Source: Taibaiella koreensis
Lineage (GTDB): Bacteria > Bacteroidota > Bacteroidia > Chitinophagales > Chitinophagaceae
DNA: 64,000 bases
Direction of reading: 5' to 3'
Assembly: GCF_003545715.1 (NCBI RefSeq)
Contig: NZ_QVNU01000004.1
Coordinates: forward strand, 248,001 to 312,000
Below, in pieces: positions 1 to 64,000 of this stretch (position 1 is the stretch's first letter; the number at the start of each line of letters is the position of its first letter). Both the position numbers and the translations under genes were made by a program. The notes beneath the pieces are model-generated. The model made no database searches. It was not told the origin of the DNA and saw only the letters and a list, made by a program, of their open reading frames with translations.

Positions 1-1226
1 CCGGTACCGAGGAACAACTGGCTAAAGAGATGACCTCCGGTTATGTGGGTTTCGACCCCACCGCGAACAGTCTCCATATCGGCAGCATGCTTCCGATCAT
101 TTTGCTGATGCATATGCAAAAATCGGGCCACAAACCCTACGCCCTTATCGGAGGCGCCACCGGTATGATCGGAGACCCCACAGGCAAGTCGGCGGAACGG
201 AACCTGCTCGATGATGAAACATTGCAACGTAACATTGCCGGTATCAGCAAACAACTGGAAAAATTCCTGGATTTCGACGAAAGCCTGCCCAATAAAGCCG
301 AGCTGGTCAATAACTATGACTGGCTCAAAGACTATACTTTCCTGGATTTCATACGCGACATCGGCAAGCACATCAGCATCAATTATATGCTGGCCAAGGA
401 TTCGGTGCAGAAACGGCTGGAATTTGGCCTGTCTTTTACCGAGTTCAGCTATCAGCTCATCCAGGGCTACGATTTTTATTACCTGAATAAGGAGCGTAAT
501 ATCAAGCTGCAGTTCGGCGGCGCCGACCAGTGGGGCAATATCGTGACCGGTACCGAGCTCATCCGTCGTAAGGGTGGCAGTGATGCCTTCGCATTTACCT
601 GTCCCCTGCTCAAGAAAGCCGATGGTGGTAAATTCGGGAAAACAGAATCCGGCAATATCTGGCTCGACCGGGAAAAGACATCGCCCTTCCGCTTTTACCA
701 ATACTGGTGCAGGGTAGCTGATGAGGATGCCAAAAATCTCATCAGGATCTTCACCTTCCTTCCGATAGAGGAGATACTGGTCCTGGAACAAGAGCACGAT
801 AAAGATCCTAGCCGGCGGATACTGCAGCACAAATTGGCTGAGGAAATAACCCGTATGGTACACAGTGAAGAAGACTTTCAGTTTGCCAAACAGGCTACCG
901 GCATATTGTTCAATAAATCAGCTGTTGAACAGCTGGCCCAGCTGAACCAGGAAGATTTTCTGATGGTGATGGATGGTGTTCCCCAGGTCGAAGCAGACCG
1001 TTCTTTGTTGAAAGAAGGCCTGGACCTGATCTCTTTTCTTTCCGAAAGTGGTATCTTCTCTTCGAAAGGCGAGGCGCGTAAAATGATTCAAAATGGCGGG
1101 CTCAGCATCAATAAGGTCAAAGTATCGGGTATAGAGGCGAGGCTTGAAGAAAGCCATCTGCTCAATGACAAATATATTTTGCTGCAAAAAGGCAAGAACA
1201 ATCCTTATCTCGCAGTATTTAATTAA
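1..1226 (+). CDS. tyrS: Tyrosine--tRNA ligase, 5' end missing
   Basis: Class I aminoacyl-tRNA synthetase that charges tRNA-Tyr in the cytoplasm. The frame is already open at base 3, upstream of the first ATG at 30, so the true start lies before the window. The HIGH-type signature reads HIGS (about 75-86) and the KMSKS-type loop reads KFGKT (about 630-644). Tyrosine-pocket motifs such as GADQWGN are present between them. The last 80 or so residues form an S4-like RNA-binding domain (KGEARKMIQNGGLSIN). About 400 residues are visible, close to the bacterial family size of about 420. A strong hairpin terminator follows the stop. Confidence 0.96.
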   Translation, partial: GTEEQLAKEMTSGYVGFDPTANSLHIGSMLPIILLMHMQKSGHKPYALIGGATGMIGDPTGKSAERNLLDDETLQRNIAGISKQLEKFLDFDESLPNKAELVNNYDWLKDYTFLDFIRDIGKHISINYMLAKDSVQKRLEFGLSFTEFSYQLIQGYDFYYLNKERNIKLQFGGADQWGNIVTGTELIRRKGGSDAFAFTCPLLKKADGGKFGKTESGNIWLDREKTSPFRFYQYWCRVADEDAKNLIRIFTFLPIEEILVLEQEHDKDPSRRILQHKLAEEITRMVHSEEDFQFAKQATGILFNKSAVEQLAQLNQEDFLMVMDGVPQVEADRSLLKEGLDLISFLSESGIFSSKGEARKMIQNGGLSINKVKVSGIEARLEESHLLNDKYILLQKGKNNPYLAVFN

Positions 1227-1231
1227 GGAGC

Positions 1232-1262
1232 AAAAATGCGGAACAGTCGTTCCGCATTTTTT
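1232..1262 (+). terminator. Rho-independent terminator of tyrS
   Basis: An 11-bp perfect stem (AAATGCGGAAC / GTTCCGCATTT) with an AGTC loop starts 6 nt after the tyrS stop and runs into a T tract. Confidence 0.85.
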
Positions 1263-1395
1263 CAAGGCGACTATACAAATCACATATAGTGCCAAAAATT
1301 CTTAACCATACCCAAGGACCAGAACAAGAAGAATTGTACAACGATAATACCTCCAATTTATAACAGTAACTTTTTCGCACAAGAAATATAACTAT

Positions 1396-1611
1396 ATGCA
1401 ACAATTCATTGAGGTTACTGATATTAGATATAATAATGGTGGCTTCTTAATAAATACTAGTCTCATAGCATCCATTACTGCCAATGGTAACAATGGTCTT
1501 ACCGCAAGGATAAATTTTACACCTGTTGGCAGAGAAGTATTCGGAGCAACTGGTTTGGAGCTTAGAGAGACTTATAACGAGATATGTCAACAAATAGAAA
1601 ATAAGCGATAA
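1396..1611 (+). CDS. Small hypothetical protein (71 aa)
   Basis: A 71-residue ORF with no family that I recognise. It is predicted soluble, with no signal peptide or membrane segment. The first half alternates hydrophobic and polar residues, which suggests a small beta-rich domain, and the end (ETYNEICQQIENK) looks helical. It lies alone between the tyrS terminator and nnrD. Its codons are clearly more AT-rich than those of either neighbour, which could mean recent acquisition or simply a poorly constrained gene. The ATG at 1396 is the first in frame. Confidence 0.5.
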   Translation: MQQFIEVTDIRYNNGGFLINTSLIASITANGNNGLTARINFTPVGREVFGATGLELRETYNEICQQIENKR

Positions 1612-1696
1612 AAAGCTAAGCGCACTTCATCGGTGTGCCTTTCTTATAAAGAATTGTCCCAACTTGCATATAGTCACTTTTTTTTAACCCGGACCT

Positions 1697-3199
1697 ATGA
1701 AAATTTTCAGCGCGCAGCAGATAAAGGAAGGCGATGCCTTTACCATCAGGCAGGAAGGGATCAGTTCTGCAGCACTCATGGAGCGTGCTGCAGGCAGCTG
1801 CTACCGATGGATCGCTGCGCGGTATAGCCGCGATACACCGGTCCTGGTTATTTGTGGCATGGGCAACAATGGCGGCGATGGCCTGGCGCTTACCCGCATA
1901 TTGCTACAGGAAGGCTTTTCGGCCCGTGCGGTAGTGTTGAAGCATATGGAACAGTTCAGCCCCGATGCGACCCACAACTTCACCCTGCTGCATCAGCTGG
2001 CGCCCGACGAAGTGCAGATACTCGAACAGGGTATGTTTGTGACCGGGCTGCCTGCGCATATCCTTATCGTCGATGCCTTGTTCGGCGCCGGACTCAACCG
2101 GCCGCTCGAAGATTGGCCGGCGGCATTTGTACGGGAGCTCAACGAGCTCCCCAATGAGAAGATCGCCATCGACATTCCCAGCGGCCTGCCTGCCGACAGT
2201 CTGTCCCTACCCGATGCAGCCGTACTCAGGGCGCAACATACCCTGAGTTTTCAATTCCGGAAACGCAGCTTCCTGCACCCGGAAGCAATCCCTTTTACAG
2301 GCGCTGTACATGTGCTCGATATCGGCCTAAGCCGTACCTGGCAGGAAGCGACGCATTCCCAATACCATACTATCGACCCTGAGACGGCGCGATCCCTGTA
2401 TCGTCCGCGTCAGGCTTCAGGGCACAAAGGCACCTACGGCCGTGCTATGCTGGTAGGCGGCAGTTATGGTAAAATGGGCGCTATTGCCCTGAGCACAGGC
2501 GCTGCCCTGCGTAGCGGCGCCGGCCTGGTGTATACACAGGCGCCTTCCTGCGGCTGCGACATTTTGCAAGCCACACATCCCGAAGCTATGTTCCTGCCTG
2601 ACGGCGAAAAGCACATAGTGCATATCGGGAATACCAACCAGGCTACCGCTATCGGGATCGGACCAGGGATGGGACAAGAACCGGAGACAGCTAAGGCATT
2701 GCTGGCTTTCCTGGAACAATACGATAAGCCCCTGGTACTGGATGCCGACGGTCTGAATATCCTGTCGGGAAAAGAGGAGCAACTTCACCTGCTCACCGCC
2801 GCTTCCATTCTTACGCCACATCCCAAAGAGTTCACCCGGCTCTTTGGGTCCACCCGCGACAGTATGTTCCAGGTAGAGCTGGGCAGAGCCAAGGCTATGA
2901 AATATAATCTTTGCATCGTACTCAAAGGACACCATACAGCTGTATTACTGCCTAATGGGGAGTGCTGGTACAATACGACCGGCAACCCGGGCATGGCCAC
3001 CGGTGGCAGCGGCGATGTGCTTACAGGTATCCTTACCGGTTTACTGGCCCAGGGTTATCCCACAAGGGACGCGGCGCTGCTCGGTGTGTTCCTGCATGGC
3101 CTCGCCGGTGATATAGCCGCAAAAGAGTTATCGGAAGAAGCATTACTGGCAGGCGATCTTATCCACTACCTGGGTAAGGCCTTTCTCAGCCTTCGCTAA
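1697..3199 (+). CDS. nnrD: Bifunctional NAD(P)HX epimerase / ADP-dependent NAD(P)HX dehydratase
   Basis: Repairs hydrated NADH and NADPH. The N-terminal YjeF_N domain epimerises R- and S-NAD(P)HX, and the C-terminal ribokinase-like domain dehydrates S-NAD(P)HX using ADP. Visible signatures are NNGGDG at residues 57-62 (epimerase), VDALFGAGLNRP near 125-136, DADGLN at 349-354, TPHPKE at 373-378, and GGSGD at 436-440, which carries the catalytic Asp of the dehydratase. The 500-residue length is normal for the fused bacterial enzyme. The downstream ORF starts 3 nt after the stop, so the two are probably co-transcribed. Confidence 0.95.
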   Translation: MKIFSAQQIKEGDAFTIRQEGISSAALMERAAGSCYRWIAARYSRDTPVLVICGMGNNGGDGLALTRILLQEGFSARAVVLKHMEQFSPDATHNFTLLHQLAPDEVQILEQGMFVTGLPAHILIVDALFGAGLNRPLEDWPAAFVRELNELPNEKIAIDIPSGLPADSLSLPDAAVLRAQHTLSFQFRKRSFLHPEAIPFTGAVHVLDIGLSRTWQEATHSQYHTIDPETARSLYRPRQASGHKGTYGRAMLVGGSYGKMGAIALSTGAALRSGAGLVYTQAPSCGCDILQATHPEAMFLPDGEKHIVHIGNTNQATAIGIGPGMGQEPETAKALLAFLEQYDKPLVLDADGLNILSGKEEQLHLLTAASILTPHPKEFTRLFGSTRDSMFQVELGRAKAMKYNLCIVLKGHHTAVLLPNGECWYNTTGNPGMATGGSGDVLTGILTGLLAQGYPTRDAALLGVFLHGLAGDIAAKELSEEALLAGDLIHYLGKAFLSLR

Positions 3200-3202
3200 A
3201 TT

Positions 3203-4021
3203 ATGTTCCGCTTTGCAAAATATCCCGGACAGGCACACCGTTTTCCAGTGATGCGCCTGGAATTTTCGCTGTTACTCTTCTGCTGGCTTACGACCTTCTC
3301 CGCCTCAGCCCGGGTCAGCTGGCTGTTCCAGGCCGGTGCCGGTACCGCCTACGGCTCTGTCAATAGCCGTATCGACAAGCCGGAAAACCATTATCGTGTC
3401 GACATCAGTCCGCGGATCACACCTACCGCCGGCCTTTCCGTTCTTATACCGCTCAGTCAGCGCCTGACGCTGGAACCCGGCTTACTTTACAGCAGGAAAG
3501 GTTTCCGCGGTATAGACGAGTTTGTGGTACACGACGGCAACTATACCAGCCAGGTGTTATTTGATACTCATTACCAGCTCAACTACCTCACGCTCCCCAT
3601 CCAACTTAACTATACCCTGCTGCAATGCGGGCAACATAAACTGTTGCTTGGCGGTGGCATGAACTACGCCATCCTGCTCAACGGCAGCAACGACTATTTC
3701 ACCCGCCAGGTATGGCGGGGCGCGGCATACGAAGGATGGTTCCGGAACAACCAGGTATTCAAAGGCTTGATGCAAACGAAAAATACCTATGAAGGCACCA
3801 TGAGCATTTTCGATGCGGGGCTCAGACTGCAGGTAAGCTATATTTTCCGCTCCCGGCTAATGCTGCGTGTGTTCCATGAGCAAAGCCTCTATAGCGTTTA
3901 CCTTAAGGAACCCAACAACCGGCCGGCGGTACGCCTGCGCTATACGGGATTGAGCATAGGCATCCTGTTTCCTTCGTTCAAAGGCGTAACAGCTGCCGCT
4001 GCAGGACCTGGCAGGTCTTAG
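3203..4021 (+). CDS. Outer-membrane beta-barrel protein, PorT-like
   Basis: A 272-residue secreted protein that reads as a small outer-membrane beta barrel: repeated amphipathic strands (RLTLEPGLLYSRKGF, YLTLPIQLNYTLL, RLRYTGLSIGILF) and aromatic girdles, as in the PorT/OMP_b-brl families. The signal peptide begins at the internal Met at 3251 (FSLLLFCWLTTFSASA), so translation may start there; the longer start is kept because it lies 3 nt after nnrD and could be translationally coupled. Its stop overlaps the stop of the convergent PepSY gene. Substrate or role unknown. Confidence 0.7.
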   Translation: MFRFAKYPGQAHRFPVMRLEFSLLLFCWLTTFSASARVSWLFQAGAGTAYGSVNSRIDKPENHYRVDISPRITPTAGLSVLIPLSQRLTLEPGLLYSRKGFRGIDEFVVHDGNYTSQVLFDTHYQLNYLTLPIQLNYTLLQCGQHKLLLGGGMNYAILLNGSNDYFTRQVWRGAAYEGWFRNNQVFKGLMQTKNTYEGTMSIFDAGLRLQVSYIFRSRLMLRVFHEQSLYSVYLKEPNNRPAVRLRYTGLSIGILFPSFKGVTAAAAGPGRS

Positions 4022-5256
4022 GCCACAGCCGCCTTGCGTGAAGCAGGCTTAGCCGCTGTTGCTTTCTCTTTTTTGCTTTTGTTTTTGCGTCCCCACCAGA
4101 TGAGGAAACCCGTAACGGGCATGCTGGCACAAATAAGGCTGGCGAAGAAGGCCAGTATTTTGCCGGCAATGCCGGCGACAGCACCTACGTGTATGTCGTA
4201 GTTCATACGCTGTATCTTTTCGGCCATGGTGGTCTGGCTCAATTTGCCATAAGTATGCCGCACCGGCATTTCTTTAAGGGTGTACTGGTCAAAGAAGCGG
4301 TAGTCGGCCTTCCAGTAAGTGCCACCGTCGGGATTAAGGGCTATTTCCAGCGCAGCGCTCCGCTCTTCGGGTATATGAACCTCCATTACACCGCGGTAGC
4401 CGGGGTTTTCCTGCCGCATGCGCTGCCACAGGACGTCGGCCGCCGGTTGATCGCCGCGTTGCGCCATAGCGGTCGTGTCCGATAATGGTGCATTGAACTC
4501 TGTCAGAGCTTTTCCACCCGAGGTGGTCCAGAAGACTGTTTTGGCAAACCATTCGAAGCCCCATACCAAACCGGTGAATGCGATGAAGATGATGATCCAG
4601 CTCATGTAAAAACCCAGCACATTGTGCAGGTCATAATTCTTTCGCCGCCATTTGGCATTGAGCTTAACGGTGAAACGCTGTTTGCGGGCAGCCTTATTCC
4701 TGGGCCACCAAAGAATGATTCCGGTGACCAGCAGAACTACAAATATGAGTGTAGCAGAGGCAACGATCGGTTGTCCTATTTTCGGCGGCAGCCAAAGATA
4801 AAAATGTCCGCTAATGACCACGCGGAAAAAGTCGCTGTCCATATCGCGGGTATGCAGCACCTTGCCGGTATAAGGATCGATGAACACCAGGTAGTAATAT
4901 TCCGGGTCACCGTTGTAAAAGGAGGCAATAACAGAATGCCCGGGCTCATAAGCCAGGCTATGTAGCTTTTTGCCTGGCAGCTGGCCGCGAGCAATCGCTT
5001 CCAGCCGGGAGGGTGGCAACTGCTGCTTTGGTTGTTCCTTCACAAAGCGAAAGCTTTGCGTAGCATTTTCAATTTCCCGTTCAAAAGCAAGCATACAGCC
5101 GGTAATACCCAGGAAACAAACGATAAGCCCTGAAGCCAGGCCCAGCCACAGATGTACTTTGCCTACCGCCTTTCTGAATGGCGTAGGTCCTCCTTTTTTC
5201 TTTTTACCTGTCTTGTCCGCCTGTTTCATATTCTGTATGGCCTGCATTTGCAGCAT
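4018..5256 (-). CDS. PepSY-associated transmembrane protein
   Basis: Inner-membrane protein of the PepSY_TM family, often found next to siderophore receptors and thought to take part in reduction of iron-siderophores (family knowledge). Four hydrophobic segments are visible: LWLGLASGLIVCFLGITG, ATLIFVVLLVTGIILWW, YMSWIIIFIAFTGLVWGF and FFASLICASMPVTGFLIWW, with a large periplasmic portion between the first and second. The C-terminus is Lys/Ala-rich. It lies 69 nt downstream of the TonB-dependent siderophore receptor on the same strand, so an operon is likely. A second candidate start is the ATG at 5229, nine codons in. Confidence 0.88.
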   Translation of the reverse strand: MLQMQAIQNMKQADKTGKKKKGGPTPFRKAVGKVHLWLGLASGLIVCFLGITGCMLAFEREIENATQSFRFVKEQPKQQLPPSRLEAIARGQLPGKKLHSLAYEPGHSVIASFYNGDPEYYYLVFIDPYTGKVLHTRDMDSDFFRVVISGHFYLWLPPKIGQPIVASATLIFVVLLVTGIILWWPRNKAARKQRFTVKLNAKWRRKNYDLHNVLGFYMSWIIIFIAFTGLVWGFEWFAKTVFWTTSGGKALTEFNAPLSDTTAMAQRGDQPAADVLWQRMRQENPGYRGVMEVHIPEERSAALEIALNPDGGTYWKADYRFFDQYTLKEMPVRHTYGKLSQTTMAEKIQRMNYDIHVGAVAGIAGKILAFFASLICASMPVTGFLIWWGRKNKSKKEKATAAKPASRKAAVA

Positions 5257-5325
5257 TTAAGGGGGGAAGACAATCCGGCAGGCCGCCGGCCTTGCCTTCC
5301 CATATGATCGTCACCAATAGATTGC

Positions 5326-7710
5326 CTAAAAGCGGTAGCTCACGCCCAGGCGCCAGTTACGGCCCGCCTCAGCTTGCCAGGAATAAGCGGGGTTGCTGAA
5401 ATAATTGCTGTAGTAAGCGCCGCTGTAAAGATAGGTATCCAATATATTAAACACATTCAATGTGAGCCTGATCTTACCCGCCTCGTAAAACAAACCGCCG
5501 TCGAGCTTAAAGTAGTCGGGCAGGTTCTGCTCCGGTTCCGTTTTGCTGTAAGATCCGGTAGCCCTGTCGCCAAGCCAGGTAAAGCCTCCGGAGATACCCA
5601 GGCCTTCCAGCACACCGCTTTGCACTTTGTAGCTCAGCCAGGTGTTGACCGTGTGGCGGTTGGAGCCCGCTACACGTTGTCCTTCGTAGGCAATGCTCTC
5701 CCCTACGCCGGCATTCACCTTATTCACTTTGGCATCGGTATAGGCATAGTTGGCGATAACGCTGAAGCCCGGGAAAATAGTGCCTCTCAGGTCAAACTCC
5801 ACACCCTGGGCCAGCTTCTGGCCTATCTCCATGCTGAACTGCGAGTTGGGAATACCGGTAATCTCATGATCTTTCATGATACGGTATACCGACAAAGTGG
5901 TGTTCCACTTCCCATCGAACCAGTCCCGCTTTACGCCTGCCTCGATGTTACTACCGGTAATCGGACTAGCCGCTTTGCCGCCCACCAGTATGCCCGATTG
6001 TGGTACGAAGGCCTGATCGTACAGGGCATACACCGCTGTGTTCCTGTCGATAGAATAGCTGAGCCCGGCACGGGGTGTAAAGCGGTTAGCGCTCTCCCCT
6101 GCCGCACCATAAGCCGACTGGGTTACGGTGGTATAACGTGCTGCCAGGGTAAGCCGTAGACGATCATTAAAGAAACCCAGCTCGTCCTGTACATAGATAC
6201 CTGTGTAGTGCTGATCGATAATACCGCCACCGGCTGTCGCCCGCTGATCGAGGCTAAGGGTTCTGTCAAACTTGGGATAGCCGAGATCGGGAACGCCGTA
6301 TACCGGGTTTTTGGTATCGAATGGCGCTCCGGCCGAATCGAGTGGATAAGAACGCGACCAGTCGGCTAAATAATTTTTGGTGCCTACATCCAGGCCGGCC
6401 AGGATACGATGCGTTACAGCACCCGTTTGTACTTTGCCGTTAAGGAAAGCTTGTCCCAGGGTCATTTGGCTTTTGGCATCCCATATACCAACGGAGCGTA
6501 TCATTTTGCCACCGGGCAATACATCGGCCGGCCACATGCTCGAACCGGTCTGGTTGTAATTAAAATAGGCGGCCTGTACGGTCAGTTTCCAGTCGTCGCT
6601 CAGCCGGTGGTTGAGCGTAAGGTAGAGGCTGTGATCGTTGATATTGGTGGGCGCCAGGCCGGGTGGTACAGCAGTAAAGTTGCGGGGCAGCGTAGCATAT
6701 CCTTCCGTAGAGAAGACGTAGTAGGAGCCTACGTCGGTCATATTGGCGCGCTGATACGTATACTCGGCGGTAAGGCGGGTACGGTCGCTGATCTGGTAAG
6801 AGATTACCGGCGCCACCGTATAGCGGTCGTTGAATTCATTGGGCCGGAAAGAACCTTTCTTCTGACCGGCCAGGTTGAGGCGGAACAGCAGCTTACCATC
6901 TTTACTCAACTTGCCGTCGAGATCAAGCGAAGCCCGGTAGAAGTCGTAGCTGCCCATCATCAGGCTGGCTTCTCCTTTGGTTTCGCCCGTAGGCTTTTTG
7001 GTTACCACATTGTACAAGCCGGAAGGGTCGCCATTGGCCAGCATAAAGCCTGCCGGGCCTTTTACAAATTCGATATGATCTACCATGCTCAGATCTTCTG
7101 TAAGCGGCCCCCAGAAAGAATTCACCACGTTGAAACCATTACGGAAGGCCTGTATCTGCGACCCACGCATGGTAATATTCGTATAAAGATCGCCCCAGTG
7201 TTCCTGGCGGTTGGCGCCGCTTACATTACGCAGTACGCCATCGCTCATACTGGTTACCTGTTGATCGGCCAACACCTTGCCGGTAACGACCTGTATATTC
7301 TGAGGTATTTCCAGCAAGGGGGTCTGCAGCTTCAGGCTGTTGGATGTTTTGTCGGCAGTATAAGACTGGCGGTTGGCGCCGATAACCACTTCGTCCAGGT
7401 CGGTATTGCCTTTTTTTAGCTGGATATCATCAAGCATAAGCGTTTGTTCGTCGCTGATCGTAAACTCGACCGATCTGCTTTGTGCGCCTACGGCATGTAC
7501 ATAGAGCTTGTGCTTGCCCGCGTCGGCCTCCATAGTGAAGCGGCCCTGCTCGTCTGTTGAGATTTCTTCATTATGGTGATCCAGACGCAGCGTCACTTGC
7601 GCCGCCGGTGCGCCATCTGCATTAAGGATGCGTCCTTTGAGAATTCCTGTCTGGGCATAAGCGGCAGCGCTGGCGCCCAACAGGCCAAAAATCATAAAGA
7701 TTTTGTTCAT
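5326..7710 (-). CDS. TonB-dependent siderophore receptor
   Basis: Outer-membrane receptor for ferric-siderophore uptake, energised by TonB. The start is placed at 7710 because a classic signal peptide (MNKIFMIFGLLGASAAAYAQ) begins there; the open frame extends to 7893 but that extension is not protein-like and covers the promoter. The order is signal peptide, carboxypeptidase-regulatory-like beta-sandwich (about residues 22-105), plug domain (LLEIPQNIQVVTGKVL), a 22-strand type barrel, and a terminal strand ending in YRF. At about 794 residues the length is normal. It precedes the PepSY partner. The promoter carries a duplicated 17-nt element (see 7836-7873). Confidence 0.92.
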   Translation of the reverse strand: MNKIFMIFGLLGASAAAYAQTGILKGRILNADGAPAAQVTLRLDHHNEEISTDEQGRFTMEADAGKHKLYVHAVGAQSRSVEFTISDEQTLMLDDIQLKKGNTDLDEVVIGANRQSYTADKTSNSLKLQTPLLEIPQNIQVVTGKVLADQQVTSMSDGVLRNVSGANRQEHWGDLYTNITMRGSQIQAFRNGFNVVNSFWGPLTEDLSMVDHIEFVKGPAGFMLANGDPSGLYNVVTKKPTGETKGEASLMMGSYDFYRASLDLDGKLSKDGKLLFRLNLAGQKKGSFRPNEFNDRYTVAPVISYQISDRTRLTAEYTYQRANMTDVGSYYVFSTEGYATLPRNFTAVPPGLAPTNINDHSLYLTLNHRLSDDWKLTVQAAYFNYNQTGSSMWPADVLPGGKMIRSVGIWDAKSQMTLGQAFLNGKVQTGAVTHRILAGLDVGTKNYLADWSRSYPLDSAGAPFDTKNPVYGVPDLGYPKFDRTLSLDQRATAGGGIIDQHYTGIYVQDELGFFNDRLRLTLAARYTTVTQSAYGAAGESANRFTPRAGLSYSIDRNTAVYALYDQAFVPQSGILVGGKAASPITGSNIEAGVKRDWFDGKWNTTLSVYRIMKDHEITGIPNSQFSMEIGQKLAQGVEFDLRGTIFPGFSVIANYAYTDAKVNKVNAGVGESIAYEGQRVAGSNRHTVNTWLSYKVQSGVLEGLGISGGFTWLGDRATGSYSKTEPEQNLPDYFKLDGGLFYEAGKIRLTLNVFNILDTYLYSGAYYSNYFSNPAYSWQAEAGRNWRLGVSYRF

Positions 7711-7806
7711 TTGTCTATACTGTTTTGCAAAAGGGAGATGTGATAAAAACGCAAGGGATAGGGCTTTGATCTTCAGGAGGGATATGCCTGATTGCTTTCT
7801 TCGCTG

Positions 7807-7814
7807 CAAAATTA
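7807..7814 (-). promoter_or_regulatory. -7 promoter element of siderophore receptor
   Basis: On the minus strand this reads TAATTTTG, an exact match to the Bacteroidota TAnnTTTG -7 element. It lies about 97 nt upstream of the chosen start at 7710. Confidence 0.6.
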
Positions 7815-7835
7815 GAACCGGGCGCAGCCACGGGT

Positions 7836-7873
7836 TTTCAAAATCGGGAAAAATACTTTCAAAATCGGGAAAA
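7836..7873 (-). promoter_or_regulatory. Tandem 17-nt operator, 21-bp spacing (AraC-type?)
   Basis: Two identical 17-nt copies of TTTCAAAATCGGGAAAA (plus-strand reading) at 7836-7852 and 7857-7873 begin exactly 21 bp apart, that is, two helical turns. The nearer copy ends about 22 nt upstream of the TAATTTTG element, so it overlaps the -33 region. This arrangement is typical of AraC-family activators (inference). No AraC gene is adjacent. Confidence 0.6.
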
Positions 7874-7968
7874 CACTGTCTGCTCCGTGTCAAAAAACGG
7901 GACCTGTTACCGGTCCCTTTCCAGCAAATGATAATTGTAAGCTTTGTGTCATTTCTTAAAGGCGCCCT

Positions 7969-8005
7969 CTAACCCTGTAAGGGTTTAAAACCCCTGTAGG
8001 GTTAG
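7969..8005. repeat. Nested palindrome in divergent intergenic region
   Basis: The outer arms CTAACCCT (7969-7976) and AGGGTTAG (7998-8005) enclose an inner palindrome GGGTTTAAAACCC. It lies between the divergent siderophore receptor and the GNAT-like gene, just upstream of the latter's -7 element. It could be a cruciform, an operator or a dispersed repeat. Confidence 0.6.
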
Positions 8006-8016
8006 GCGAAAATTTT

Positions 8017-8024
8017 TACATTTG
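8017..8024 (+). promoter_or_regulatory. -7 promoter element of GNAT-like gene
   Basis: TACATTTG matches TAnnTTTG and ends 4 nt before the ATG at 8029, so the transcript would be leaderless or nearly so. Confidence 0.5.
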
Positions 8025-8028
8025 CCTC

Positions 8029-9186
8029 ATGAATTTCCAGCTAACAGAAGTCAGCAACGCACAGCACAGCAAACAATTCCTGGAGCTTCCACTTAAGATC
8101 TATAAAGATGACGCCAACTGGATCCGTCCCTTGGATAAAGATATCGAAGCCGTTTTTGATCCGGAAAAGAATAAATTTTTCAAACATGGGTCCTGCAAGC
8201 GTTGGCTGCTCCTGAACGGGCAGCAGGAGGTGATCGGGCGCATTGCTGCCTTTATCAATAAAAAATACAAGCAGGAGCAGCCCACCGGCGGCGTAGGCTT
8301 TTTTGAATGCATCAACGACCAGGCAGCAGCCAGCTTCATGCTGGACCATTGCCGCGATTGGCTGCAGGCCCAGGGTATGGAAGCGATGGACGGGCCGATC
8401 AATTTTGGCGAGCGGGAGCGCTGGTGGGGACTGCTGGTAGAAGGTTTCCACGAACCCCTGTACTGCATGAACTACAATCCGCCTTATTATAAGGAGCTGT
8501 TTGAACACTATGGTTTCCAGGTATATTTCAATCAGGAGTGCTTTGGCATGGAAGCCATCTACGAATTCCAGGATAAATTTTATACCCGGCACGAAGAGCT
8601 GTTGCGGAATAAGGACCTGCATGCGGAACCCATACGCAAAAAGCATCTCGAAAAATATGCCCGCGATTTCACAACGGTCTATAACAAAGCCTGGGCCAGC
8701 CACGGCGGCGGCAAAACGCTGGACGAGCGCCAGGTGATCGCGATGTTCCGCACCATGAAGCCGGTGATGGACGAAAGGCTAAGCTGGTTCGTTTACCATA
8801 AAGAGGAACCTGTAGCCTGCTGGCTCAACCTTCCCGATCTCAACCAATACTTCAAGCATATGAACGGCAAGTTCGGGCTGCTACAGAAGCTCAAATTCCT
8901 CTGGCTGCAGCGTTTTGGTAAAAATGAGCATTTCCTGGGTATCCTTTTCGGCGTGGTACCCGGATGGCAGGGCAGAGGCATGGATGCCTACCTTATCCTG
9001 GAAGGTTCTAAAGTGATTTGCTTCAAAACACCTTTCAGGCATTATGAAATGCAATGGATCGGCGACTTCAATCCCAAAATGATCAATATCGCCCACAATC
9101 TCGGCGCCCATATTACCCGCCGGCTCAGCACCTACCGTTACCTGTTTGACCGGCAAAAAGAATTCAGGCGGCACCCCATGCTCTAG
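8029..9186 (+). CDS. GNAT-superfamily acyltransferase-like protein
   Basis: A 385-residue soluble protein. The C-terminal third carries a motif A-like acyl-CoA loop (VVPGWQGRGMDAYLI, residues about 309-323), which supports a GCN5-related N-acyltransferase fold. Conserved-looking blocks such as DGPINFGERERWWG and MNYNPPYYKELFEHYGF are typical of a large uncharacterised Bacteroidota GNAT group. The substrate cannot be inferred. It is transcribed divergently from the siderophore receptor, and the following TPR gene starts 91 nt after its stop. Confidence 0.75.
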   Translation: MNFQLTEVSNAQHSKQFLELPLKIYKDDANWIRPLDKDIEAVFDPEKNKFFKHGSCKRWLLLNGQQEVIGRIAAFINKKYKQEQPTGGVGFFECINDQAAASFMLDHCRDWLQAQGMEAMDGPINFGERERWWGLLVEGFHEPLYCMNYNPPYYKELFEHYGFQVYFNQECFGMEAIYEFQDKFYTRHEELLRNKDLHAEPIRKKHLEKYARDFTTVYNKAWASHGGGKTLDERQVIAMFRTMKPVMDERLSWFVYHKEEPVACWLNLPDLNQYFKHMNGKFGLLQKLKFLWLQRFGKNEHFLGILFGVVPGWQGRGMDAYLILEGSKVICFKTPFRHYEMQWIGDFNPKMINIAHNLGAHITRRLSTYRYLFDRQKEFRRHPML

Positions 9187-9276
9187 GCTATGCGATGTTT
9201 CCGCCAAAAAAGAGTGGCACTTTGGTCCGGCATGCCTTATTTTTGCCGCTATCCCGTTTATCATTTTCAACGACAA

Positions 9277-10335
9277 ATGCTCAAAAAACGCCATATCCTT
9301 AATATTGCCCTGCTCCTGTTGAGCAGCTTACCCGTACTGGCACAGGAAGACATGAGCGCCGATGTACGGCGCATGCAGGAAAGCGCCCATGCTTATCTTG
9401 GCCGCGGCGACTATGCCAATGCCATTATGATGTTCAGCCAGGCTATACGCCAGGCGCCTTCGGAAGTATCGCTGCGCCGCGACCTGGCGTATACCTACCT
9501 GCTGTCGGGCGACACCAAGAAGGCCAAAGAGATCATCGATCCCGTGGTTTCGTCCGAAGCGGCCGATGAGCAGACCTACCAGGTGGCCAGTGCCGTAGAA
9601 AATGCCCTGGGCAACACAGGCAAAGCTAAACGGCTGCTGAATGAAGGCATTGCCAAATACAGCAATTCGGGCCTGCTTTACAATAGTAAAGGCAATATTC
9701 TCAACTCGGATAAAAGCACCAAAGATGCGCTTGAAGCGTATAACGCGGGCATCAAGGCCGAGCCCTCCTATCCTGTGAATTATTATAATGCCGCCCGGAT
9801 CTATTACCAGAACGATGATGCGGTATGGGCACTGATCTACGGAGAGATCTACGTAAACCTTGACCCTGCCTCGCCAAGAACTACGGAGACCAAAAAGATG
9901 ATGATCGACGCTTATCGCAAACTGTTCTCCCCCGGCAAAGACGAGGCACTGCCAGGTTTTAAAGCAGCCAGCAAAGGAGAGACCAGGACCCGGAGTTTTG
10001 CCGATATCTTCAAAAAACTGATGCTGCAGGGGGCACCGGCGATCAGCGAAGGACTCAATACCGAGAACCTGATCATGCTGCGCAGCCGCTTCATGCTGGC
10101 TTACAGTAAGGATTACAGCATCAACTACCCTTTCACCCTGATGTCGTACCAGGACAAAATGCTCCGCGATGGCGTCTATGACGCCTATAACCAGTGGCTG
10201 TTCGGCGCCGTGGACAACTCGCAGGAGTTTTCTCTTTGGGTAAAGGTAAACAGTAAGGAATACAGTGCTTTCGAAAACTGGCGGAAAAACAACCCGCTAC
10301 AGCCCACCCTTTACGATCCAAGACCGGGTAAATAA
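9277..10335 (+). CDS. Secreted TPR-repeat protein
   Basis: A tetratricopeptide protein of about 352 residues, exported by a signal peptide (LNIALLLLSSLPVLAQ). The start at 9277 is chosen because the signal peptide begins there; the open frame reaches back to 9190 but the extra residues do not look like a leader. TPR units are seen over residues about 30-190 (AHAYLGRGDYANAIMMFSQA; YTYLLSGDTKKAKEI). The remaining C-terminal part is mixed alpha and beta with no recognised domain. Probably a periplasmic or outer-membrane-associated scaffold; its partners are unknown. Confidence 0.8.
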   Translation: MLKKRHILNIALLLLSSLPVLAQEDMSADVRRMQESAHAYLGRGDYANAIMMFSQAIRQAPSEVSLRRDLAYTYLLSGDTKKAKEIIDPVVSSEAADEQTYQVASAVENALGNTGKAKRLLNEGIAKYSNSGLLYNSKGNILNSDKSTKDALEAYNAGIKAEPSYPVNYYNAARIYYQNDDAVWALIYGEIYVNLDPASPRTTETKKMMIDAYRKLFSPGKDEALPGFKAASKGETRTRSFADIFKKLMLQGAPAISEGLNTENLIMLRSRFMLAYSKDYSINYPFTLMSYQDKMLRDGVYDAYNQWLFGAVDNSQEFSLWVKVNSKEYSAFENWRKNNPLQPTLYDPRPGK

Positions 10336-10392
10336 GGTTTCCGTTGAAACACGTATTCCACATAGCTGCTTTTAATAATTCATTTTTTGGAT

Positions 10393-10400
10393 TACCTTTG
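10393..10400 (+). promoter_or_regulatory. -7 promoter element of acyl carrier protein gene
   Basis: TACCTTTG matches TAnnTTTG and is followed by GC; it ends 20 nt before the ATG at 10421. This indicates that the ACP gene starts its own transcript. Confidence 0.6.
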
Positions 10401-10420
10401 CGGCTTTCACTATAGCTTAC

Positions 10421-10678
10421 ATGGAAGATCTGAAAGTAACTTTAAAGCAACAGATTATTGAATCGCTGAATCTTCAGGGTATGAAGCCTGAAGATATTGA
10501 TGATAACGCACCGCTGTTTGGCGACGGACTCGGGCTCGATAGTATCGATTCTCTCGAACTGATGGTATTGCTCGAACGCAATTACGGCATCAAGATTGAA
10601 GATGCCCGTGAAGGCCGCAATATTCTCGCCTCTGTGCAAACGATGGCCGACTATATCCAGGCCAACCGGAAATTCTGA
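10421..10678 (+). CDS. Acyl carrier protein
   Basis: An 85-residue carrier protein whose phosphopantetheine site is GLDSIDSLELMVLLE; Ser in DSID is the attachment residue. The sequence differs from housekeeping AcpP (it has GLGLDSID and an acidic DDNAPLFGDG loop) and resembles the specialised ACPs of pigment or polyketide clusters. The ketosynthase gene follows 110 nt later in the same direction, which suggests that the pair works together to elongate a carrier-bound chain. Confidence 0.92.
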   Translation: MEDLKVTLKQQIIESLNLQGMKPEDIDDNAPLFGDGLGLDSIDSLELMVLLERNYGIKIEDAREGRNILASVQTMADYIQANRKF

Positions 10679-10788
10679 TCAGGAAAACGATCTTATACAG
10701 GCTGTTTGGAAGCACCGGCGATCCGATAGACGGGAACCGGCCCTTTTGAACAGCCTCATTTTTGACCCCTATTCCCGCTACCGCTATA

Positions 10789-12000
10789 ATGGTCCTGATC
10801 ACCGGCACAGGCATGATCACCAATCTGGGCGATACCGTTCCGGAAAACCTGCAGGCAATCCTGGAAGAAAGGCAGGCGCTATGCGCCCCTGAGATTCTGC
10901 AAACCCGCCACCGGGAAGAAATGGTAGTGGGCGAGATACGGAAAACCAACGGGCAACTGGCCGCCATGCTGGGATTGCCCGCCGAAGGGTTCAGCCGCAC
11001 GACACTCCTGGGCATCCTTGCCGTGCGGGAGGCGCTGCAAGGTTTACCGGCACAGCAACGCCTGCAGAAAAGGATCGCTTTCATCAACGCTACCACTGTA
11101 GGCGGCATGAGCGATGTGGAGAACTTCTATGGCGATATGATCTCCGCTGCTACCGAAGGCGATTTTCTCAGCTATATCGATTCACTCGATTGTGCCGACT
11201 GCACACAACGCATAGCCGATTACTTTGACCTCACCGGCTTTCAATGCACCATCAGCACGGCCTGCTCGTCGTCGGCCAATGCTCTGCAACTGGGCGCGCG
11301 TATGATTGAGAATGGTGAGGCCGACATTGCGATCTGTGGTGGCACCGACGCGCTTACACGATTCACCCTTAACGGCTTCAATGCGCTCAAGAATGTAGAC
11401 AAGCAGCCCACCAGGCCTTTTGACCAGCACCGCAACGGTCTTAACCTGGGAGAAGGCGCTGCCTACCTTATATTGGAATCGGAAGCTTCGGCCCGCGAAA
11501 GGGGCGCCACACCGGTGACTACCTTGGCGGGCTATGGCAATACCAACGAAGCCCATCATCCGACTGCCCCATCTCCCGATGGCGCCGGGGCCTTATTGAC
11601 CATGCAGGAAGCCCTTGCCGTGGCCGGACTGGATAAAGAAGCTATTGACTATATCAATGCGCATGGTACGGCAACGCTGGGCAACGATCTTTCCGAAGGT
11701 ACGGCTATCGAGCGCCTGTTTGGCAGGAGAAACTGCCCCTACTTCAGCTCTACCAAGGCCTTTACCGGGCATACCCTGGCCGCCAGCGGCGCCGTTGGCG
11801 CGATCGTATGCTGCCTGGCCATACAAGGATCATTTATACCGCCTAACCTGCGCTTTGAAACGCCTATGGAAGAGATTGGCATCGTACCGCAAAAGACCTT
11901 GCGCCGCGATACGCCCGTCCATTATGCCCTGGCCAATTCCTTCGGTTTTGGCGGCAACAACGTATCGCTGATCTTTGGATCATTAGATGTTAGATGTTAG
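10789..12000 (+). CDS. Beta-ketoacyl-ACP synthase (KAS I/II type)
   Basis: Condensing enzyme that extends an acyl chain with malonyl-ACP. The full Cys-His-His triad is present: C159 in STACSSS, H292 in NAHGTAT and H328 in FTGHTLAAS. The start at 10789 (MVLITGTGMITNLG) begins directly with the family's first beta strand; an in-frame ATG at 10762 would add nine unrelated residues. It is 403 residues long, normal for FabF. Its separate dedicated ACP and a degenerate homologue at 13314 suggest a ketosynthase/chain-length-factor type system (aryl polyene or flexirubin-like), rather than primary fatty-acid synthesis. Confidence 0.9.
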   Translation: MVLITGTGMITNLGDTVPENLQAILEERQALCAPEILQTRHREEMVVGEIRKTNGQLAAMLGLPAEGFSRTTLLGILAVREALQGLPAQQRLQKRIAFINATTVGGMSDVENFYGDMISAATEGDFLSYIDSLDCADCTQRIADYFDLTGFQCTISTACSSSANALQLGARMIENGEADIAICGGTDALTRFTLNGFNALKNVDKQPTRPFDQHRNGLNLGEGAAYLILESEASARERGATPVTTLAGYGNTNEAHHPTAPSPDGAGALLTMQEALAVAGLDKEAIDYINAHGTATLGNDLSEGTAIERLFGRRNCPYFSSTKAFTGHTLAASGAVGAIVCCLAIQGSFIPPNLRFETPMEEIGIVPQKTLRRDTPVHYALANSFGFGGNNVSLIFGSLDVRC

Positions 12001-12266
12001 ACATTAGATTGTTGGTTTTTGGCGTACAGAAGTATCAGGTATCAAGTATCAAGAGCCAAGTAGCAGGAGCCAAGAACCAAGTATCAAGAACCCAGTTACC
12101 TAATACCTAATACCTAATACCTAATACCTAATACCTAATACCTAATACCCAAATCCCTGCACCTCTGCGTCACTTTGCGCCTGCTTAGCGACCTTTGCGG
12201 TTAGAAGAAAACCCAATACACAAAATCCAAATCTCAATACCCAATACTCAATACTTAATACCCAAC
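12001..12266. repeat. Low-complexity intergenic repeat tract with ACCTAAT heptamers
   Basis: A non-coding tract between two co-directional genes. It contains AAGTATCAAG-type imperfect repeats (12026-12092), seven exact tandem copies of ACCTAAT (12098-12146), a CTTTGCG-rich stretch (about 12159-12205) and CCAATACnCAATAC-type repeats up to the next ATG. Related sequence in the opposite orientation is found at 44097-44160. No promoter or hairpin was identified with confidence. Confidence 0.8.
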
Positions 12267-13226
12267 ATGCTGGATATTCTTATTATCGGTGGCGGCCCCA
12301 TAGGTCTGGCTTGCGGCATAGCCGCCCGGGAACAATCCCTTTCCTACCTCATTCTGGAAAAAGGCGCCCTGGTCAACAGCATCTATCATTACCCGCTTTA
12401 CATGACATTTTTCTCTACGGCTGAGCGGCTGGAGATCGGTAATATTCCCTTTCAATGCATTGCACCCAAGCCCGGCCGGCAGGAAGCGCTAGAGTATTAC
12501 CGCAGCGTAACCCGCAGGTTCGACCTTAATATTCATCTTTATGAAAATGTAACAACGGTCGAAAAAGGAGAGGACCATTTTGTAGTACAAACGGCCAAAG
12601 GAAGCTACCAGGCGCGGAAGGTGATCATTGCTACCGGCTTTTACGATATTCCCATCACCTTGAATGTGCCCGGTGAAGCGTTGCCCAAAGTACAGCATTA
12701 TTACAAAGAGCCGCATCCTTATGCCTTCCGGAAAGTGACGGTGATCGGCGCGAGCAATTCGGCCGTAGATGCCGCACTGGAATTATGGCGCAAAGGTGCC
12801 GAGGTTACCATGGTGGTGCGCGGCGAAGCCATAGGCGCAAGAGTAAAATACTGGGTAAAGCCCGATATTGAGAACCGCATCGCCGAAGGCAGCATCAAGG
12901 CCTATTTCAGCTCATCGGTAACCGCTATCAGGGAGCTGGAGATCGATGTACAAACACCCGATGGGCCGCTGACGCTGGAGAATGATGTGGTGCTGGCCCT
13001 TACCGGCTATTGTCCCGATAACCAATGGCTGGAGCGTTGCGGCGTGCAGCTTTCCGATGACGGGCTGAAAAGGCCACAGCACGATCCACTGACCATGGAG
13101 ACTAATGTGCCGGGCCTGTACCTTGCCGGCGTGGTATGCGGCGGACTAGAGACCCACAAATGGTTTATCGAGAATTCCAGGGTACATGCTAATCTGATCA
13201 TTAACGATATCCTCGCAAAAAAATAG
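12267..13226 (+). CDS. YpdA-family FAD/NAD(P)-dependent oxidoreductase
   Basis: A 319-residue flavoprotein with a thioredoxin-reductase-like fold and no redox-active CxxC. The FAD-binding GxGxxG reads IIGGGPIGLACG at the very start, and the NADPH site reads VIGASNSAVDAAL (about residues 159-171). This pattern fits YpdA, the putative bacillithiol-disulfide reductase of Bacteroidota and Firmicutes. The start at 12267 is chosen because the Rossmann strand begins there; the open frame extends back into the repeat tract. Its position between two ketosynthase-like genes could instead point to a role in tailoring their product. Confidence 0.85.
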   Translation: MLDILIIGGGPIGLACGIAAREQSLSYLILEKGALVNSIYHYPLYMTFFSTAERLEIGNIPFQCIAPKPGRQEALEYYRSVTRRFDLNIHLYENVTTVEKGEDHFVVQTAKGSYQARKVIIATGFYDIPITLNVPGEALPKVQHYYKEPHPYAFRKVTVIGASNSAVDAALELWRKGAEVTMVVRGEAIGARVKYWVKPDIENRIAEGSIKAYFSSSVTAIRELEIDVQTPDGPLTLENDVVLALTGYCPDNQWLERCGVQLSDDGLKRPQHDPLTMETNVPGLYLAGVVCGGLETHKWFIENSRVHANLIINDILAKK

Positions 13227-13313
13227 CCTTCACGCCGCCGGCATTGTCCAAAAAAGAGTTTCTTTGCGGCTAATGCGGTCGCATATTGTCCTTGTGGCAA
13301 ACGAGCCCTAAAC

Positions 13314-14390
13314 TTGCTGTTGTTGAAACCGATTTACATTACCCATACGAGTGCCATTACCCCGCAGCACCAAGCTGAGGGGCGCCTGCTCGATCCCCTG
13401 GTAGCAGATACCGATGGTAAGCTGCAAGTAATCGAGCCCGACTATACTGCGGTCATCCCGGCGATGCAGCTCCGTCGTATGAGCCGTGTATTGCGTATGG
13501 GAGTCTACACCGGCATGGATTGCCTGCGCCGTTCAGGCTGCGAATGTCCCGACGGCATCATCACCGGTACCGGCAAAGGCAGCATGACCGACACGGAAAA
13601 GTTTGTAAAAGAGCTGGCCCAATACCAGGAAGGATCACTCAATCCTACCCCATTTATCCTGTCCACCTATAATGCTGTCAATGGCGCCATTGCCTTGCAA
13701 ACCAGGGCCACAGGCTACAATCAGACTTATGTGCATCGTGGCAGCTCCTTTGAAACGGCTCTTTACGATGCCCAGCTGAAGCTGAATACAGTGGCGGCGA
13801 CGCAACATTACCTGGTCGGCTGCTTTGATGAGATCACCCCCGAATACTTTCTCGTTAAAAGCAAGGTCGGTTATTGGAAAAAGGAACGGGATCCCGGACA
13901 ATCGTTGTGGCAGCAAGCCGATAGTCCCGGCACCCTGGCCGGGGAAGGTGCAGCCTTCTTTATGCTCAGCAATAGCCACGACGGCGCTATCACCGGCATA
14001 CATGCGCTGCAGACAACTTACAAAACACCGGTAGCTGCCATTGGGCAGGTAGCAACGGAACTGATTGTCCGTAACGGCTGGCAGCCAGGAGATATTGATA
14101 TGCTGGTGCTGGGCTTTAACGGCGACAGCAGGGATGAGCCCTATTATGAGGCATTGCAGCAAAGCATTCCCGGAACCCCGCCGGTACTGGCTTTCAAGCA
14201 TCTTTGCGGCGAGTACGAAACTTCCGGCGGCTTTGCGCTGTGGCTGCTCTGTCAATTGCTTAACGGTAAGTCCTTGCCCGGGGCCGTCTGGTACAGGGCG
14301 CCGGACAAGGAGCGTTTCCATCCCAGAAAGATCCTTTACTACAATCATTACCGGGGTCAGAACCACAACCTGATCCTGCTATCGGCATAA
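13314..14390 (+). CDS. Degenerate beta-ketoacyl synthase-like protein (chain-length-factor-like)
   Basis: A 358-residue thiolase-fold protein. The N-terminal ketosynthase blocks are recognisable (IITGTGKGSMTDTEKF, STYNAVNGAIALQ), but the nucleophile region reads VHRGSSFETA instead of TACSSS, and the second His block reads KHLCGEYETSGG instead of GHxxAASG. Loss of the catalytic Cys is the hallmark of chain-length factors that dimerise with an active ketosynthase; the intact partner is at 10789. No ATG opens the frame, so initiation is probably at one of the TTG codons at 13314-13323; the exact start is uncertain. Confidence 0.7.
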   Translation: MLLLKPIYITHTSAITPQHQAEGRLLDPLVADTDGKLQVIEPDYTAVIPAMQLRRMSRVLRMGVYTGMDCLRRSGCECPDGIITGTGKGSMTDTEKFVKELAQYQEGSLNPTPFILSTYNAVNGAIALQTRATGYNQTYVHRGSSFETALYDAQLKLNTVAATQHYLVGCFDEITPEYFLVKSKVGYWKKERDPGQSLWQQADSPGTLAGEGAAFFMLSNSHDGAITGIHALQTTYKTPVAAIGQVATELIVRNGWQPGDIDMLVLGFNGDSRDEPYYEALQQSIPGTPPVLAFKHLCGEYETSGGFALWLLCQLLNGKSLPGAVWYRAPDKERFHPRKILYYNHYRGQNHNLILLSA

Positions 14391-14705
14391 TAATCTGTTG
14401 CGTTCATTACTACTATTTTTCGCTGCGATGCTGCGCCCCCAAGAGCCATTGATAAAGGCCGTTATCTATAGTTAAGTAAATCAGTTCCGGGTGGTGAAAC
14501 AGCGAAAGCTAAACGCAATAGCCTGGAATATAATTACAGCGGGTAAATTGATCTTGGGCCTCATTTTTTTTAAAATTCGCAATGGCCCCAGCTAGCGCGA
14601 CATTGATAACCGGCAAGTAAGGACGGGGTTACATAGCTTCCTGCCGGCGGCTATTTGCTAATTAAAAATAACTCTGTACAACTCATTTCAGCCTCGCCAA
14701 AGCAC
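14391..14705. other. Intergenic stretch without a recognised gene
   Basis: About 315 nt between the end of the ketosynthase-like gene and the convergent SnoaL-like gene. I see no ORF, tRNA or convincing terminator. Base composition becomes visibly more AT-rich here, which marks the left edge of the accessory block. Confidence 0.5.
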
Positions 14706-15152
14706 TTATCGGTTCTCAATCCAATCTACGAGCAACTTGCGTTCAGAAAAGAGCCATTGGCCATTTTCTTTTGTAAACGTATCATGGTAACGGATAGTAG
14801 CTATCATCAATTTTTGCCCACCCTCTTTTATAGATAAGTGATGTGCCATACAGTAAGTAATACCTGTAGCATTATCGCCACGTAATGTTACCATGCTTTG
14901 CCCATTAAAGTGCATGGTGGCATTATAGGTATTAAGATTGTCGAATACAGGGAATAGGTTTGCTCTTTTATTGATGACTTGTGTCGGCGTATCAGATTTA
15001 CTATCCATAAATACTACAAAATGGGTGTCCTCTGTAAACAGCGCCATTTGACCTTGCGCGTCTCTTGTGTCGGCGCAATAGGCATAGCGGTCCACCAATT
15101 CACGAATAGCAAGACGATCATCCGCTTCGATCATTTTTTGTTCGTCGTTCAT
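14706..15152 (-). CDS. SnoaL-like (NTF2 superfamily) protein
   Basis: A 148-residue cone-shaped alpha+beta protein. The opening helix (ADDRLAIRELVDRYAYCADTRD) followed by a QMALFTEDTHFVVF block is characteristic of SnoaL_4-type domains, which may be catalytic (isomerase, dehydratase) or ligand-binding. No specific substrate can be read. It lies 5 nt downstream of an AraC regulator on the same strand and is probably the last gene of a three-gene operon. Confidence 0.8.
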   Translation of the reverse strand: MNDEQKMIEADDRLAIRELVDRYAYCADTRDAQGQMALFTEDTHFVVFMDSKSDTPTQVINKRANLFPVFDNLNTYNATMHFNGQSMVTLRGDNATGITYCMAHHLSIKEGGQKLMIATIRYHDTFTKENGQWLFSERKLLVDWIENR

Positions 15153-15157
15153 TGTTG

Positions 15158-15976
15158 TTATTTTTTGATCATTAGACTCTCAGTAGGGGTAAGGCCGTAC
15201 TTTTTTTTGAAACAAGTATAGAAATGGGATAAATTTTCAAAGCCCAGATCAAGATAGATATCGGCAGGTTTCTTATCCTTTCGGTGAATAAGATAGAAGG
15301 CTTCTTCCAAACGTTTTTCTTTGAGCCATTTGGCTGGCGGGGTTTTAAATTGCTTTACAAAATCCCTTTTGAAACCGGCGAGGCTTCTTCCTGTTAGTTT
15401 GGCGAAACTTTCAATCGGGGCATTGTACCGAAAGTGTTTGAGCATAAAGGTTTCCAGGTTTATTTTATACGGCTCGTTAAAATCAAACAGAAAAACGTTC
15501 AGGTCCGGATGTGTATGCAGTAGGAGCTCTATGGCTTCATTTACTTTTGCAATCGCCAGTTTCCTATTGCTTCTTTGTGGTTGTTCGAGGAACGGAACCA
15601 ACGATTGAAAATAGCTTTTCAGGTACATATCGGCTTTTAAAACCATGTTGTATTTTCCTGAATATCTTTTATCCGGAATGATATTATTGACAGCAGCAAA
15701 CCTCCTTAAATCTTCCGATCTCAGGATAATGGAAACTGCTTTATATTCAGGGTCAGTTGCAGGCATTTTTAAACTTTTCGCAAACTGGTTTTTACGAGCC
15801 AGGAGTATTTGATTTTTTCTTAAAACGAAAGTGCCCTGCTGATGAAAAATATGGGTTTCGCCAGATACCTGATAGGCTAAGATATGCTCCGGTATAAATT
15901 GCTCATAGCCCCATTTATCTTCAGAGGCACAGGAATACACAAATGAATCGTCGCTTGATGGAAGTATGCTTTTCAT
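15158..15976 (-). CDS. AraC-family transcriptional regulator
   Basis: A 272-residue regulator. The N-terminal part is a cupin-like sensor (HILAYQVSGETHIFHQQGTF) and the C-terminal about 95 residues form the double helix-turn-helix, with the signature SFAKLTGRSLAGFKRDF and the second motif DIYLDLGFENLSHFYTCFKK. The C-terminus is closely similar to that of the regulator at 23614. The start codon overlaps the stop of the upstream membrane gene by 4 nt (ATGA), so the two are translationally coupled. Probably controls its own operon or the neighbouring detoxification genes. Confidence 0.9.
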   Translation of the reverse strand: MKSILPSSDDSFVYSCASEDKWGYEQFIPEHILAYQVSGETHIFHQQGTFVLRKNQILLARKNQFAKSLKMPATDPEYKAVSIILRSEDLRRFAAVNNIIPDKRYSGKYNMVLKADMYLKSYFQSLVPFLEQPQRSNRKLAIAKVNEAIELLLHTHPDLNVFLFDFNEPYKINLETFMLKHFRYNAPIESFAKLTGRSLAGFKRDFVKQFKTPPAKWLKEKRLEEAFYLIHRKDKKPADIYLDLGFENLSHFYTCFKKKYGLTPTESLMIKK

Positions 15977-16473
15977 TGCGGTATGAATTTTAGCAATTGC
16001 TCCCGATAGGCCCTGTTTCGGGCTTCTGTATGCGTATCAACAGCCATCAAAAAAGCAGCCGTTAGCATGGTAGTAACCGTTATGGCACGCCAACTGGCAG
16101 AAGGAAATAACAGCAAAAGAATGGCAGCCAATATGACAATGGCCGGCAGTATTTTGAACACCTGCTCCAGTTCTCTCTTGGATTTTGTGGTTCGGGCAAT
16201 TTCATTTTTCACAAAGCTGTCTGTATCGGCCCTATACTGCTTTTCAAATTGGATAATGCGGGGTTTATTGGCTGCATACAAACCAATACCTACAGCTATA
16301 AGAAATGCTGCTGAAACAAATAGTGGAATTACGAAGGCTTTAGCTGATACTGTTTTTCCGCAATAACTAAAACCTGCGGCGTTCAGCAATATGATTACAC
16401 TAAACAGCCAAACTATTTTCGCAGAAAACAATTCTGCCTTTGCCCAGTCTGTACTCAACTTCAGTAAGTCCAT
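15973..16473 (-). CDS. Hypothetical membrane protein
   Basis: A 166-residue inner-membrane protein of unknown function. Four hydrophobic segments are seen: IVWLFSVIILLNAAGFSY, AFVIPLFVSAAFLIAVGIGLY, ILPAIVILAAILLLLF and AITVTTMLTAAFLMAV, separated by a charged central helix (FEKQYRADTDSFVKNEIA). It is the first gene of the membrane protein-AraC-SnoaL operon and overlaps the AraC start by 4 nt. A role as membrane partner of that regulator is only a guess. Confidence 0.7.
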   Translation of the reverse strand: MDLLKLSTDWAKAELFSAKIVWLFSVIILLNAAGFSYCGKTVSAKAFVIPLFVSAAFLIAVGIGLYAANKPRIIQFEKQYRADTDSFVKNEIARTTKSKRELEQVFKILPAIVILAAILLLLFPSASWRAITVTTMLTAAFLMAVDTHTEARNRAYREQLLKFIPQ

Positions 16474-16611
16474 TTTTTATGAATTGTAAGACAAATGTCT
16501 AAAATTACCAGCAATGATTATTTTCTAAAAAGCTCAAATATTGCTTTCTGTATGGCTTAGCTACCTGATGACCTTAACTGACATTTTTCGAAAAATCACT
16601 TGTCTTTTTAA

Positions 16612-16644
16612 CCGGCTTGCGTCGACTCAATTGCCGCAAGCCGG
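16612..16644. terminator. Hairpin between two minus-strand operons
   Basis: Arms CCGGCTTGCG (16612-16621) and CGCAAGCCGG (16635-16644) form a 10-bp stem just downstream of the YceI stop. There is no clear T run on the minus strand, so termination is likely but not certain. Confidence 0.5.
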
Positions 16645-16652
16645 CTCTTTAG

Positions 16653-17225
16653 TTATTTTGCCTGTATAAATTCGAGGTTTAAGCTTATCGTGACGTCTTT
16701 GCCAACGCCTCCTCCGGTTGGATCATATTTTATATGGTAATCTAGGCGGTTGATCGTAGTAAATGCTGAGAAGCCTGCCCTGGTATTTCCTTGAGGATCT
16801 TTGGTCGTACCGCCAAAGGTGACCTTAAATGTAACCTCCCTGGTAACATCGCGGATGGTTAGTTTGCCGGTAAGTTCATAGTCATTGCCTTTGCGTTTTT
16901 TAAAGGATAGGCTTTCGAAAGTCATATTGGGATAGGTAGCCACATTAAAGAAATCATCAGACTTTAAGTGTGTGTCGCGTTGCTCCACATTGGTAGAAAT
17001 GCTATTGACATCTACCGTGAAATTAATCCTTGCATCGGTTAAATCCGGCTTGGTGGCTACAACAGTTCCATCAAATTTCTTAAATGAACCCTCTACAAAC
17101 GAAATTCCCATATGCCTTACCGAGAAGCTGACAAAAGTGTGCAAGGGATCTACCGCCCATCTGGTTTGTGCGCTAGTTGCGATACTGATTGAAATGGCAA
17201 CCAGCAATAAAAATACTTTTTTCAT
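16653..17225 (-). CDS. YceI-family periplasmic lipid-binding-like protein
   Basis: A 190-residue exported lipocalin-like protein. The signal peptide is MKKVFLLLVAISISIATSAQ, which fixes the start at 17225. The YceI pattern is clear: WAVDPLHTFVSFSVRHMG near the mature N-terminus, then SFKKFDGTV, SDDFFNVATYPNMTFES and LTIRDVTREVTF. Family members bind isoprenoid-type lipids or amide-containing molecules in the periplasm. It lies 41 nt downstream of the amidohydrolase gene, as the last gene of the pirin operon. Confidence 0.92.
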   Translation of the reverse strand: MKKVFLLLVAISISIATSAQTRWAVDPLHTFVSFSVRHMGISFVEGSFKKFDGTVVATKPDLTDARINFTVDVNSISTNVEQRDTHLKSDDFFNVATYPNMTFESLSFKKRKGNDYELTGKLTIRDVTREVTFKVTFGGTTKDPQGNTRAGFSAFTTINRLDYHIKYDPTGGGVGKDVTISLNLEFIQAK

Positions 17226-17266
17226 ATTTTTTAAATTGATGAGTTGATAAAAGATGATTGCTTTGC

Positions 17267-19069
17267 TTACTTCATATTGTAATAACCACCGAAATACTTT
17301 ACTGGCGACCATGCTGGAATTATTTTGGGAAGTGGGAGCGCCAGGTTGTTGTATTTGCCAGTGCCAAATACCACCCGTCCATCTACAACAGTCAATACGG
17401 AAGAGATGTTTTTTATTTCATCATCCGGTACCATGAAATAATCTGCACTGAGCAGTGCAAAATCTGCCAGGTTGCCGGGCGCAATTCTGCCTTTTTCATG
17501 CTCATTGTGCTCGAACCAGGCGGCGCCCAATGTGTATAACTTTAATGCCTCTGCCCGGGTTAAACGGTTGTCTTTGGCCAGTATTTCAGAACCTGATACA
17601 GACTTGCCAGTAATTGTCCAGCTAATGCCAACCCAAGGATTGTAAGAGGAGGCTCTAAAACCATCGGTTGTCATGGCCAAAGGAATACCGCTATCTACCA
17701 AGCGCCGTAAGAGCGGTGTTTGCAAAGCCTTTTCCCTGCTATAGGTTTTAATAAAAGCGTCTCCATGTAAGGCCATTTTATCATCCAAGGCAATACCGCC
17801 TCCCAGCTTTTTAACCCTTTCTATGTTTTCGGGGCTAATGGTCTCGGCATGTTCTATGCTCCAACGCATGCCATCAAGAGGGGTTTGCCTATTTACCTTC
17901 TCCAAAGCGTCCAAAAATGGTGTGATGTTTTCGTTATAGCTCATATGCATCCTAAAAGGGATTCTTCTCTTTACCAGTTTGGTCACATCTTCTTCAATGT
18001 AATGTCGCATCGTATCTGCATTGATAATGATCGCCGGTTCATCAAAATTTTCATAATCATGCAATTCAACCCGCAGTAATTCGCCAGCACCTTCATACTC
18101 ATGACCGTGCGCCATGGTGGGATGGATATTTTCTCCGGGGCTGATCGGAGCTACTTTTGTGATGGCCCTGATATCTGCATCTACCATGGTGCCAGCACCA
18201 GGACTTCCAGCGCCCAGGTCAATAAAAGGGTACCGAATGTTCAGACGGTTGTCCCGGATCAATGCCTCAAGCGGGATATGCGCTCCCGGATAGCCTTTTA
18301 TGCTTCCGCCATCATTAACCGAGGTGATCCCGAAGCGGTTAAGGTCGTTGATCACGTAGGCCAGCGAATTGATCTGCTCCTCAGGCGAAGGCTGTGGCAC
18401 CATGTTCTCCAACGCCAGGAAAACAAAAGCATAGCCAATCACAAGGCCCGTATATTGCTCTTTTTTGTCTTTTTCGAGTACAGTGCCGGGAATCATCGGA
18501 AAACGTGAAGTACCTAAACCCATGGCCTTCATGGCCGGCTTATTTAAAAAAGCCCTGTTATAGGCGTATTGTACAATAAGTGGCTTATCGGGTACTGCGT
18601 TGTTAAGCTCTTCAATGGTCGGGTGCCTGTTTTCTTTAAACTGGTAGGGAGACCAGCCTCCGATCACCTTCACCCATTGTCCGGCGGGTGTTCTTTTTGC
18701 CTGTTCACTCAGCATTACCAATGCTTGCTTCAGGGTGGGTACGCCATCCCATCTTAGGTTGTAATTGTAATTGCTTTCGTTCAGTACATGGATATGCACG
18801 TCATTGAGGCCCGGTATCAGCCGCCGGCCATCGGCATCTATCAGTTTGGTGCTGTTGCCTTTGAGGCTAAGGATTTCGGAATCGGTGCCTACCGCATAAA
18901 TCCTCCCTCTTTTTACCGCCAGTGCAGACGCTTCTGGCTGTGACAGGCTTTGTGTGGTAATTTTTGCATTGAATACGATCATGTCGGCACCTACAAACGG
19001 ATCGTTAGTTTGGGCCTTTGCAGTAACAATAAATAGTACTGCTATAATTAAAGCGATTAGTTTTTTCAT
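17267..19069 (-). CDS. Exported amidohydrolase, YtcJ-like
   Basis: A 600-residue metal-dependent amidohydrolase of the YtcJ subgroup, exported by a signal peptide (MKKLIALIIAVLFIVTAKAQ). The first metal motif HxH is in GLNDVHIHVLNES; later metal or catalytic positions are in WSIEHAETISPEN and AMTTDGFRASSYNPW. The C-terminal composite beta domain ends with VVDGRVVFGTG. The family hydrolyses amide or ester bonds of varied small molecules; the substrate cannot be predicted. It lies between pirin (28 nt upstream) and YceI, all on one strand. Confidence 0.9.
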   Translation of the reverse strand: MKKLIALIIAVLFIVTAKAQTNDPFVGADMIVFNAKITTQSLSQPEASALAVKRGRIYAVGTDSEILSLKGNSTKLIDADGRRLIPGLNDVHIHVLNESNYNYNLRWDGVPTLKQALVMLSEQAKRTPAGQWVKVIGGWSPYQFKENRHPTIEELNNAVPDKPLIVQYAYNRAFLNKPAMKAMGLGTSRFPMIPGTVLEKDKKEQYTGLVIGYAFVFLALENMVPQPSPEEQINSLAYVINDLNRFGITSVNDGGSIKGYPGAHIPLEALIRDNRLNIRYPFIDLGAGSPGAGTMVDADIRAITKVAPISPGENIHPTMAHGHEYEGAGELLRVELHDYENFDEPAIIINADTMRHYIEEDVTKLVKRRIPFRMHMSYNENITPFLDALEKVNRQTPLDGMRWSIEHAETISPENIERVKKLGGGIALDDKMALHGDAFIKTYSREKALQTPLLRRLVDSGIPLAMTTDGFRASSYNPWVGISWTITGKSVSGSEILAKDNRLTRAEALKLYTLGAAWFEHNEHEKGRIAPGNLADFALLSADYFMVPDDEIKNISSVLTVVDGRVVFGTGKYNNLALPLPKIIPAWSPVKYFGGYYNMK

Positions 19070-19097
19070 TGTCTTGATTTTTTAATGTGAATGATAT

Positions 19098-19979
19098 TTA
19101 AGCCTGCTCTTCGTATTTGATTTTACCATATTTGCCATCGTGGAAATCGGTGTAGGCTATGGCGATCTCTTCGTGCGTATTCATTACGAAAGGGCCTTGC
19201 GCAACAAAGGGCTCGGTATAGGTGGCACCGCCAAAGAAAATGATATCAATAGGTTGTTCTGAAGGATTTTGGCTTTCGATGGTACCAGCACTTTTTTCGA
19301 AAAGCAGGAGCTCGCCCTTGCCAAATGTGGTGCCGTTGATCCTTGCGCCGTTGACCAAAAAAGAGGCGTATTCCAGGCCTTCTTCATCCTGCAGTTGGAA
19401 GGTTTTTCCAGGTTCGAGGTGGAGGTGATAAATGAACTGTTGCAGGTAGACCGGGATTGTTGAGGACTGTTGCCCGTAGGTGCCGGTAACTGCTTTTAGC
19501 CATCCCGCATTATCGTCCAGTTTTTTTACTGGGATTTCCCGGGCCTGTACGGGAACGTAGTCTGGCTTTTCGACCTTGTTTTTTGCAGGCAGATTTACCC
19601 AGAATTGGAAGCCGTGCGTAAGCCCATCGCCAGTATGAGGATCGGGATTTATCACCTCGTCATGTATAATGCCGGTACCGGCTTTCATCCATTGCGCCCC
19701 GCCCGAATACACTTTTGCGTGATGGCCGTTACTGTCAAAATGGTCTGCTTCTCCGTTTAGTACATAGGTTAGTGTAGCGATGCCCCTGTGCGGATGGGCA
19801 CCGCTTCCGTTTACAGCCTTGCGGGGCTCGTTGGAGGCATGTAGCACAGGTGGCACATAGTCAAGGAATACAAAGGGCCCAACGGCCTGGGCATGCTGGT
19901 TGGGGAGCATGCGATGGATTTCGTATTCGCCCACCTTGGTCTTATGGCCTTGTAATGTGGATGTGATCTTCTTTTTCAT
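19098..19979 (-). CDS. Pirin-family protein
   Basis: A 293-residue bicupin. The N-terminal cupin carries the metal-site pattern AHPHRGIATLTYVLNGEADH and MKAGTGIIHDE, and the C-terminal cupin carries FLVNGARINGTTFGKGELLLF. Bacterial pirins are Fe-dependent; some act as quercetin dioxygenases and others as redox sensors. First gene of the pirin-amidohydrolase-YceI operon, 136 nt downstream of a Crp-type regulator transcribed in the same direction. A dyad-symmetric element lies in the gap (20050-20088). Confidence 0.93.
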   Translation of the reverse strand: MKKKITSTLQGHKTKVGEYEIHRMLPNQHAQAVGPFVFLDYVPPVLHASNEPRKAVNGSGAHPHRGIATLTYVLNGEADHFDSNGHHAKVYSGGAQWMKAGTGIIHDEVINPDPHTGDGLTHGFQFWVNLPAKNKVEKPDYVPVQAREIPVKKLDDNAGWLKAVTGTYGQQSSTIPVYLQQFIYHLHLEPGKTFQLQDEEGLEYASFLVNGARINGTTFGKGELLLFEKSAGTIESQNPSEQPIDIIFFGGATYTEPFVAQGPFVMNTHEEIAIAYTDFHDGKYGKIKYEEQA

Positions 19980-20049
19980 AACATTTAGTTTTGGGATGTC
20001 GGTAATTGAATTGACAACACAAAATTGCTATGAAGAGAGAGCTCAAAAC

Positions 20050-20088
20050 GATGATTAATGTTTCAAAAAAACGTTGATATTTATCATC
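20050..20088. promoter_or_regulatory. Dyad-symmetric element upstream of pirin operon
   Basis: The arms GATGATTAAT (20050-20059) and ATTTATCATC (20079-20088) are inverted with one mismatch, separated by 19 nt of A/T-rich DNA. It lies in the gap between the Crp-type gene and pirin; candidate operator or weak hairpin. Confidence 0.35.
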
Positions 20089-20115
20089 ATCTTCCTGAAA
20101 AGAAGGTGGGATTCT

Positions 20116-20697
20116 TTACTTTTTTATGGCCTGACTGCGCACCCTGCTTAGGGTTTCTTTGGCAACGCCGAGGTAAGAGGCTATGATATGCTGTGGAAAG
20201 CGTTGCAGGAATTCGGGATACTTCTCGGCCACGTGGGCATAACGTTGTTCGAGCGAAAGGCTATTGGAAGCGTTGAGCCTTTTCATATTGGCGAAGGAAT
20301 GATTTTGGTCCAGCCTTCTGCTCAGTTCGAGCAGGGCAGGGATCGAATTGAACTCGACCAATCTGGCATGGGTAATGGTAAGCATATCTGTGTCTTCCCA
20401 GGCATCGATGTTATAGATGGAGGGGGTAAGCATGGTAAAACTTTCACGGTCGCCTGCCCACCAGTTCTCAACAAACAAGCTAAGAACGTGTTCTACTCCC
20501 CTATCGTCTACACTATACATGCGCATTGCACCTTTTACGATAAAGCCCATGTACTTGCATACCTCGCCTTCCTGCAAAAAATATTGCTTTTTCCTTATCC
20601 TTTTTGGTTCAAAAATGTTTTTTATAAGCCTCACCTCTTGTTCGTTAAGCGGCGTGGTAGCGTGCGTGTTGATATAGGAGATAAATTTTTCGTACAT
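20116..20697 (-). CDS. Crp/Fnr-family transcriptional regulator
   Basis: A 193-residue regulator with an N-terminal cyclic-nucleotide-binding-like beta roll (FLQEGEVCKYMGFIVKGAMR) and a short C-terminal helix-turn-helix (IIASYLGVAKETLSRVRSQ). The effector-loop Arg of true Crp proteins is not evident, so cAMP binding is doubtful. The start at 20697 (MYEKFISYINTH) matches the paralogue at 33197 (MYDILRKYIDRV); the open frame extends to 21006 but would run into the divergent AraC gene. Divergent to AraC (20866) and upstream of pirin. Confidence 0.88.
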   Translation of the reverse strand: MYEKFISYINTHATTPLNEQEVRLIKNIFEPKRIRKKQYFLQEGEVCKYMGFIVKGAMRMYSVDDRGVEHVLSLFVENWWAGDRESFTMLTPSIYNIDAWEDTDMLTITHARLVEFNSIPALLELSRRLDQNHSFANMKRLNASNSLSLEQRYAHVAEKYPEFLQRFPQHIIASYLGVAKETLSRVRSQAIKK

Positions 20698-20792
20698 AAT
20701 TTGCCAGCTGTTGACGCAAGATACAATATTTGATCCTGCAGGAACAAATCGTGCTTTGAGCTTATCCAGCAAAAGCGCTAATTTTAAATAGC

Positions 20793-20800
20793 TACTTTTG
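20793..20800 (+). promoter_or_regulatory. -7 promoter element of AraC gene at 20866
   Basis: TACTTTTG matches TAnnTTTG, 65 nt before the start. A direct repeat GCTAATTTTAAA lies on either side (20777-20788 and 20836-20847), a possible autoregulatory site. Confidence 0.5.
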
Positions 20801-20865
20801 TTAACAGCATGCCGAGAAGCAGGTTTCATTTTGATGCTAATTTTAAAAATTGCGCAGCCAGAACG

Positions 20866-21732
20866 ATGGAAAAATTGATTAAGGTACCCGGCCGGTTGCT
20901 TACCGGTGCTGCCACAGAAAATAGTCTGACTGTTGACGGCTGTTCGGTAATAGAGCAATGCACTCAACGTAACGGAGAAAGGGGTATCCTGTATCCGCAA
21001 GAACATGTATTGCTTTGTGTACTACAGGGTAGCGTGTTGCTCACGATGGGAGCACAGACCTATACAATTGCAAAAAATGAAATGACCTTGCTGAAAAAGG
21101 CAACAGTTGTTCCCTACGAAAAAAAGGGAGATTCAGACGGCGAGCATATTTACTACGGCTTGATGTTTAGCATAAAAGATGACCTCATCAAATCATTTCT
21201 GGCAACTACCGAAAAGATAACGCCAAAAGGAACAAGTGGCGAGATAAGGACTGGCGTACATGCCATGACGGAATGCCTGATCACATTTGCGTCATCGCTT
21301 CGCCCTTATTTCCAAAACACTGCTGAAGTTTACCCCGGTCAGCTCAGCCTGAAGATGAAAGAAATGCTGTACCACTTAGGTATAGGCAACCATGCTCTAT
21401 ACCAGCAACTGTTGCAGTTTCATCAGCCGGTACAAACAGGAATTCAGTATATCATGGAAGAATATTATACCTCGCCTGTACCGATCGCAGAACTTGCGTA
21501 TATGTCTGGAAGAAGCCTTTCGAGCTTTAAAAGAGATTTTCAAGCGGTTTATAACATGCCTCCGGCTACGTGGATACGAAAGAGACGCTTGCAGAAAGCA
21601 AAAGAAATGCTAGAAGCAACGCAACTGCCGGTATCGGATATCTGCTTCTCCTTAGGCTTCGAGAATATGTCGCATTTTTCGAGAATTTTTAAGGACTTCC
21701 ACGGACAGGCCCCCTCGTTCTATAGGAGCTGA
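20866..21732 (+). CDS. AraC-family transcriptional regulator
   Basis: A 288-residue regulator. The N-terminal cupin-like domain (HVLLCVLQGSVLLTMGAQTYTI) senses an unknown signal. The C-terminal double helix-turn-helix has IAELAYMSGRSLSSFKRDF and the second motif DICFSLGFENMSHFSRIFKD. The start is taken at the ATG 20866 (MEKLIKVPGRLL), 65 nt after a good -7 element; the in-frame ATG at 20809 lies too close to that element. Divergent from the Crp-type gene and upstream of a Lumazine_bd_2/SnoaL-like gene that has its own promoter. Confidence 0.9.
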   Translation: MEKLIKVPGRLLTGAATENSLTVDGCSVIEQCTQRNGERGILYPQEHVLLCVLQGSVLLTMGAQTYTIAKNEMTLLKKATVVPYEKKGDSDGEHIYYGLMFSIKDDLIKSFLATTEKITPKGTSGEIRTGVHAMTECLITFASSLRPYFQNTAEVYPGQLSLKMKEMLYHLGIGNHALYQQLLQFHQPVQTGIQYIMEEYYTSPVPIAELAYMSGRSLSSFKRDFQAVYNMPPATWIRKRRLQKAKEMLEATQLPVSDICFSLGFENMSHFSRIFKDFHGQAPSFYRS

Positions 21733-21809
21733 CAGAGCCTCATTTCAATTTGAGCTAAAAGGAAAAATAATCTGGACGTTTTGGAAAAACAAAGAATATG
21801 CCTCTCCAA

Positions 21810-21817
21810 TACTTTTG
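21810..21817 (+). promoter_or_regulatory. -7 promoter element of SnoaL-like gene
   Basis: TACTTTTG matches TAnnTTTG, 25 nt before the ATG at 21843. This favours 21843 over the in-frame ATG at 21798, which lies upstream of the element. Confidence 0.55.
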
Positions 21818-21842
21818 CATAACAACAATCAATCAAAAAAGT

Positions 21843-22214
21843 ATGGAATCGTTAAACACTCAAGACAAAGAAATCATATCGGTATTGGAAAACTATGCAG
21901 AAGGATTAAGAAATGGAAATATCGAACAACTGAAAAAAACATTTCATAGGGACGCGATTATGTATGGATACTGGGACCAGTATCTTGTCGAAGGCAGCAT
22001 TACCAATTTATATGATTCCGTTGCCAGGCATGGATCTGCACCACATCTAAATACGCGCATCGAAATACTGCACAAGGCCGAAAATATAGCGTTAGTGCGT
22101 GTGGAGTACGAAAAAAATGCTGCCAATAAGGATGGCATGGATTATCATTCGCTAATCAAAGTTAACGGTGAATGGAAGGTCATCGCCAAATTGTTCCAGA
22201 CATTTGAGAAGTAA
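21843..22214 (+). CDS. SnoaL-like / putative lumazine-binding family protein
   Basis: A 123-residue NTF2-fold protein: an opening amphipathic helix (KEIISVLENYAEGLRNGNIEQL) followed by TFHRDAIMYGYWDQYLVEG, the pattern of the Lumazine_bd_2 group. Despite the family name, true lumazine binding is unproven, and members may be small-molecule-binding or catalytic. Cytoplasmic. It has its own promoter and a strong terminator, so it is a single-gene unit next to the AraC gene that may regulate it. Confidence 0.82.
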   Translation: MESLNTQDKEIISVLENYAEGLRNGNIEQLKKTFHRDAIMYGYWDQYLVEGSITNLYDSVARHGSAPHLNTRIEILHKAENIALVRVEYEKNAANKDGMDYHSLIKVNGEWKVIAKLFQTFEK

Positions 22215-22239
22215 ATCTCTGGTTATCGGAGAGGGATCA

Positions 22240-22272
22240 GGGAGCGATCAATTTTGATCGTTCCCTTTTTTT
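22240..22272 (+). terminator. Rho-independent terminator
   Basis: An 11-bp stem with one G-T pair (GGGAGCGATCA / TGATCGTTCCC) and a 4-nt loop, followed by seven T residues, begins 26 nt after the SnoaL-like stop. Confidence 0.8.
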
Positions 22273-22610
22273 ATGTCAGAGGGGTTCGAACTTTTTTTTA
22301 TTCATACCTGCTTTGGGAAGGGAGTTTTGTTGGCAAACCAAAGCTTCCATAAAGCTGCTCAATAAATAGGACAACGGTATACAAGTATCATTCGCCTTAC
22401 GAGAACCCACCGGAGCGTTGACAGATAATGGTGCACCTGTTTGCGCAGGGACACTTGTGTAACGCGATATTTGGCCAGGTCCGTAATCCGCTTTGGGCAT
22501 ACTTCAGGAAGGGTCTCCATTTCTGGACTTTTCAAGACATAAACATTGGCCTTTTAAAGAAACCCGGGCGGATATCTCATGCTTATTTTTGCAGTGTAAA
22601 TTCTCAGCTA
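22273..22610. other. Intergenic stretch with promoter of SDR gene
   Basis: About 338 nt without a convincing gene. The only recognised element is TATTTTTG at 22584-22591, a TAnnTTTG match 20 nt before the SDR start at 22611. The open frame running through it from 22428 has no protein-like features before that ATG. Confidence 0.5.
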
Positions 22611-23552
22611 ATGGAAACAAAAAAAGCATACGTAATTACGGGGCCTACTTCGGGAATAGGTTATGAGACGGCATTGGAACTGGCCAAGTTTGGAACAGTT
22701 ATTCTGGTTGGCCGGAATCCGGAAAAACTGCAGCGCGTCCAAAAAGCAATCGAAAATGCAGGACAAAAAGCAGTTTCGGTAATTTGTGATATTTCGGACA
22801 TCACAGCGGTGAAACGCGCGGCGCAACAAATCGCTCACCTCGGTCTTACCGTACATGGACTGCTTAACAACGCGGGGATCATGCCACAAAAAGCGGCGAA
22901 AAGCGCCCAGGGATTTGATCTCACGTTTGCAACAAATTACCTTGGTGCATTCGCACTGACCGAAGCGCTTGCGCCCCATCTTCCTGATGGAGCAAACCTG
23001 GTGTTTGTTGGTTCCGCCGTCGAAGACCCTGAGCGTAAACCTGCAAAGATGGTCGGGATAAAGGGCGCCAGATTTATATCTGTCGAGGCGAGTGCAAGGG
23101 GCGAGTGGAAGCCGGGGGGGTCCAAAATTGCCGGAATAGACGCCTACGCTACTTCCAAGTTGTGCGTCCTTGCGGCAGCGATGGCTTTGGCGCGGGAAAC
23201 CACGAGGCTCCGTTTCAATGTTGTTGAACCTGGTATAACCCGCGGAACTGCTCTTGGGGCCGAAAGTACAAATGCCTTTGTCCGTTTTATGTTTGGTCAT
23301 ATCATGGCCATGCTGCCGCCTTTCTCCAGATACAGCAGCACGCCCAAAAAATCGGCAAAAGTGATCGCGGGCATTCTTGTTGACAAACCAAGCCAGACAG
23401 GGGTCTACTACGACGAAAAGGGAAGACCAATGCAAGGCTCCGAGCTGTCGCGCGATACAAGCTTTCAGGATCTGGTTGTAGCAGAAACACGTTCTTTACT
23501 CGTAAAGGCGATAGCTGGCGGACAGGAATATTTTCAGCAAAAAAATACCTGA
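22611..23552 (+). CDS. Short-chain dehydrogenase/reductase (protochlorophyllide-reductase-like group)
   Basis: A 313-residue NAD(P)-dependent oxidoreductase. Rossmann motif TGPTSGIG (residues about 10-17), NNAG structural motif, and the catalytic YxxxK in YATSK. The long C-terminal part and the VGRNPEKLQ cofactor loop resemble SDRs annotated as light-dependent protochlorophyllide reductase-like, which in Bacteroidota is a misnomer for generic SDRs. The start at 22611 puts the first beta strand seven residues in, behind a good -7 element. An AraC regulator follows 61 nt downstream on the same strand. Confidence 0.9.
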   Translation: METKKAYVITGPTSGIGYETALELAKFGTVILVGRNPEKLQRVQKAIENAGQKAVSVICDISDITAVKRAAQQIAHLGLTVHGLLNNAGIMPQKAAKSAQGFDLTFATNYLGAFALTEALAPHLPDGANLVFVGSAVEDPERKPAKMVGIKGARFISVEASARGEWKPGGSKIAGIDAYATSKLCVLAAAMALARETTRLRFNVVEPGITRGTALGAESTNAFVRFMFGHIMAMLPPFSRYSSTPKKSAKVIAGILVDKPSQTGVYYDEKGRPMQGSELSRDTSFQDLVVAETRSLLVKAIAGGQEYFQQKNT

Positions 23553-23613
23553 GCCAGAGGTTTCGGAAGTAGTTCGTGTATTGTATTTTAGCCAATATCT
23601 TCAGATAGTGAAA

Positions 23614-24402
23614 ATGAAAGATTGTACAGCACATATACGGTACGTCGGCAGCGAAATTTCACCCGAACAGTTCATTGCCGATCATACCCTCGTCTATATC
23701 ATAAAGGGGAGAATGAATATATACGACGGCAGCAGGCATACTGTACTCCAGGCCGGCAGCTGCTGTATTGCAAGAAAAAACAGGCTGGCGCGCTACAGCA
23801 AGGAAAAGGTAGCCGGCGCGCTTGAAAAAGTGTTTGTTTTTTTTGACGATGCATTTCTGAGACGGTTTCGGGAACGGCATAAGCTGCCGGTCACAAAATT
23901 TGAAGGAACAGATACCCTGGTGCCAATAGCGGAAAATGATCTGCTGCCAGGCTATATGCAGTCGTTGTTGCCTTATTACCACCGTGGCGACATCAGGGCC
24001 GCTTTTGCCGATGTAAAGCGGGAAGAATTGTTGATTATCCTGCTGGAAGTACAGCCGGAGCTTTCAGGCATCCTTTTTACCGACGACCTGCCACAGAAAA
24101 TAAACATCGAAGCGTTTATGAACCGTAATTTCAAGTTTAACGTCAGCCTTGAACGGCTGGCTTTTCTTACAGGTCGTAGCCTATCCGCATTCAAAAGGGA
24201 TTTCAAGAAGACATTTGACGATACGCCCGGCCGCTGGCTCGTGAAGAAGAGACTCCAGGAGGCGTATTTCCTTATTACCCGGAAAAATAAGCGTCCGTCC
24301 GACATCTACCTCGATCTGGGCTTCGAAGCACTGTCACATTTTTCTGCTGCCTTTAAAAAGGAATTTGGGAAAACACCAACCGAACTTGCAAGCCAGGGAT
24401 AA
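23614..24402 (+). CDS. AraC-family transcriptional regulator
   Basis: A 262-residue regulator with an N-terminal cupin-like sensor (HTLVYIIKGRMNIYDGSRHT) and a C-terminal AraC domain (LERLAFLTGRSLSAFKRDF; DIYLDLGFEALSHFSAAFKK). It is a close homologue of the regulator at 15158. The ATG at 23614 is chosen; a TTG at 23581 is also in frame. It lies between an SDR and an alpha/beta hydrolase, all on the plus strand, and is one candidate for binding the conserved block at 24612-24639. Confidence 0.9.
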   Translation: MKDCTAHIRYVGSEISPEQFIADHTLVYIIKGRMNIYDGSRHTVLQAGSCCIARKNRLARYSKEKVAGALEKVFVFFDDAFLRRFRERHKLPVTKFEGTDTLVPIAENDLLPGYMQSLLPYYHRGDIRAAFADVKREELLIILLEVQPELSGILFTDDLPQKINIEAFMNRNFKFNVSLERLAFLTGRSLSAFKRDFKKTFDDTPGRWLVKKRLQEAYFLITRKNKRPSDIYLDLGFEALSHFSAAFKKEFGKTPTELASQG

Positions 24403-24588
24403 GGCATCGGCGGAGTAGCCTCTTCATGTGTTGGCCTTAATTTCTTCGTCTGTTGAAAAAGCCGCGGAATGTGGGTCTTTTACCCATGCATGCCGTAGCT
24501 CACAACCAGGCTCCGGGAACCTAATCGAACATACTATATTTTATTAAAACATGATGTAGTCAAATCCGGCTGCAGGTAAATTTTAATA

Positions 24589-24607
24589 ACCAAACGAATG
24601 GTTTGGT
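24589..24607. promoter_or_regulatory. Perfect 7-bp-arm inverted repeat (TetR-like operator)
   Basis: ACCAAAC-GAATG-GTTTGGT is a perfect inverted repeat immediately upstream of the direct-repeat block of the hydrolase promoter. The shape resembles TetR-family operators, but no TetR gene is in the window. Confidence 0.5.
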
Positions 24608-24611
24608 CAAA

Positions 24612-24639
24612 AAGGGAAATAATCACAACTAATCGGGAA
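24612..24639 (+). promoter_or_regulatory. Conserved operator block of hydrolase 1, GGGAA cores 21 bp apart
   Basis: A 28-nt block that matches 26 of 28 positions with 28236-28263, upstream of the paralogous hydrolase. GGGAA occurs at 24614 and at 24635, a spacing of 21 bp, as for AraC-type sites. A weak -7 element CATCTTTG (24672-24679) starts 37 nt after the second core; its TA is replaced by CA, consistent with activator dependence (inference). The remaining 24403-24588 gap shows nothing recognisable. Confidence 0.6.
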
Positions 24640-24718
24640 AAGGGCTCACCCTTTACCCCTGGTCTTCCCCCCATCTTTGCATTATTAAATCACAACAAAA
24701 ATTCTAAAATCATTCAAG

Positions 24719-25432
24719 ATGGAAAATCATTCAAAAAACCAGGAAGTAAAAAACGTAGTATTGGTTCATGGCGCCTTCGCCGATGGTTCCGGCTTCAAAG
24801 CGCTTTACAACGAATTAACCCGAAAAGGCTACAATGTTTCGGTTGTACAAAATCCCCTGACTTCTCTCGAAGACGATGTTTTGGCAACACATGTGGCATT
24901 GGACAAAATCGGAGGTCCGGCCATCCTTGCTGGCCACTCCTGGGGTGGTGCAGTGATTACCGAAGCAGGTAACCATCCCAATGTAGCGGCCCTGGTTTAC
25001 ATTGCCGCATTCCAGCCCGACAATGGCGAATCGGCCTTACAATGGCTGCAAACAGCACCTATGGCGCCTGAGAACGGCGTTTTGTCTCCCGACGAAAAAG
25101 GCATTGTTTATTACGATAAGGACAAATACCATGCGGGCTTTTGTGCCGATATTGATGCCGGTGAAGCAGCCTTTATGTATGCCTCGCAAGGCGCATTCTA
25201 CGCCAAAGGCTTTGTAAGTCCTATTACCGATGCCGCCTGGAGGCATAAACCAACTTACGGCCTGGTCGCTACTGAGGATAAAAGCATCAACCCCGACATC
25301 CAGAGAAATATGTATAGCCGGTCCAATACTGTGGTAACCGAAGTCAAAGGCAGCCATGTGATTTTCATGTCCCAACCGGAGATCGTCGCCGATGTCATTG
25401 TCAAAGCTGCACAGGAAGCCTCAGCAGAATAA
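24719..25432 (+). CDS. Alpha/beta-fold hydrolase (hydrolase 1, cytoplasmic)
   Basis: A 237-residue alpha/beta hydrolase. Oxyanion region LVHGAFADGSG, nucleophile elbow GHSWGG with Ser74, and a C-terminal GSH motif for the catalytic His. It resembles the methylesterase/salicylate-esterase-like group; the substrate is unknown. It has no signal peptide, unlike its close paralogue at 28342, with which it shares long identical runs (PLTSLEDDV, FQPDNGESAL, GIVYYDK, FMYASQGAF). It stands behind a 28-nt operator also found at the paralogue, downstream of an AraC regulator. Confidence 0.92.
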   Translation: MENHSKNQEVKNVVLVHGAFADGSGFKALYNELTRKGYNVSVVQNPLTSLEDDVLATHVALDKIGGPAILAGHSWGGAVITEAGNHPNVAALVYIAAFQPDNGESALQWLQTAPMAPENGVLSPDEKGIVYYDKDKYHAGFCADIDAGEAAFMYASQGAFYAKGFVSPITDAAWRHKPTYGLVATEDKSINPDIQRNMYSRSNTVVTEVKGSHVIFMSQPEIVADVIVKAAQEASAE

Positions 25433-25452
25433 TAAGCATATTTTCAAATCAT

Positions 25453-25493
25453 ATGCCCCGTTTGCCGCAGCCGGTAACGGGGCATCTGTATTT
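25453..25493 (+). terminator. Probable terminator after hydrolase 1
   Basis: Arms ATGCCCCGTT (25453-25462) and AACGGGGCAT (25476-25485) form a 10-bp stem, followed by a modest T-rich tail. Confidence 0.6.
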
Positions 25494-25533
25494 TAATACT
25501 TCTTTCGTATTTTGGTTGACCATTTGATCTACC

Positions 25534-26373
25534 ATGAAACTTACACTAAGAGCGGAAAATACCGGCGGCGAATTATTGCTTTTTAAAGAGGAGGCAGGGT
25601 TCGACCGCTTGTTCTTTAGCAGGGACAGGTTTAATAAGTACTTTACTATTGCCTGGAACCCCGGAGAAAAACAGACTGTCACCATCGATGGCTCAGAATA
25701 TGATTTTCCCGCCAATTCGCTGCTAACACTCCTGTTCAACCAGTCCTTCAGCTTTGAAAATTCGGCGAGTATCGTGGCCTGGCAGTTCAACCGGGAGTTT
25801 TATTGTATCATCGACCATGACAGCGAGGTAAGCTGCGTCGGCTTTTTGTTCAGTAGCACAGACCATATGTTTGTTCAATTGAATGATCAGGCACAACAAA
25901 AGTTACAATTGTTGTCTGATGTTTTTATAGAAGAATTCAAGACCTCGGACAATATCCAGAACGAAATGCTGCTGGTACTGCTCAAACGATTGATCATTTA
26001 TGTAACCAAGCTGGCCAAGTTAGGCTATATGCCTGTCAAAAAAATGCAAGATGACCGTTTTCATATCATCCGTAAATTCAATCTGCTGGTAGAAGCTCAT
26101 TTTAAATCAGAACATTCCGTCAGCTTTTACGCAGGACAACTCTGTAAATCACCTAAGACCCTATCTAATCTGTTTGCGCTGTTCAAACAAAAGACGCCTT
26201 CCCAAATCATCCAGGAAAGAGTTATGGTGGAAGCCAAACGGCTTTTATGCTATACTGACAAATCGATAAAGCATATCACTTTTGAACTGGGCTTTGAAGA
26301 CGTCTCCTACTTCTCCAATTTTTTCAAGAAAAATAGCGGTACGGCGCCATCGGATTTCAGGAACACAAAATGA
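25534..26373 (+). CDS. AraC-family transcriptional regulator
   Basis: A 279-residue regulator. The N-terminal part is a cupin-like domain (EYDFPANSLLTLLFNQSFSF) as in regulators that lack a clear ligand site. The C-terminal AraC domain reads VSFYAGQLCKSPKTLSNLF and HITFELGFEDVSYFSNFFKK, ending in GTAPSDFR. It lies downstream of hydrolase 1, separated by a hairpin, and converges on another AraC gene at 26384. It is of a different subtype from the 15158/23614 pair. Confidence 0.88.
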   Translation: MKLTLRAENTGGELLLFKEEAGFDRLFFSRDRFNKYFTIAWNPGEKQTVTIDGSEYDFPANSLLTLLFNQSFSFENSASIVAWQFNREFYCIIDHDSEVSCVGFLFSSTDHMFVQLNDQAQQKLQLLSDVFIEEFKTSDNIQNEMLLVLLKRLIIYVTKLAKLGYMPVKKMQDDRFHIIRKFNLLVEAHFKSEHSVSFYAGQLCKSPKTLSNLFALFKQKTPSQIIQERVMVEAKRLLCYTDKSIKHITFELGFEDVSYFSNFFKKNSGTAPSDFRNTK

Positions 26374-26383
26374 GCGGATAGGC

Positions 26384-27286
26384 TTAGTTTGAATGCCGGT
26401 ACCCGCTTGGGGAATGACCTGTCTTGCTCTTGAACAGCCTGCTGAAATGCGAGGGGTGCTCAAAGCCAAGCATATAGGCGATTTCGCTGACTGGCTTTTG
26501 CGTGCTCCACAATAGCGACCTAGCTTTATCCACCAATTGTAAATGAATATGCTCCAGTGTTGTCTTACCGGTAAAACGCTGCAACAGATCAGATAGGTAA
26601 TTGGGCGACAGGTTCATCCGGGAAGCAAAGTAGCCTACATTGGGCAGGCCGATATCAATCAGCGTTTCCGGTGCAAAGTAATCTTTGATCAATTTTTCAA
26701 ATTGTTGTACCACATCAGTATTTACTTTCTCGCGGGTATAGAACTGGCGGTCGTAGAAACGGCTGCAATAATTAAGCAATAGTTCAATATTGGATTGTAT
26801 CAAACCGTTGGTATGTCTATCAATATTCTGTTCATATTCTTTCCGGATGTTACAGAGACATGCCGTCAATACACGCTTCTCGTCCTCAGAGACGTGCAAG
26901 GCTTCGTTAGCCTCGTAATTGAAAAAGGTATAGCTGGCCATCTTGCGACCAAGTGCGCAGGTATTGATCAGGTCGGGATGGAAAAATAATCCCCAGCCTT
27001 CTTCGATATGCAGTTCCGGGCTGGAAGTGACGACCTGGCCGGGCGCCGTGAACATTAATGATCCTTCGCTGAAATCGTAATAAGAATGTCCGTATTGGAT
27101 GGAACCAGTGAATTTTTTACAAAAAATCGTGTAAAAACCAAGACAGCAGGTAACAGCAGCTTTGGGACGTTCGACCTGATTGTTGCCCATCTCTATTACC
27201 GTAATTAAAGGATGCCTGGGTTGAGCTACGCCATAAAACTTGTGCAGCTCGCTAATGGATTCAATTGCTAAATAGGACTCTGGCAT
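26384..27286 (-). CDS. AraC-family transcriptional regulator
   Basis: A 300-residue regulator. The N-terminal sensor contains GFYTIFCKKFTGSIQYGHSY and the C-terminal domain has VGYFASRMNLSPNYLSDLL plus EIAYMLGFEHPSHFSRLFK. It lies 21 nt downstream of an SDR gene on the same strand. SDR plus this AraC subtype is a common Bacteroidota pairing. The pair is divergent from hydrolase 2, with the conserved 28-nt block in the shared intergenic region, so this regulator is a strong candidate for binding there. Confidence 0.9.
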   Translation of the reverse strand: MPESYLAIESISELHKFYGVAQPRHPLITVIEMGNNQVERPKAAVTCCLGFYTIFCKKFTGSIQYGHSYYDFSEGSLMFTAPGQVVTSSPELHIEEGWGLFFHPDLINTCALGRKMASYTFFNYEANEALHVSEDEKRVLTACLCNIRKEYEQNIDRHTNGLIQSNIELLLNYCSRFYDRQFYTREKVNTDVVQQFEKLIKDYFAPETLIDIGLPNVGYFASRMNLSPNYLSDLLQRFTGKTTLEHIHLQLVDKARSLLWSTQKPVSEIAYMLGFEHPSHFSRLFKSKTGHSPSGYRHSN

Positions 27287-27307
27287 AAATGTAAATTTAC
27301 TATTAAG

Positions 27308-28123
27308 CTATTTGACAAAATAACTGCGCATTTGCCGCATATATTCCTGATCACTCTTTTGGTGCTTAGTGTCGATATAGAAATGAGCATCTGCACCGAC
27401 TGCGTAGCGCAAGCGGTCGCTGTCGTCGGTCGCCGCTTCATAAATTGTTTGCGCAACCTCTTCTGGAGTAGCTTTGGATAAATGTGCAGCAGCCTGAGCA
27501 TAATTGCTATAGAAACCGGCAAATAAAGGATCGTAGGCGGGGATGTCATTTTTGATCATATCCACGGCACCCCGGAAATTGGTAGCGATACTGCCCGGCT
27601 CGATCAGTTTAACAGCGATGCCTAAGGGCCGGAGTTCATGTGCCAAAGATTCTGACAGCCCTTCCACAGCAAATTTAGAGCTATGGTACAGGCCGCCAAA
27701 AGGAAATGTAACCTGCCCGCCCATCGAAGAGATATTGATAATGGTGCCGCTACCTTGCGCGCGCAAGTGTGGCAGCACAGCGCGGGTTACTTCTATTAAT
27801 CCGAAAAAATTGACATCAAATTGACGCCGGATCTGCACGCTGGTGGCTGATTCGAATACACCGATCAGGGCATAGCCCGCATTGTTCAGGAGCGCATCTA
27901 TCTGACCAAAGCGGCCGATACCTTCAGCAACAGCATCCTCGATAGATTGCTGGTTCTGTACATCAAGGCGGGCAACCAGTACATCAGCCAGCTTATTCAG
28001 CTCCGCTTCCTTTTCGGGTGAACGCATAGTAGCAATAACATTCCAGCCTTTTTGCTGAAACAGTTTGGCGGCGTCTCGGCCAATACCGGAAGAAGCACCG
28101 GTAATCAGGATAGTCTTTTTCAT
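27308..28123 (-). CDS. Short-chain dehydrogenase/reductase
   Basis: A 271-residue classical SDR: TGASSGIG cofactor motif at residues 7-14, NNAG, and catalytic Ser plus YHSSK. The long C-terminus (about 60 residues beyond the usual core) fits the group often annotated as SDR oxidoreductase linked to AraC regulators. Substrate unknown. First gene of an SDR-AraC operon divergent from hydrolase 2. Confidence 0.92.
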   Translation of the reverse strand: MKKTILITGASSGIGRDAAKLFQQKGWNVIATMRSPEKEAELNKLADVLVARLDVQNQQSIEDAVAEGIGRFGQIDALLNNAGYALIGVFESATSVQIRRQFDVNFFGLIEVTRAVLPHLRAQGSGTIINISSMGGQVTFPFGGLYHSSKFAVEGLSESLAHELRPLGIAVKLIEPGSIATNFRGAVDMIKNDIPAYDPLFAGFYSNYAQAAAHLSKATPEEVAQTIYEAATDDSDRLRYAVGADAHFYIDTKHQKSDQEYMRQMRSYFVK

Positions 28124-28127
28124 AATC

Positions 28128-28149
28128 TTGTATCATTTTGATAATACAA
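28128..28149. promoter_or_regulatory. Inverted repeat next to SDR start
   Basis: TTGTAT (28128-28133) and ATACAA (28144-28149) are perfect inverted arms with a 10-nt spacer, immediately upstream of the SDR start codon. Candidate operator for the SDR-AraC operon. Confidence 0.4.
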
Positions 28150-28235
28150 AGTTCCGGCAAGCCAGGTGGTAAGACTTGACGATATCTACGCAATCCTTAA
28201 CGATTTCACGGCAGCAGCATCCTTTAAGCGTAAAG

Positions 28236-28263
28236 AAGGGAAATAATAGCAACTAATCGGGAA
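28236..28263 (+). promoter_or_regulatory. Conserved operator block of hydrolase 2, GGGAA cores 21 bp apart
   Basis: Matches 26 of 28 positions with 24612-24639. The GGGAA cores begin at 28238 and 28259. The weak -7 element CACCTTTG (28296-28303) starts 37 nt after the second core, exactly as at hydrolase 1, while the DNA between shows no clear similarity. It sits in the divergent region between the SDR-AraC operon and hydrolase 2. Confidence 0.62.
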
Positions 28264-28341
28264 TTGTGCCCATAAACATTGCCTGCTTTTCAGGGCACCT
28301 TTGTATCGTTGATTCAAACAAAAACTTCAACACCACAAAAA

Positions 28342-29133
28342 ATGAACATGCAAACCTTAATGAACTCAATGAAAACCGGCGCCCTGGCTGCAACTGTTAC
28401 CCTTTCTGCTATAACCGGCACGGTGGAACAGACCTATGCGCAAACAGTAAAAAATGTAGTGCTTGTACATGGCGCTTTCGCCGACGGCTCCGGCTACAAA
28501 GGCGTCTACGAGATCCTCACGAAACAGGGTTACCACGTAACCATAGTACAAAACCCTTTAACTTCCCTAGAAGATGATGTTGCAGCAACTAATCTGGCGC
28601 TGGATGCACAGGACGGTCCAACTATACTTGCCGGTCATTCCTGGGGCGGTGTTGTGATCACACAGGCTGGTAATCATCCGAAGGTTGCAGGGCTGGTTTA
28701 TATTGCGGCCTTTCAACCCGACAACGGTGAATCTGCCTTGAAATGGTTCCAGACTGCCCCACCCGCCCCGGAAAATGGTGTGCTGCCTCCTGATGGGAAA
28801 GGCATCGTTTACTACGACAAAGCAAAATTCCATGCCGGTTTTTGTGGCGACCTGAGCAGCACGGAAGCCGAATTTATGTACGCCTCACAAGGCGCCTTCA
28901 ACGGTAAATGTTTTGTGAGCCCCATCACAGAGGCAGCCTGGAGGAATAAACCTACTTATGGCATTGTAGCCACCGATGACAAAAGCATCAACCCGGAGAT
29001 TCAGCGCAATATGTACAAACGTTCCAACACGAAGATTACCGAGATCAAAGGCAGTCATGCCGTTTATATATCACAGCCTGAGAAAGTAGCTGCTGTGATC
29101 GCACAAGTAGCCAAAACGCTCTCGGACAAATAA
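28342..29133 (+). CDS. Alpha/beta-fold hydrolase (hydrolase 2, exported)
   Basis: A 263-residue alpha/beta hydrolase closely similar to hydrolase 1 but with an N-terminal extension that reads as a signal peptide (TGALAATVTLSAITGTVEQTYAQ), so it probably acts in the periplasm. LVHGAFADGSG, GHSWGG and a terminal GSH motif give the catalytic set. ATG 28342 is chosen over the in-frame TTG at 28279. The two paralogues place the same chemistry in two compartments under one apparent control element. Confidence 0.92.
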   Translation: MNMQTLMNSMKTGALAATVTLSAITGTVEQTYAQTVKNVVLVHGAFADGSGYKGVYEILTKQGYHVTIVQNPLTSLEDDVAATNLALDAQDGPTILAGHSWGGVVITQAGNHPKVAGLVYIAAFQPDNGESALKWFQTAPPAPENGVLPPDGKGIVYYDKAKFHAGFCGDLSSTEAEFMYASQGAFNGKCFVSPITEAAWRNKPTYGIVATDDKSINPEIQRNMYKRSNTKITEIKGSHAVYISQPEKVAAVIAQVAKTLSDK

Positions 29134-29177
29134 CTAGTGCCGGACAAAGCTTAACACTAGAATTCTTTAGACAAGAT

Positions 29178-29185
29178 TACCTTTG
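29178..29185 (+). promoter_or_regulatory. -7 promoter element
   Basis: TACCTTTG matches TAnnTTTG, 24 nt before the ATG of the Lys-rich gene at 29210. Confidence 0.55.
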
Positions 29186-29209
29186 TGTTAATTTTTAAAA
29201 CCGCACTAC

Positions 29210-29542
29210 ATGGCTAAAGAAACAAAAGCAATCCCCGAAAAAAAGATTTTACAAAAAGAGATTGCTTACCAATTGGAAAATTCCCTCGGAAAGCTAAAGG
29301 ACCTTCTGGGTGAGAAAAAATTTAACTCCCGCATTAATAAAGCTGTGAAGCTCTTTACAGAAGGAATAAAAACAGATGAAAAGAAACCAAAGAAAGGAAT
29401 TGTGAATCCCATCCCCACAAACAAGACGACAAAGGGTAAAAATGACCTTGCCGTTAAGCCAAATCCTCCAAAAGCACCTGTAAAGAAAAGGCCAGCAACA
29501 AAGAAGTCAGTGGTAGCGAAAACGCAGGTAGTTGCCCAATAA
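29210..29542 (+). CDS. Lysine/proline-rich small basic protein
   Basis: A 110-residue protein. The first 60 residues look like amphipathic helices (YQLENSLGKLKDLLGEKKFN), and the rest is a disordered Lys/Pro/Thr/Ala tail (KPNPPKAPVKKRPATKK) like that of histone H1-type bacterial proteins. DNA or RNA binding is plausible from charge alone; no family is recognised. It has its own promoter and a downstream hairpin, so it is a monocistronic gene. Confidence 0.75.
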   Translation: MAKETKAIPEKKILQKEIAYQLENSLGKLKDLLGEKKFNSRINKAVKLFTEGIKTDEKKPKKGIVNPIPTNKTTKGKNDLAVKPNPPKAPVKKRPATKKSVVAKTQVVAQ

Positions 29543-29556
29543 AAAAGGTTTATCCT

Positions 29557-29602
29557 GATAAGCAGAAAAGGCCGCCATTGTTGGCGACCTCTTCTGCTTA
29601 TC
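29557..29602. terminator. Bidirectional hairpin terminator
   Basis: Arms GATAAGCAGAA (29557-29567) and TTCTGCTTATC (29592-29602) are perfect 11-bp complements, with further pairing in the loop. It lies between convergent genes. Confidence 0.65.
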
Positions 29603-29638
29603 CTGTTAGAATGTCCCCGGATTTTTGCAACGACCTTA

Positions 29639-30241
29639 TTAGAATTTCACCAGGTTTAAGGTAGCCAGCGCGCCCTTTGCCTGTTGTAGCTTGCTGCCTT
29701 CGCCAAGGGAGCCCAGGTCGATCGGGGCAAAGCCCAAAGATTCGATAACGCTCATTACCTCACTTTTAGCAGGCTGGTCATTGCCGGAGACAAACAATAC
29801 CCGGTTGCCTCCAGACACTGCCGGGTCTTCGGCCAGTGTTTTGTAAAAGATCGTATTAAAGGCTTTTACAATCCTGGCACCCGGGAGCAGTGAAGCTACT
29901 ACCTCGCTGGATGCCTTACCACCCAGGTCTTCTACTTTAAACTCCGGGGCATAGGTGATGAAGTGGTTGGTGGCATCTATAACCACACGGCCTGTCCAGT
30001 CGGTAACACCGGCGAGTGTCGGTACCTGCGACCAGGGAAGCGAAAGCAACACAATATCGGCCTGGGCCGCCTCCTGGATGGTGCCGGCTTTGGCAGCCGC
30101 GCCCAATGACTGAACGATCTCTTTCAACGAATCGGGGCCGCTGTTATTAGCCAGGATAACCGGATGACCGGCTTTTATTAAATGGCGGGCCACGGTCTGG
30201 CCGATATTTCCCGCACCAATGATACCAAATGTCTTTTTCAT
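29639..30241 (-). CDS. NAD(P)-binding F420-dependent-reductase-like protein
   Basis: A 200-residue single Rossmann protein. The cofactor motif is GIIGAGNIGQTVARHL near the N-terminus, with VIDATNHF and FNTIFYKTL further on; this is the npdG/F420_oxidored group. In Bacteroidota, which lack F420, such proteins use NADP, and their substrates are unknown. Last gene of the isochorismatase-porin-reductase run, starting 24 nt after the porin stop. Confidence 0.87.
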   Translation of the reverse strand: MKKTFGIIGAGNIGQTVARHLIKAGHPVILANNSGPDSLKEIVQSLGAAAKAGTIQEAAQADIVLLSLPWSQVPTLAGVTDWTGRVVIDATNHFITYAPEFKVEDLGGKASSEVVASLLPGARIVKAFNTIFYKTLAEDPAVSGGNRVLFVSGNDQPAKSEVMSVIESLGFAPIDLGSLGEGSKLQQAKGALATLNLVKF

Positions 30242-30265
30242 GAATTTTGTTTTTGAAGCGTTGAA

Positions 30266-31672
30266 CTAAATATTGATTGCCGTTCTCAAACCGAAATACA
30301 GGATATCGCTTTTTGTATCGCTGTTCCCCCTCAGGTAGCTACCTCTTCGATAGTAGGCCGAAATGAATTGGAAGCTGACGTGCTTACCTGCCTGGTATTG
30401 CGTAAATAAATCGTACATGTCGCCAACATGTTTCCCGGCATCTGCCGCAGGTAACAGGAAGGCGCCGTTAACTGCGTAGAGACCATCCTGCAGGCTTTCT
30501 CGCCAGAACCTGTAATAGTTTACTGTCAGGATAATCTGCATTGTTATCCTAAGCTCCACTTTGGGATGAATGACAATCAGGTTGGAAGATCCTGCATTGT
30601 CGATGTACCCGTAGAATATGGCCTTGGGATAGATCGGGCTAAATGTCTGCAGGCTATTATCGTTCGCATTACCATCACCACTGGAAATAGCGCCCTGGAC
30701 AGATATTACGGGTCTTAATGCAAAAGAGCTGAGCCGGTAGCCAAAGGAGGGCGCTATCTTCCAGGCCAGGATACTGCCCTTGTTAAACTTACCCCATTGG
30801 AAGTCCAGCTCTGTAAAGCTAAACCAATCCTTGCTATCAAGGCTAAGCCCGGTTCCAGCAGTGTGCCTGAGCTCCTTGCCGCTGCCCTGGTTGTAGTGAC
30901 TGTCATCACGATCCGTCACCAAGTAATAGAGATCGATTTTAGCCAGCACTGTTACCGGAAAATTCTGTGTCAGCCACAGGCCGCCGATGGTTTGATCCTG
31001 ATCCACGGCATCGTCCAATACCCCCGGACGAACAGCAATGGCCTTCATCGCAAAGACGTCCAGTCTTGTACGCTTTGTCTCTAACAATAATTTACCACCG
31101 ATAAAAGACCTCCGGACATTTGCATCGCGCAAGTCCAGCAATGTTCCCTGGCCATATTTCAGGTACTGCTTTCCAAGACGCAGCCGCAACCGGCTGTTTA
31201 CCGTGGGGCTTACTGATACTTCAGCAAAAAGCTGGTTGACCGCCAGCTTATTTTGATCCTGCGCCGGGCGCGGCCCTCCATTCCTTCCGCTGATCAGGCT
31301 GCTCTGGAGCTCTGTAAAGAGGCGGAAATAACGGCTATATCGAAAGTTACTGTGCAATAAGGCGCGGTGCAGGAAATAACCATCCCGATCCTGCGGCCCT
31401 ATTCCCCACTGGTAATCTTTAAAATACTCAAATCCTTCCCTGATATTGATCCCGGTACTTACAGACTCGTTGCCGCGAAAAACGGGCAGATGTTTAACGT
31501 TGGCTGGCAGCGTGCGTAGCGTATCCGCCGGCCAATACTCTTCGGATGCGTCTGTCAAATACCCGGTTGGTATTGTATCCCTTATCTGGGCATCAACCGA
31601 CCGGCTTAAGATTGCTATCACAAAAATTGTCGCCAGTAGCTTCCCAATCATCAAACGCAGGCGCCTGTTCAT
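30266..31672 (-). CDS. Alginate-export-type outer-membrane porin
   Basis: A protein of about 468 residues exported by a signal peptide (LLATIFVIAILSRSVDAQ); the start is set at 31672 (MNRRLRLMIGK), since the open frame to 31714 adds residues without a leader character. The barrel-like body contains LFTELQSSLISGRNGG and RLRLRLGKQYLKYGQGTLLDLRDAN, a pattern known from the Alginate_exp family. Such proteins form wide channels for organic anions or sugars; here the substrate is probably that of the flanking enzymes (inference). 44 nt downstream of the isochorismatase. Confidence 0.8.
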   Translation of the reverse strand: MNRRLRLMIGKLLATIFVIAILSRSVDAQIRDTIPTGYLTDASEEYWPADTLRTLPANVKHLPVFRGNESVSTGINIREGFEYFKDYQWGIGPQDRDGYFLHRALLHSNFRYSRYFRLFTELQSSLISGRNGGPRPAQDQNKLAVNQLFAEVSVSPTVNSRLRLRLGKQYLKYGQGTLLDLRDANVRRSFIGGKLLLETKRTRLDVFAMKAIAVRPGVLDDAVDQDQTIGGLWLTQNFPVTVLAKIDLYYLVTDRDDSHYNQGSGKELRHTAGTGLSLDSKDWFSFTELDFQWGKFNKGSILAWKIAPSFGYRLSSFALRPVISVQGAISSGDGNANDNSLQTFSPIYPKAIFYGYIDNAGSSNLIVIHPKVELRITMQIILTVNYYRFWRESLQDGLYAVNGAFLLPAADAGKHVGDMYDLFTQYQAGKHVSFQFISAYYRRGSYLRGNSDTKSDILYFGLRTAINI

Positions 31673-31716
31673 TGCTGATAGCATGTCGTGGGTTAAGAGA
31701 ACCGGGCGTGGCAATG

Positions 31717-32379
31717 CTACGACTGAACCGGTGTTGCCAGCAGCTGCAATTCCCAGTTAAGGCTTGTACCCACATTGCCCATGTGGTCCACCAGCATCTC
31801 GGCCAGCTTGGGAACGGTTTCAGTACGCGCCCAGTCCCTTTGCAACTCGGACCCGAATACGGTCCAGGTAATCGGAACCGCACCTGCCTGCACCATACGC
31901 GTTACCGCCATTTCATGTGCTTCCAGGCTTACACCACCTGAAGCATCCGTAACAATATACACTTCATACCCTTCGCCGAGGGCCTGAATAACCGGCATTG
32001 CCAGGCATATCTCTGTCCATAAAGCGGCCATTACTATCTTCTTCTTTCCCGTTGCTTTTACCCAATCGGTCACCCGGGTGTCTTGCCAGGTATTGATGAA
32101 AGTGCGGTCGATCGGTTTCTGATCTGGAAAGATGTCCTGGAGCTGCCTAATCAGGAAACCGCCCCGTTGTTCGACAACCGTTGTGAAAAGAGTCGGCACA
32201 TTAAATGCTTTTGCCGATTTGGTCAGGCCAACCACATTGTTGATGATGGTCTGCGTGTCGTGGCTTCTCAATCCGGCGAACTGGAATGGCTGGTGATCGA
32301 TGAGGATCAGCGCACAGTTGTCCGGAGTCAGCAGGGCTTCGAGGCCCGCTTTTGTGTTGGATTGGTTTTGAGCTTGCAT
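31717..32379 (-). CDS. Isochorismatase-family hydrolase
   Basis: A 220-residue cysteine hydrolase. The family triad is partly visible: Asp in LILIDHQPFQF and Cys in LWTEICLAMPV. An unusual GGFLIRQLQDIF segment lies between them. This YcaC-like group hydrolyses small amides or esters, not necessarily isochorismate, and no siderophore genes adjoin it. First gene of the isochorismatase-porin-reductase run; a Crp-type regulator is encoded upstream on the same strand. Confidence 0.9.
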   Translation of the reverse strand: MQAQNQSNTKAGLEALLTPDNCALILIDHQPFQFAGLRSHDTQTIINNVVGLTKSAKAFNVPTLFTTVVEQRGGFLIRQLQDIFPDQKPIDRTFINTWQDTRVTDWVKATGKKKIVMAALWTEICLAMPVIQALGEGYEVYIVTDASGGVSLEAHEMAVTRMVQAGAVPITWTVFGSELQRDWARTETVPKLAEMLVDHMGNVGTSLNWELQLLATPVQS

Positions 32380-32612
32380 TGCTTTTAGATTTTTAATTAA
32401 TAAGGAAATAGATTACCGGGTCGATAATACGCAGGTGTCTGTTTCTGCGTCGCTATTGACAATGCGAAGATGGGCTGATAATGGGGGGAGATTTTTGACC
32501 TGCAATAAGAAATGCGATTGATACAGATCAATGGAAACGGGCAATAAATTTCTTATCGAAAGACAAAAAGAGACCTAATGGGATCAGGCGTGCAAAATCA
32601 TTATGAGGTTTA

Positions 32613-33197
32613 TTACTGGGAAAGCACCTGTTTGCGTACCCTGCTCATCGTTTCCGGTGTCAGGCCCAGGTAGGAGGCCAACATGCTTTGCGGAAACCTG
32701 TTGAAAAACTCGGGATGTGTCCGCATCAGGTAGCGGTACTTTTCTTCTGCCGTGTAGCTGATACCGGCTTCTATCCTTTTTTGAGCGGCAACGGAATGGT
32801 TCTGATCAAGGATATGGGCCATTTTCAGAAAGGTAAGCGACTGTTCCTTGAGCCTGGTGATTTTATCGAGGGTGGTGACCAACAGTTCCGTATCTTCTAC
32901 GGCATCGATGTTATAACGGGAAGGTGTCAGGCTCATAAAGCTGCCCCTATCACTCATCCACCATCCCTCTATGGCCAGGATGGTAATGTGTTCCGCTCCA
33001 TTATCATCTATAGTATACTGCCGCATGGCGCCTGAAGTAATAAATGACATGTACCGGCAAACACTTCCTTCATGAAGCAGGAACTGCTTTCTTTTAACCC
33101 CTTTGGTATCAAATGCCTGCTCTATATATACAAACTCCTCGTCGGGAATTACGGCGGCCGTTACGCGGTCAATATACTTCCGGAGTATGTCGTACAT
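32613..33197 (-). CDS. Crp/Fnr-family transcriptional regulator
   Basis: A 194-residue paralogue of the regulator at 20116: beta-roll sensor (LLHEGSVCRYMSFITSGAMRQ), GWWMSDRGSFMSLTPS block, and C-terminal helix-turn-helix (MLASYLGLTPETMSRVRKQ). Start set at 33197 (MYDILRKYIDRV) to match the paralogue; 18 further codons are open upstream. It probably controls the downstream isochorismatase run or the SDR at 33477 that is transcribed away from it. Confidence 0.88.
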   Translation of the reverse strand: MYDILRKYIDRVTAAVIPDEEFVYIEQAFDTKGVKRKQFLLHEGSVCRYMSFITSGAMRQYTIDDNGAEHITILAIEGWWMSDRGSFMSLTPSRYNIDAVEDTELLVTTLDKITRLKEQSLTFLKMAHILDQNHSVAAQKRIEAGISYTAEEKYRYLMRTHPEFFNRFPQSMLASYLGLTPETMSRVRKQVLSQ

Positions 33198-33422
33198 AAA
33201 ATTAAGAGGCTGCAAAAAGATTTTACGAAATAGTGAATAGCACTGGCCCACTCCTTTTCTACCTTGATCAACAAAATGCTTATAGGCAATGCAGTATATC
33301 TCTGATTACCCGGCCGAAATTAAGGTTTTGTCATCAAAAAAAGGAACATGGTCTTGGCATACCTTAATATGGGATAAGCCAATTCCTTGATCTGCATCAA
33401 CCGGCGGACAGCTCCCCGGTAC

Positions 33423-33430
33423 TACTTTTG
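33423..33430 (+). promoter_or_regulatory. -7 promoter element of SDR gene
   Basis: TACTTTTG matches TAnnTTTG, 46 nt upstream of the ATG at 33477. Confidence 0.5.
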
Positions 33431-33476
33431 ATGATGCAATGCTAAGGGTAACTATTAAACTATTAAAGTCTAAATC

Positions 33477-34235
33477 ATGGCAAGGTTAAAAAACAAAGTA
33501 GCCATTGTGACCGGCGCTGCCAGCGGCATGGGTGAGGCAACCGCAACACTTTTTGCAGCAGAAGGAGCCAGCGTGCTGCTGACAGATATCCAGGAAGAAA
33601 AACTCAGGTCAGTCGTTGGCCGGATCCGGCTGGAGGGAAATACCGCCGACTTCATTATACATGATGTAAGTAATGAAGCGTCCTGGCAAAAGGTTGTTGA
33701 AACGGCTATAGATCTTTATGGAAAAATTGACATTCTGGTGAACAATGCAGGTATCACCGGAAACCTGTTTGCCCCGATACCGGAGCGATCGGCGGACGAA
33801 TTCAACCGGGTGTTATCGGTCAACCTGCTAAGCCAGTTTTTGGGGATCAAGGCCGTGGTCTCTCCTATGCAACAAGCCGGTGGGGGCGCCATCATCAATA
33901 TTTCGTCTATAGGTGGAATTATCGGATCAGCGGGCGCCACGGCTTATACTGCTTCTAAAGGTGGTTCCCGGGCACTTACCAAAGGGGCTGCCGCAGAACT
34001 CGCCAAAGATCGTATCCGTGTCAACTCTGTTCATCCGGGCTATGTGGCCACACCTATGACAACAATGATGGAAGGGGCAGAAGATTTTGCTGCTAGGGCC
34101 ATCGGCACCACACCGCTGGGAAGAGGCGGAACGCCGGAGGAAATCGCCTTTGCCGTGCTATATCTTGCATCTGACGAATCTTCTTTCACAACAGGAGCTA
34201 AGTTTGTTATCGACGGAGGAACTATCGCTTTATGA
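33477..34235 (+). CDS. Short-chain dehydrogenase/reductase (glucose 1-dehydrogenase-like)
   Basis: A 252-residue classical [11 protein letters not shown] at residues 12-19, a NNAG motif, catalytic Ser before YTASK, and the conserved C-terminus [14 protein letters not shown]. The length and motifs match the FabG/glucose-dehydrogenase group. Divergent from the Crp-type gene; single-gene unit. It is the last gene of the regulator-rich accessory block. Confidence 0.93.
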
Positions 34236-34428
34236 CCTGTCCCTAGTGCACATGAGATTATAAAAGATACCAGCTTTACATGGCATCGAAGTCTCCCTGC
34301 CCATTAGGTGTTCGACAACTACTGCTTTCTCAATTTAAATACGCGTGTCGATTATCTTGACAAGTTACCATATGTAGCCAACAGAAAAAGGACCCGCAAC
34401 GGGCCTAGCAGGCGCTTCAGGAGCTTTT

Positions 34429-35496
34429 TCATTTAAGGGGCGGGTTGGGATCGCTGAAGGCGGGATTACGGATAAAGGAAGAATCGGTAAGCGTGTTCAG
34501 GAAAGCGATCAGGTCGGCTTTCTGCTCAGCGGTAAGGAATAAACCTTTGCCCAAAGGAACCACATGCTCATCAATATTGGGGCTTTTTTGGTGAATGCCG
34601 CTGCTGTAAAAATCCAGGACCTCTTCCAGTGTCTGGAAACGGCCGTCGTGCATATAGGGCGCCGTCAGGGCGATATTGCGCAGGGAAGGTACCTTAACCC
34701 GTCCCCGGTCCGATTCCTTGCCCGTTGTATTGTACAGGCCGGGCTTGGGGGTCAGGTCCAGGCCGTTGTTACGAAAATAGTTATCGGTGAGCAGCACATC
34801 GCTATGACAATGATTGCAGTTGCCGAAACCAAAGAAGATATCCAGGCCGCGTTCTTCCTGTGGTGTAAGCGCATCGGCCTGTCCGTCAAAATAATATTGG
34901 TCAAAACGGGTGTTGAAGGAGACCAGTGTAAGCTCAAATTGGGTGAGGGCTTTGGCTACCATGGTACTGTTGATCTTCCCGGGACCGAATACGGCTCCGA
35001 ATAAACGGGGATAATCCTTATCCTGCTGCAGCTTATCCAGCACATCGGCCCAGGTGCCGGCCATCTCGAGCCGGTTGATCAGCGGTTCCGTCACCTGCTC
35101 GCGCAGGGAAGGCGCACGGCCGTCCCAGAAAAAGCTGCGGGCCCAGCCGAGGTTGAACAACGGCATGGTATTGATGATGCCGACGCTGTCGTGCACGCCC
35201 AGACTGAACGGGCGGTTATCGGCAAAGGCATGGCTTTGCTGATGGCAGGAGCCGCAGCTGAGCGTATTCCCGGCGCTTAAGCGCTTATCGTAGAACAGGC
35301 GGCGCCCCAGCGCAATACCTTCTTCGGTAAGCGGGTTCTCTTCATCCACCGGCATCTTGTCAAAGTAATCGCCGACGAATGCCGGCAGGGGAATGGTATA
35401 CGGCGTAAGGCCCGTACGGTTGCGTTTGTCTTTACCCGCCAGGTTCGCCACTGCAAACAGGAGCGCTATGATCGTTATGACCGTCAGCCGCTTCAT
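34429..35496 (-). CDS. Di-haem cytochrome c peroxidase family protein
   Basis: A 355-residue periplasmic peroxidase that reduces H2O2 using electrons from cytochrome c or quinol (MauG/CcpA family). Two haem c motifs are present: CGSCH at residues 81-85 and CNHCH at 227-231. The signal segment is LTVITIIALLFAVANLAG. Blocks typical of the family include FWDGRAPSLREQ and PYMHDGRFQTLEEVL. Its start overlaps the stop of the thioredoxin-like gene by 4 nt, so the two are translationally coupled. Confidence 0.93.
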   Translation of the reverse strand: MKRLTVITIIALLFAVANLAGKDKRNRTGLTPYTIPLPAFVGDYFDKMPVDEENPLTEEGIALGRRLFYDKRLSAGNTLSCGSCHQQSHAFADNRPFSLGVHDSVGIINTMPLFNLGWARSFFWDGRAPSLREQVTEPLINRLEMAGTWADVLDKLQQDKDYPRLFGAVFGPGKINSTMVAKALTQFELTLVSFNTRFDQYYFDGQADALTPQEERGLDIFFGFGNCNHCHSDVLLTDNYFRNNGLDLTPKPGLYNTTGKESDRGRVKVPSLRNIALTAPYMHDGRFQTLEEVLDFYSSGIHQKSPNIDEHVVPLGKGLFLTAEQKADLIAFLNTLTDSSFIRNPAFSDPNPPLK

Positions 35497-36095
35497 TTTT
35501 CTTTTTCCGTTCCTTCAAATTTACTATCCGACAGCTTCAGGGCCCTTCTTGCGGCTTTAATGATCACACCGTTGTCCCTGGGCGAGTAGCCCAGCCGCTT
35601 ATAATAGCCTTTGTGGCGCTTACCACCGCCCAATACAAGGATTGTAGGCATACCCATTCCGCCATAGAACTTCACCTCTTCAGCGCCTTTGATGAAGACG
35701 GCGTCGGGTGTGAATCCGTTCTCCTTTACCCATTTCTTCATGGTAGCCGCATTGGTCTCATCTTCATATACCGTCTGAAAGTAGCGTATGCGGCCGGGAT
35801 ACAGCTTGCGCATGGAGTTCACGATCTTTTCCAGGCCTTTACCTGCCGTGATACAAGGCCGGCAGCTCATCATCACATACTCATGAATGATCACAAGTCC
35901 GCTATCCATCTGGTTATACAGGTCATACGCCTTCCCGGTTCGTATCTCTTTTTTTGTCCAGCGCAGCGTATTGTAAACATCCGATTTCGGGAAGGTAAAA
36001 TTATGCACGTGATCGGCCTCTTCCATCACATATTGGGCAGCACAAAAGGCAGTCGGGAGCAGCAGGAAAGTAAACCATAGCAATAGGCAGCGCAT
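35493..36095 (-). CDS. Exported thioredoxin-like protein
   Basis: A 200-residue periplasmic thioredoxin-fold protein with a signal peptide (LLLWFTFLLLPTAFCAAQ). The active site reads CRPC in YVMMSCRPCITAGKGLEKI, an atypical pair compared with CGPC. It shares an operon and a 4-nt overlap with the di-haem peroxidase, which suggests that it reduces the apoprotein haem-binding cysteines or takes part in peroxide defence (inference). The transcript appears leaderless (see 36100). Confidence 0.8.
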   Translation of the reverse strand: MRCLLLWFTFLLLPTAFCAAQYVMEEADHVHNFTFPKSDVYNTLRWTKKEIRTGKAYDLYNQMDSGLVIIHEYVMMSCRPCITAGKGLEKIVNSMRKLYPGRIRYFQTVYEDETNAATMKKWVKENGFTPDAVFIKGAEEVKFYGGMGMPTILVLGGGKRHKGYYKRLGYSPRDNGVIIKAARRALKLSDSKFEGTEKEK

Positions 36096-36099
36096 CGTT

Positions 36100-36107
36100 C
36101 AAAGTTA
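36100..36107 (-). promoter_or_regulatory. -7 promoter element of thioredoxin-peroxidase operon
   Basis: TAACTTTG on the minus strand matches TAnnTTTG and ends 4 nt before the start codon at 36095, which implies a leaderless or very short leader. Confidence 0.5.
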
Positions 36108-36182
36108 AGGGTTCTATAGCAGATAAGACGGCGCCGCCTGCCTTTTGGTAAGCCCATGCTATCCCTTTCTCCTGAATTTAAT

Positions 36183-36190
36183 TAGTTTTG
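36183..36190 (+). promoter_or_regulatory. -7 promoter element of gldB-like gene
   Basis: TAGTTTTG followed by CG matches TAnnTTTG, 19 nt before the ATG at 36210. Confidence 0.5.
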
Positions 36191-36209
36191 CGACCAAAAG
36201 GCAACGTTC

Positions 36210-37244
36210 ATGAAGAAACACCTGTGCTATTACCCGCTCCTGGTATTGCTCTGCTCACTCTATTTGTTCTCCTGTGGTTCGAAGGACAAGGGTGCCGATG
36301 CTCCCGACGCCTCCGGCATACGCATCAGCTATACCTCCTACCCCTTCTATAAAGATTTTTCGGCGCTGGATCCCAATCATGTTGCCGCCGGTCTCAGCAA
36401 GCTGAAGCAGCAATATCCCGGCTTCCTCGATTTCTATCTCGATACGCTTATCGGCTTCGGCTACCATCAGCAATACAACGACAGCAACCGGATGATGTAC
36501 GATTTCCTGACGATGAAAGACTACCGCAACCTGCTGGACACCGTAAACATCGCCTTTCCCGATACCAAAAAATACGACGACTGGCTGAAGCAATCCTTCC
36601 GGTATGTTAAGTACTACGACAGTACTTTTGAGCTGCCGCAGCAAGTTTATTATTTCGTGTCGGGCATCAGGGGTGTCACCGCAGTGCTGCAATCCGAAAC
36701 CAATATGGGCATCGGTCTCGACATGTTCCTGGGACAGGATTTTCTGCCTTACCGGCAATTGAACAAGTCGCAGTTTGAAACCATACGTATGACCCCGGAG
36801 AACATCCCGGTTTGGGCAGGCATGGCTATATACGAAGACAAGTATCCCTTTCAACCGGAGAACAAGAACCTGCTGGACCTGATGGTTGAGAAGGGAAAAG
36901 AGCTTTATTTCCTGGAAAAAATAGCACCTTATGCCGGCGACGAAGTACGGCTGGGCTTTACGCCGGAGCAACTAAAGTGGTGTCGCGAAAATGAAGCGCT
37001 GATCTATAACTTCTTTATCAAAAACAACCTGCTATTTGAAAACAACCTGCAGAAGACCATGCGGTATGTAAGCGATGGTCCCTCTTCTGCCGGTATGCCC
37101 GGCGACAGTCCCGGCAATACAGGCAGCTATATCGGCTGGCAAATCGTAAGGCGGTATGCAGCGCAGCGCCAGGTAAGCCTTCACCAGCTGCTGGAATTGA
37201 AGGACGCGCGCAAGATCCTGGAAGGCGCCAACTATAAACCCTGA
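36210..37244 (+). CDS. gldB: GldB-like gliding-motility lipoprotein
   Basis: A 344-residue lipoprotein with the lipobox around Cys22 (LYLFSC). The pattern of the body fits GldB: an acidic metal-type region early (SALDPNHVAAGLSKLKQQYPGF is typical), GLDMFLGQDFLPY in the middle, and a C-terminal GSYIGWQIVRRYAAQ. GldB is needed for gliding and for T9SS function in Flavobacterium; in non-gliding relatives it persists with the secretion system. It lies 59 nt upstream of the DUF3078 gene, in the same direction. Confidence 0.8.
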   Translation: MKKHLCYYPLLVLLCSLYLFSCGSKDKGADAPDASGIRISYTSYPFYKDFSALDPNHVAAGLSKLKQQYPGFLDFYLDTLIGFGYHQQYNDSNRMMYDFLTMKDYRNLLDTVNIAFPDTKKYDDWLKQSFRYVKYYDSTFELPQQVYYFVSGIRGVTAVLQSETNMGIGLDMFLGQDFLPYRQLNKSQFETIRMTPENIPVWAGMAIYEDKYPFQPENKNLLDLMVEKGKELYFLEKIAPYAGDEVRLGFTPEQLKWCRENEALIYNFFIKNNLLFENNLQKTMRYVSDGPSSAGMPGDSPGNTGSYIGWQIVRRYAAQRQVSLHQLLELKDARKILEGANYKP

Positions 37245-37303
37245 TCCAAAAGGAATTGGCATATTTTTTGCTCATAAACACCAAACACAAAAAAAGACCG
37301 CAC

Positions 37304-38317
37304 ATGAAGAAGCTACTTCTACTTTCCGCGCTTGCTGCGGGCGTGCTGCAAGTACAGGCCCAGCAAGGTTCCTACTACGAAGACCTGGCCAAAAAAAGCG
37401 CCGAGACAAAAAACCTCGATACCGTTGCCTGGATCCATTCAGGCGTGCTGAATCTGGGTATCAACCAGGGTATCCTGCACAACTGGGCGGCAGGGGGCGA
37501 ACTGGCCTCGCTCACCGTCAATGGCCTTTTCAACGGTAGCCTTACCCGGTACAACGGGCGCAGCATCTGGACCAATAACCTGGATGCCGCGTATGGCCTT
37601 TTTTATGCTTACTCCAATTCTTTCGTACCCCGCAAAACGGATGACCGCATCGACCTGACCTCCAAATACGGCTATCGTCTCAGCGACTCGGGCAACTTCT
37701 ATGTTACCGGACTGTTTAACGCCAAATCCCAGTTTACCAAAGGTTACAATTATGATGCACCGGAATGGGATACCTTTTCCACTTCCAAGTTCCTGTCGCC
37801 GTTGTACCTCACCTTTGCCCCTGGTATTGAATACCGCAAAGGCAGCCAGATCAGCGTTTTCTTCTCTCCGGCCGCCGTGCGCACTACTTTCGTGAGCAAG
37901 TATTACACCGTCCGCGACGAGGCCGGCGCCTACGGCGTGGAGAACGGAAAGACTTTCCGCTTTGAATTGGGTGCTTATGTCACTGCCCGCTATGTAAAGG
38001 ACCTGACCAAGAACATCTCATTCCGCAGCCGCCTGGACCTGTACAGCAATTACCTGGCTAAAGATGTGTACAACAAGAGTGGCCTGCTGGTCAAAAAGGA
38101 TAATCCCGGCAATATCGATATCCTCTTCGACAACTTTATCGCGATCAAATTCTACAAATTCTTTTCTGTCAACCTGGGGGTAGTTGCCATCTACGACAAC
38201 GATGTACCCTATGTCAAAACCCTGGAAGATGGTACACCCAAGAACGAGCCTTACGAAGGCCTGGGCTGGTGGCAGATCAAGCAAGTGCTGAGCTTCGGCT
38301 TCAACTATAAGTTCTGA
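37304..38317 (+). CDS. DUF3078 domain outer-membrane protein
   Basis: A 337-residue exported protein: signal peptide MKKLLLLSALAAGVLQVQAQ, then WIHSGVLNLGINQGILHNW, which is the DUF3078 signature. Alternating beta strands to the C-terminal FNYKF suggest an outer-membrane barrel. Function unknown. ATG 37304 is chosen since the in-frame TTG at 37256 precedes the signal peptide. It probably shares a transcript with gldB and is followed by a strong terminator. Confidence 0.87.
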   Translation: MKKLLLLSALAAGVLQVQAQQGSYYEDLAKKSAETKNLDTVAWIHSGVLNLGINQGILHNWAAGGELASLTVNGLFNGSLTRYNGRSIWTNNLDAAYGLFYAYSNSFVPRKTDDRIDLTSKYGYRLSDSGNFYVTGLFNAKSQFTKGYNYDAPEWDTFSTSKFLSPLYLTFAPGIEYRKGSQISVFFSPAAVRTTFVSKYYTVRDEAGAYGVENGKTFRFELGAYVTARYVKDLTKNISFRSRLDLYSNYLAKDVYNKSGLLVKKDNPGNIDILFDNFIAIKFYKFFSVNLGVVAIYDNDVPYVKTLEDGTPKNEPYEGLGWWQIKQVLSFGFNYKF

Positions 38318-38334
38318 CGATATCAGCCTTTATC

Positions 38335-38377
38335 AAAAAATATCCCGGTCCTGTTACGAGACCGGGATATTTTTTTC
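38335..38377. terminator. Bidirectional Rho-independent terminator
   Basis: TATCCCGGTC / GACCGGGATA form a 10-bp stem, flanked by A6 on the left and T7 on the right, so it works for the plus-strand DUF3078 gene and the minus-strand RiPP pair. Confidence 0.85.
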
Positions 38378-38392
38378 TTGCTCATAATTTCT

Positions 38393-38644
38393 TTATGGCT
38401 GAGGTTCTGCTTCGGCAATAGGCGCCGGCTGCGCTTCGCAGTTATACAGCTCGCTCTCCCTTTTCAATTGTCCGCAATGATAGGGATTATTGGCGCCGAG
38501 TCCTTTAGATTCCCTGCAAAATTGTCCCATGGACAGGGAATAGGTAAAGCCGCCCCTGATCGCTTCCTGGCTGTCTTCGTGCAGCGCCATAATTCGTTTT
38601 TTTACCAGCCGTAATGGCCCGCTGTGCAAATTGATTTTTTTCAT
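38393..38644 (-). CDS. RiPP-like precursor peptide B (GG leader, Cys-containing core)
   Basis: An 83-residue peptide. The leader has the Bacteroidota GG-leader pattern L11-x-L13-x-K15-x-x-I18-x-x-L21 and a double glycine at 31-32. The core has Cys43, Cys57 and Cys69, many Ser/Tyr residues and a Pro/Glu-rich tail. It aligns without gaps through residue 64 to peptide A, 17 nt upstream (shared: GGFTY-LS-G, C43, LGA-NNP, C57). Such peptides are precursors for lanthipeptide or other modified natural products (family knowledge, TIGR04149-like). No modification enzyme is nearby. Confidence 0.75.
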   Translation of the reverse strand: MKKINLHSGPLRLVKKRIMALHEDSQEAIRGGFTYSLSMGQFCRESKGLGANNPYHCGQLKRESELYNCEAQPAPIAEAEPQP

Positions 38645-38661
38645 AAACGAAGGTTTTAAAG

Positions 38662-38910
38662 TTATGCTTCCGGTAACTGCTCCTCTTGCGCCTGGGCCAT
38701 TTCGGTACAACCATGAACATCCGATGCAATAGCAACGCCGCATGCTCCCGGGTTGTCTGCCCCAAGCCGTTGAGACCTCCGGCAACGATAACCCAGGGAA
38801 AGCGCATAGGTGAAACCACCCTGGATATCGGCCTGGCTTTGGCTGGTCAATGCCATCACCTGCTTTTTCTTCAGGCTGAGTTTCTGGCATTTAGGATTTA
38901 CTTTCTTCAT
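38662..38910 (-). CDS. RiPP-like precursor peptide A (GG leader, Cys-containing core)
   Basis: An 82-residue peptide in tandem with peptide B on the minus strand. The leader pattern is L11-x-L13-x-K15-x-x-V18-x-x-L21 with GG at 31-32, and the core has Cys43, Cys57 and Cys68 with FTYALSLG after the GG. The GG site would be cleaved by a C39-type peptidase during export (family knowledge). The upstream region contains the palindrome AGCATTAAAAATGCT. No transporter, peptidase or LanBC-like gene lies within the window, so maturation must be in trans or absent. Confidence 0.75.
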   Translation of the reverse strand: MKKVNPKCQKLSLKKKQVMALTSQSQADIQGGFTYALSLGYRCRRSQRLGADNPGACGVAIASDVHGCTEMAQAQEEQLPEA

Positions 38911-38966
38911 AGTCTTTCATTTAAATCATTAAGAAACAGATCATACAGATCCTGATGAATTCATAA

Positions 38967-39005
38967 TTAATGCTAAAATACATTATTAAAAGCATTAAAA
39001 ATGCT
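38967..39005 (-). promoter_or_regulatory. Palindromic element upstream of RiPP precursor pair
   Basis: AGCATTAAAAATGCT (38991-39005) is a perfect 15-bp palindrome; a further half-site AATGCT lies at 38969-38974. It sits in an AT-rich 274-bp divergent intergenic region, about 80 nt from the start of peptide A. Candidate operator. Confidence 0.45.
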
Positions 39006-39184
39006 AAAAAGAATAAAAAATGAATACAAAGTAACCAGGCCAAACGAGTCCCAACAGCATAAGCATGTAGTCACGGAAAACCTGTATTTTTTGCGTAATG
39101 CTATGATAAAAGTGTGCTGCAGCTTGCAGGGGCTATTTGAGCCGGTTACATTTACACTCGCAAACAGCCTCAATTCTTCAACAT

Positions 39185-39943
39185 ATGGAAGCACAGATAG
39201 CGCAACTGAAAAAAGACGTCGCCCGGTTAAAACTATATGCGGCGATCATTACCCTCATATTCTTCTCTTTCATACTCTATTCGTTCAATCAGAAAGAGCG
39301 ACCGGCGCCATTTAAAGAGATCAACGCCGAAAGGATCAATATCGTAGAGCCCAACGGACAACTAAGGATGGTGATCGCCAACAAAGAGCGCTCGCCCGAA
39401 GTATTGACCCACGGTAAAGGCTACCAGCCACCGATCCCCGGTCATAACCGTCCCGGCATCATTTTTTATAATGATGAAGGCACCGAGAACGGCGGACTTG
39501 TATTTTCCGGAAAAAGCGACAGCAATGGTCACTATTATGCCTCAGGACACTTCTCCTTTGACCAGTACAACCAGAACCAGGTGCTGTACCTGCAATATGG
39601 CGACGAGAATGGTGAGCGGAGCACAGGCTTGCATGTGGACGACTGGCAGGAGTCGCCTCCTTTTTGGGAATGGCGACGCCAGTACCGTGAGGCGCAAAAG
39701 CTGGCGCCCGGCGCCGAAAAAGAGGCTTTGCTGAAACGCCTTATGGAGCCCACGCCGGGCAACCCGGCTTATGCACAAAGAGTATTCGTGGGTAGAAATA
39801 CCGAAAAAGCAGCTGTACTGCTGCTTTCCGATAAAGCCGGTAACCCGCGGTTGCGCTTGCTTGTAGATAGTACCGGCGCTGCGCGCATCGACTTCCTTGA
39901 CGAAGCAGGGCGAGCAACCTATAGCCTGCCCGACCGGCGATAG
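39185..39943 (+). CDS. Hypothetical membrane-anchored protein
   Basis: A 252-residue protein. A short N-terminal coiled coil (EAQIAQLKKDVARLKLY) precedes one transmembrane helix (AAIITLIFFSFILYSF), and the rest is an exported, mostly beta domain with many Gly/Asn/Asp turns (INIVEPNGQLRMVIANKE; GIIFYNDEGTENGGLVF). Recurring IDFLDEAGRATYSLP-like strands suggest a small beta-repeat fold. No function is recognised. The ATG 39185 is used; the in-frame TTG at 39137 is weak. Confidence 0.7.
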   Translation: MEAQIAQLKKDVARLKLYAAIITLIFFSFILYSFNQKERPAPFKEINAERINIVEPNGQLRMVIANKERSPEVLTHGKGYQPPIPGHNRPGIIFYNDEGTENGGLVFSGKSDSNGHYYASGHFSFDQYNQNQVLYLQYGDENGERSTGLHVDDWQESPPFWEWRRQYREAQKLAPGAEKEALLKRLMEPTPGNPAYAQRVFVGRNTEKAAVLLLSDKAGNPRLRLLVDSTGAARIDFLDEAGRATYSLPDRR

Positions 39944-39952
39944 CTGCGCTGG

Positions 39953-40504
39953 TTAAGCCACCGGTGCATAAGTGATCTCCAGTACACCCAGATCAAGCTC
40001 GGAGATGGCTTTGCGTTCCAGCCCGCTAAGCACGCCTTCTTTAAAGAACCTTTGTCCCCGTCCCATGATATGCGGATGGAGCATTACCCTGAGCTCATCC
40101 AGCAGTCCTTCCGCAATGAGGCTGTTGACCAGTTCGCCGCTACCCTGCACCAGGATATTGCCGGTTCCATTGGCCTTGATGTCCTTCAGCCGGGCCACGA
40201 AGTCTTCGCCGAGGATCGTGGTATTTTCCCAGGGCGCCGTCTTCAGCGTGTCGGATACGACGTACTTTTTGGTTTGGTTCAGCTTATCGGCCACCCCCAT
40301 TTCATTGTTCTTCAACGACGACCAATAGGGATACAGCATTTCATAGGTCTTGCGGCCGTAAAGCATGGCGTCGCAATCCTGGATATTCTGTGTAATGCGT
40401 GCAGCGCGGCTGTCGCTGTGATAAGGGTTGAACCATTCTGCCATCAGGGTGGCGTCGAAGATGCCGTCCAGCGACATCCATACTGTTGCGATGATCTTGC
40501 TCAT
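39953..40504 (-). CDS. Dihydrofolate reductase-family (RibD C-terminal-like) protein
   Basis: A 183-residue DHFR-fold reductase of the RibD_C group. It starts with KIIATVWMSLDGIFDA, followed by MLYGRKTYEMLYPYW and GNILVQGSGELVNSLI, the signatures of these NADPH-dependent proteins. Function in vivo is usually unknown. Start set at 40504 (MSKIIATVWMSL); a few codons upstream are also open. Single gene with its own promoter, next to an AraC gene on the same strand. Confidence 0.92.
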   Translation of the reverse strand: MSKIIATVWMSLDGIFDATLMAEWFNPYHSDSRAARITQNIQDCDAMLYGRKTYEMLYPYWSSLKNNEMGVADKLNQTKKYVVSDTLKTAPWENTTILGEDFVARLKDIKANGTGNILVQGSGELVNSLIAEGLLDELRVMLHPHIMGRGQRFFKEGVLSGLERKAISELDLGVLEITYAPVA

Positions 40505-40522
40505 TTTGTGGTTTGTTTTTAG

Positions 40523-40530
40523 CAAAAGTA
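40523..40530 (-). promoter_or_regulatory. -7 promoter element of RibD-like gene
   Basis: TACTTTTG on the minus strand matches TAnnTTTG, 18 nt upstream of the start at 40504. Confidence 0.5.
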
Positions 40531-40574
40531 GTACCGCGGGGTACCCGGAAAATAGGATGGACCCGACAAAATGA

Positions 40575-41360
40575 TCAGGAGGCCGTATAACCGGAGCGCA
40601 GGGCCAGGTAGGCTTTGGGCGTCATACCGGTGAACTCTTTAAATACCCTTACGAAATGGCTTTGATCGAAAAAGCCGTGCTGGTACGCAATATCGCTGAG
40701 CTTCGCAAACTGGTCCTTGTTGAGCTCGTTGAAAGCCGCATGAAACTGGCATATCCTTTTGTATACCCTGGGCGAAACGCCTATTTGCTCCTCGAAAAGG
40801 CGTTGTAAAGAGCGTTCGGTGCTGTACAGCTGCTCCCGTAGCCGGCTTAGGGAAGCCTCGCCCTGATCGCGTTGCAGTGAATCTGTGGCAAAGGCAATAC
40901 GGCTGTAGTCGATGCGATCGGCCGCTACCCTGCTCCATAAAAAAGTATTGATCAGCTGCAGCCGGCCTGCTACCGACCGGGCTTCCAGCAATTGCTCCTG
41001 CAGCCCTATATCCCTTACAGCCTTAAGCTCGTCCAGGTCGATAAAGGCATTGGTAAGCTCCGTCGCGGATAGCCCGGTAATTGCCTTTGCCACATAGGGA
41101 CGCAAAAAATAGGCGATCAGCACAAAGCGCTCCGGCAAACGCAGCTGACCGGGTGCAATCGTTTGCCCGTAAATACCCAAATGACCTGCTCTGTTACTGT
41201 CGCTCTGCGCTGCGTCATTCCGGAATACCAGGGTGGGCATGCCATTGGCAAATAAAGGCAGGACAAAATCGCTGCGGGGCTCATCCTGCTCGATCACAAG
41301 AATACCATTTACATAGGCAGAAAGTGCATCGGGCGGCGTCAGAGACCGTATGTTCATCAT
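40575..41360 (-). CDS. AraC-family regulator with DUF6597-like sensor
   Basis: A 261-residue regulator. The N-terminal region (PPDALSAYVNGILVIEQDE, FANGMPTLVFRND) resembles the DUF6597 sensor found in many Bacteroidota AraC proteins. The C-terminal domain has RLREQLYSTERSLQRLFEE and DIAYQHGFFDQSHFVRVFKE, ending in GMTPKAYLA. The start at 41360 (MMNIRSL) is chosen; the open frame to 41513 lacks features. It lies 70 nt upstream of the RibD-like gene, which may be its target. Confidence 0.88.
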   Translation of the reverse strand: MMNIRSLTPPDALSAYVNGILVIEQDEPRSDFVLPLFANGMPTLVFRNDAAQSDSNRAGHLGIYGQTIAPGQLRLPERFVLIAYFLRPYVAKAITGLSATELTNAFIDLDELKAVRDIGLQEQLLEARSVAGRLQLINTFLWSRVAADRIDYSRIAFATDSLQRDQGEASLSRLREQLYSTERSLQRLFEEQIGVSPRVYKRICQFHAAFNELNKDQFAKLSDIAYQHGFFDQSHFVRVFKEFTGMTPKAYLALRSGYTAS

Positions 41361-41599
41361 TGGATAATGTCGTTCAGACCCCAAACGGGTATCGTAAAGA
41401 TAGCGCTCCGCCGGCTTTTTCCGAAACCGCAACGTGCTATTGTCCCGATGGCCCCTCTTTTTGTCGCAATGCCCCGTGGTCAGGCAAACAGGCACACGAT
41501 ACCTTCGAATCATACTTCCTTACGAAGGTTCAATGGTAGGTCGTCTATAAACATTTGTGAAAAACAGAAGAAAATTTTGCGCAACCGATTATTTGCATT

Positions 41600-41607
41600 T
41601 AAATTTG
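41600..41607 (+). promoter_or_regulatory. -7 promoter element of SRPBCC gene
   Basis: TAAATTTG followed by C matches TAnnTTTG, 75 nt before the ATG at 41683. Confidence 0.45.
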
Positions 41608-41682
41608 CAACCGAAAGGTAGCACATAATCAAGCACCCTTTTTGAAATAAAAAATATTCATCAATACTTCTAAAAAACAGCA

Positions 41683-42180
41683 ATGAACACAAAACATCAG
41701 GTTAACATCGAGAAAGATCCCTCAGGCAAAAAAATGGTATTGACCCGGGAATTTGATGCCGATCCGGCTACGGTTTGGCAGGCCTACACCGACCGCAATT
41801 TATTGGACCAATGGTGGGCGCCCAAACCCTGGAGAGCGGAGACCAAGTCCATGGATTTCCGCGAAGGCGGCCACTGGCAGTATGCCATGATAAGTCCCGA
41901 AGGCGAACGGCATTGGGGCAAAGTGATCTACGGCAAAATAGAACCCGGCGTATCTTTTGTGGCCAACGACATGTTCTGCGACGAGCAGGGCCAGCCCAAT
42001 CCCGGGCTGCCGGCCATGAACTGGACCAACAGCTTCAACGCAACGGCTTCAGGAACCAGGGTAACCGGTACCATCCTCTTTTCCAATGCAGAAGACATGC
42101 AAAAGATAACGGAGATGGGCTTCCAGGAAGGCATTGCCATGGCGATGAACAATCTTGATGAGCTGTTTGCCAAAGCATAG
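41683..42180 (+). CDS. SRPBCC / AHSA1-like domain protein
   Basis: A 165-residue protein with a single START-like fold: VLTREFDADPATVWQAYTD, then LLDQWWAPKPWRAE, HWGKVIYGKIEPG and a C-terminal helix (GIAMAMNNLDELFAK). This is the AHSA1 (activator of Hsp90 ATPase 1-like) group, which in bacteria binds lipids or small hydrophobic ligands. Monocistronic, ended by a compound terminator at 42199. Confidence 0.9.
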   Translation: MNTKHQVNIEKDPSGKKMVLTREFDADPATVWQAYTDRNLLDQWWAPKPWRAETKSMDFREGGHWQYAMISPEGERHWGKVIYGKIEPGVSFVANDMFCDEQGQPNPGLPAMNWTNSFNATASGTRVTGTILFSNAEDMQKITEMGFQEGIAMAMNNLDELFAKA

Positions 42181-42198
42181 ATAAACCAAGATTGATGC

Positions 42199-42251
42199 AA
42201 AGAGGCTGTCTCCCATGTTTGCGCCAGCAAACGTAGAAGACAGCCTCTTTT
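42199..42251. terminator. Compound bidirectional terminator
   Basis: Outer arms AAAGAGGCTGTC (42199-42210) and GACAGCCTCTTT (42239-42250) form a perfect 12-bp stem, and the loop holds a second hairpin, GTTTGC-GCCA-GCAAAC (42217-42232). It separates convergent genes. Confidence 0.85.
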
Positions 42252-42296
42252 GTATTGCAGCGCCCATCCTAAGCACACGCCTGTTCCGTTGTTGGT

Positions 42297-42962
42297 TCAG
42301 AAACGAAACCCGACAACCGCGCAAATCGAAGGCCAGATAGCGAAATCATTAAAATTGAGGCTGTATTCTGTTCCGGAAAGGTAAGTCGTGAATCGCTCCC
42401 GGTTATCGCTCAGCCATAATGCTGCGGTGTTCAGCTGCAGCCCCATATAGCTACTGGACCGGGATCCTTCATACACGTATGTCAGCCATTTTATATTCAG
42501 CTCGATCTCCGGAAACCAGGCCTGGTTTATATGCGTATCGTATCCCAGGGAAGACTCACGCCCTTCTATCAGCAGCGTCTCACCTTTCGGGCGCAGCATA
42601 CAAATGCCTACTCCTCCTCCAACGGACCATTCGTTGCGGTTCTCTTCGGTTTTAAGGATATCCCTGTTGATCCCTGCTGCTAAGGAAGTATGCCACACCG
42701 GCATGGCGAGGCTTTCTATTTCCTTGTTGTGCACCGGCAGCCGCATGGCATTGAGGGATACTGCCAGATAGGGTTGCCAGAAGAGCGATTCGCTATGGTA
42801 CATAAACTGCAGGCGTCCGCCCAGGGTAGCATAGCCCAGCATATTTCTTCCCGATAGCATGAACGGGCAACCGCCCATAAATAAACCTTCAACTTGTATT
42901 TGCGCCCGGGCGACCGGCAGGCCCACCACCAGCGACAGCACTAGAGCGATCATTTTTTGCAT
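42297..42962 (-). CDS. Hypothetical exported beta-barrel-like protein
   Basis: A 221-residue protein with a signal peptide (MQKMIALVLSLVVGLPVARA). The mature part alternates hydrophobic and polar residues in strand-like runs, including YATLGGRLQFMYHSESLFW and WSVGGGVGICMLRPK, and ends in CAVVGFRF, which is typical of outer-membrane barrels. No family assigned. It is convergent to the SRPBCC gene and separated from ScpA by about 300 nt in which no gene, promoter or hairpin was identified. Confidence 0.7.
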   Translation of the reverse strand: MQKMIALVLSLVVGLPVARAQIQVEGLFMGGCPFMLSGRNMLGYATLGGRLQFMYHSESLFWQPYLAVSLNAMRLPVHNKEIESLAMPVWHTSLAAGINRDILKTEENRNEWSVGGGVGICMLRPKGETLLIEGRESSLGYDTHINQAWFPEIELNIKWLTYVYEGSRSSSYMGLQLNTAALWLSDNRERFTTYLSGTEYSLNFNDFAIWPSICAVVGFRF

Positions 42963-43259
42963 CGATCTTTTTAACGCCGGAATACGGGTAATATTGCCTG
43001 CTGACCCGGCGAAAGGCGTTGCCGCGTTACCACCCAGGTACGGATTTCAGATCTTATAACTATCTTAATGCATAGGAAAATGGAGAATAGATCGCTTCGA
43101 CGAGCGTACAGGAACCGGGATGGATGAACCCTGCGGTTTATGCTTATCGAGCATCAGGGAAGGATAGACCCCACCCTGCACTTTCCACACGGATAATATA
43201 GAAATTTAAGCGTACTTTGCCATCCCGAATGTTCTTTTGCAGCATATCGTCGCGACAAC

Positions 43260-44096
43260 ATGGCATCAACCGGTTACCAGATCAAGCTCCCACAGTTCGA
43301 AGGCCCTTTCGACCTGCTCCTGTTCTTCATCGAGCGGGATGAGCTCGATATCTATAATATCCCGATTCATACACTTACCCGCGATTTCCTGGACTATATA
43401 CATCACCTGGAATCGCTGAATATAGAGCTGGCCAGCGAGTTCATCCTGTTCATTTCTACCCTGATGCGGATCAAAGCCAAAATGCTGTTGCCCCGCCGCG
43501 AGCTGGATGCACAAGGCAACGAGATCGATCCCCGTCACGAACTGGTGGATAAGATCCTGGAATACAAACGCTTTAAAGAAGCGGCAGCTACTATGGCCAT
43601 GATGGAGGCTGAGCGCCTGCTCCAGGCCCGCCGCGGCAATATACGCAAGGAGCTCGAAGAGCTGGGCCAAACCTATGCCGAAGGCACTGAAGTGCAGACC
43701 GTAACCCTGTACAAGCTGATGAGCACCTTCGAAAAGGTAATGAAACGCTTCAAAGACAGGAATGAGAAGCCACAACATGTGGTGGTCAAGTACAACTACT
43801 CGCAGGAGGGACAACGCCTGTACCTGATCGAAGAAATGAAGCAAAAGAGAAAGGCTTCGTTCGAGGTTGTCTTTTCAATATGTGAAAACCGGATACACGC
43901 CATTTTTACTTTCCTGGCCATGCTTGAGCTGGTGCAACAGAAATACCTTACGGCGCTCATCGGCACAGGACGCAACAATTTTATTATCGAATGGAACGAT
44001 GAACGGCCCGAAGACATTGACGTGTTTATCGGAGGCCCGGCCGGTCCCGGCGAAGAGCCTGATCATACAGGCGAGCTCGGTTTTTCCGCTGAGTGA
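43260..44096 (+). CDS. scpA: Segregation and condensation protein A
   Basis: A 278-residue kleisin that bridges SMC heads and, with ScpB, compacts and separates chromosomes. The N-terminal signature QFEGPFDLLLFFIERDELDIYNI is diagnostic, as is LESLNIELASEFILFISTLM. The C-terminal winged helix lies around VFSICENRIHAIFTFLAMLELVQQ. Length is normal for Bacteroidota. The ATG at 43260 starts directly before the family N-terminus. No ScpB gene in the window. Confidence 0.95.
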   Translation: MASTGYQIKLPQFEGPFDLLLFFIERDELDIYNIPIHTLTRDFLDYIHHLESLNIELASEFILFISTLMRIKAKMLLPRRELDAQGNEIDPRHELVDKILEYKRFKEAAATMAMMEAERLLQARRGNIRKELEELGQTYAEGTEVQTVTLYKLMSTFEKVMKRFKDRNEKPQHVVVKYNYSQEGQRLYLIEEMKQKRKASFEVVFSICENRIHAIFTFLAMLELVQQKYLTALIGTGRNNFIIEWNDERPEDIDVFIGGPAGPGEEPDHTGELGFSAE

Positions 44097-44515
44097 GTAT
44101 TGGGTATTAAGTATCAGGTATTAAGTATTAGGTATCAAGTATCAAGATCCAGGTATCGGATATCAATTATTGGGTACTTGCTTTTGGAAATTGGAATTTA
44201 GTAATTGGAATTTGAATTTTTGACATTGCCAACTGCATTTTGCCAATTCAAGATCATTCAGAGCGAAGTATTTTTCCATTGAAAAGCCAGGTGGGCTATA
44301 ACCGGTAAGGCCGCTAAGTGATATGCAAAGGGCACAAAGGTTTGGTATAAAACCGGGACTTGGGTAATCACTTCTTGGGAATTGGAACGTAACAATTGGA
44401 GTTTGCTCTTTTCGAATTGCCAACTGCTTTTTGCCAACTTGCCAATTGCCAACTGCATTTTGCCAACTTATCCATTGCCCACTGATCCCCACATCCTGAC
44501 GCTTGCGTCTCACTA
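44097..44515. repeat. Low-complexity intergenic repeat tract
   Basis: Non-coding region between convergent scpA and glycosyltransferase genes. First part: GTATTAAGTATCAGG-type repeats (44100-44160), the reverse-complement relative of the tract at 12001. Second part: TTGGAATTTAGTAATTGG-like stretches and two identical 21-nt copies based on TTGCCAACTGCATTTTGCC (44226-44246 and 44446-44466), plus two more partial copies in 44417-44470. It resembles the dispersed repeats common in Bacteroidota intergenic DNA. Confidence 0.8.
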
Positions 44516-45637
44516 TCACAAGCATTTCATCAGGCTTTCCCATATCTGCACGGCCGAACGGTCCCAGCTGAATTTCAACTTTTGCACCCTGGCGGCTTCT
44601 ATCATCTTTTGCCGCAGGCCCTCATCCTTATAGATCTGCATCATTTTGGCGGCAATGTCTTCCGGCGAGGCAGGGTCTACCAGTAAGGCTGCTTCGCCAC
44701 CTACTTCGGGCATGGAAGAAGTGTTGGACACAATCACCGGCACATCGCAGGTCATGGCTTCCAGTATGGGAATACCGAAACCTTCAAACAAAGAGGGATA
44801 GACCAAAGCATAGGCCGAACCGGTAACCCGGGCCAGGTCTTCGACATTAAGATAACCGGTCCATACCACATCCTCTTTATAAGGCATCAAGTCCCGGGCC
44901 TTCGTGATCTCATCGTATTGCCAGGCCATCCGCCCTACGATCACCAGCTTGATACGGCTACGCTGCCGGCGTTTGAATTGTACAAAGGCTTTAAGCAGGT
45001 TCACCACATTTTTACGGGGATGCAGCGCGCCGGTAAAGAGGAAAAATTCTTCTCCATCTGTATATTGGGCCTTTACCTGCTCTTTTTTTTCATAATCCAG
45101 GGGTTTGTAGGCTTCATGCGCCCCATTATAGACCACGTCGATCTTTTCTTCCGGAATGCCGTATTGTTGTATAATGTCCTGGCGGGTATATTCCGATACG
45201 GTAATGATGCGCCGGGCCTTACGGGCAAAGCGGGGCAGGTAATGAGCATAATGCCACTTGTGCATCTTGTCCATAAACTGCGGGTAATGCAGGTAAGCCA
45301 GATCGTGGATCGTAATACAGGTAGGTACCTTCGAACGGAGCGTTCCCAACCCGTCGGGTGAAAAATAGAGGTCGGCCTTGTACTTACGCAAGGCATAGGG
45401 AATGGCCCATTCGGTCCAGAGGTAATACAAAACCGGATGCCGCGCCTGTGGTTTCAGTACCACAGGCGTGACATTGGGAGCAAAAACAAAGTCTTTATGA
45501 TAGGGACGGTCAAAAAAGAAGATAAACTCGTGCTCGGGGTGCTGTCGCACCAGCCTGGAAAGGGTTTCGTGAGCAAACCAGCCGATACCTTCCAATTTAC
45601 CTTTGAGAAATAACCTGGTGTTTACAGCAATGCGCAT
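44516..45637 (-). CDS. GT4-family glycosyltransferase
   Basis: A 373-residue GT-B glycosyltransferase acting on a lipid or polysaccharide intermediate at the cytoplasmic face. C-terminal donor-site pattern EGFGIPILEAM (EX7E type) and GALHPRKNVVNLLKAF are clear. N-terminal half has IGWFAHETLSRLVRQHPEHEFIFF. The donor sugar cannot be assigned. It has its own -7 element (45646-45653) and stands alone, without other polysaccharide genes. Confidence 0.93.
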   Translation of the reverse strand: MRIAVNTRLFLKGKLEGIGWFAHETLSRLVRQHPEHEFIFFFDRPYHKDFVFAPNVTPVVLKPQARHPVLYYLWTEWAIPYALRKYKADLYFSPDGLGTLRSKVPTCITIHDLAYLHYPQFMDKMHKWHYAHYLPRFARKARRIITVSEYTRQDIIQQYGIPEEKIDVVYNGAHEAYKPLDYEKKEQVKAQYTDGEEFFLFTGALHPRKNVVNLLKAFVQFKRRQRSRIKLVIVGRMAWQYDEITKARDLMPYKEDVVWTGYLNVEDLARVTGSAYALVYPSLFEGFGIPILEAMTCDVPVIVSNTSSMPEVGGEAALLVDPASPEDIAAKMMQIYKDEGLRQKMIEAARVQKLKFSWDRSAVQIWESLMKCL

Positions 45638-45645
45638 GATGGCCG

Positions 45646-45653
45646 CAAATGTA
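45646..45653 (-). promoter_or_regulatory. -7 promoter element of glycosyltransferase gene
   Basis: TACATTTG on the minus strand matches TAnnTTTG, 8 nt upstream of the start at 45637, so the leader is very short. Confidence 0.5.
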
Positions 45654-45667
45654 CTAAACCGGGAGCA

Positions 45668-45934
45668 TTAAAAATGAACTTCGGTAATACTGTTCAGCGG
45701 AACCGTGATGCCTCCTTTTAGTACGATATCATTTTCGGTGAGCGACCATACCGTCGTTTGTACGGTGCGCGCCCCCTTGGTAGTTGAAAACGTAATGGTT
45801 GTTTTACCCTTGAATTCATTTCCCAAGCGTTCTGCATAGCTCAGATCCTGTTGCAGGTGCAGATTGCGGGTCAGCTGGGAAGGAACAATCTCATACTGTC
45901 CGATCTCCTCTTTTAATATCATCGTATGTTCCAT
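45668..45934 (-). CDS. Hypothetical protein (88 aa)
   Basis: An 88-residue soluble protein not assigned to a family. The C-terminal half is beta-rich (KTTITFSTTKGARTVQTTVW, ENDIVLKGGITVPLNSITEV) and looks like a small SH3 or beta-barrel domain of the PH/YcxB kind that handles transport or regulation in other proteins (weak). It lies between the glycosyltransferase gene and the divergent ychF region. ATG 45934 used; ATG 45922 is an alternative. Confidence 0.6.
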   Translation of the reverse strand: MEHTMILKEEIGQYEIVPSQLTRNLHLQQDLSYAERLGNEFKGKTTITFSTTKGARTVQTTVWSLTENDIVLKGGITVPLNSITEVHF

Positions 45935-46184
45935 AACGATTGTAAACGATTTTTAGGTTAACGATACTCAAATTTAATAATAATTTTAAACCGAAACAAT
46001 ACCAGGTTTTCACCTGAACACCCGCATAAAAATGTAGCTACCCAACCTTTTCATATGCTATGCATAAAGAATGCCGGGGCCCTTAGCCAAAGTTTCGTTT
46101 TAGGGTTATATCAGTTCTGATCACCGGTTTTAAGCCTTGATTTTCTATATATCGCAGTCACTTTTTCTTTTTTGGTCAATAGAT

Positions 46185-46192
46185 TACCTTTG
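46185..46192 (+). promoter_or_regulatory. -7 promoter element of ychF
   Basis: TACCTTTG followed by C matches TAnnTTTG, 20 nt before the ATG at 46213. Confidence 0.6.
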
Positions 46193-46212
46193 CGAAAATT
46201 TTCTAAAAAGAC

Positions 46213-47310
46213 ATGGCATTACAAGTAGGCATTGTGGGATTACCCAATGTAGGCAAATCGACGCTTTTCAACGCAGTAAGCAATAGTGCAAAGGCACAGG
46301 CAAGCAATTACCGTTTTTGCACTATCGAGCCCAATATAGGCCTGGTGGATGTGCCGGACGAGCGCCTGGCCAAATTATCCGCCATTGTTCAGCCTCAAAA
46401 AATTGTTCCTACTTCTATCGAATTTGTAGACATAGCCGGCCTGGTAAAGGGTGCATCCAAGGGAGAAGGTCTCGGCAACAAATTCCTGGCCAATATTCGT
46501 GAGGTAGACGCCATTATCCACGTAGTACGCTGCTTTGAGGACGAAAATATCCTCCGCGATGAAGGGGCTATCAATCCCGTAAGCGACAAAGAGATCATCG
46601 ATACTGAGCTGCAACTGAAGGACCTGGAAAGCGTAGAGAAAAAAATAGGCCGTACCGAGAAGATCGCCAAGAACGACCCCAAAGCCAAAAGGGTGCTGGA
46701 CGTGCTGCTGCAATGCAAAAGCCACCTGGAGCAGGGTAAGAACATAAGGGGACTGAAACTGGAAGGAGAAGACAGGGAAGCCATCGCCGACTTGTTCCTG
46801 CTGACTGAAAAACCGGTATTGTACGTCGCCAATGTAGATGAAGGCGCGATACTTACAGGCAACCGGTACAGTGAAGCGATAGGCCAGGTAGCCAAAGAAG
46901 AAGGCGCCGAAGTGATCGTGATGAACAACAACATCGAAGCGCAGATTACCGAGCTGGAAAGTGATGAGGACAAACAGCTGTTCTTTTCCGAATACGGGCT
47001 TACCGAACCGGGTCTTAACCGCCTGATCCGCTCGGCCTATAGCCTGCTTAATCTTATTACCTATTTTACCGCGGGCGTACAGGAAGTAAGGGCCTGGACC
47101 ATTCACCGCGGCTGGAAGGCCCCGCAAGCCGCCAGCGTGATCCATACCGACTTTGAAAAGGGCTTTATTAAGGCTGAAGTGATCGGCTACGACGATTATA
47201 TTACGCTCGGTGGCGAAACGGTAGCCAAAGAAAAGGGTAAGCTGCGTATCGAGGGTAAGGAGTATATCGTGCACGACGGCGATGTGATGCATTTCCGTTT
47301 CAACGTATAA
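46213..47310 (+). CDS. ychF: Redox-regulated ATPase YchF (Obg-family P-loop protein)
   Basis: A 365-residue Obg-family NTPase that prefers ATP and binds ribosomes. P-loop GLPNVGKST at residues 9-17; the switch region contains DIAGLVKGASKGEGLGNKFL; the second domain is the coiled-coil hairpin with KAKRVLDVLLQCKSHLEQG; the C-terminal TGS domain includes GWKAPQAASVIHTDFEKGF. Length is normal. Single-gene transcript with a clean -7 element and a terminator at 47347. Confidence 0.97.
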   Translation: MALQVGIVGLPNVGKSTLFNAVSNSAKAQASNYRFCTIEPNIGLVDVPDERLAKLSAIVQPQKIVPTSIEFVDIAGLVKGASKGEGLGNKFLANIREVDAIIHVVRCFEDENILRDEGAINPVSDKEIIDTELQLKDLESVEKKIGRTEKIAKNDPKAKRVLDVLLQCKSHLEQGKNIRGLKLEGEDREAIADLFLLTEKPVLYVANVDEGAILTGNRYSEAIGQVAKEEGAEVIVMNNNIEAQITELESDEDKQLFFSEYGLTEPGLNRLIRSAYSLLNLITYFTAGVQEVRAWTIHRGWKAPQAASVIHTDFEKGFIKAEVIGYDDYITLGGETVAKEKGKLRIEGKEYIVHDGDVMHFRFNV

Positions 47311-47346
47311 CCGGGGAGCAGCATTCCTGCTGCCCTGGCCATGTTT

Positions 47347-47376
47347 AAGCTGCTTCGTAAGGGGCAGCTTTTTTTT
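47347..47376 (+). terminator. Rho-independent terminator of ychF
   Basis: Arms AAGCTGC (47347-47353) and GCAGCTT (47364-47370) run directly into eight T residues, 36 nt after the ychF stop. Confidence 0.8.
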
Positions 47377-47384
47377 GCGGACAT

Positions 47385-47560
47385 CGTTCAGGTCGCTACG
47401 CGTCCCGACCGATCGCTTTTCGTTCAGGTCGCTTCGCGTACCAGGTGGTGTTCCGCTTTTCGTTCAGGTCGCTGCGTGTACCAAGCGGTGTTCCGTTTTT
47501 CGTTCAGGTCGCTACGCGTCCCGACCGATCGCTTTTCGTTCAGGCCGCTTCGCGTCCCGA
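47385..47560. repeat. Tandem 36/40-nt minisatellite array
   Basis: Five consecutive units all starting CGTTCAGG(T/C)CGCT. Units 1 and 4 (47385-47420 and 47501-47536) are identical 36-mers; units 2 and 3 (47421-47460 and 47461-47500) are related 40-mers with a different right half; unit 5 (from 47537) is a diverged copy. The units contain GGTCG...CGACC dyads. The array has no unique spacers, so it is not a CRISPR. It lies in the 470-nt ychF-ABC intergenic region; the remaining 47561-47780 shows nothing recognisable. Confidence 0.8.
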
Positions 47561-47780
47561 CGGGTGTCCCGACCGGGCTTTCGACAAAACGGGCTTTTCT
47601 TTCGACGAAAGTACCATGTAGCCTTTCGTCGAGAATTTTACGCCGTAGGTCTAATTGTTAAACCGTTTCCTTCCAGGCTTCTTTTCTTTGTTCTGTAAAA
47701 GCTTGTATCTTTTACCCGAATCAGGCAATCCTTTTCCCTGTAGCAGCCCTACCCTTAACGCTCAATTCAAAAAAGCAACG

Positions 47781-48650
47781 ATGGAACTCGTTATCTCCAA
47801 TGTAAGCAAGACTTACTCCAACGGCCTCAAAGCCCTCTCCGACATCAGCCTTACGATAGGCAAAGGCATGTTTGGCCTATTGGGCCCCAACGGCGCCGGC
47901 AAATCGACCCTGATGCGCACCATCGCCACCTTACAGGATCCCGATACCGGCAGCATTAAGCTGGGCGATATCGATGTGCTGCAGCAAAAGCCGGAGCTGC
48001 GCAAGACCCTGGGTTACCTGCCCCAGGATTTCGGCTTTTATCCCAAAGTATCGGCGCTTAGTCTGCTTGACCATTTTGCCGTGCTCAAAGGGATCAGCAA
48101 TAAAGGAGAGCGTAAAGAGATCGTGGAAGCGCTGCTGCAGCAGACAAACCTGTACGACGCCCGCAAACGCAATGTGAGCGATTATTCGGGTGGTATGCGC
48201 CAGCGTTTCGGCATAGCCCAGGCCTTACTGGGCAACCCCAGGCTGGTGATCGTAGATGAACCCACCGCCGGCCTGGATCCTATGGAGCGCAACCGTTTTC
48301 ACAACCTGCTGAGCGAGATCGGCGAGCAGGTGATCGTGATCCTTTCTACCCATATTGTCGACGATGTGAAGAACCTTTGCAACCGGATGGTGATCATGAA
48401 CAAAGGCCGCATCATGCTGGACGGTACGCCTGCCGAGGCAGTAGCTTCGGTGGAAAATAAGATATGGAGCAAGCCTATCGCCAAAGAAGAGATCAATGAT
48501 TACCGCAGCCGCATGCAGATCATCTCCTCGCATATGTCCGATGGCAGGCTGATCATTCACGCCTATGCCGACAGCGATCCGGGCAATGGATTTGAGCCCG
48601 TAAAGGCCGGACTGGAAGATGTGTATTTCTCTACCATCACCAAAAACTAA
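47781..48650 (+). CDS. ABC transporter ATP-binding protein
   Basis: A 289-residue ABC ATPase. Walker A GPNGAGKST (residues 35-43), signature YSGGMRQR, Walker B LVIVDEPTAGLD and a typical H-loop (ILSTHIVDD). The start at 47781 precedes the first ABC strand (MELVISNVSKTYSNG); the open frame upstream to 47655 overlaps non-coding DNA. It powers the permease encoded 7 nt downstream, so the two form a transporter; subfamily resembles natural-product or peptide efflux ATPases. Confidence 0.95.
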   Translation: MELVISNVSKTYSNGLKALSDISLTIGKGMFGLLGPNGAGKSTLMRTIATLQDPDTGSIKLGDIDVLQQKPELRKTLGYLPQDFGFYPKVSALSLLDHFAVLKGISNKGERKEIVEALLQQTNLYDARKRNVSDYSGGMRQRFGIAQALLGNPRLVIVDEPTAGLDPMERNRFHNLLSEIGEQVIVILSTHIVDDVKNLCNRMVIMNKGRIMLDGTPAEAVASVENKIWSKPIAKEEINDYRSRMQIISSHMSDGRLIIHAYADSDPGNGFEPVKAGLEDVYFSTITKN

Positions 48651-48656
48651 CGCGCC

Positions 48657-51600
48657 ATGTTCAAAGAGATCTTCCTATTTGACCTGAAGCGGAACTTCAG
48701 GAAACCGCAGACGTATATCTTTTTCGGTATCTTCTTTATCCTTATGCTTCTGCTGGGGCTGGCCGCCGCAGGCGTGTTCAACGTTGCCGCCGGCGACACC
48801 AACCTGGTGAGCAACTCGGCTATGGCCGTGGCGGGCGTTATTGTAAGCCTTAACAGCGGTATACTAGGGCTGGTCAACAGCGTGATCCTCGTGGCCGTGA
48901 TGGCGACCGGTATCCAGAAGGACTACGAATACAATACGCATCCCCTGTACTTTACAAAACCGATAAGCAAAACGGGCTATTTCTTCGGCCGGTTCCTGTC
49001 GGTGCTCATAACGGCGCTGTTCGTCTTCTCGGCGCAGGTGATCGGCTACTGGATCGGCAGCTTATTCGGCATGGGTACTCCCTTTATGGGACCTTTCCGA
49101 CTCATGAATTACCTGGAGCCTTTCCTTTTGTTTACCCTGCCCAACATCCTGTTACTGGGGATCATTATTTTTTCTATCACCACCTTTACCCGGAGCACAC
49201 TCTCGGCCTACCTGTTCTGTATTGTTTTGCTCGTGATCAGGACCATTACCGACAATATCACCGCCGACCTTGACAATAAGGCTACAGCCGCCCTGTGGGA
49301 GCCCTTCGGCACAGAAGCCCTGCAATACCTCACCCAATACTGGACGCCCGACGAGCAAAACCACCGCATGATTCCGCTGGAAGGCGTATTGTTCCACAAT
49401 CGCGCGCTATGGCTGGGTCTTGCGCTAGTCATTACCGGCTTCAGCTTCTACCGCTTCCGGTTCAGCCAGTTCCTCAGCCCTATTTCTTTATTCCGTAAAA
49501 AAGAGGAAGCTGTTTCGGGCCAGATCACCCTGCATTCCCTTTCGCTGTTGCCCAAAGTGCAGCAGCGGTTCTCGACAGCCGAGACCTGGCGGCAGCTCTT
49601 CTACCTCGCCCGCTTCGAATTCCGCAAGATCACCCGCAGCACCTTCTTCATTATCTTTTCCCTGCTGGGCATTATTACCATGTGCATGGTAGCCCGATTT
49701 ATGGGGGCGATCTATGGCACCGAAACCTACCCCGTCACCTACCAGATCCTGGAAATGGCCTCGCCTTTCTTCCAGCTCTTTATCCTGCTGATGATCGTTT
49801 TCCTCTCGGGTAACGTGATCTGGCGGGAAAGGGAGACCAAGACCGACGAGCTCATTGGGGTTACGCCGGTAAGCAACACCGTGCTTTTCTTCTCCAAATA
49901 CCTGAGCCTGTTCTATGTTACGGCGTTGCTGATGCTACTCATGTCGCTTACCGGCATCATGATACAGCTCACCATGGGCTTCTACAACATCGACCCGCTT
50001 CAATACCTGGAAAAATCGCTGATGCTGCTGGTGGCCGACATGGTGGTGGCCGGCCTGTGCCTGTCGGTGCAAACCGTGATCCCTAATAAGTACCTGGGCT
50101 TTTTCCTGTCGCTGGTACCTATCCTGTTCACCAATATTATCTTCAACTTGCTGGAATGGGATTTTGCGCTCTACCATTTCAATTCCAGCGGACCCAATAT
50201 GCCCTACTCCGACATGAACGGCTTTGGGCATACCGTTAAGGTATGGATGCTGTTCAAAACCTACTGGATGAGCATTATCCTGATCCTGTGCCTGCTGGCC
50301 CTGATGCTGTACGCCCGTGGTAAGGAGAAAGGATGGAAGGCCCGCTACCGCTTGTCCAAAGGCAGCATTAAAGCGCCTTACCGTATCGCCTTATTCCTGT
50401 TGCTGGCCTGCGCTGCGGGTACGGGCGGTTATATTTACTACAATACCAAAGTACTGAACGAATACCGCACCGGCAAGGAGCAGGAAGCGCGTACGGCCGC
50501 CTTTGAGAAAAGATACAAATCCTTTGAGCAGGTACCCCAGCTACGCATCGTGTCTACAACGGCCGATGTCGATATCTATCCCCACGAGCGAAGCGTACAC
50601 GTTAAAGGATACTATTACCTGAAGAACAAGCATGCCCTACCCGTCGATACATTATACATCGACTATCCCGGAGGAGGCAAGAGCTATTATCACTTTGAAC
50701 AACTGCAGCCTTCCGTTCCTGCTACTGCAATAATCAGCGACCAGGAATTTGGCATCAGGGTATTCCGGCTCAACAAGCCCGTACAGCCCGGAGACTCTAT
50801 CCGTTTCGACTTCGAGGTATGGTACCGGCCGGTAGGCTTTACAAACGACGGGACCGAAACAGATGTGGTGTATAATGGCACTTTCTTCAACAACATGACC
50901 TTCCCGGCGATCGGCTACAATCCTGATGCTGAGCTGGGCTCCAACAAGGCCCGTAAAAAATACGGCCTGTTGCCCAAGCCACGTATGGCGCCCGTAAACG
51001 ATTCGCTCGCGCGAATGAACACGTATATCTCCAACGATGCCGACTGGATCCGCTATGAGACCACGGTTAGCACCAGCGAAGACCAGATTGCCGTTGCCCC
51101 GGGCTACCTGCAGCAGGAATGGACAAAGAACGGACGCCGGTATTTCCATTATAAGATGGACAGTCCCATCCTCAACTTCTATGCCTACCTGAGCGCCGCT
51201 TACCAGGTGAAGCGGGATAAATGGAAGGATGTGAACATCGAGATCTATTATCAAAAGGGCCATGAATATAACCTCGACCGGATGATCAAGGGCATCAAAC
51301 GCTCGCTCGATTACTATACCGCCAATTTTGGTCCTTACCAGCACCGCCAGGTGCGCATACTGGAGTTTCCCCGCTATGCTTCCTTTGCGCAGTCTTTCCC
51401 CAATACCATCCCCTTCTCCGAATCGGTAGGCTTTATTGCCAGGGTGGATGAGAAAGACCCGGAAAAAATCGATGTGCCTTTCTATATTACGGCGCACGAA
51501 GTAGGACACCAATGGTGGGCCCATCAGGTGATCGGTGGCAATGTGCAAGGCAGCGTGCTGATGTCGGAGACCATGAGCCAGTATTCGGCACTGATGGTCA

Positions 51601-52352
51601 TGGAAAAAGAATATGGTAAGCAGGCCATGAAAAAGTTCCTGCGCTACGAAATGGACAAGTACCTGCTGGGAAGGACCTTTGAGGCCAAAAAAGAGGTACC
51701 GCTGATGCTGTGCGAGAACCAGGACTATATCCACTACAACAAAGGCAGCGTGATTATGTATGCGTTGCGCGACTACCTGGGCGAAGATGTACTCAATGGT
51801 GCAATAAGGGCTTACCTGGAACGCTATAAATTCCAGGAGCCGCCTTATACCAATTCGATTGAATTTGTGAACTACCTGCGGGCCGCAACACCCGACAGCC
51901 TGAAATACATTATCAGGGACATGTTTGAGACCATCACGCTCTACGAAAATTATGTAAAGGACCTGAGCTATACCCGGCAGGCCGATGGCCGATACCTGGT
52001 AAGCCTGACTGTGGGCTCGGCTAAATTCAGAGCAGACAGCCTGGGCAAAAACACCAAAGTACCTGTATCCGATTATATGGATGTAGGCATATTTGGCGCA
52101 GGCGCAACGAAAGGCGACAAGACAGGCAAAGAGCTGCTGTTGCAGCGGATCAAAATGGACAGGCCCGAAAAGACCTTCACCTTTATCGTCAATGAAAAGC
52201 CCGTGAGCGCCGGCATCGATCCTTATCACAAGCTGATCGACCGCGCCCCGGACAACAATACCTGGAAGTTTGGCAGCAAGCCACCCCTGGTGAATACAGA
52301 TGTAACCAGCAATAGCCCCGGAAGTATCTTAATAGACGCGGAATCAGACTAA
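48657..52352 (+). CDS. ABC permease fused to M1-family metallopeptidase
   Basis: A 1231-residue fusion. The first ~580 residues hold about 12 hydrophobic helices of an ABC-2-type permease (ILMLLLGLAAAGVFNVAAG, IITMCMVARFMGAI). The C-terminal ~600 residues are a gluzincin peptidase: HEVGH at residues 947-951 and a downstream Glu971 in LMSETMSQYS complete the zinc site, although the spacing is 19 rather than the usual 18 residues. Topology places the peptidase in the periplasm. It shares an operon with the ABC ATPase. Permease/M1 fusions are known in Bacteroidota; the substrate is unknown. Confidence 0.92.
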   Translation: MFKEIFLFDLKRNFRKPQTYIFFGIFFILMLLLGLAAAGVFNVAAGDTNLVSNSAMAVAGVIVSLNSGILGLVNSVILVAVMATGIQKDYEYNTHPLYFTKPISKTGYFFGRFLSVLITALFVFSAQVIGYWIGSLFGMGTPFMGPFRLMNYLEPFLLFTLPNILLLGIIIFSITTFTRSTLSAYLFCIVLLVIRTITDNITADLDNKATAALWEPFGTEALQYLTQYWTPDEQNHRMIPLEGVLFHNRALWLGLALVITGFSFYRFRFSQFLSPISLFRKKEEAVSGQITLHSLSLLPKVQQRFSTAETWRQLFYLARFEFRKITRSTFFIIFSLLGIITMCMVARFMGAIYGTETYPVTYQILEMASPFFQLFILLMIVFLSGNVIWRERETKTDELIGVTPVSNTVLFFSKYLSLFYVTALLMLLMSLTGIMIQLTMGFYNIDPLQYLEKSLMLLVADMVVAGLCLSVQTVIPNKYLGFFLSLVPILFTNIIFNLLEWDFALYHFNSSGPNMPYSDMNGFGHTVKVWMLFKTYWMSIILILCLLALMLYARGKEKGWKARYRLSKGSIKAPYRIALFLLLACAAGTGGYIYYNTKVLNEYRTGKEQEARTAAFEKRYKSFEQVPQLRIVSTTADVDIYPHERSVHVKGYYYLKNKHALPVDTLYIDYPGGGKSYYHFEQLQPSVPATAIISDQEFGIRVFRLNKPVQPGDSIRFDFEVWYRPVGFTNDGTETDVVYNGTFFNNMTFPAIGYNPDAELGSNKARKKYGLLPKPRMAPVNDSLARMNTYISNDADWIRYETTVSTSEDQIAVAPGYLQQEWTKNGRRYFHYKMDSPILNFYAYLSAAYQVKRDKWKDVNIEIYYQKGHEYNLDRMIKGIKRSLDYYTANFGPYQHRQVRILEFPRYASFAQSFPNTIPFSESVGFIARVDEKDPEKIDVPFYITAHEVGHQWWAHQVIGGNVQGSVLMSETMSQYSALMVMEKEYGKQAMKKFLRYEMDKYLLGRTFEAKKEVPLMLCENQDYIHYNKGSVIMYALRDYLGEDVLNGAIRAYLERYKFQEPPYTNSIEFVNYLRAATPDSLKYIIRDMFETITLYENYVKDLSYTRQADGRYLVSLTVGSAKFRADSLGKNTKVPVSDYMDVGIFGAGATKGDKTGKELLLQRIKMDRPEKTFTFIVNEKPVSAGIDPYHKLIDRAPDNNTWKFGSKPPLVNTDVTSNSPGSILIDAESD

Positions 52353-52378
52353 CAGACTCAGGCTTCCGGATTACCCTA

Positions 52379-52413
52379 CCCCTGGCTGTACGGCACAGCC
52401 AGGGGTTCTTTTT
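52379..52413 (+). terminator. Rho-independent terminator of ABC-permease operon
   Basis: CCCCTGGCTGT / ACAGCCAGGGG form a perfect 11-bp stem with a 5-nt loop, then TTCTTTTTG. Confidence 0.85.
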
Positions 52414-52605
52414 GAAAAATCTGTCAAAAGGCAAAGGGATCGCTGAACAACCGGCCATGCGGAGAATACTTCCCGCCTATGAATTTCAAGCCATCATTTG
52501 TACCCCTTATCTAAAGTTTTGCCTCCTCCATGGCGAAGTGGTAAATCTTTTGCAGCGTCGCCGCCAAGAGCGGCAAAAACAAGCCATACTGCGATAAAAG
52601 CTTTG

Positions 52606-52648
52606 AAAATAATACAGGCCTTCCTCTTTTAGGGGGAAGGCCTGTATT
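52606..52648 (-). terminator. Terminator of RiPP precursor C transcript
   Basis: Arms AATACAGGCCTTCC (52611-52624) and GGAAGGCCTGTATT (52635-52648) are a perfect 14-bp stem, followed on the minus strand by a short T run. It lies 41 nt beyond the stop of peptide C. Confidence 0.7.
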
Positions 52649-52689
52649 GCTCAAATGAATAGTCATGAACCAGGCTACTCAGCCGGCTG

Positions 52690-52929
52690 TTAAAAGGTTC
52701 GCGGGCATACCGTACAATCGACGCAGCCGGTATTGCCGATCGGTGGCATGGGTTCTTCGCCGCACCATTGAGAAGCACAGGCGGAAACGGAAAAACAACC
52801 TCCAAGCGGATCGACAGACCATTGCGGCGTAGCGCCGCCAAAGGCTTTAGTCTTTTCTGTATTGGTCAGGCCACCGATCCTGGCCTTGTTCAGCTGTAAT
52901 TTTGCTGCTTTGATCTTTGTCTTTTTCAT
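52690..52929 (-). CDS. RiPP-like precursor peptide C (GG leader, six-Cys core)
   Basis: A 79-residue peptide. The leader pattern L11-x-L13-x-K15-x-x-I18-x-x-L21 and GG at 31-32 are in exactly the same register as in peptides A and B, 14 kb away. The core after GG is Gly/Pro/Ser/Thr-rich with six Cys at 45, 51, 56, 69, 72 and 75, a better crosslinking candidate than A or B. It is alone on its transcript with a 14-bp-stem terminator; no modification, export or immunity gene is next to it. Confidence 0.78.
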   Translation of the reverse strand: MKKTKIKAAKLQLNKARIGGLTNTEKTKAFGGATPQWSVDPLGGCFSVSACASQWCGEEPMPPIGNTGCVDCTVCPRTF

Positions 52930-53077
52930 GGCTCTCTTTTAGAAAGCAATATACACGTATTCAGGATCATGTGGAAATATCAAGCGCCATTAATGATCCG
53001 GGGTTAAATCTACAATTATTGCCCGGGAACAAGCATGGTGTCTGTTACCATAACTTCAGCCTTGTGTTCCAAGCGGG

Positions 53078-53452
53078 CTAAGCCGGTTCAAACAGCTCGA
53101 TATTATTGCCTTCCGGATCGAGGATGTGTACAAACTTGCCGTATTCATAAGTAGCGATATCGTCGAGCACAGTTATACCCGCTTTCTTCAGATCGGCTAC
53201 CAATGCCTCTATATTTTCGACCCGGTAATTGATCATAAAGTCCTTTTGCGAAGGTTCAAAATATTGGGTATCGGCAGGTTTGGGGCTCCATACGGTATAG
53301 CCTTCCTTTTCTGTATTATCCTTTTCGCGCCAGGGAAACATGGCGCCCCATTCTGTGGCCGGTATGCCCAGGTGTGTCGCATACCACTCATTCATTTTCG
53401 ACGGATCGGCGCATTTAAAGAAGATACCGCCTATACCTGTTACTTTTTTCAT
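53078..53452 (-). CDS. VOC (glyoxalase/bleomycin-resistance) family protein
   Basis: A 124-residue two-module VOC fold. It opens with VTGIGGIFFKCADPSKMNEWY and ends with GKFVHILDPEGNNIELFEP, whose Glu is a usual metal ligand. Substrate unknown; members include dioxygenases, glyoxalases and antibiotic-binding proteins. Start set at 53452, downstream of a good -7 element at 53479; the open frame further upstream crosses that element. Single-gene unit. Confidence 0.93.
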   Translation of the reverse strand: MKKVTGIGGIFFKCADPSKMNEWYATHLGIPATEWGAMFPWREKDNTEKEGYTVWSPKPADTQYFEPSQKDFMINYRVENIEALVADLKKAGITVLDDIATYEYGKFVHILDPEGNNIELFEPA

Positions 53453-53478
53453 TGATTGAAGTATTGAGAGATGATGAA

Positions 53479-53486
53479 CAAAGCTA
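53479..53486 (-). promoter_or_regulatory. -7 promoter element of VOC gene
   Basis: TAGCTTTG on the minus strand matches TAnnTTTG, 26 nt upstream of the start at 53452. Confidence 0.5.
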
Positions 53487-53630
53487 AGCAAAAAGATTCC
53501 CGGTCGCAGACCGCGGCCATCGTATTTTTTGTGTTGCCGGCTCATTACATAAATTATATTTTTTCTTAAAAACTGTTTGAAAAACCGGGCCGTATATAAG
53601 CAAAAGCAAAACGCTTAAAAAAGGATTCTT

Positions 53631-55388
53631 ATGAAAAAAAGCCAACTCTTCCCCAGGAACGTGCGCAAGGCTGCTTTCCTGCTGTGCATGATGACGGCAG
53701 GCCTCCCGGCCTTTGCATCCAGCCATAGAGAGGCGCCGCTGATCTCGAGTGATCCGCAGGCCGACAACACCGATCTCTATGCCTTCAGAAGCCCGGATGA
53801 CCCCGGTACCGTGACGATTATTGCCAATTATATTCCCTTTCAGCTACCCGAAGGCGGTCCTAACTATTATACCTTCGGCGCCAACATCCGTTACGAAATC
53901 CACATTAAGAACAAAACGACAACAACCGGCGACGATATTACCTACCGCTTTACGTTTAACCAGACCAATGAGGACAACACGACCTTCTTTAATATCAGGC
54001 TGGGACAACAGAACCTGAAGACAAACTATACCTGCGAAAAAAGCACCGATGGCGGTAATACCTTTACAACAATACTGAGCAATGGCGTGGTTCCGCCACC
54101 CAATATAGGCCCCCGCTCCATCATCAGCACGCCTGTGGGCCTGGGCGTTGCCTCTTACGGAACGTTGGTTCAAAATGCCATTGGCACTGCCAGCACAGGC
54201 GAAACCTTGTTTTGCGGCCCGGCCGATGATCCGTTCTTTGTAGACCTGGCCGGCGCTTTCGATGCCGGCAATTTCCGCCCCGAAGGCAATACCGTTAATG
54301 CACCCAAAGATGGCCTGGCACGGTATAATGTCAATACGATCGCGATCAAAGTGCCGATAAGCCTGTTACAAAAGGATGGTAAAGATGCCGGACAGGCAGC
54401 CAATATTCTCGATCCCGATTTTGTGATCGGTGTATGGGCATCTGCCAGCCGGATGCAAATAAAGACACTAAATGCCGACGGTACAGCAACCGCTTCCGGC
54501 GATTGGGTACAGGTTTCACGCCTCGGCATGCCCCTTACCAACGAGGCGGTAATACCGGTGGGCACTAAAGACAAATGGAACGCCACTACGCCCTACAATG
54601 ACGTACAGTTTGCCGCATTCTTCAAGAATCCCGAGCTCGCGCTTTATATGGATGATTCGCAATTTGGCGGTGCGGTTCCCGCTCTTGGCGCCTTGCGCAT
54701 ACAGAAAAGCGCCTTGCAGACCTATGATTTCCGTAATGGCAAACCCGGTCTTTTTGCCTTGCGCAACACTGCAGCCGTAAGCGGCACGGCCTTTGATGAA
54801 ACCTTGTTCGGACCGGTGCTGCTGCCCGATAATGCGAGCCCCCGTGCGGTAGACATCCTTCCGATCTTCTACACCGGCGTGCCCAACCTGGCGCCCTACC
54901 AGCTGGCAACAGGCAAGGCGGGCAATCCGCTGGCGGCCGGCAAACCATTTATCAACAACTTCCTGCCTACCCTCGGCGATATGCTGCGGCTCAATATGGC
55001 GGTCCCGCCCACCCCCAGAAACGATCCGAACTTCAGTTCCCTGGGAATCGTTAAAGCCGCTGTGCTGGGTCTTACCGATGCAGCCTACAACACCAATGCT
55101 ACCCTCCAGTTTATTCCCAATATGGATGGCTTTCCCAATGGCCGCCGCCTGGAAGACGATGTGACCACCATAGAGCTCCAGGCCGTATCGGGTGTGGCTT
55201 TGGCCGCTATCGGGCTCTGGTACGACGACTATACACCTTCATCCACTTCTCCCGTAACGCCTCAATTACTGAATGTCCTGGGCTTTACGGCAGGTGTTAC
55301 CCATAACGATACCACCTTTAAGGCGGCCTTCCCATACGTGCAGGAACCCTGGCGTGGTTACGACTATACCTTACAGGCCCGGTTCTGA
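53631..55388 (+). CDS. DUF4331 domain protein without sorting domain
   Basis: A 585-residue exported protein, signal peptide up to LPAFA. The mature N-terminus SSHREAPLI-DPQADNTDLYAF is the DUF4331 hallmark, and the fold is probably mostly beta. It shares long identical runs with the next gene (NPELALYMDDSQFGGAVP, NDPNFSSLGIVKAAVLGLT). It stops shortly after the last shared block (PWRGYDYTLQARF) and lacks the C-terminal domain of its paralogue. First gene of a five-gene co-directional run; its function is unknown. Confidence 0.88.
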   Translation: MKKSQLFPRNVRKAAFLLCMMTAGLPAFASSHREAPLISSDPQADNTDLYAFRSPDDPGTVTIIANYIPFQLPEGGPNYYTFGANIRYEIHIKNKTTTTGDDITYRFTFNQTNEDNTTFFNIRLGQQNLKTNYTCEKSTDGGNTFTTILSNGVVPPPNIGPRSIISTPVGLGVASYGTLVQNAIGTASTGETLFCGPADDPFFVDLAGAFDAGNFRPEGNTVNAPKDGLARYNVNTIAIKVPISLLQKDGKDAGQAANILDPDFVIGVWASASRMQIKTLNADGTATASGDWVQVSRLGMPLTNEAVIPVGTKDKWNATTPYNDVQFAAFFKNPELALYMDDSQFGGAVPALGALRIQKSALQTYDFRNGKPGLFALRNTAAVSGTAFDETLFGPVLLPDNASPRAVDILPIFYTGVPNLAPYQLATGKAGNPLAAGKPFINNFLPTLGDMLRLNMAVPPTPRNDPNFSSLGIVKAAVLGLTDAAYNTNATLQFIPNMDGFPNGRRLEDDVTTIELQAVSGVALAAIGLWYDDYTPSSTSPVTPQLLNVLGFTAGVTHNDTTFKAAFPYVQEPWRGYDYTLQARF

Positions 55389-55418
55389 TCTCTTCCTTCT
55401 TTCATCAAAAAATAAAAC

Positions 55419-57443
55419 ATGAAAAGCTATATCCATAAAATAGCGGCCGCGCTGGCGATCTGCCTCCTGCCGCAGGTTGAGCTGCAGGCCTCGTCGCACA
55501 GGGAAGCGCCATTGATTGCCAATGACCCCCTGGCCGACAATACTGACCTGTATGCCTTTAAAAGTCCCTGCGATCCCAACAAGATCGTGCTGATTGCCAA
55601 CTATATCCCTTTTGAGCATCCGGCGGGAGGTCCCAACTGGTACACCTTTGGCGAAAATATCCGCTATGAGATCCATATCGATAACAATGCCAATACCCCC
55701 GGCGATGATATCATTTACCGCTTTACCTTTCACAGGGAGAACGAGGACGGCACTACCTTCTTCAACATCAGGCTGGGTCGGCAGAACATAAAGACCACTT
55801 ATACCTGCGAGCGCAGCATAGATGGCGGCGCCAGCTTTACTGCTATCGTAACAGCAGGTGTGGTACCCCCGCCCAATATAGGCCCCCGCTCCATCAATAA
55901 TGCTACCGTGGGCCTGGGCAGCGATTATGGCAGCCTGATGACGGCTGCTGTACAAAGTCCTGCAACCGGTGAAAAGATATTCTGCGGTCCCATCGACGAT
56001 CCCTTCTTCGTTGACCTCGGCGGCGCTTTCGATGCCGGTGGCTTTCGCCCTTCAGCGCAAGCCCGGGATGGCCTGGCCAAATTCAATTGCCATTCCATCG
56101 TGATCGAGGTACCCGTAGCGACGCTGCAGAAAGATGGTAAAACCGTATCGCAGGCGGCCAATATCCTTGACCCCGATTTCGTGATCGGTGTATGGGCTTC
56201 GGCCAGCCGCCAGCAAATTACGACGCTGAGTAATAACGGTGATCCCGCAGGTGTAAGCGGCGACTGGGTACAGGTATCCCGTCTGGGCATGCCACTTACC
56301 AATGAAGCGGTGATCCCTATCGGCAGCAAAGACCTGTGGAACAGGACCAACCCTTATACCGGCGACCTTACCTTCGCTGCTAATTTCTCCAATCCCGAGC
56401 TGGCCTTGTATATGGATGACTCGCAATTTGGCGGCGCCGTACCGGGCTTGTCTGCCCTGCGCATCCAGGCCAACTCCCTGGGCGCATTCGACTTCCGTAA
56501 TGGTCATTCCGGCTTATATGCTTTGAAAAACACAGCAGCCGTAGCAGGCACAGCACTGGATGATGCCGCCTTCGGGACCGTCCTGCTCCCTAACAACACC
56601 AGTCCGCGTGCCGTGGATATATTACCGATCTTTTATACCGGCGTACCCAACCTGCGTCCTTACCAACTCGCTACCGGCAAAGGCGGCGATCCGCTGGCAA
56701 CAGGCAAGCCGTTCATCAACAACTTCCTGCCCACGCTCAGCGATGCGCTTCGCCTCAACATGGCCGTACCGGCTACTCCCAGGAATGATCCCAACTTCAG
56801 CTCACTGGGCATTGTCAAGGCAGCGGTGCTTGGGCTTACCGACCCGGCTTATAATGCCGATGCCAGCCTGCAGTTTATCCCCAATATGGACGGGTTCCCC
56901 AACGGCCGGCGCCTCGAAGACGATGTGACTACGATTGAGCTGCAAGCCGTATCCGGCGTGGCCCTGGCCGCTATAGGCCTGTGGTACGACGATTTTACCG
57001 GTGGCAGTCCCGTAACGGCGCAGCTGGGCAATGTGCTGGGCTTTACTGCAGGTGTAACGCATAACGATACCACTTTCCAGGATTGCTTCCCCTATGTGCA
57101 GCAACCCTGGCGCGGCTTCAACGGCGATAGCTATACCGGTCCCGGCAGCACAGGCATAGCCGGCGTAGGTATGGGCGCACCGGAAGCGATCATGGTTGCC
57201 TTCCCCAATCCGTTCAGCAGCATGGTGAACCTGAAGTATAAGCTGGCGGCCAAGGGCGTTGTAAGCATCCGCATTACCGATCCTGTAGGCCGCGTAGTCG
57301 CTACGATAGAAGCAGGAAGCCAGCCTGCGGGTGAGTACACCACACGTTGGAGTGGCGCTGGTCTTACTGCAGGTACCTATTATGCACAGATCACTGTAAA
57401 CGGCAAGACATTCAGGAGTGTAAAAGTAGTTAAAGTAAAATAA
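55419..57443 (+). CDS. DUF4331 domain protein with T9SS sorting domain
   Basis: A 674-residue paralogue of the previous gene, 30 nt downstream. It has a signal peptide, the SSHREAPLI-DPLADNTDLYAF opening, the shared core, and an extra type A T9SS C-terminal domain (residues about 595-674: FPNPFSSMVNLKYKLAA to the basic KVVKVK end). The CTD targets the protein to the cell surface via the type IX system, so the pair probably supplies a soluble and a surface-anchored form. Confidence 0.92.
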   Translation: MKSYIHKIAAALAICLLPQVELQASSHREAPLIANDPLADNTDLYAFKSPCDPNKIVLIANYIPFEHPAGGPNWYTFGENIRYEIHIDNNANTPGDDIIYRFTFHRENEDGTTFFNIRLGRQNIKTTYTCERSIDGGASFTAIVTAGVVPPPNIGPRSINNATVGLGSDYGSLMTAAVQSPATGEKIFCGPIDDPFFVDLGGAFDAGGFRPSAQARDGLAKFNCHSIVIEVPVATLQKDGKTVSQAANILDPDFVIGVWASASRQQITTLSNNGDPAGVSGDWVQVSRLGMPLTNEAVIPIGSKDLWNRTNPYTGDLTFAANFSNPELALYMDDSQFGGAVPGLSALRIQANSLGAFDFRNGHSGLYALKNTAAVAGTALDDAAFGTVLLPNNTSPRAVDILPIFYTGVPNLRPYQLATGKGGDPLATGKPFINNFLPTLSDALRLNMAVPATPRNDPNFSSLGIVKAAVLGLTDPAYNADASLQFIPNMDGFPNGRRLEDDVTTIELQAVSGVALAAIGLWYDDFTGGSPVTAQLGNVLGFTAGVTHNDTTFQDCFPYVQQPWRGFNGDSYTGPGSTGIAGVGMGAPEAIMVAFPNPFSSMVNLKYKLAAKGVVSIRITDPVGRVVATIEAGSQPAGEYTTRWSGAGLTAGTYYAQITVNGKTFRSVKVVKVK

Positions 57444-57449
57444 CAGTAG

Positions 57450-57487
57450 TGGCCGGAGCCCGGTACGGGTTTCGGCCATTTTTTTTC
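57450..57487 (+). terminator. Rho-independent terminator in DUF4331 run
   Basis: TGGCCG / CGGCCA outer arms with an inner GCCCG-GTAC-CGGGT-like hairpin and an eight-T tail. The following TPR gene starts 33 nt beyond, so termination may be partial. Confidence 0.7.
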
Positions 57488-57519
57488 CCAAGCAATACTT
57501 CACACACAAAAGTATTTTT

Positions 57520-58890
57520 ATGTTCTCTTATATTACTACAAACTATAAAAAATGCCTGGTAACCGGTCTGTTGGCTGTCTACGTCATCGGCACCGTGTCC
57601 TGCAAACAGGGTCCAGGAGCACAGGAGGTTACCGTGAGCGAAGGCCTGTCGGTACCGCGGTTGCTCGACCGGGAAACCAAGACGGGCCTGCCGGAAGAAA
57701 ATATACAGCTCCGGAAAACCTATGACGAGGCGATCGCCGCCCTAAAAACCAACCCCGCCAACCTGAAACCTTACCTGAGCCTGGCCACCGTGTTCATTAC
57801 AGAAGGCCGCCTGACAGGCAATAACGGTTACTATGCCCGGGCAGCCCTGCAAATGCTGGATAAAGTAACAGAGGGCAATCCCTCTGATAAAAACCTGCTG
57901 TTTGAAGGTCTCAGCCTCAAATCGGCCGTGCTGCTGAATATGCATCAATTTAAAGCAGCCCTGGAGGTAGCCGAAGCAGGCGAAAAGATCAATGATTACA
58001 ATGCCGGTATCTGCGGTGCACTGGTAGATGCCAATGTGGAAATGGGCCATTATGATGCTGCGGTAAAAGCCTGCGACAAGATGTTAAGCATACGCCCCGA
58101 TCTACGTTCTTATTCGAGGGCTGCCTATCTGCGTCAGCTTCACGGCGACAATAATGGTGCGCGCGAGGCCATGCGTATGGCGGTGGAAGCGGGCGTGCCC
58201 GGTATGGAAAGTACCGAATGGGCCCGCGTGCAATGGGGCGACCTTTATCTGAATGCAGGTAAGCTGGATACTGCACAAATGATTTACAATACCGTCTTAT
58301 CGTTCCGGGCCGGCTACCCTTATGCAGAAATGGGGCTAGCACGTGTAGCAGCAGCAGACAAACACTATGACGAGGCCATTGCCCATACCCGGAATGCGAT
58401 CAGGACGATGAGCGAGGCCTCCTTCGTTTCTTACCTGGGCGACCTGTACCTGCTTAAAGGTGACAAGGGAAAGGCGATGCAGGTATACAAAGATGTGGTG
58501 CAGCAATTGGAACAGGGCGAACGGGAGCAATCGGGTAAAACCTTACAGCATAACGGCCACCGCGAGCTCGCCATGGCTTATCTCAATCTCGACGACAAGG
58601 CCAAGGCGCTGGAGCATGCGAAAGCCGACTATGCCATGCGCCCCGACAATATAGACGCCAATGACCTGATGGCCTGGGTGCTCTACAAAATGGGCGACTA
58701 CAAGCAGGCAGCGCTCTATACAGAAAAAGTATTTACCACCAGGGAAAAAAATGCTACGCTCAGCTATAAGGCTGGCTTGATCTACGCAGCAGCAGGAAAC
58801 AGCGATAAGGCCATGCAATACCGCAGCGAAGCCGCAGCCATATCACCCTATATCGACCCGAGGATAACGGCATCATCTATCAAACTGTAA
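57520..58890 (+). CDS. TPR-repeat lipoprotein
   Basis: A 456-residue lipoprotein. The N-terminal membrane segment LVTGLLAVYVIGTVSC ends at the lipobox Cys28. TPR helices run through most of the protein (YDEAIAALKTNPANLKPY, GHYDAAVKACDKMLSI, GDYKQAALYTEKVFTT). It lies between the DUF4331 pair and HupE, and is probably a periplasm-facing scaffold of the same system. Confidence 0.85.
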   Translation: MFSYITTNYKKCLVTGLLAVYVIGTVSCKQGPGAQEVTVSEGLSVPRLLDRETKTGLPEENIQLRKTYDEAIAALKTNPANLKPYLSLATVFITEGRLTGNNGYYARAALQMLDKVTEGNPSDKNLLFEGLSLKSAVLLNMHQFKAALEVAEAGEKINDYNAGICGALVDANVEMGHYDAAVKACDKMLSIRPDLRSYSRAAYLRQLHGDNNGAREAMRMAVEAGVPGMESTEWARVQWGDLYLNAGKLDTAQMIYNTVLSFRAGYPYAEMGLARVAAADKHYDEAIAHTRNAIRTMSEASFVSYLGDLYLLKGDKGKAMQVYKDVVQQLEQGEREQSGKTLQHNGHRELAMAYLNLDDKAKALEHAKADYAMRPDNIDANDLMAWVLYKMGDYKQAALYTEKVFTTREKNATLSYKAGLIYAAAGNSDKAMQYRSEAAAISPYIDPRITASSIKL

Positions 58891-58913
58891 GATCGCCCAC
58901 TAAAGCCAGACTT

Positions 58914-59573
58914 ATGAAGAAGCGATATGGTTTGCTTTTGCTATTGCTGTCTTGTGTTGCTGTAGCACAGGCGCATGTGATCTCCTATGACCTCGATCCT
59001 TTGCCTAAAGACCAGGTTTTTGTCCGGTACCTCGGGCTGGGCTACCAGCATATCATCCCCCTGGGCCTCGATCATATCCTGTTTATCCTTTGTGTCTTTT
59101 TCCTCAACAATAACCTGAAGCAGATCGTGCTGCAGGCCTCCATGTTTACCCTGGCACATTCCCTTACACTAGGGTTAGCAATGTATGGCGTAATACAGCC
59201 TCCGGCATCCCTTATCGAACCGTTGATCGCCTTATCCATCGTACTGCTGGCGCTGGAAAATATCTTTTCCCGACGCGTGAAGCCCTGGCGACTGGTCATA
59301 GTCTTTATTTTCGGGCTGGTGCATGGTATGGGATTTGCCGGTGCCCTTTCGGGCCTGGGCATGCCCTCTTATGCATTTGCTACGGCGTTGATCAGTTTCA
59401 ATATCGGTGTGGAGCTGGGGCAACTAACGATTATCCTGCTGATGTATTTTCTTGTAGCCCGTTCATTTGCTCATAAAAACTGGTACCGGAAAGTGATCGT
59501 CGTTCCGTCTTCCCTGCTCATAGCCCTTATAGCCGGCTATTGGACAATAACGCGTATTGTTTACGCAGGTTAA
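58914..59573 (+). CDS. HupE/UreJ-family permease
   Basis: A 219-residue inner-membrane protein with a signal-like first segment and about six more helices. HupE/UreJ signatures: GLDHILFILC, LAHSLTLGLA, GLVHGMGFAGAL and FNIGVELGQL; the His residues are the proposed Ni/Co ligands. Family members import Ni2+ or Co2+ for hydrogenase or urease; neither enzyme is encoded here. It lies 24 nt downstream of the TPR lipoprotein and 26 nt upstream of the TonB receptor, so the three are likely co-transcribed. Confidence 0.9.
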   Translation: MKKRYGLLLLLLSCVAVAQAHVISYDLDPLPKDQVFVRYLGLGYQHIIPLGLDHILFILCVFFLNNNLKQIVLQASMFTLAHSLTLGLAMYGVIQPPASLIEPLIALSIVLLALENIFSRRVKPWRLVIVFIFGLVHGMGFAGALSGLGMPSYAFATALISFNIGVELGQLTIILLMYFLVARSFAHKNWYRKVIVVPSSLLIALIAGYWTITRIVYAG

Positions 59574-59598
59574 GAACAACCTGCCCTAAATCTAAAAC

Positions 59599-61866
59599 AT
59601 GGCAAAAATATACCCCGCAAGGCTTATAGCCTTTGCAGCAGCCCTTCTTTTGCCCTTTGGCCTGCTGGCCCACACCGGCAGCATACGAGGCAAGATCACC
59701 GATGGCAAGACCGGTAAGGCCCTGGACGGGGCCAATATTTATGTGTTGCAAAGCAATAGCAGCGCCGTAACGAATGCCTTCGGCCAATTTCTGCTGCGCA
59801 ATATAGAACCCGGTCCGCACACCGTCGTCATTAGTCACCTGGGCTTTGAAACGGTAGAAAAGGAAGTCAATGTAGAAGAGGGTGTGTCGGCCGATATCGT
59901 CGCTACCCTGCTTGCTTCCGGCATCAAGCTCAACGAAGTTATGATCAATGCTGCGAAGGCGCAGCCTTTCAGCACGATAAGCGACATAGACCTCAAATTG
60001 CGGCCGCTCAATACTTCCCAGGACTTTATGCGCCTGGTACCGGGACTCTTCACGGCACAGCACCAGGGTGGCGGTAAAGCAGAACAGATGTTTCTCAGGG
60101 GATTTGATATTGATCATGGTACCGATATCAACGTTACCGTTGACGATGTGCCCGTCAACATGGTGTCCCATGCTCATGGCCAGGGATATGCCGATCTGCA
60201 CTTCCTCATTCCCGAGCTGGTGCAACGGATCGATTTCGGCAAAGGGCCTTACCAGCTGGATAAAGGTAATTTTACGACTGCAGGATTTGCCGCTTTTAAG
60301 ACTTACGATGATCTTGAAAACAGTTTTGTAAAGCTGGAAGGCGGCCTGTATGGCTATTTTCGTACCGCTGCAGCCATCAACCTGCTCAACAGCAGCCAGG
60401 GCGAGGGTAAAAGCAGCGCTTACCTTGCGGGGGAGTATAGCTATAACCGGGGTTACTTCGATGCACCGCAGCATTTCAACCGGATCAACCTTACAGGAAA
60501 ATATACAACACAATTGTCGGCCGACAAGCAGCTCAGTATTACGTTATCTGCTTTCCGCAGTCGTTGGGATGCTTCAGGACAGATACCGGAACGGGCCGTG
60601 GCAGAAGGGATCATCGGCCGCTTTGGCGAACTGGATGGCGAGGGTGGCAATACCAGCCGCTATCACGTCAATATCCAATACCTGCAATCGATCAGCGATC
60701 ACAGCCTGTTCAAAAGCAATGCCTATGCCGGCTACTATGATTTTGACCTGCTTTCCGACTTTACCTTTTTCCTGAACGATCCCGTAAATGGCGACCGGAT
60801 ACGGCAAAAGGAAAAACGCCTGTTCACCGGCTACAATGCCAAATATGTAATCGATTATCGTGTAGGCTCCTTTAAAACCACTACAGAAGCGGGTTTAGGC
60901 TTCCGGTATGATCATACAAACAATTCAGAGCTAAGCCATATGCTGAACCAGGATATTGTACTGCAACGACTGGCTTTTGGTGATATTGACGAAACGAACC
61001 TCTATGGCTACGCCGGCCAGACACTTTACCTGCTGCCACAACTGGTGTTGAATGCCGGTATGCGATTCGATTACTTTATTAACGGGTACAATAACAAGCT
61101 ACCATCGGAACCATCGCGCAGCACCTATACTACCCATGGGCTCAGCCCCAAGGCCGGCCTGTACTATAACTTCAGTAACCGGGGCCGGCTCTACTTCAAT
61201 TACGGCACGGGCTTTCACAGTAATGATACACGGGTAGTGGTCGCACAGGCAGGAAAAGAGGTACTGCCTATGGCACATTCCTTCGACCTGGGTACGGTCA
61301 TCAAACCTATACCCAAGCTATTGCTTTCCGGGGCCCTGTGGATGCTCGACCTGCAGCAGGAATTTGTATACGTGGGTGATGAGGCCATCGTGGAACCCAG
61401 TGGCAGAACGCGCAGGCTGGGAGTAGACTTTTCTTTACGTTATGAGCTATTGAAATATTTATTTGCCGACGTGGACTTTAATTATGCGCATGCCCGCGCC
61501 AGGGATGCCGCCGAAGGGGACAATTACATTCCGCTTGCAGCCAGGATCACCTCGACCGGCGGGCTCACCTTCAGGAAAGACCATTGGGGCGCCAGCCTGC
61601 GTTACCGCCACCTCGGTAGCCGTCCGGCAAATGAAGATAATACCGTAGTCGCAAAAGGATATACGGTATTCGATGCCGCAATCAACTACACTTTGCGATC
61701 TTTTGAGTTTGGCATACAGGCGCAGAATATTTTCAATACGGAATGGAATGAGGCGCAATTTGACACCGAATCCCGGTTAAGAAACGAAACGATGCCGGTA
61801 TCGGAGATACATTTTACACCAGGTACACCTTTTTTCCTGAAGTTGACGGCTACATATAAATTTTGA
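59599..61866 (+). CDS. TonB-dependent receptor
   Basis: A 755-residue outer-membrane receptor. Signal peptide with FAAALLLPFGLLAHTGS; carboxypeptidase-regulatory-like domain (GSIRGKITDGKTGKALDGA, about residues 28-110); plug (DFMRLVPGLFTAQHQGGG; FLRGFDIDHGTDINV); barrel ending in TATYKF. His-rich plug segments such as MVSHAHGQGYADL could bind a metal (inference). Last gene of the DUF4331-TPR-HupE-TonB run; a metal or metal-complex substrate would fit its HupE partner. Confidence 0.92.
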   Translation: MAKIYPARLIAFAAALLLPFGLLAHTGSIRGKITDGKTGKALDGANIYVLQSNSSAVTNAFGQFLLRNIEPGPHTVVISHLGFETVEKEVNVEEGVSADIVATLLASGIKLNEVMINAAKAQPFSTISDIDLKLRPLNTSQDFMRLVPGLFTAQHQGGGKAEQMFLRGFDIDHGTDINVTVDDVPVNMVSHAHGQGYADLHFLIPELVQRIDFGKGPYQLDKGNFTTAGFAAFKTYDDLENSFVKLEGGLYGYFRTAAAINLLNSSQGEGKSSAYLAGEYSYNRGYFDAPQHFNRINLTGKYTTQLSADKQLSITLSAFRSRWDASGQIPERAVAEGIIGRFGELDGEGGNTSRYHVNIQYLQSISDHSLFKSNAYAGYYDFDLLSDFTFFLNDPVNGDRIRQKEKRLFTGYNAKYVIDYRVGSFKTTTEAGLGFRYDHTNNSELSHMLNQDIVLQRLAFGDIDETNLYGYAGQTLYLLPQLVLNAGMRFDYFINGYNNKLPSEPSRSTYTTHGLSPKAGLYYNFSNRGRLYFNYGTGFHSNDTRVVVAQAGKEVLPMAHSFDLGTVIKPIPKLLLSGALWMLDLQQEFVYVGDEAIVEPSGRTRRLGVDFSLRYELLKYLFADVDFNYAHARARDAAEGDNYIPLAARITSTGGLTFRKDHWGASLRYRHLGSRPANEDNTVVAKGYTVFDAAINYTLRSFEFGIQAQNIFNTEWNEAQFDTESRLRNETMPVSEIHFTPGTPFFLKLTATYKF

Positions 61867-61971
61867 TAAGCTTAATTACTCCCTTATTGCCTGCCGGCAG
61901 TATCCTGGGACAAGCGTCAAACACTGCCATCGCCGGCGGCTATAATTGTCAGGTAATTTGCTACAACAGGT

Positions 61972-61979
61972 TAACTTTG
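61972..61979 (+). promoter_or_regulatory. -7 promoter element of alpha/beta hydrolase gene
   Basis: TAACTTTG followed by CC matches TAnnTTTG, 28 nt before the ATG at 62008. Confidence 0.55.
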
Positions 61980-62007
61980 CCCTCGATTGTATACCAAAAA
62001 ACAAACG

Positions 62008-62823
62008 ATGGCCAACTGGCACGCAGGCGTCTGCGAAACAAACGGAATTAATATACACTATACGCGAACCGGCGGCGATAAGCCACCCTTGATCCTGCTA
62101 CACGGATTAATGACGAACGGCCTGTGCTGGACCGGTTTGGCCCGCACTTTGGAGCAGGAATATGACGTGATTATGCCCGATGCCAGGGGACATGGGCTAT
62201 CGGATGTCCCTGACTACGGCTACCGGTACGATGATCATGCCAATGATATTGCCGGTCTCATCCATACTTTAAAGCTTCAAACGCCGCTCCTGCTAGGGCA
62301 TTCCATGGGCGGTATGACGGCCGCAGTAGTAGCCAGCCTTAAGCCCAACCTGCTCCGCGGGCTCGTCTTAGCCGATCCAAGCTTCCTGAGTCCCGGTTGG
62401 CAACGCGAAGTACGTGACAGCGATATTGCCACGCAGCACCGGGTAATGCTCGGTAAATCGTTTGAAGAAGTGCTCGCCGATGCATGCAGCCGGCATCCTG
62501 GTCGTTCGCCGGAAAACCATGAATTGTTTAGCCGCGCACGGCTGCAAACCAGTATGGCCGCCTTTGATGTGCTCACCCCACCCAACCCCGACTATAGCGC
62601 GATAGTAAGCCAGATCGACATACCTTGTCTGCTTCTCTTTGGCGACAAGGGCGTCGTTTCTGTTACGGTCGCTGAGGCCTTACAAAGCCTTTGTATAAGC
62701 CTTGAATGGGAACAGATCCGGGATGCTGGTCATAGCCTTCATATGGACCAGCCGGAACGCTTTGCTATGGCTGTGCAAACATTCCTGGGACGATTGCATA
62801 CCCAACGGAAAGCCATTCAGTAA
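62008..62823 (+). CDS. Alpha/beta-fold hydrolase
   Basis: A 271-residue soluble alpha/beta hydrolase: oxyanion HGLMTNGLCW, nucleophile elbow GHSMGG and catalytic His in DAGHSLHMDQPERF. The pattern PDARGHGLSDVPDYGYRYDD is typical of the haloalkane dehalogenase/epoxide hydrolase-like clan; the substrate is unknown. ATG 62008 is chosen since it follows a good -7 element; the in-frame TTG at 61987 is unlikely. Confidence 0.93.
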   Translation: MANWHAGVCETNGINIHYTRTGGDKPPLILLHGLMTNGLCWTGLARTLEQEYDVIMPDARGHGLSDVPDYGYRYDDHANDIAGLIHTLKLQTPLLLGHSMGGMTAAVVASLKPNLLRGLVLADPSFLSPGWQREVRDSDIATQHRVMLGKSFEEVLADACSRHPGRSPENHELFSRARLQTSMAAFDVLTPPNPDYSAIVSQIDIPCLLLFGDKGVVSVTVAEALQSLCISLEWEQIRDAGHSLHMDQPERFAMAVQTFLGRLHTQRKAIQ

Positions 62824-62958
62824 AAGCAGTAACGATCCGTAGTTTTACCCTAAGCGATCTGGTATTCCTACCGGTTTTATCAAGCTGCCTGTTGCGGAAA
62901 GAAATCTTTCTCTATTTTGCACTGCGAAGCGAAACCAAAATCCCTCAACATGCTTTTT

Positions 62959-63990
62959 ATGAAGAAATGGCTATGCCTGTTACCGGTCACTTTGTATGGC
63001 AGCTTTTTATGGGCGCAGACCAGTTTTAAATTTGAGCTCATCGAACAAAAGGAATTCAGCGAATATGTGGATGCCGCCTGCAAGGAGAAATTTGGCGGCA
63101 TTTCTGCCATTGAGATGATACCGGATGCGGTGGCTCCGGGCAATCCGGAGCATAAAGCCGGTCGACAGTCTTCACTGTATCTCGTTTCCGACCATTATCC
63201 CAACAGGAGAAGTGCCGGCGTAACCCAGTATAGCTATAGCTTCCGTATAGATGCGGCAGACAAGGTATACGAGCCATCAGTTTTCTTCGGGCAGAACAGT
63301 GTTGAATCGGTACGTTATAACGAACAATCGGGCAAGCTGTTTTACAGCTATGAAGGAGACGATAACACAGGCATCGGCTATATCGAATCAGGGAAAGGCC
63401 ATATCCTGTTTGAAGAGCCTATTCCATCAGACAACCGGGGCATCGAAGGCATTACCTTTACCAGCGATAATCGCTTGTGGGCCGTTTGTGAATCGGGCGA
63501 TCAGCAATCCTGCGGGTATACGGTACCCTTTTACTGTTTTCCACCCGACAGCAGCACCAATGGTGCTTACGATATCAAGGCCAGGACCGAATACCAGTAC
63601 CCTTTCGACAAATGCAGCTGCCTGGATGCCGGCTGTGGTTTTAATGGCAGCATCGGGAATGGCATATCCGAAATACTGGCGCTACAAGGCAGGAAAGATA
63701 AGATCCTGGTATTGGAACGCTGCTTTGAGGGGAAGGCCGCTCATGTGCGGCTGTTTCTCGCGACAGTAACGGCCGGTAGCCGTATTTTAACCAAGCAGCT
63801 TGTGTTTGACTTCAACGACAATGCCACTTTCAGCGCAAAAGACAAAGCCTTTACCCCAGACAATCTGGAGGGAATGGCATGGGGTTCGGCTGAGAACGGC
63901 AATCCTGTCTTGTACCTCGTAAGCGATAACAACTTCAATCCTTCCCGTCAGCGTAACCAGATCGTCAAATTGAGGATGATCGCCCAATAA
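62959..63990 (+). CDS. Exported esterase-like phytase-family protein
   Basis: A 343-residue exported protein with signal peptide MKKWLCLLPVTLYGSFLWAQ. The body matches the esterase-like activity of phytase family, with blocks SVESVRYNEQSGKLFYSYEG, GIEGITFTSDNRLWAVCESG and DNLEGMAWG. Fold is probably a beta propeller. Cysteines (CSCLDAGCGFNG) suggest a disulfide loop. ATG 62950, three codons upstream, is an alternative start. It ends 10 nt before the end of the window. Confidence 0.85.
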   Translation: MKKWLCLLPVTLYGSFLWAQTSFKFELIEQKEFSEYVDAACKEKFGGISAIEMIPDAVAPGNPEHKAGRQSSLYLVSDHYPNRRSAGVTQYSYSFRIDAADKVYEPSVFFGQNSVESVRYNEQSGKLFYSYEGDDNTGIGYIESGKGHILFEEPIPSDNRGIEGITFTSDNRLWAVCESGDQQSCGYTVPFYCFPPDSSTNGAYDIKARTEYQYPFDKCSCLDAGCGFNGSIGNGISEILALQGRKDKILVLERCFEGKAAHVRLFLATVTAGSRILTKQLVFDFNDNATFSAKDKAFTPDNLEGMAWGSAENGNPVLYLVSDNNFNPSRQRNQIVKLRMIAQ

Positions 63991-64000
63991 TGCTTGTGTC

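Follow-up and report, generated by a model that had tools for sequence, protein, structure and literature searches.

Results

Two paralogous precursor genes in a variable intergenic slot

The window, as we call the whole 64,000-nucleotide stretch of the Taibaiella koreensis genome analyzed here (contig NZ_QVNU01000004.1, positions 248,001 to 312,000), contains two small minus-strand genes, P0001 and P0002, which are separated by 17 nt and encode Cys-containing peptides with a leader ending in GG (Table 1). The original prediction had described these two reading frames together with GG at residues 31-32, an L11-x-L13-x-K15 pattern in the leader and Cys residues at positions 43, 57 and 68 (A) or 69 (B), all of which were found in both peptides, as was the reported gapless alignment over residues 1-64 (32/64 identical). 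The leader of precursor A additionally contains Cys8, absent from that description. When the common MKK was left out, 29 of 61 residues were identical, as compared to a mean of 3.9 and a maximum of 14 in 100,000 shuffles, an excess large enough that P0001 and P0002 are, judged by their sequences, paralogues. Each core contains three Cys and five Ser/Thr residues and is in this respect capable of ring formation, and the GG, the three Cys and the FTY, LS, LGA, NP and CG positions have been kept between both paralogues. Nonsynonymous divergence between the two genes was about half of the synonymous divergence (pN/pS 0.364/0.73 in the leader and 0.432/0.841 in the core), corresponding to a leader dN/dS of approximately 0.18 from few sites, with the synonymous sites of the core being saturated. 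The identical length and spacing of the two genes, which had been taken as a sign of selection, are by themselves a sign of common descent and no more. The synonymous sites of the pair are near or at saturation.

Table 1. Positions of the gene pair, its leaders and surrounding features in the window
Feature	Position	Strand	Description
Precursor A (P0001)	38662..38910	-	82 aa; leader 1-32 ending in GG, core 33-82; Cys43, Cys57, Cys68
Precursor B (P0002)	38393..38644	-	83 aa; leader 1-32 ending in GG, core 33-83; Cys43, Cys57, Cys69
Leader of precursor A	38815..38910	-	L11-x-L13-x-K15-x5-L21, G31-G32
Leader of precursor B	38549..38644	-	L11-x-L13-x-K15-x5-L21, G31-G32
DUF3078 gene, conserved flank	37304..38317	+	Pfam; present in 4/4 genus genomes searched (own included)
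Stem-loop, likely terminator	38326..38380		GC-rich, A and T runs on either side; RNA fold -24.3 kcal/mol
252-aa ORF	39185..39943	+	No Pfam match at 1e-6; within block missing at T. helva site
RibD_C domain gene	39953..40504	-	Pfam; directly adjoins DUF3078 gene in T. helva (empty site)
Third precursor in window	52690..52929	-	79 aa, Cys-rich core; NF038153 13.5 bits; genome-derived model 29.7 bits

The stem-loop, which separates the pair from the convergent DUF3078 gene, is likely a terminator, although a consensus terminator scan of positions 38250-39250 called none despite its strength, and a sigma-70 consensus scan found no promoters near or upstream of the pair. Between the DUF3078 and RibD_C genes the window holds 1.6 kb with the pair and the 252-aa ORF, whereas the equivalent site in T. 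helva consists of the DUF3078 gene, 273 nt and the RibD_C gene, with the pair missing. In T. chishuiensis and in a further congener, G003, the neighbor is instead a ScpA-like gene, whose counterpart in the window is located at 43260-44096. From the empty site in T. helva and these differing neighbors it follows, as far as synteny can tell, that the pair is either a lineage-specific gain or was lost in T. helva, and that it occupies a variable slot.

The absence of RiPP enzymes from the window, as had been predicted, was borne out for LanB and LanC by whole-genome searches with PF04738 and PF05147; C39, radical SAM and YcaO domains were checked in part, with none listed in a Pfam scan that covered 49 of the 57 non-overlapping ORFs of at least 100 aa at cut-offs (1e-6 for 20 ORFs, 1e-12 for 29) that weak domains may escape. 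The third precursor, which was not part of the original prediction, has an orthologue in T. helva with a core identity of 85%. Two adjoining DUF4331 proteins of 585 and 674 aa are encoded at 53631-57443 on the plus strand.

The leaders resemble those of class I lanthipeptides

The original prediction had assigned the pair to a Bacteroidota GG-leader type of RiPP-like precursor with a crosslinkable core, resembling TIGR04149 (GG_sam_targ_CFB), a family of short Bacteroidota precursors with GG. The general type was supported; TIGR04149 was rejected for the pair, as neither peptide matched at E values up to 10. A TIGR04149 profile search of the genome likewise gave no matches, but carries little weight since 14 control genomes gave none either. 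Instead, by profile score the leaders come nearest to NF038153, the family of class I lanthipeptide leaders, to which P0001 and P0002 scored 21.6 and 17.6 bits in hmmscan, just under and below the curated cut-off of 22, respectively, and 23.2 and 18.7 bits in a six-frame genome search. With a leader model derived from 124 other precursors of the same genome, the three in the window being left out, P0001 scored 34.4, P0002 24.9 and the third window precursor 29.7 bits, while the best scores among controls were 10.2 bits (10,000 MKK-keeping shuffles of both peptides) and 9.4 bits (14,040 shuffled window ORFs). No Pfam family was found in the pair (P0001 scanned without its Met), and P0001 matched no PDB sequence up to E 10. 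Both leaders contain the complete LxLxKx5L motif and the GG end, a combination that a recent survey reports in several Bacteroidetes class I LanAs, whose clusters often encode a C39 protease as well (PMC7268733).

The genome contains a large dispersed set of precursors

A search of the genome (5.94 Mb, 24 contigs) with NF038153 gave 129 matches at E<=10, 93 of them over the cut-off, three of these only together with in-frame neighbors. Removal of one match within a protein that by eye resembles an M48 protease and of one that stops after 26 residues left 127 precursors of 50-109 aa, which are spread over 12 contigs and 95 loci (2 kb linkage), 72 of these loci holding a single precursor. GG-ending leaders are found in 125/127 and the strict LxLxKx5L in 107/127. 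The cores are rich in Cys (13.6%) and Thr (12.1%), and the similarity among them is limited, a blastp listing at E<=1e-3 comprising 60 lines, many of which are double lines for one pair. P0001 and P0002 are atypical members of this set: C+S+T make up 16% of their cores as compared to a set median of 33%, tied second-lowest among the 127, and charged residues make up 20%.

The sequence TAnnTTTG, presumably the Bacteroidota -7 element, precedes 25 of the 127 precursors (mean 8, maximum 16 in 200 shuffles) and is absent upstream of the pair. In addition, a palindromic repeat with a length of about 140 bases, dispersed in the genome, was observed near several precursors (L004, L005, L024, L026, L083 and others); a copy of this candidate vehicle of gene spread was not found in the window.

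LanB, LanC and a C39 transporter are encoded elsewhere in the genome

Matches to LanB were found at two loci, on contigs C16 (1066 aa) and C20 (shorter, 922 aa). The former, here referred to as the hub, encodes a LanB with PF04738 and PF14028 next to a C39-ABC transporter and an HlyD-type protein. The hub LanB matches 9g04, a thiopeptide-type biosynthesis protein, over residues 29-1034 and, partially, the lantibiotic dehydratase 5ehk, and the hub transporter (731 aa) can be aligned from residue 4 to residue 724 with 4ry2, a structurally characterized bacteriocin transporter of the ABC type. The shorter LanB (L039:1-5000 and 9203-11971) lies, as seen by eye, a few kb from Tra-like conjugation genes and may be part of a mobile element. 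Four LanC genes are located elsewhere without a LanB alongside, a leader match lies no more than a few kb from each of them, and all four proteins contain the motifs WCYG and CHG, presumably the zinc-ligand motifs of LanC. A 381-aa protein without Pfam matches (L043:11048-12190) overlaps the start of one LanC gene and adjoins a precursor.

LanB and LanC thus occur together in one genome, and, like the hub C39-ABC and HlyD genes, all of them lie outside the window; certain other members of the precursor set are located near LanB or LanC genes. The term orphan, which had been applied to the pair, is consequently true only locally, and as the window yielded matches to neither LanB nor LanC, the pair would represent an unclustered variant of a class I system.

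Leaders and enzymes co-occur in related genomes

Within the genus, NF038153 leader matches at E<=1 numbered 79 in G001, 71 in G002 and 0 in G003, and LanC matches 6, 4 and 0, respectively. The congeners with 79 and 71 leader matches, which are the counts for T. chishuiensis and T. helva, carry LanB as well as LanC, and the genome-derived model recovered 79 and 69 precursors, respectively, from stretches fetched from these two genomes, which left out one match per genome inside a large frame (342 aa in T. helva, 3614 aa in T. chishuiensis). In G003 the same searches, positive in the other congeners, yielded no leader, LanB or LanC match.

In a search that scored up to 38 candidates per genome, leader matches at E<=0.001 were present in 11 of 195 family genomes, with a maximum of 7 outside the genus, the counts within the genus being taken from the separate searches given above; LanB was present in 24 of the 195. 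LanB was found in 10/11 leader-positive but only 14/184 leader-negative genomes (Fisher p 1.2e-9, kinship ignored); the leader-positive genome with zero LanB matches is G141, an assembly of 130 contigs. At the phylum level at least 9 of 395 genomes had leader matches, with at most the best 19 candidates per genome scored. The richest of those listed besides our own genome, G393, has at least 19 leader matches, many of them scoring equally, packed into roughly 3.3 kb (C1:2257066-2260358), a dense and clustered array unlike the scattered precursors of T. koreensis.

Scanning genome contigs with the hub LanB confirmed 14 loci, including T. helva (89%), T. chishuiensis (56%) and other Bacteroidota, and leader-like precursors were detected in 11 of these (none in L110, L111 and L113). 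In 10 of the 14 loci plus related stretches that were searched, the order LanB-C39-HlyD recurs in T. helva and, together with LanC genes, in T. chishuiensis. Orthologues of the pair were found neither in the genus nor in 394 family genomes (at most the best 14 candidates per genome scored); at E<=0.01 at least 8 genomes matched, our own included, the matches other than the pair being mainly leader-only or interrupted by stops.

Selection on the precursors

For 126 of the 127 precursors (one lacks an ATG where expected), orthologues were sought as reciprocal best hits by core with at least 25 bits, and were obtained for 49 in T. helva and 29 in T. chishuiensis, of which 46 and 18 pairs, respectively, were used for dN/dS; since pairs were picked by core similarity, core conservation is biased upward, and with dS near saturation the ratios are approximate. 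In the 46 T. helva pairs dN/dS was 0.087 for the core and 0.142 for the leader, and the conserved core residues amounted to 272/276 Cys, 218/253 Thr and 120/144 Ser. The 18 T. chishuiensis pairs gave equal values for core (0.204) and leader (0.205), with 84/100 Cys conserved. In both comparisons these alignments show Cys as the most highly conserved residue, which would be expected of ring-forming peptides but equally of disulphide peptides. As 77 of the 126 precursors have no T. helva match by core reciprocal best hit, the precursor set also turns over. For P0001 and P0002, for which no orthologue was found, the sequence comparisons support selection far less well than for other precursors encoded in the genome.

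Discussion

The features described above suggest that P0001 and P0002 are probably two diverged class I lanthipeptide (LanA type) precursors that belong to a dispersed set of about 127 and are modified in trans by unlinked machinery. This interpretation builds on the observed paralogy of the pair, its leader class, the dispersed set, the enzyme and transporter genes, the co-occurrence of leaders and LanB across genomes and the conserved cores of orthologous precursors. LanB enzymes dehydrate Ser and Thr using glutamyl-tRNA, and LanC enzymes close thioether rings. For Bacteroidota peptides, a route involving GluRS and tRNA-Glu has been described (PMC9993889). In T. koreensis the LxLxKx5L and GG leader would recruit the common, unlinked machinery, LanB would dehydrate the core Ser/Thr with glutamyl-tRNA, one or more of the four LanC would close thioether rings at Cys43, Cys57 and Cys68/69, and leader removal after GG as well as export of the product would fall to the C39-ABC transporter and its HlyD partner. 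For these two peptides, modification, export, the choice of LanB and LanC and any activity of the product are inferred. Against the interpretation stand the atypical cores, the sub-cut-off NF038153 hmmscan scores, the lack of a LanC beside the hub LanB, the leaders without a LanB match in G141, the missing consensus promoter upstream of the pair, the failure to find an orthologue of the pair together with the synonymous saturation between the two paralogues, the choice of orthologous pairs by core similarity, and the equal core and leader dN/dS and lower Cys conservation in the T. chishuiensis comparison. Compared with the original prediction of a RiPP-like precursor pair, the GG-leader type is thus retained, the TIGR04149 assignment is given up and the orphan status applies only locally, with the pair being two of 127 precursors.

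The composition of the two cores, which are charged, poor in Ser/Thr and outliers in the set, could also mean that the GG leader is used only for C39 cleavage and export, the cores staying unmodified or carrying disulphides and acting as bacteriocin-like or signaling peptides. GG leaders serve the export of many unmodified peptides, and a full-length C39-ABC transporter exists in the genome. Nevertheless, we consider this unlikely, as each core has retained three Cys and five Ser/Thr and as the leader goes beyond GG alone in carrying the complete LxLxKx5L, which the accessible part of the survey ties to LanB-type clusters (PMC7268733). The same deviation in core composition would also fit modification of the pair by another class of RiPP enzyme, for example a radical SAM or YcaO enzyme, rather than by LanB and LanC; with a leader of the LanB-linked class and no match of the pair to TIGR04149 this appears very improbable.

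It is also conceivable, though quite improbable, that P0001 and P0002 are decaying or silent duplicates, recently gained in this strain and without a product. The absence of the pair from the T. helva site, the lack of an orthologue among the best (at most 14) candidates from each of 394 family genomes and the missing promoter consensus would fit such a scenario, but both ORFs are intact, the halved pN relative to pS applies to leader and core alike, and the GG, the Cys and the shared short motifs have not been lost.

Returning to lanthipeptide precursors modified in trans, we regard it as somewhat favored that Taibaiella harbors a class I trans system with more than 100 substrates, in which one LanB-C39-HlyD hub, together with a second LanB and several LanC, would serve mostly single, scattered precursors. 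The products shared between species would be under purifying selection, unlike a disposable combinatorial library, and newcomers such as the pair would settle in intergenic slots, their cores diverging to become charged.

If this is true, genome mining restricted to the neighborhood of the enzymes would overlook the majority of lanthipeptide precursors in genomes of this kind. Since the cores of orthologues are conserved across species and those of paralogues mostly differ, so large a repertoire could be tested for its function one gene at a time, and G003, the congener without a match to leaders, LanB or LanC, offers a natural comparison.

Comparison with known lanthipeptide systems

In the partial literature covered on Taibaiella lanthipeptides and RiPPs and on class I lanthipeptides of Chitinophagaceae, no such dispersed set is described. 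The pinensins and the Pedobacter lusitanus lanthipeptides also are class I products of Bacteroidota; they are known from ordinary clusters and are not known as a dispersed set. The precursors reported here have the leader motif, the GG end, the C39 peptidase, LanB and Cys-bearing cores in common with the Bacteroidota class I precursors of NF038153, as far as these are described in the available sections of the survey (Walker et al., 2020; PMC7268733). That survey, according to the same sections, limited the distance between a LanC-domain protein and a precursor to seven genes; 62% of its class I precursors had no second predicted precursor in their cluster, and one class I cluster stood out as an exception by containing 10 (PMC7268733). 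In contrast to what these sections describe, the 127 precursors of T. koreensis are dispersed over 95 loci, and neither LanB nor LanC accompanies the pair in the window.

A similar layout is known from the prochlorosins and synechococsins, which, in the portion of the source available, likewise combine a large number of scattered precursors, sharing a GG leader but varying in their cores, with few trans-acting enzymes (PMC10783134). These are class II (LanM) products of cyanobacteria with Nif11 leaders, the richest strain in that portion having 83 precursors (PMC10783134), whereas T. koreensis has LanB and separate LanC enzymes, 127 precursors and cores which, wherever an orthologue is present, have been conserved between sister species. 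By analogy, the pair and its set most likely represent a class I counterpart of the prochlorosins, in the sense of a likeness of layout and not of membership, as the leaders resemble NF038153, and a LanB/LanC set tolerating more than 100 natural substrates would then be the class I counterpart of ProcM.
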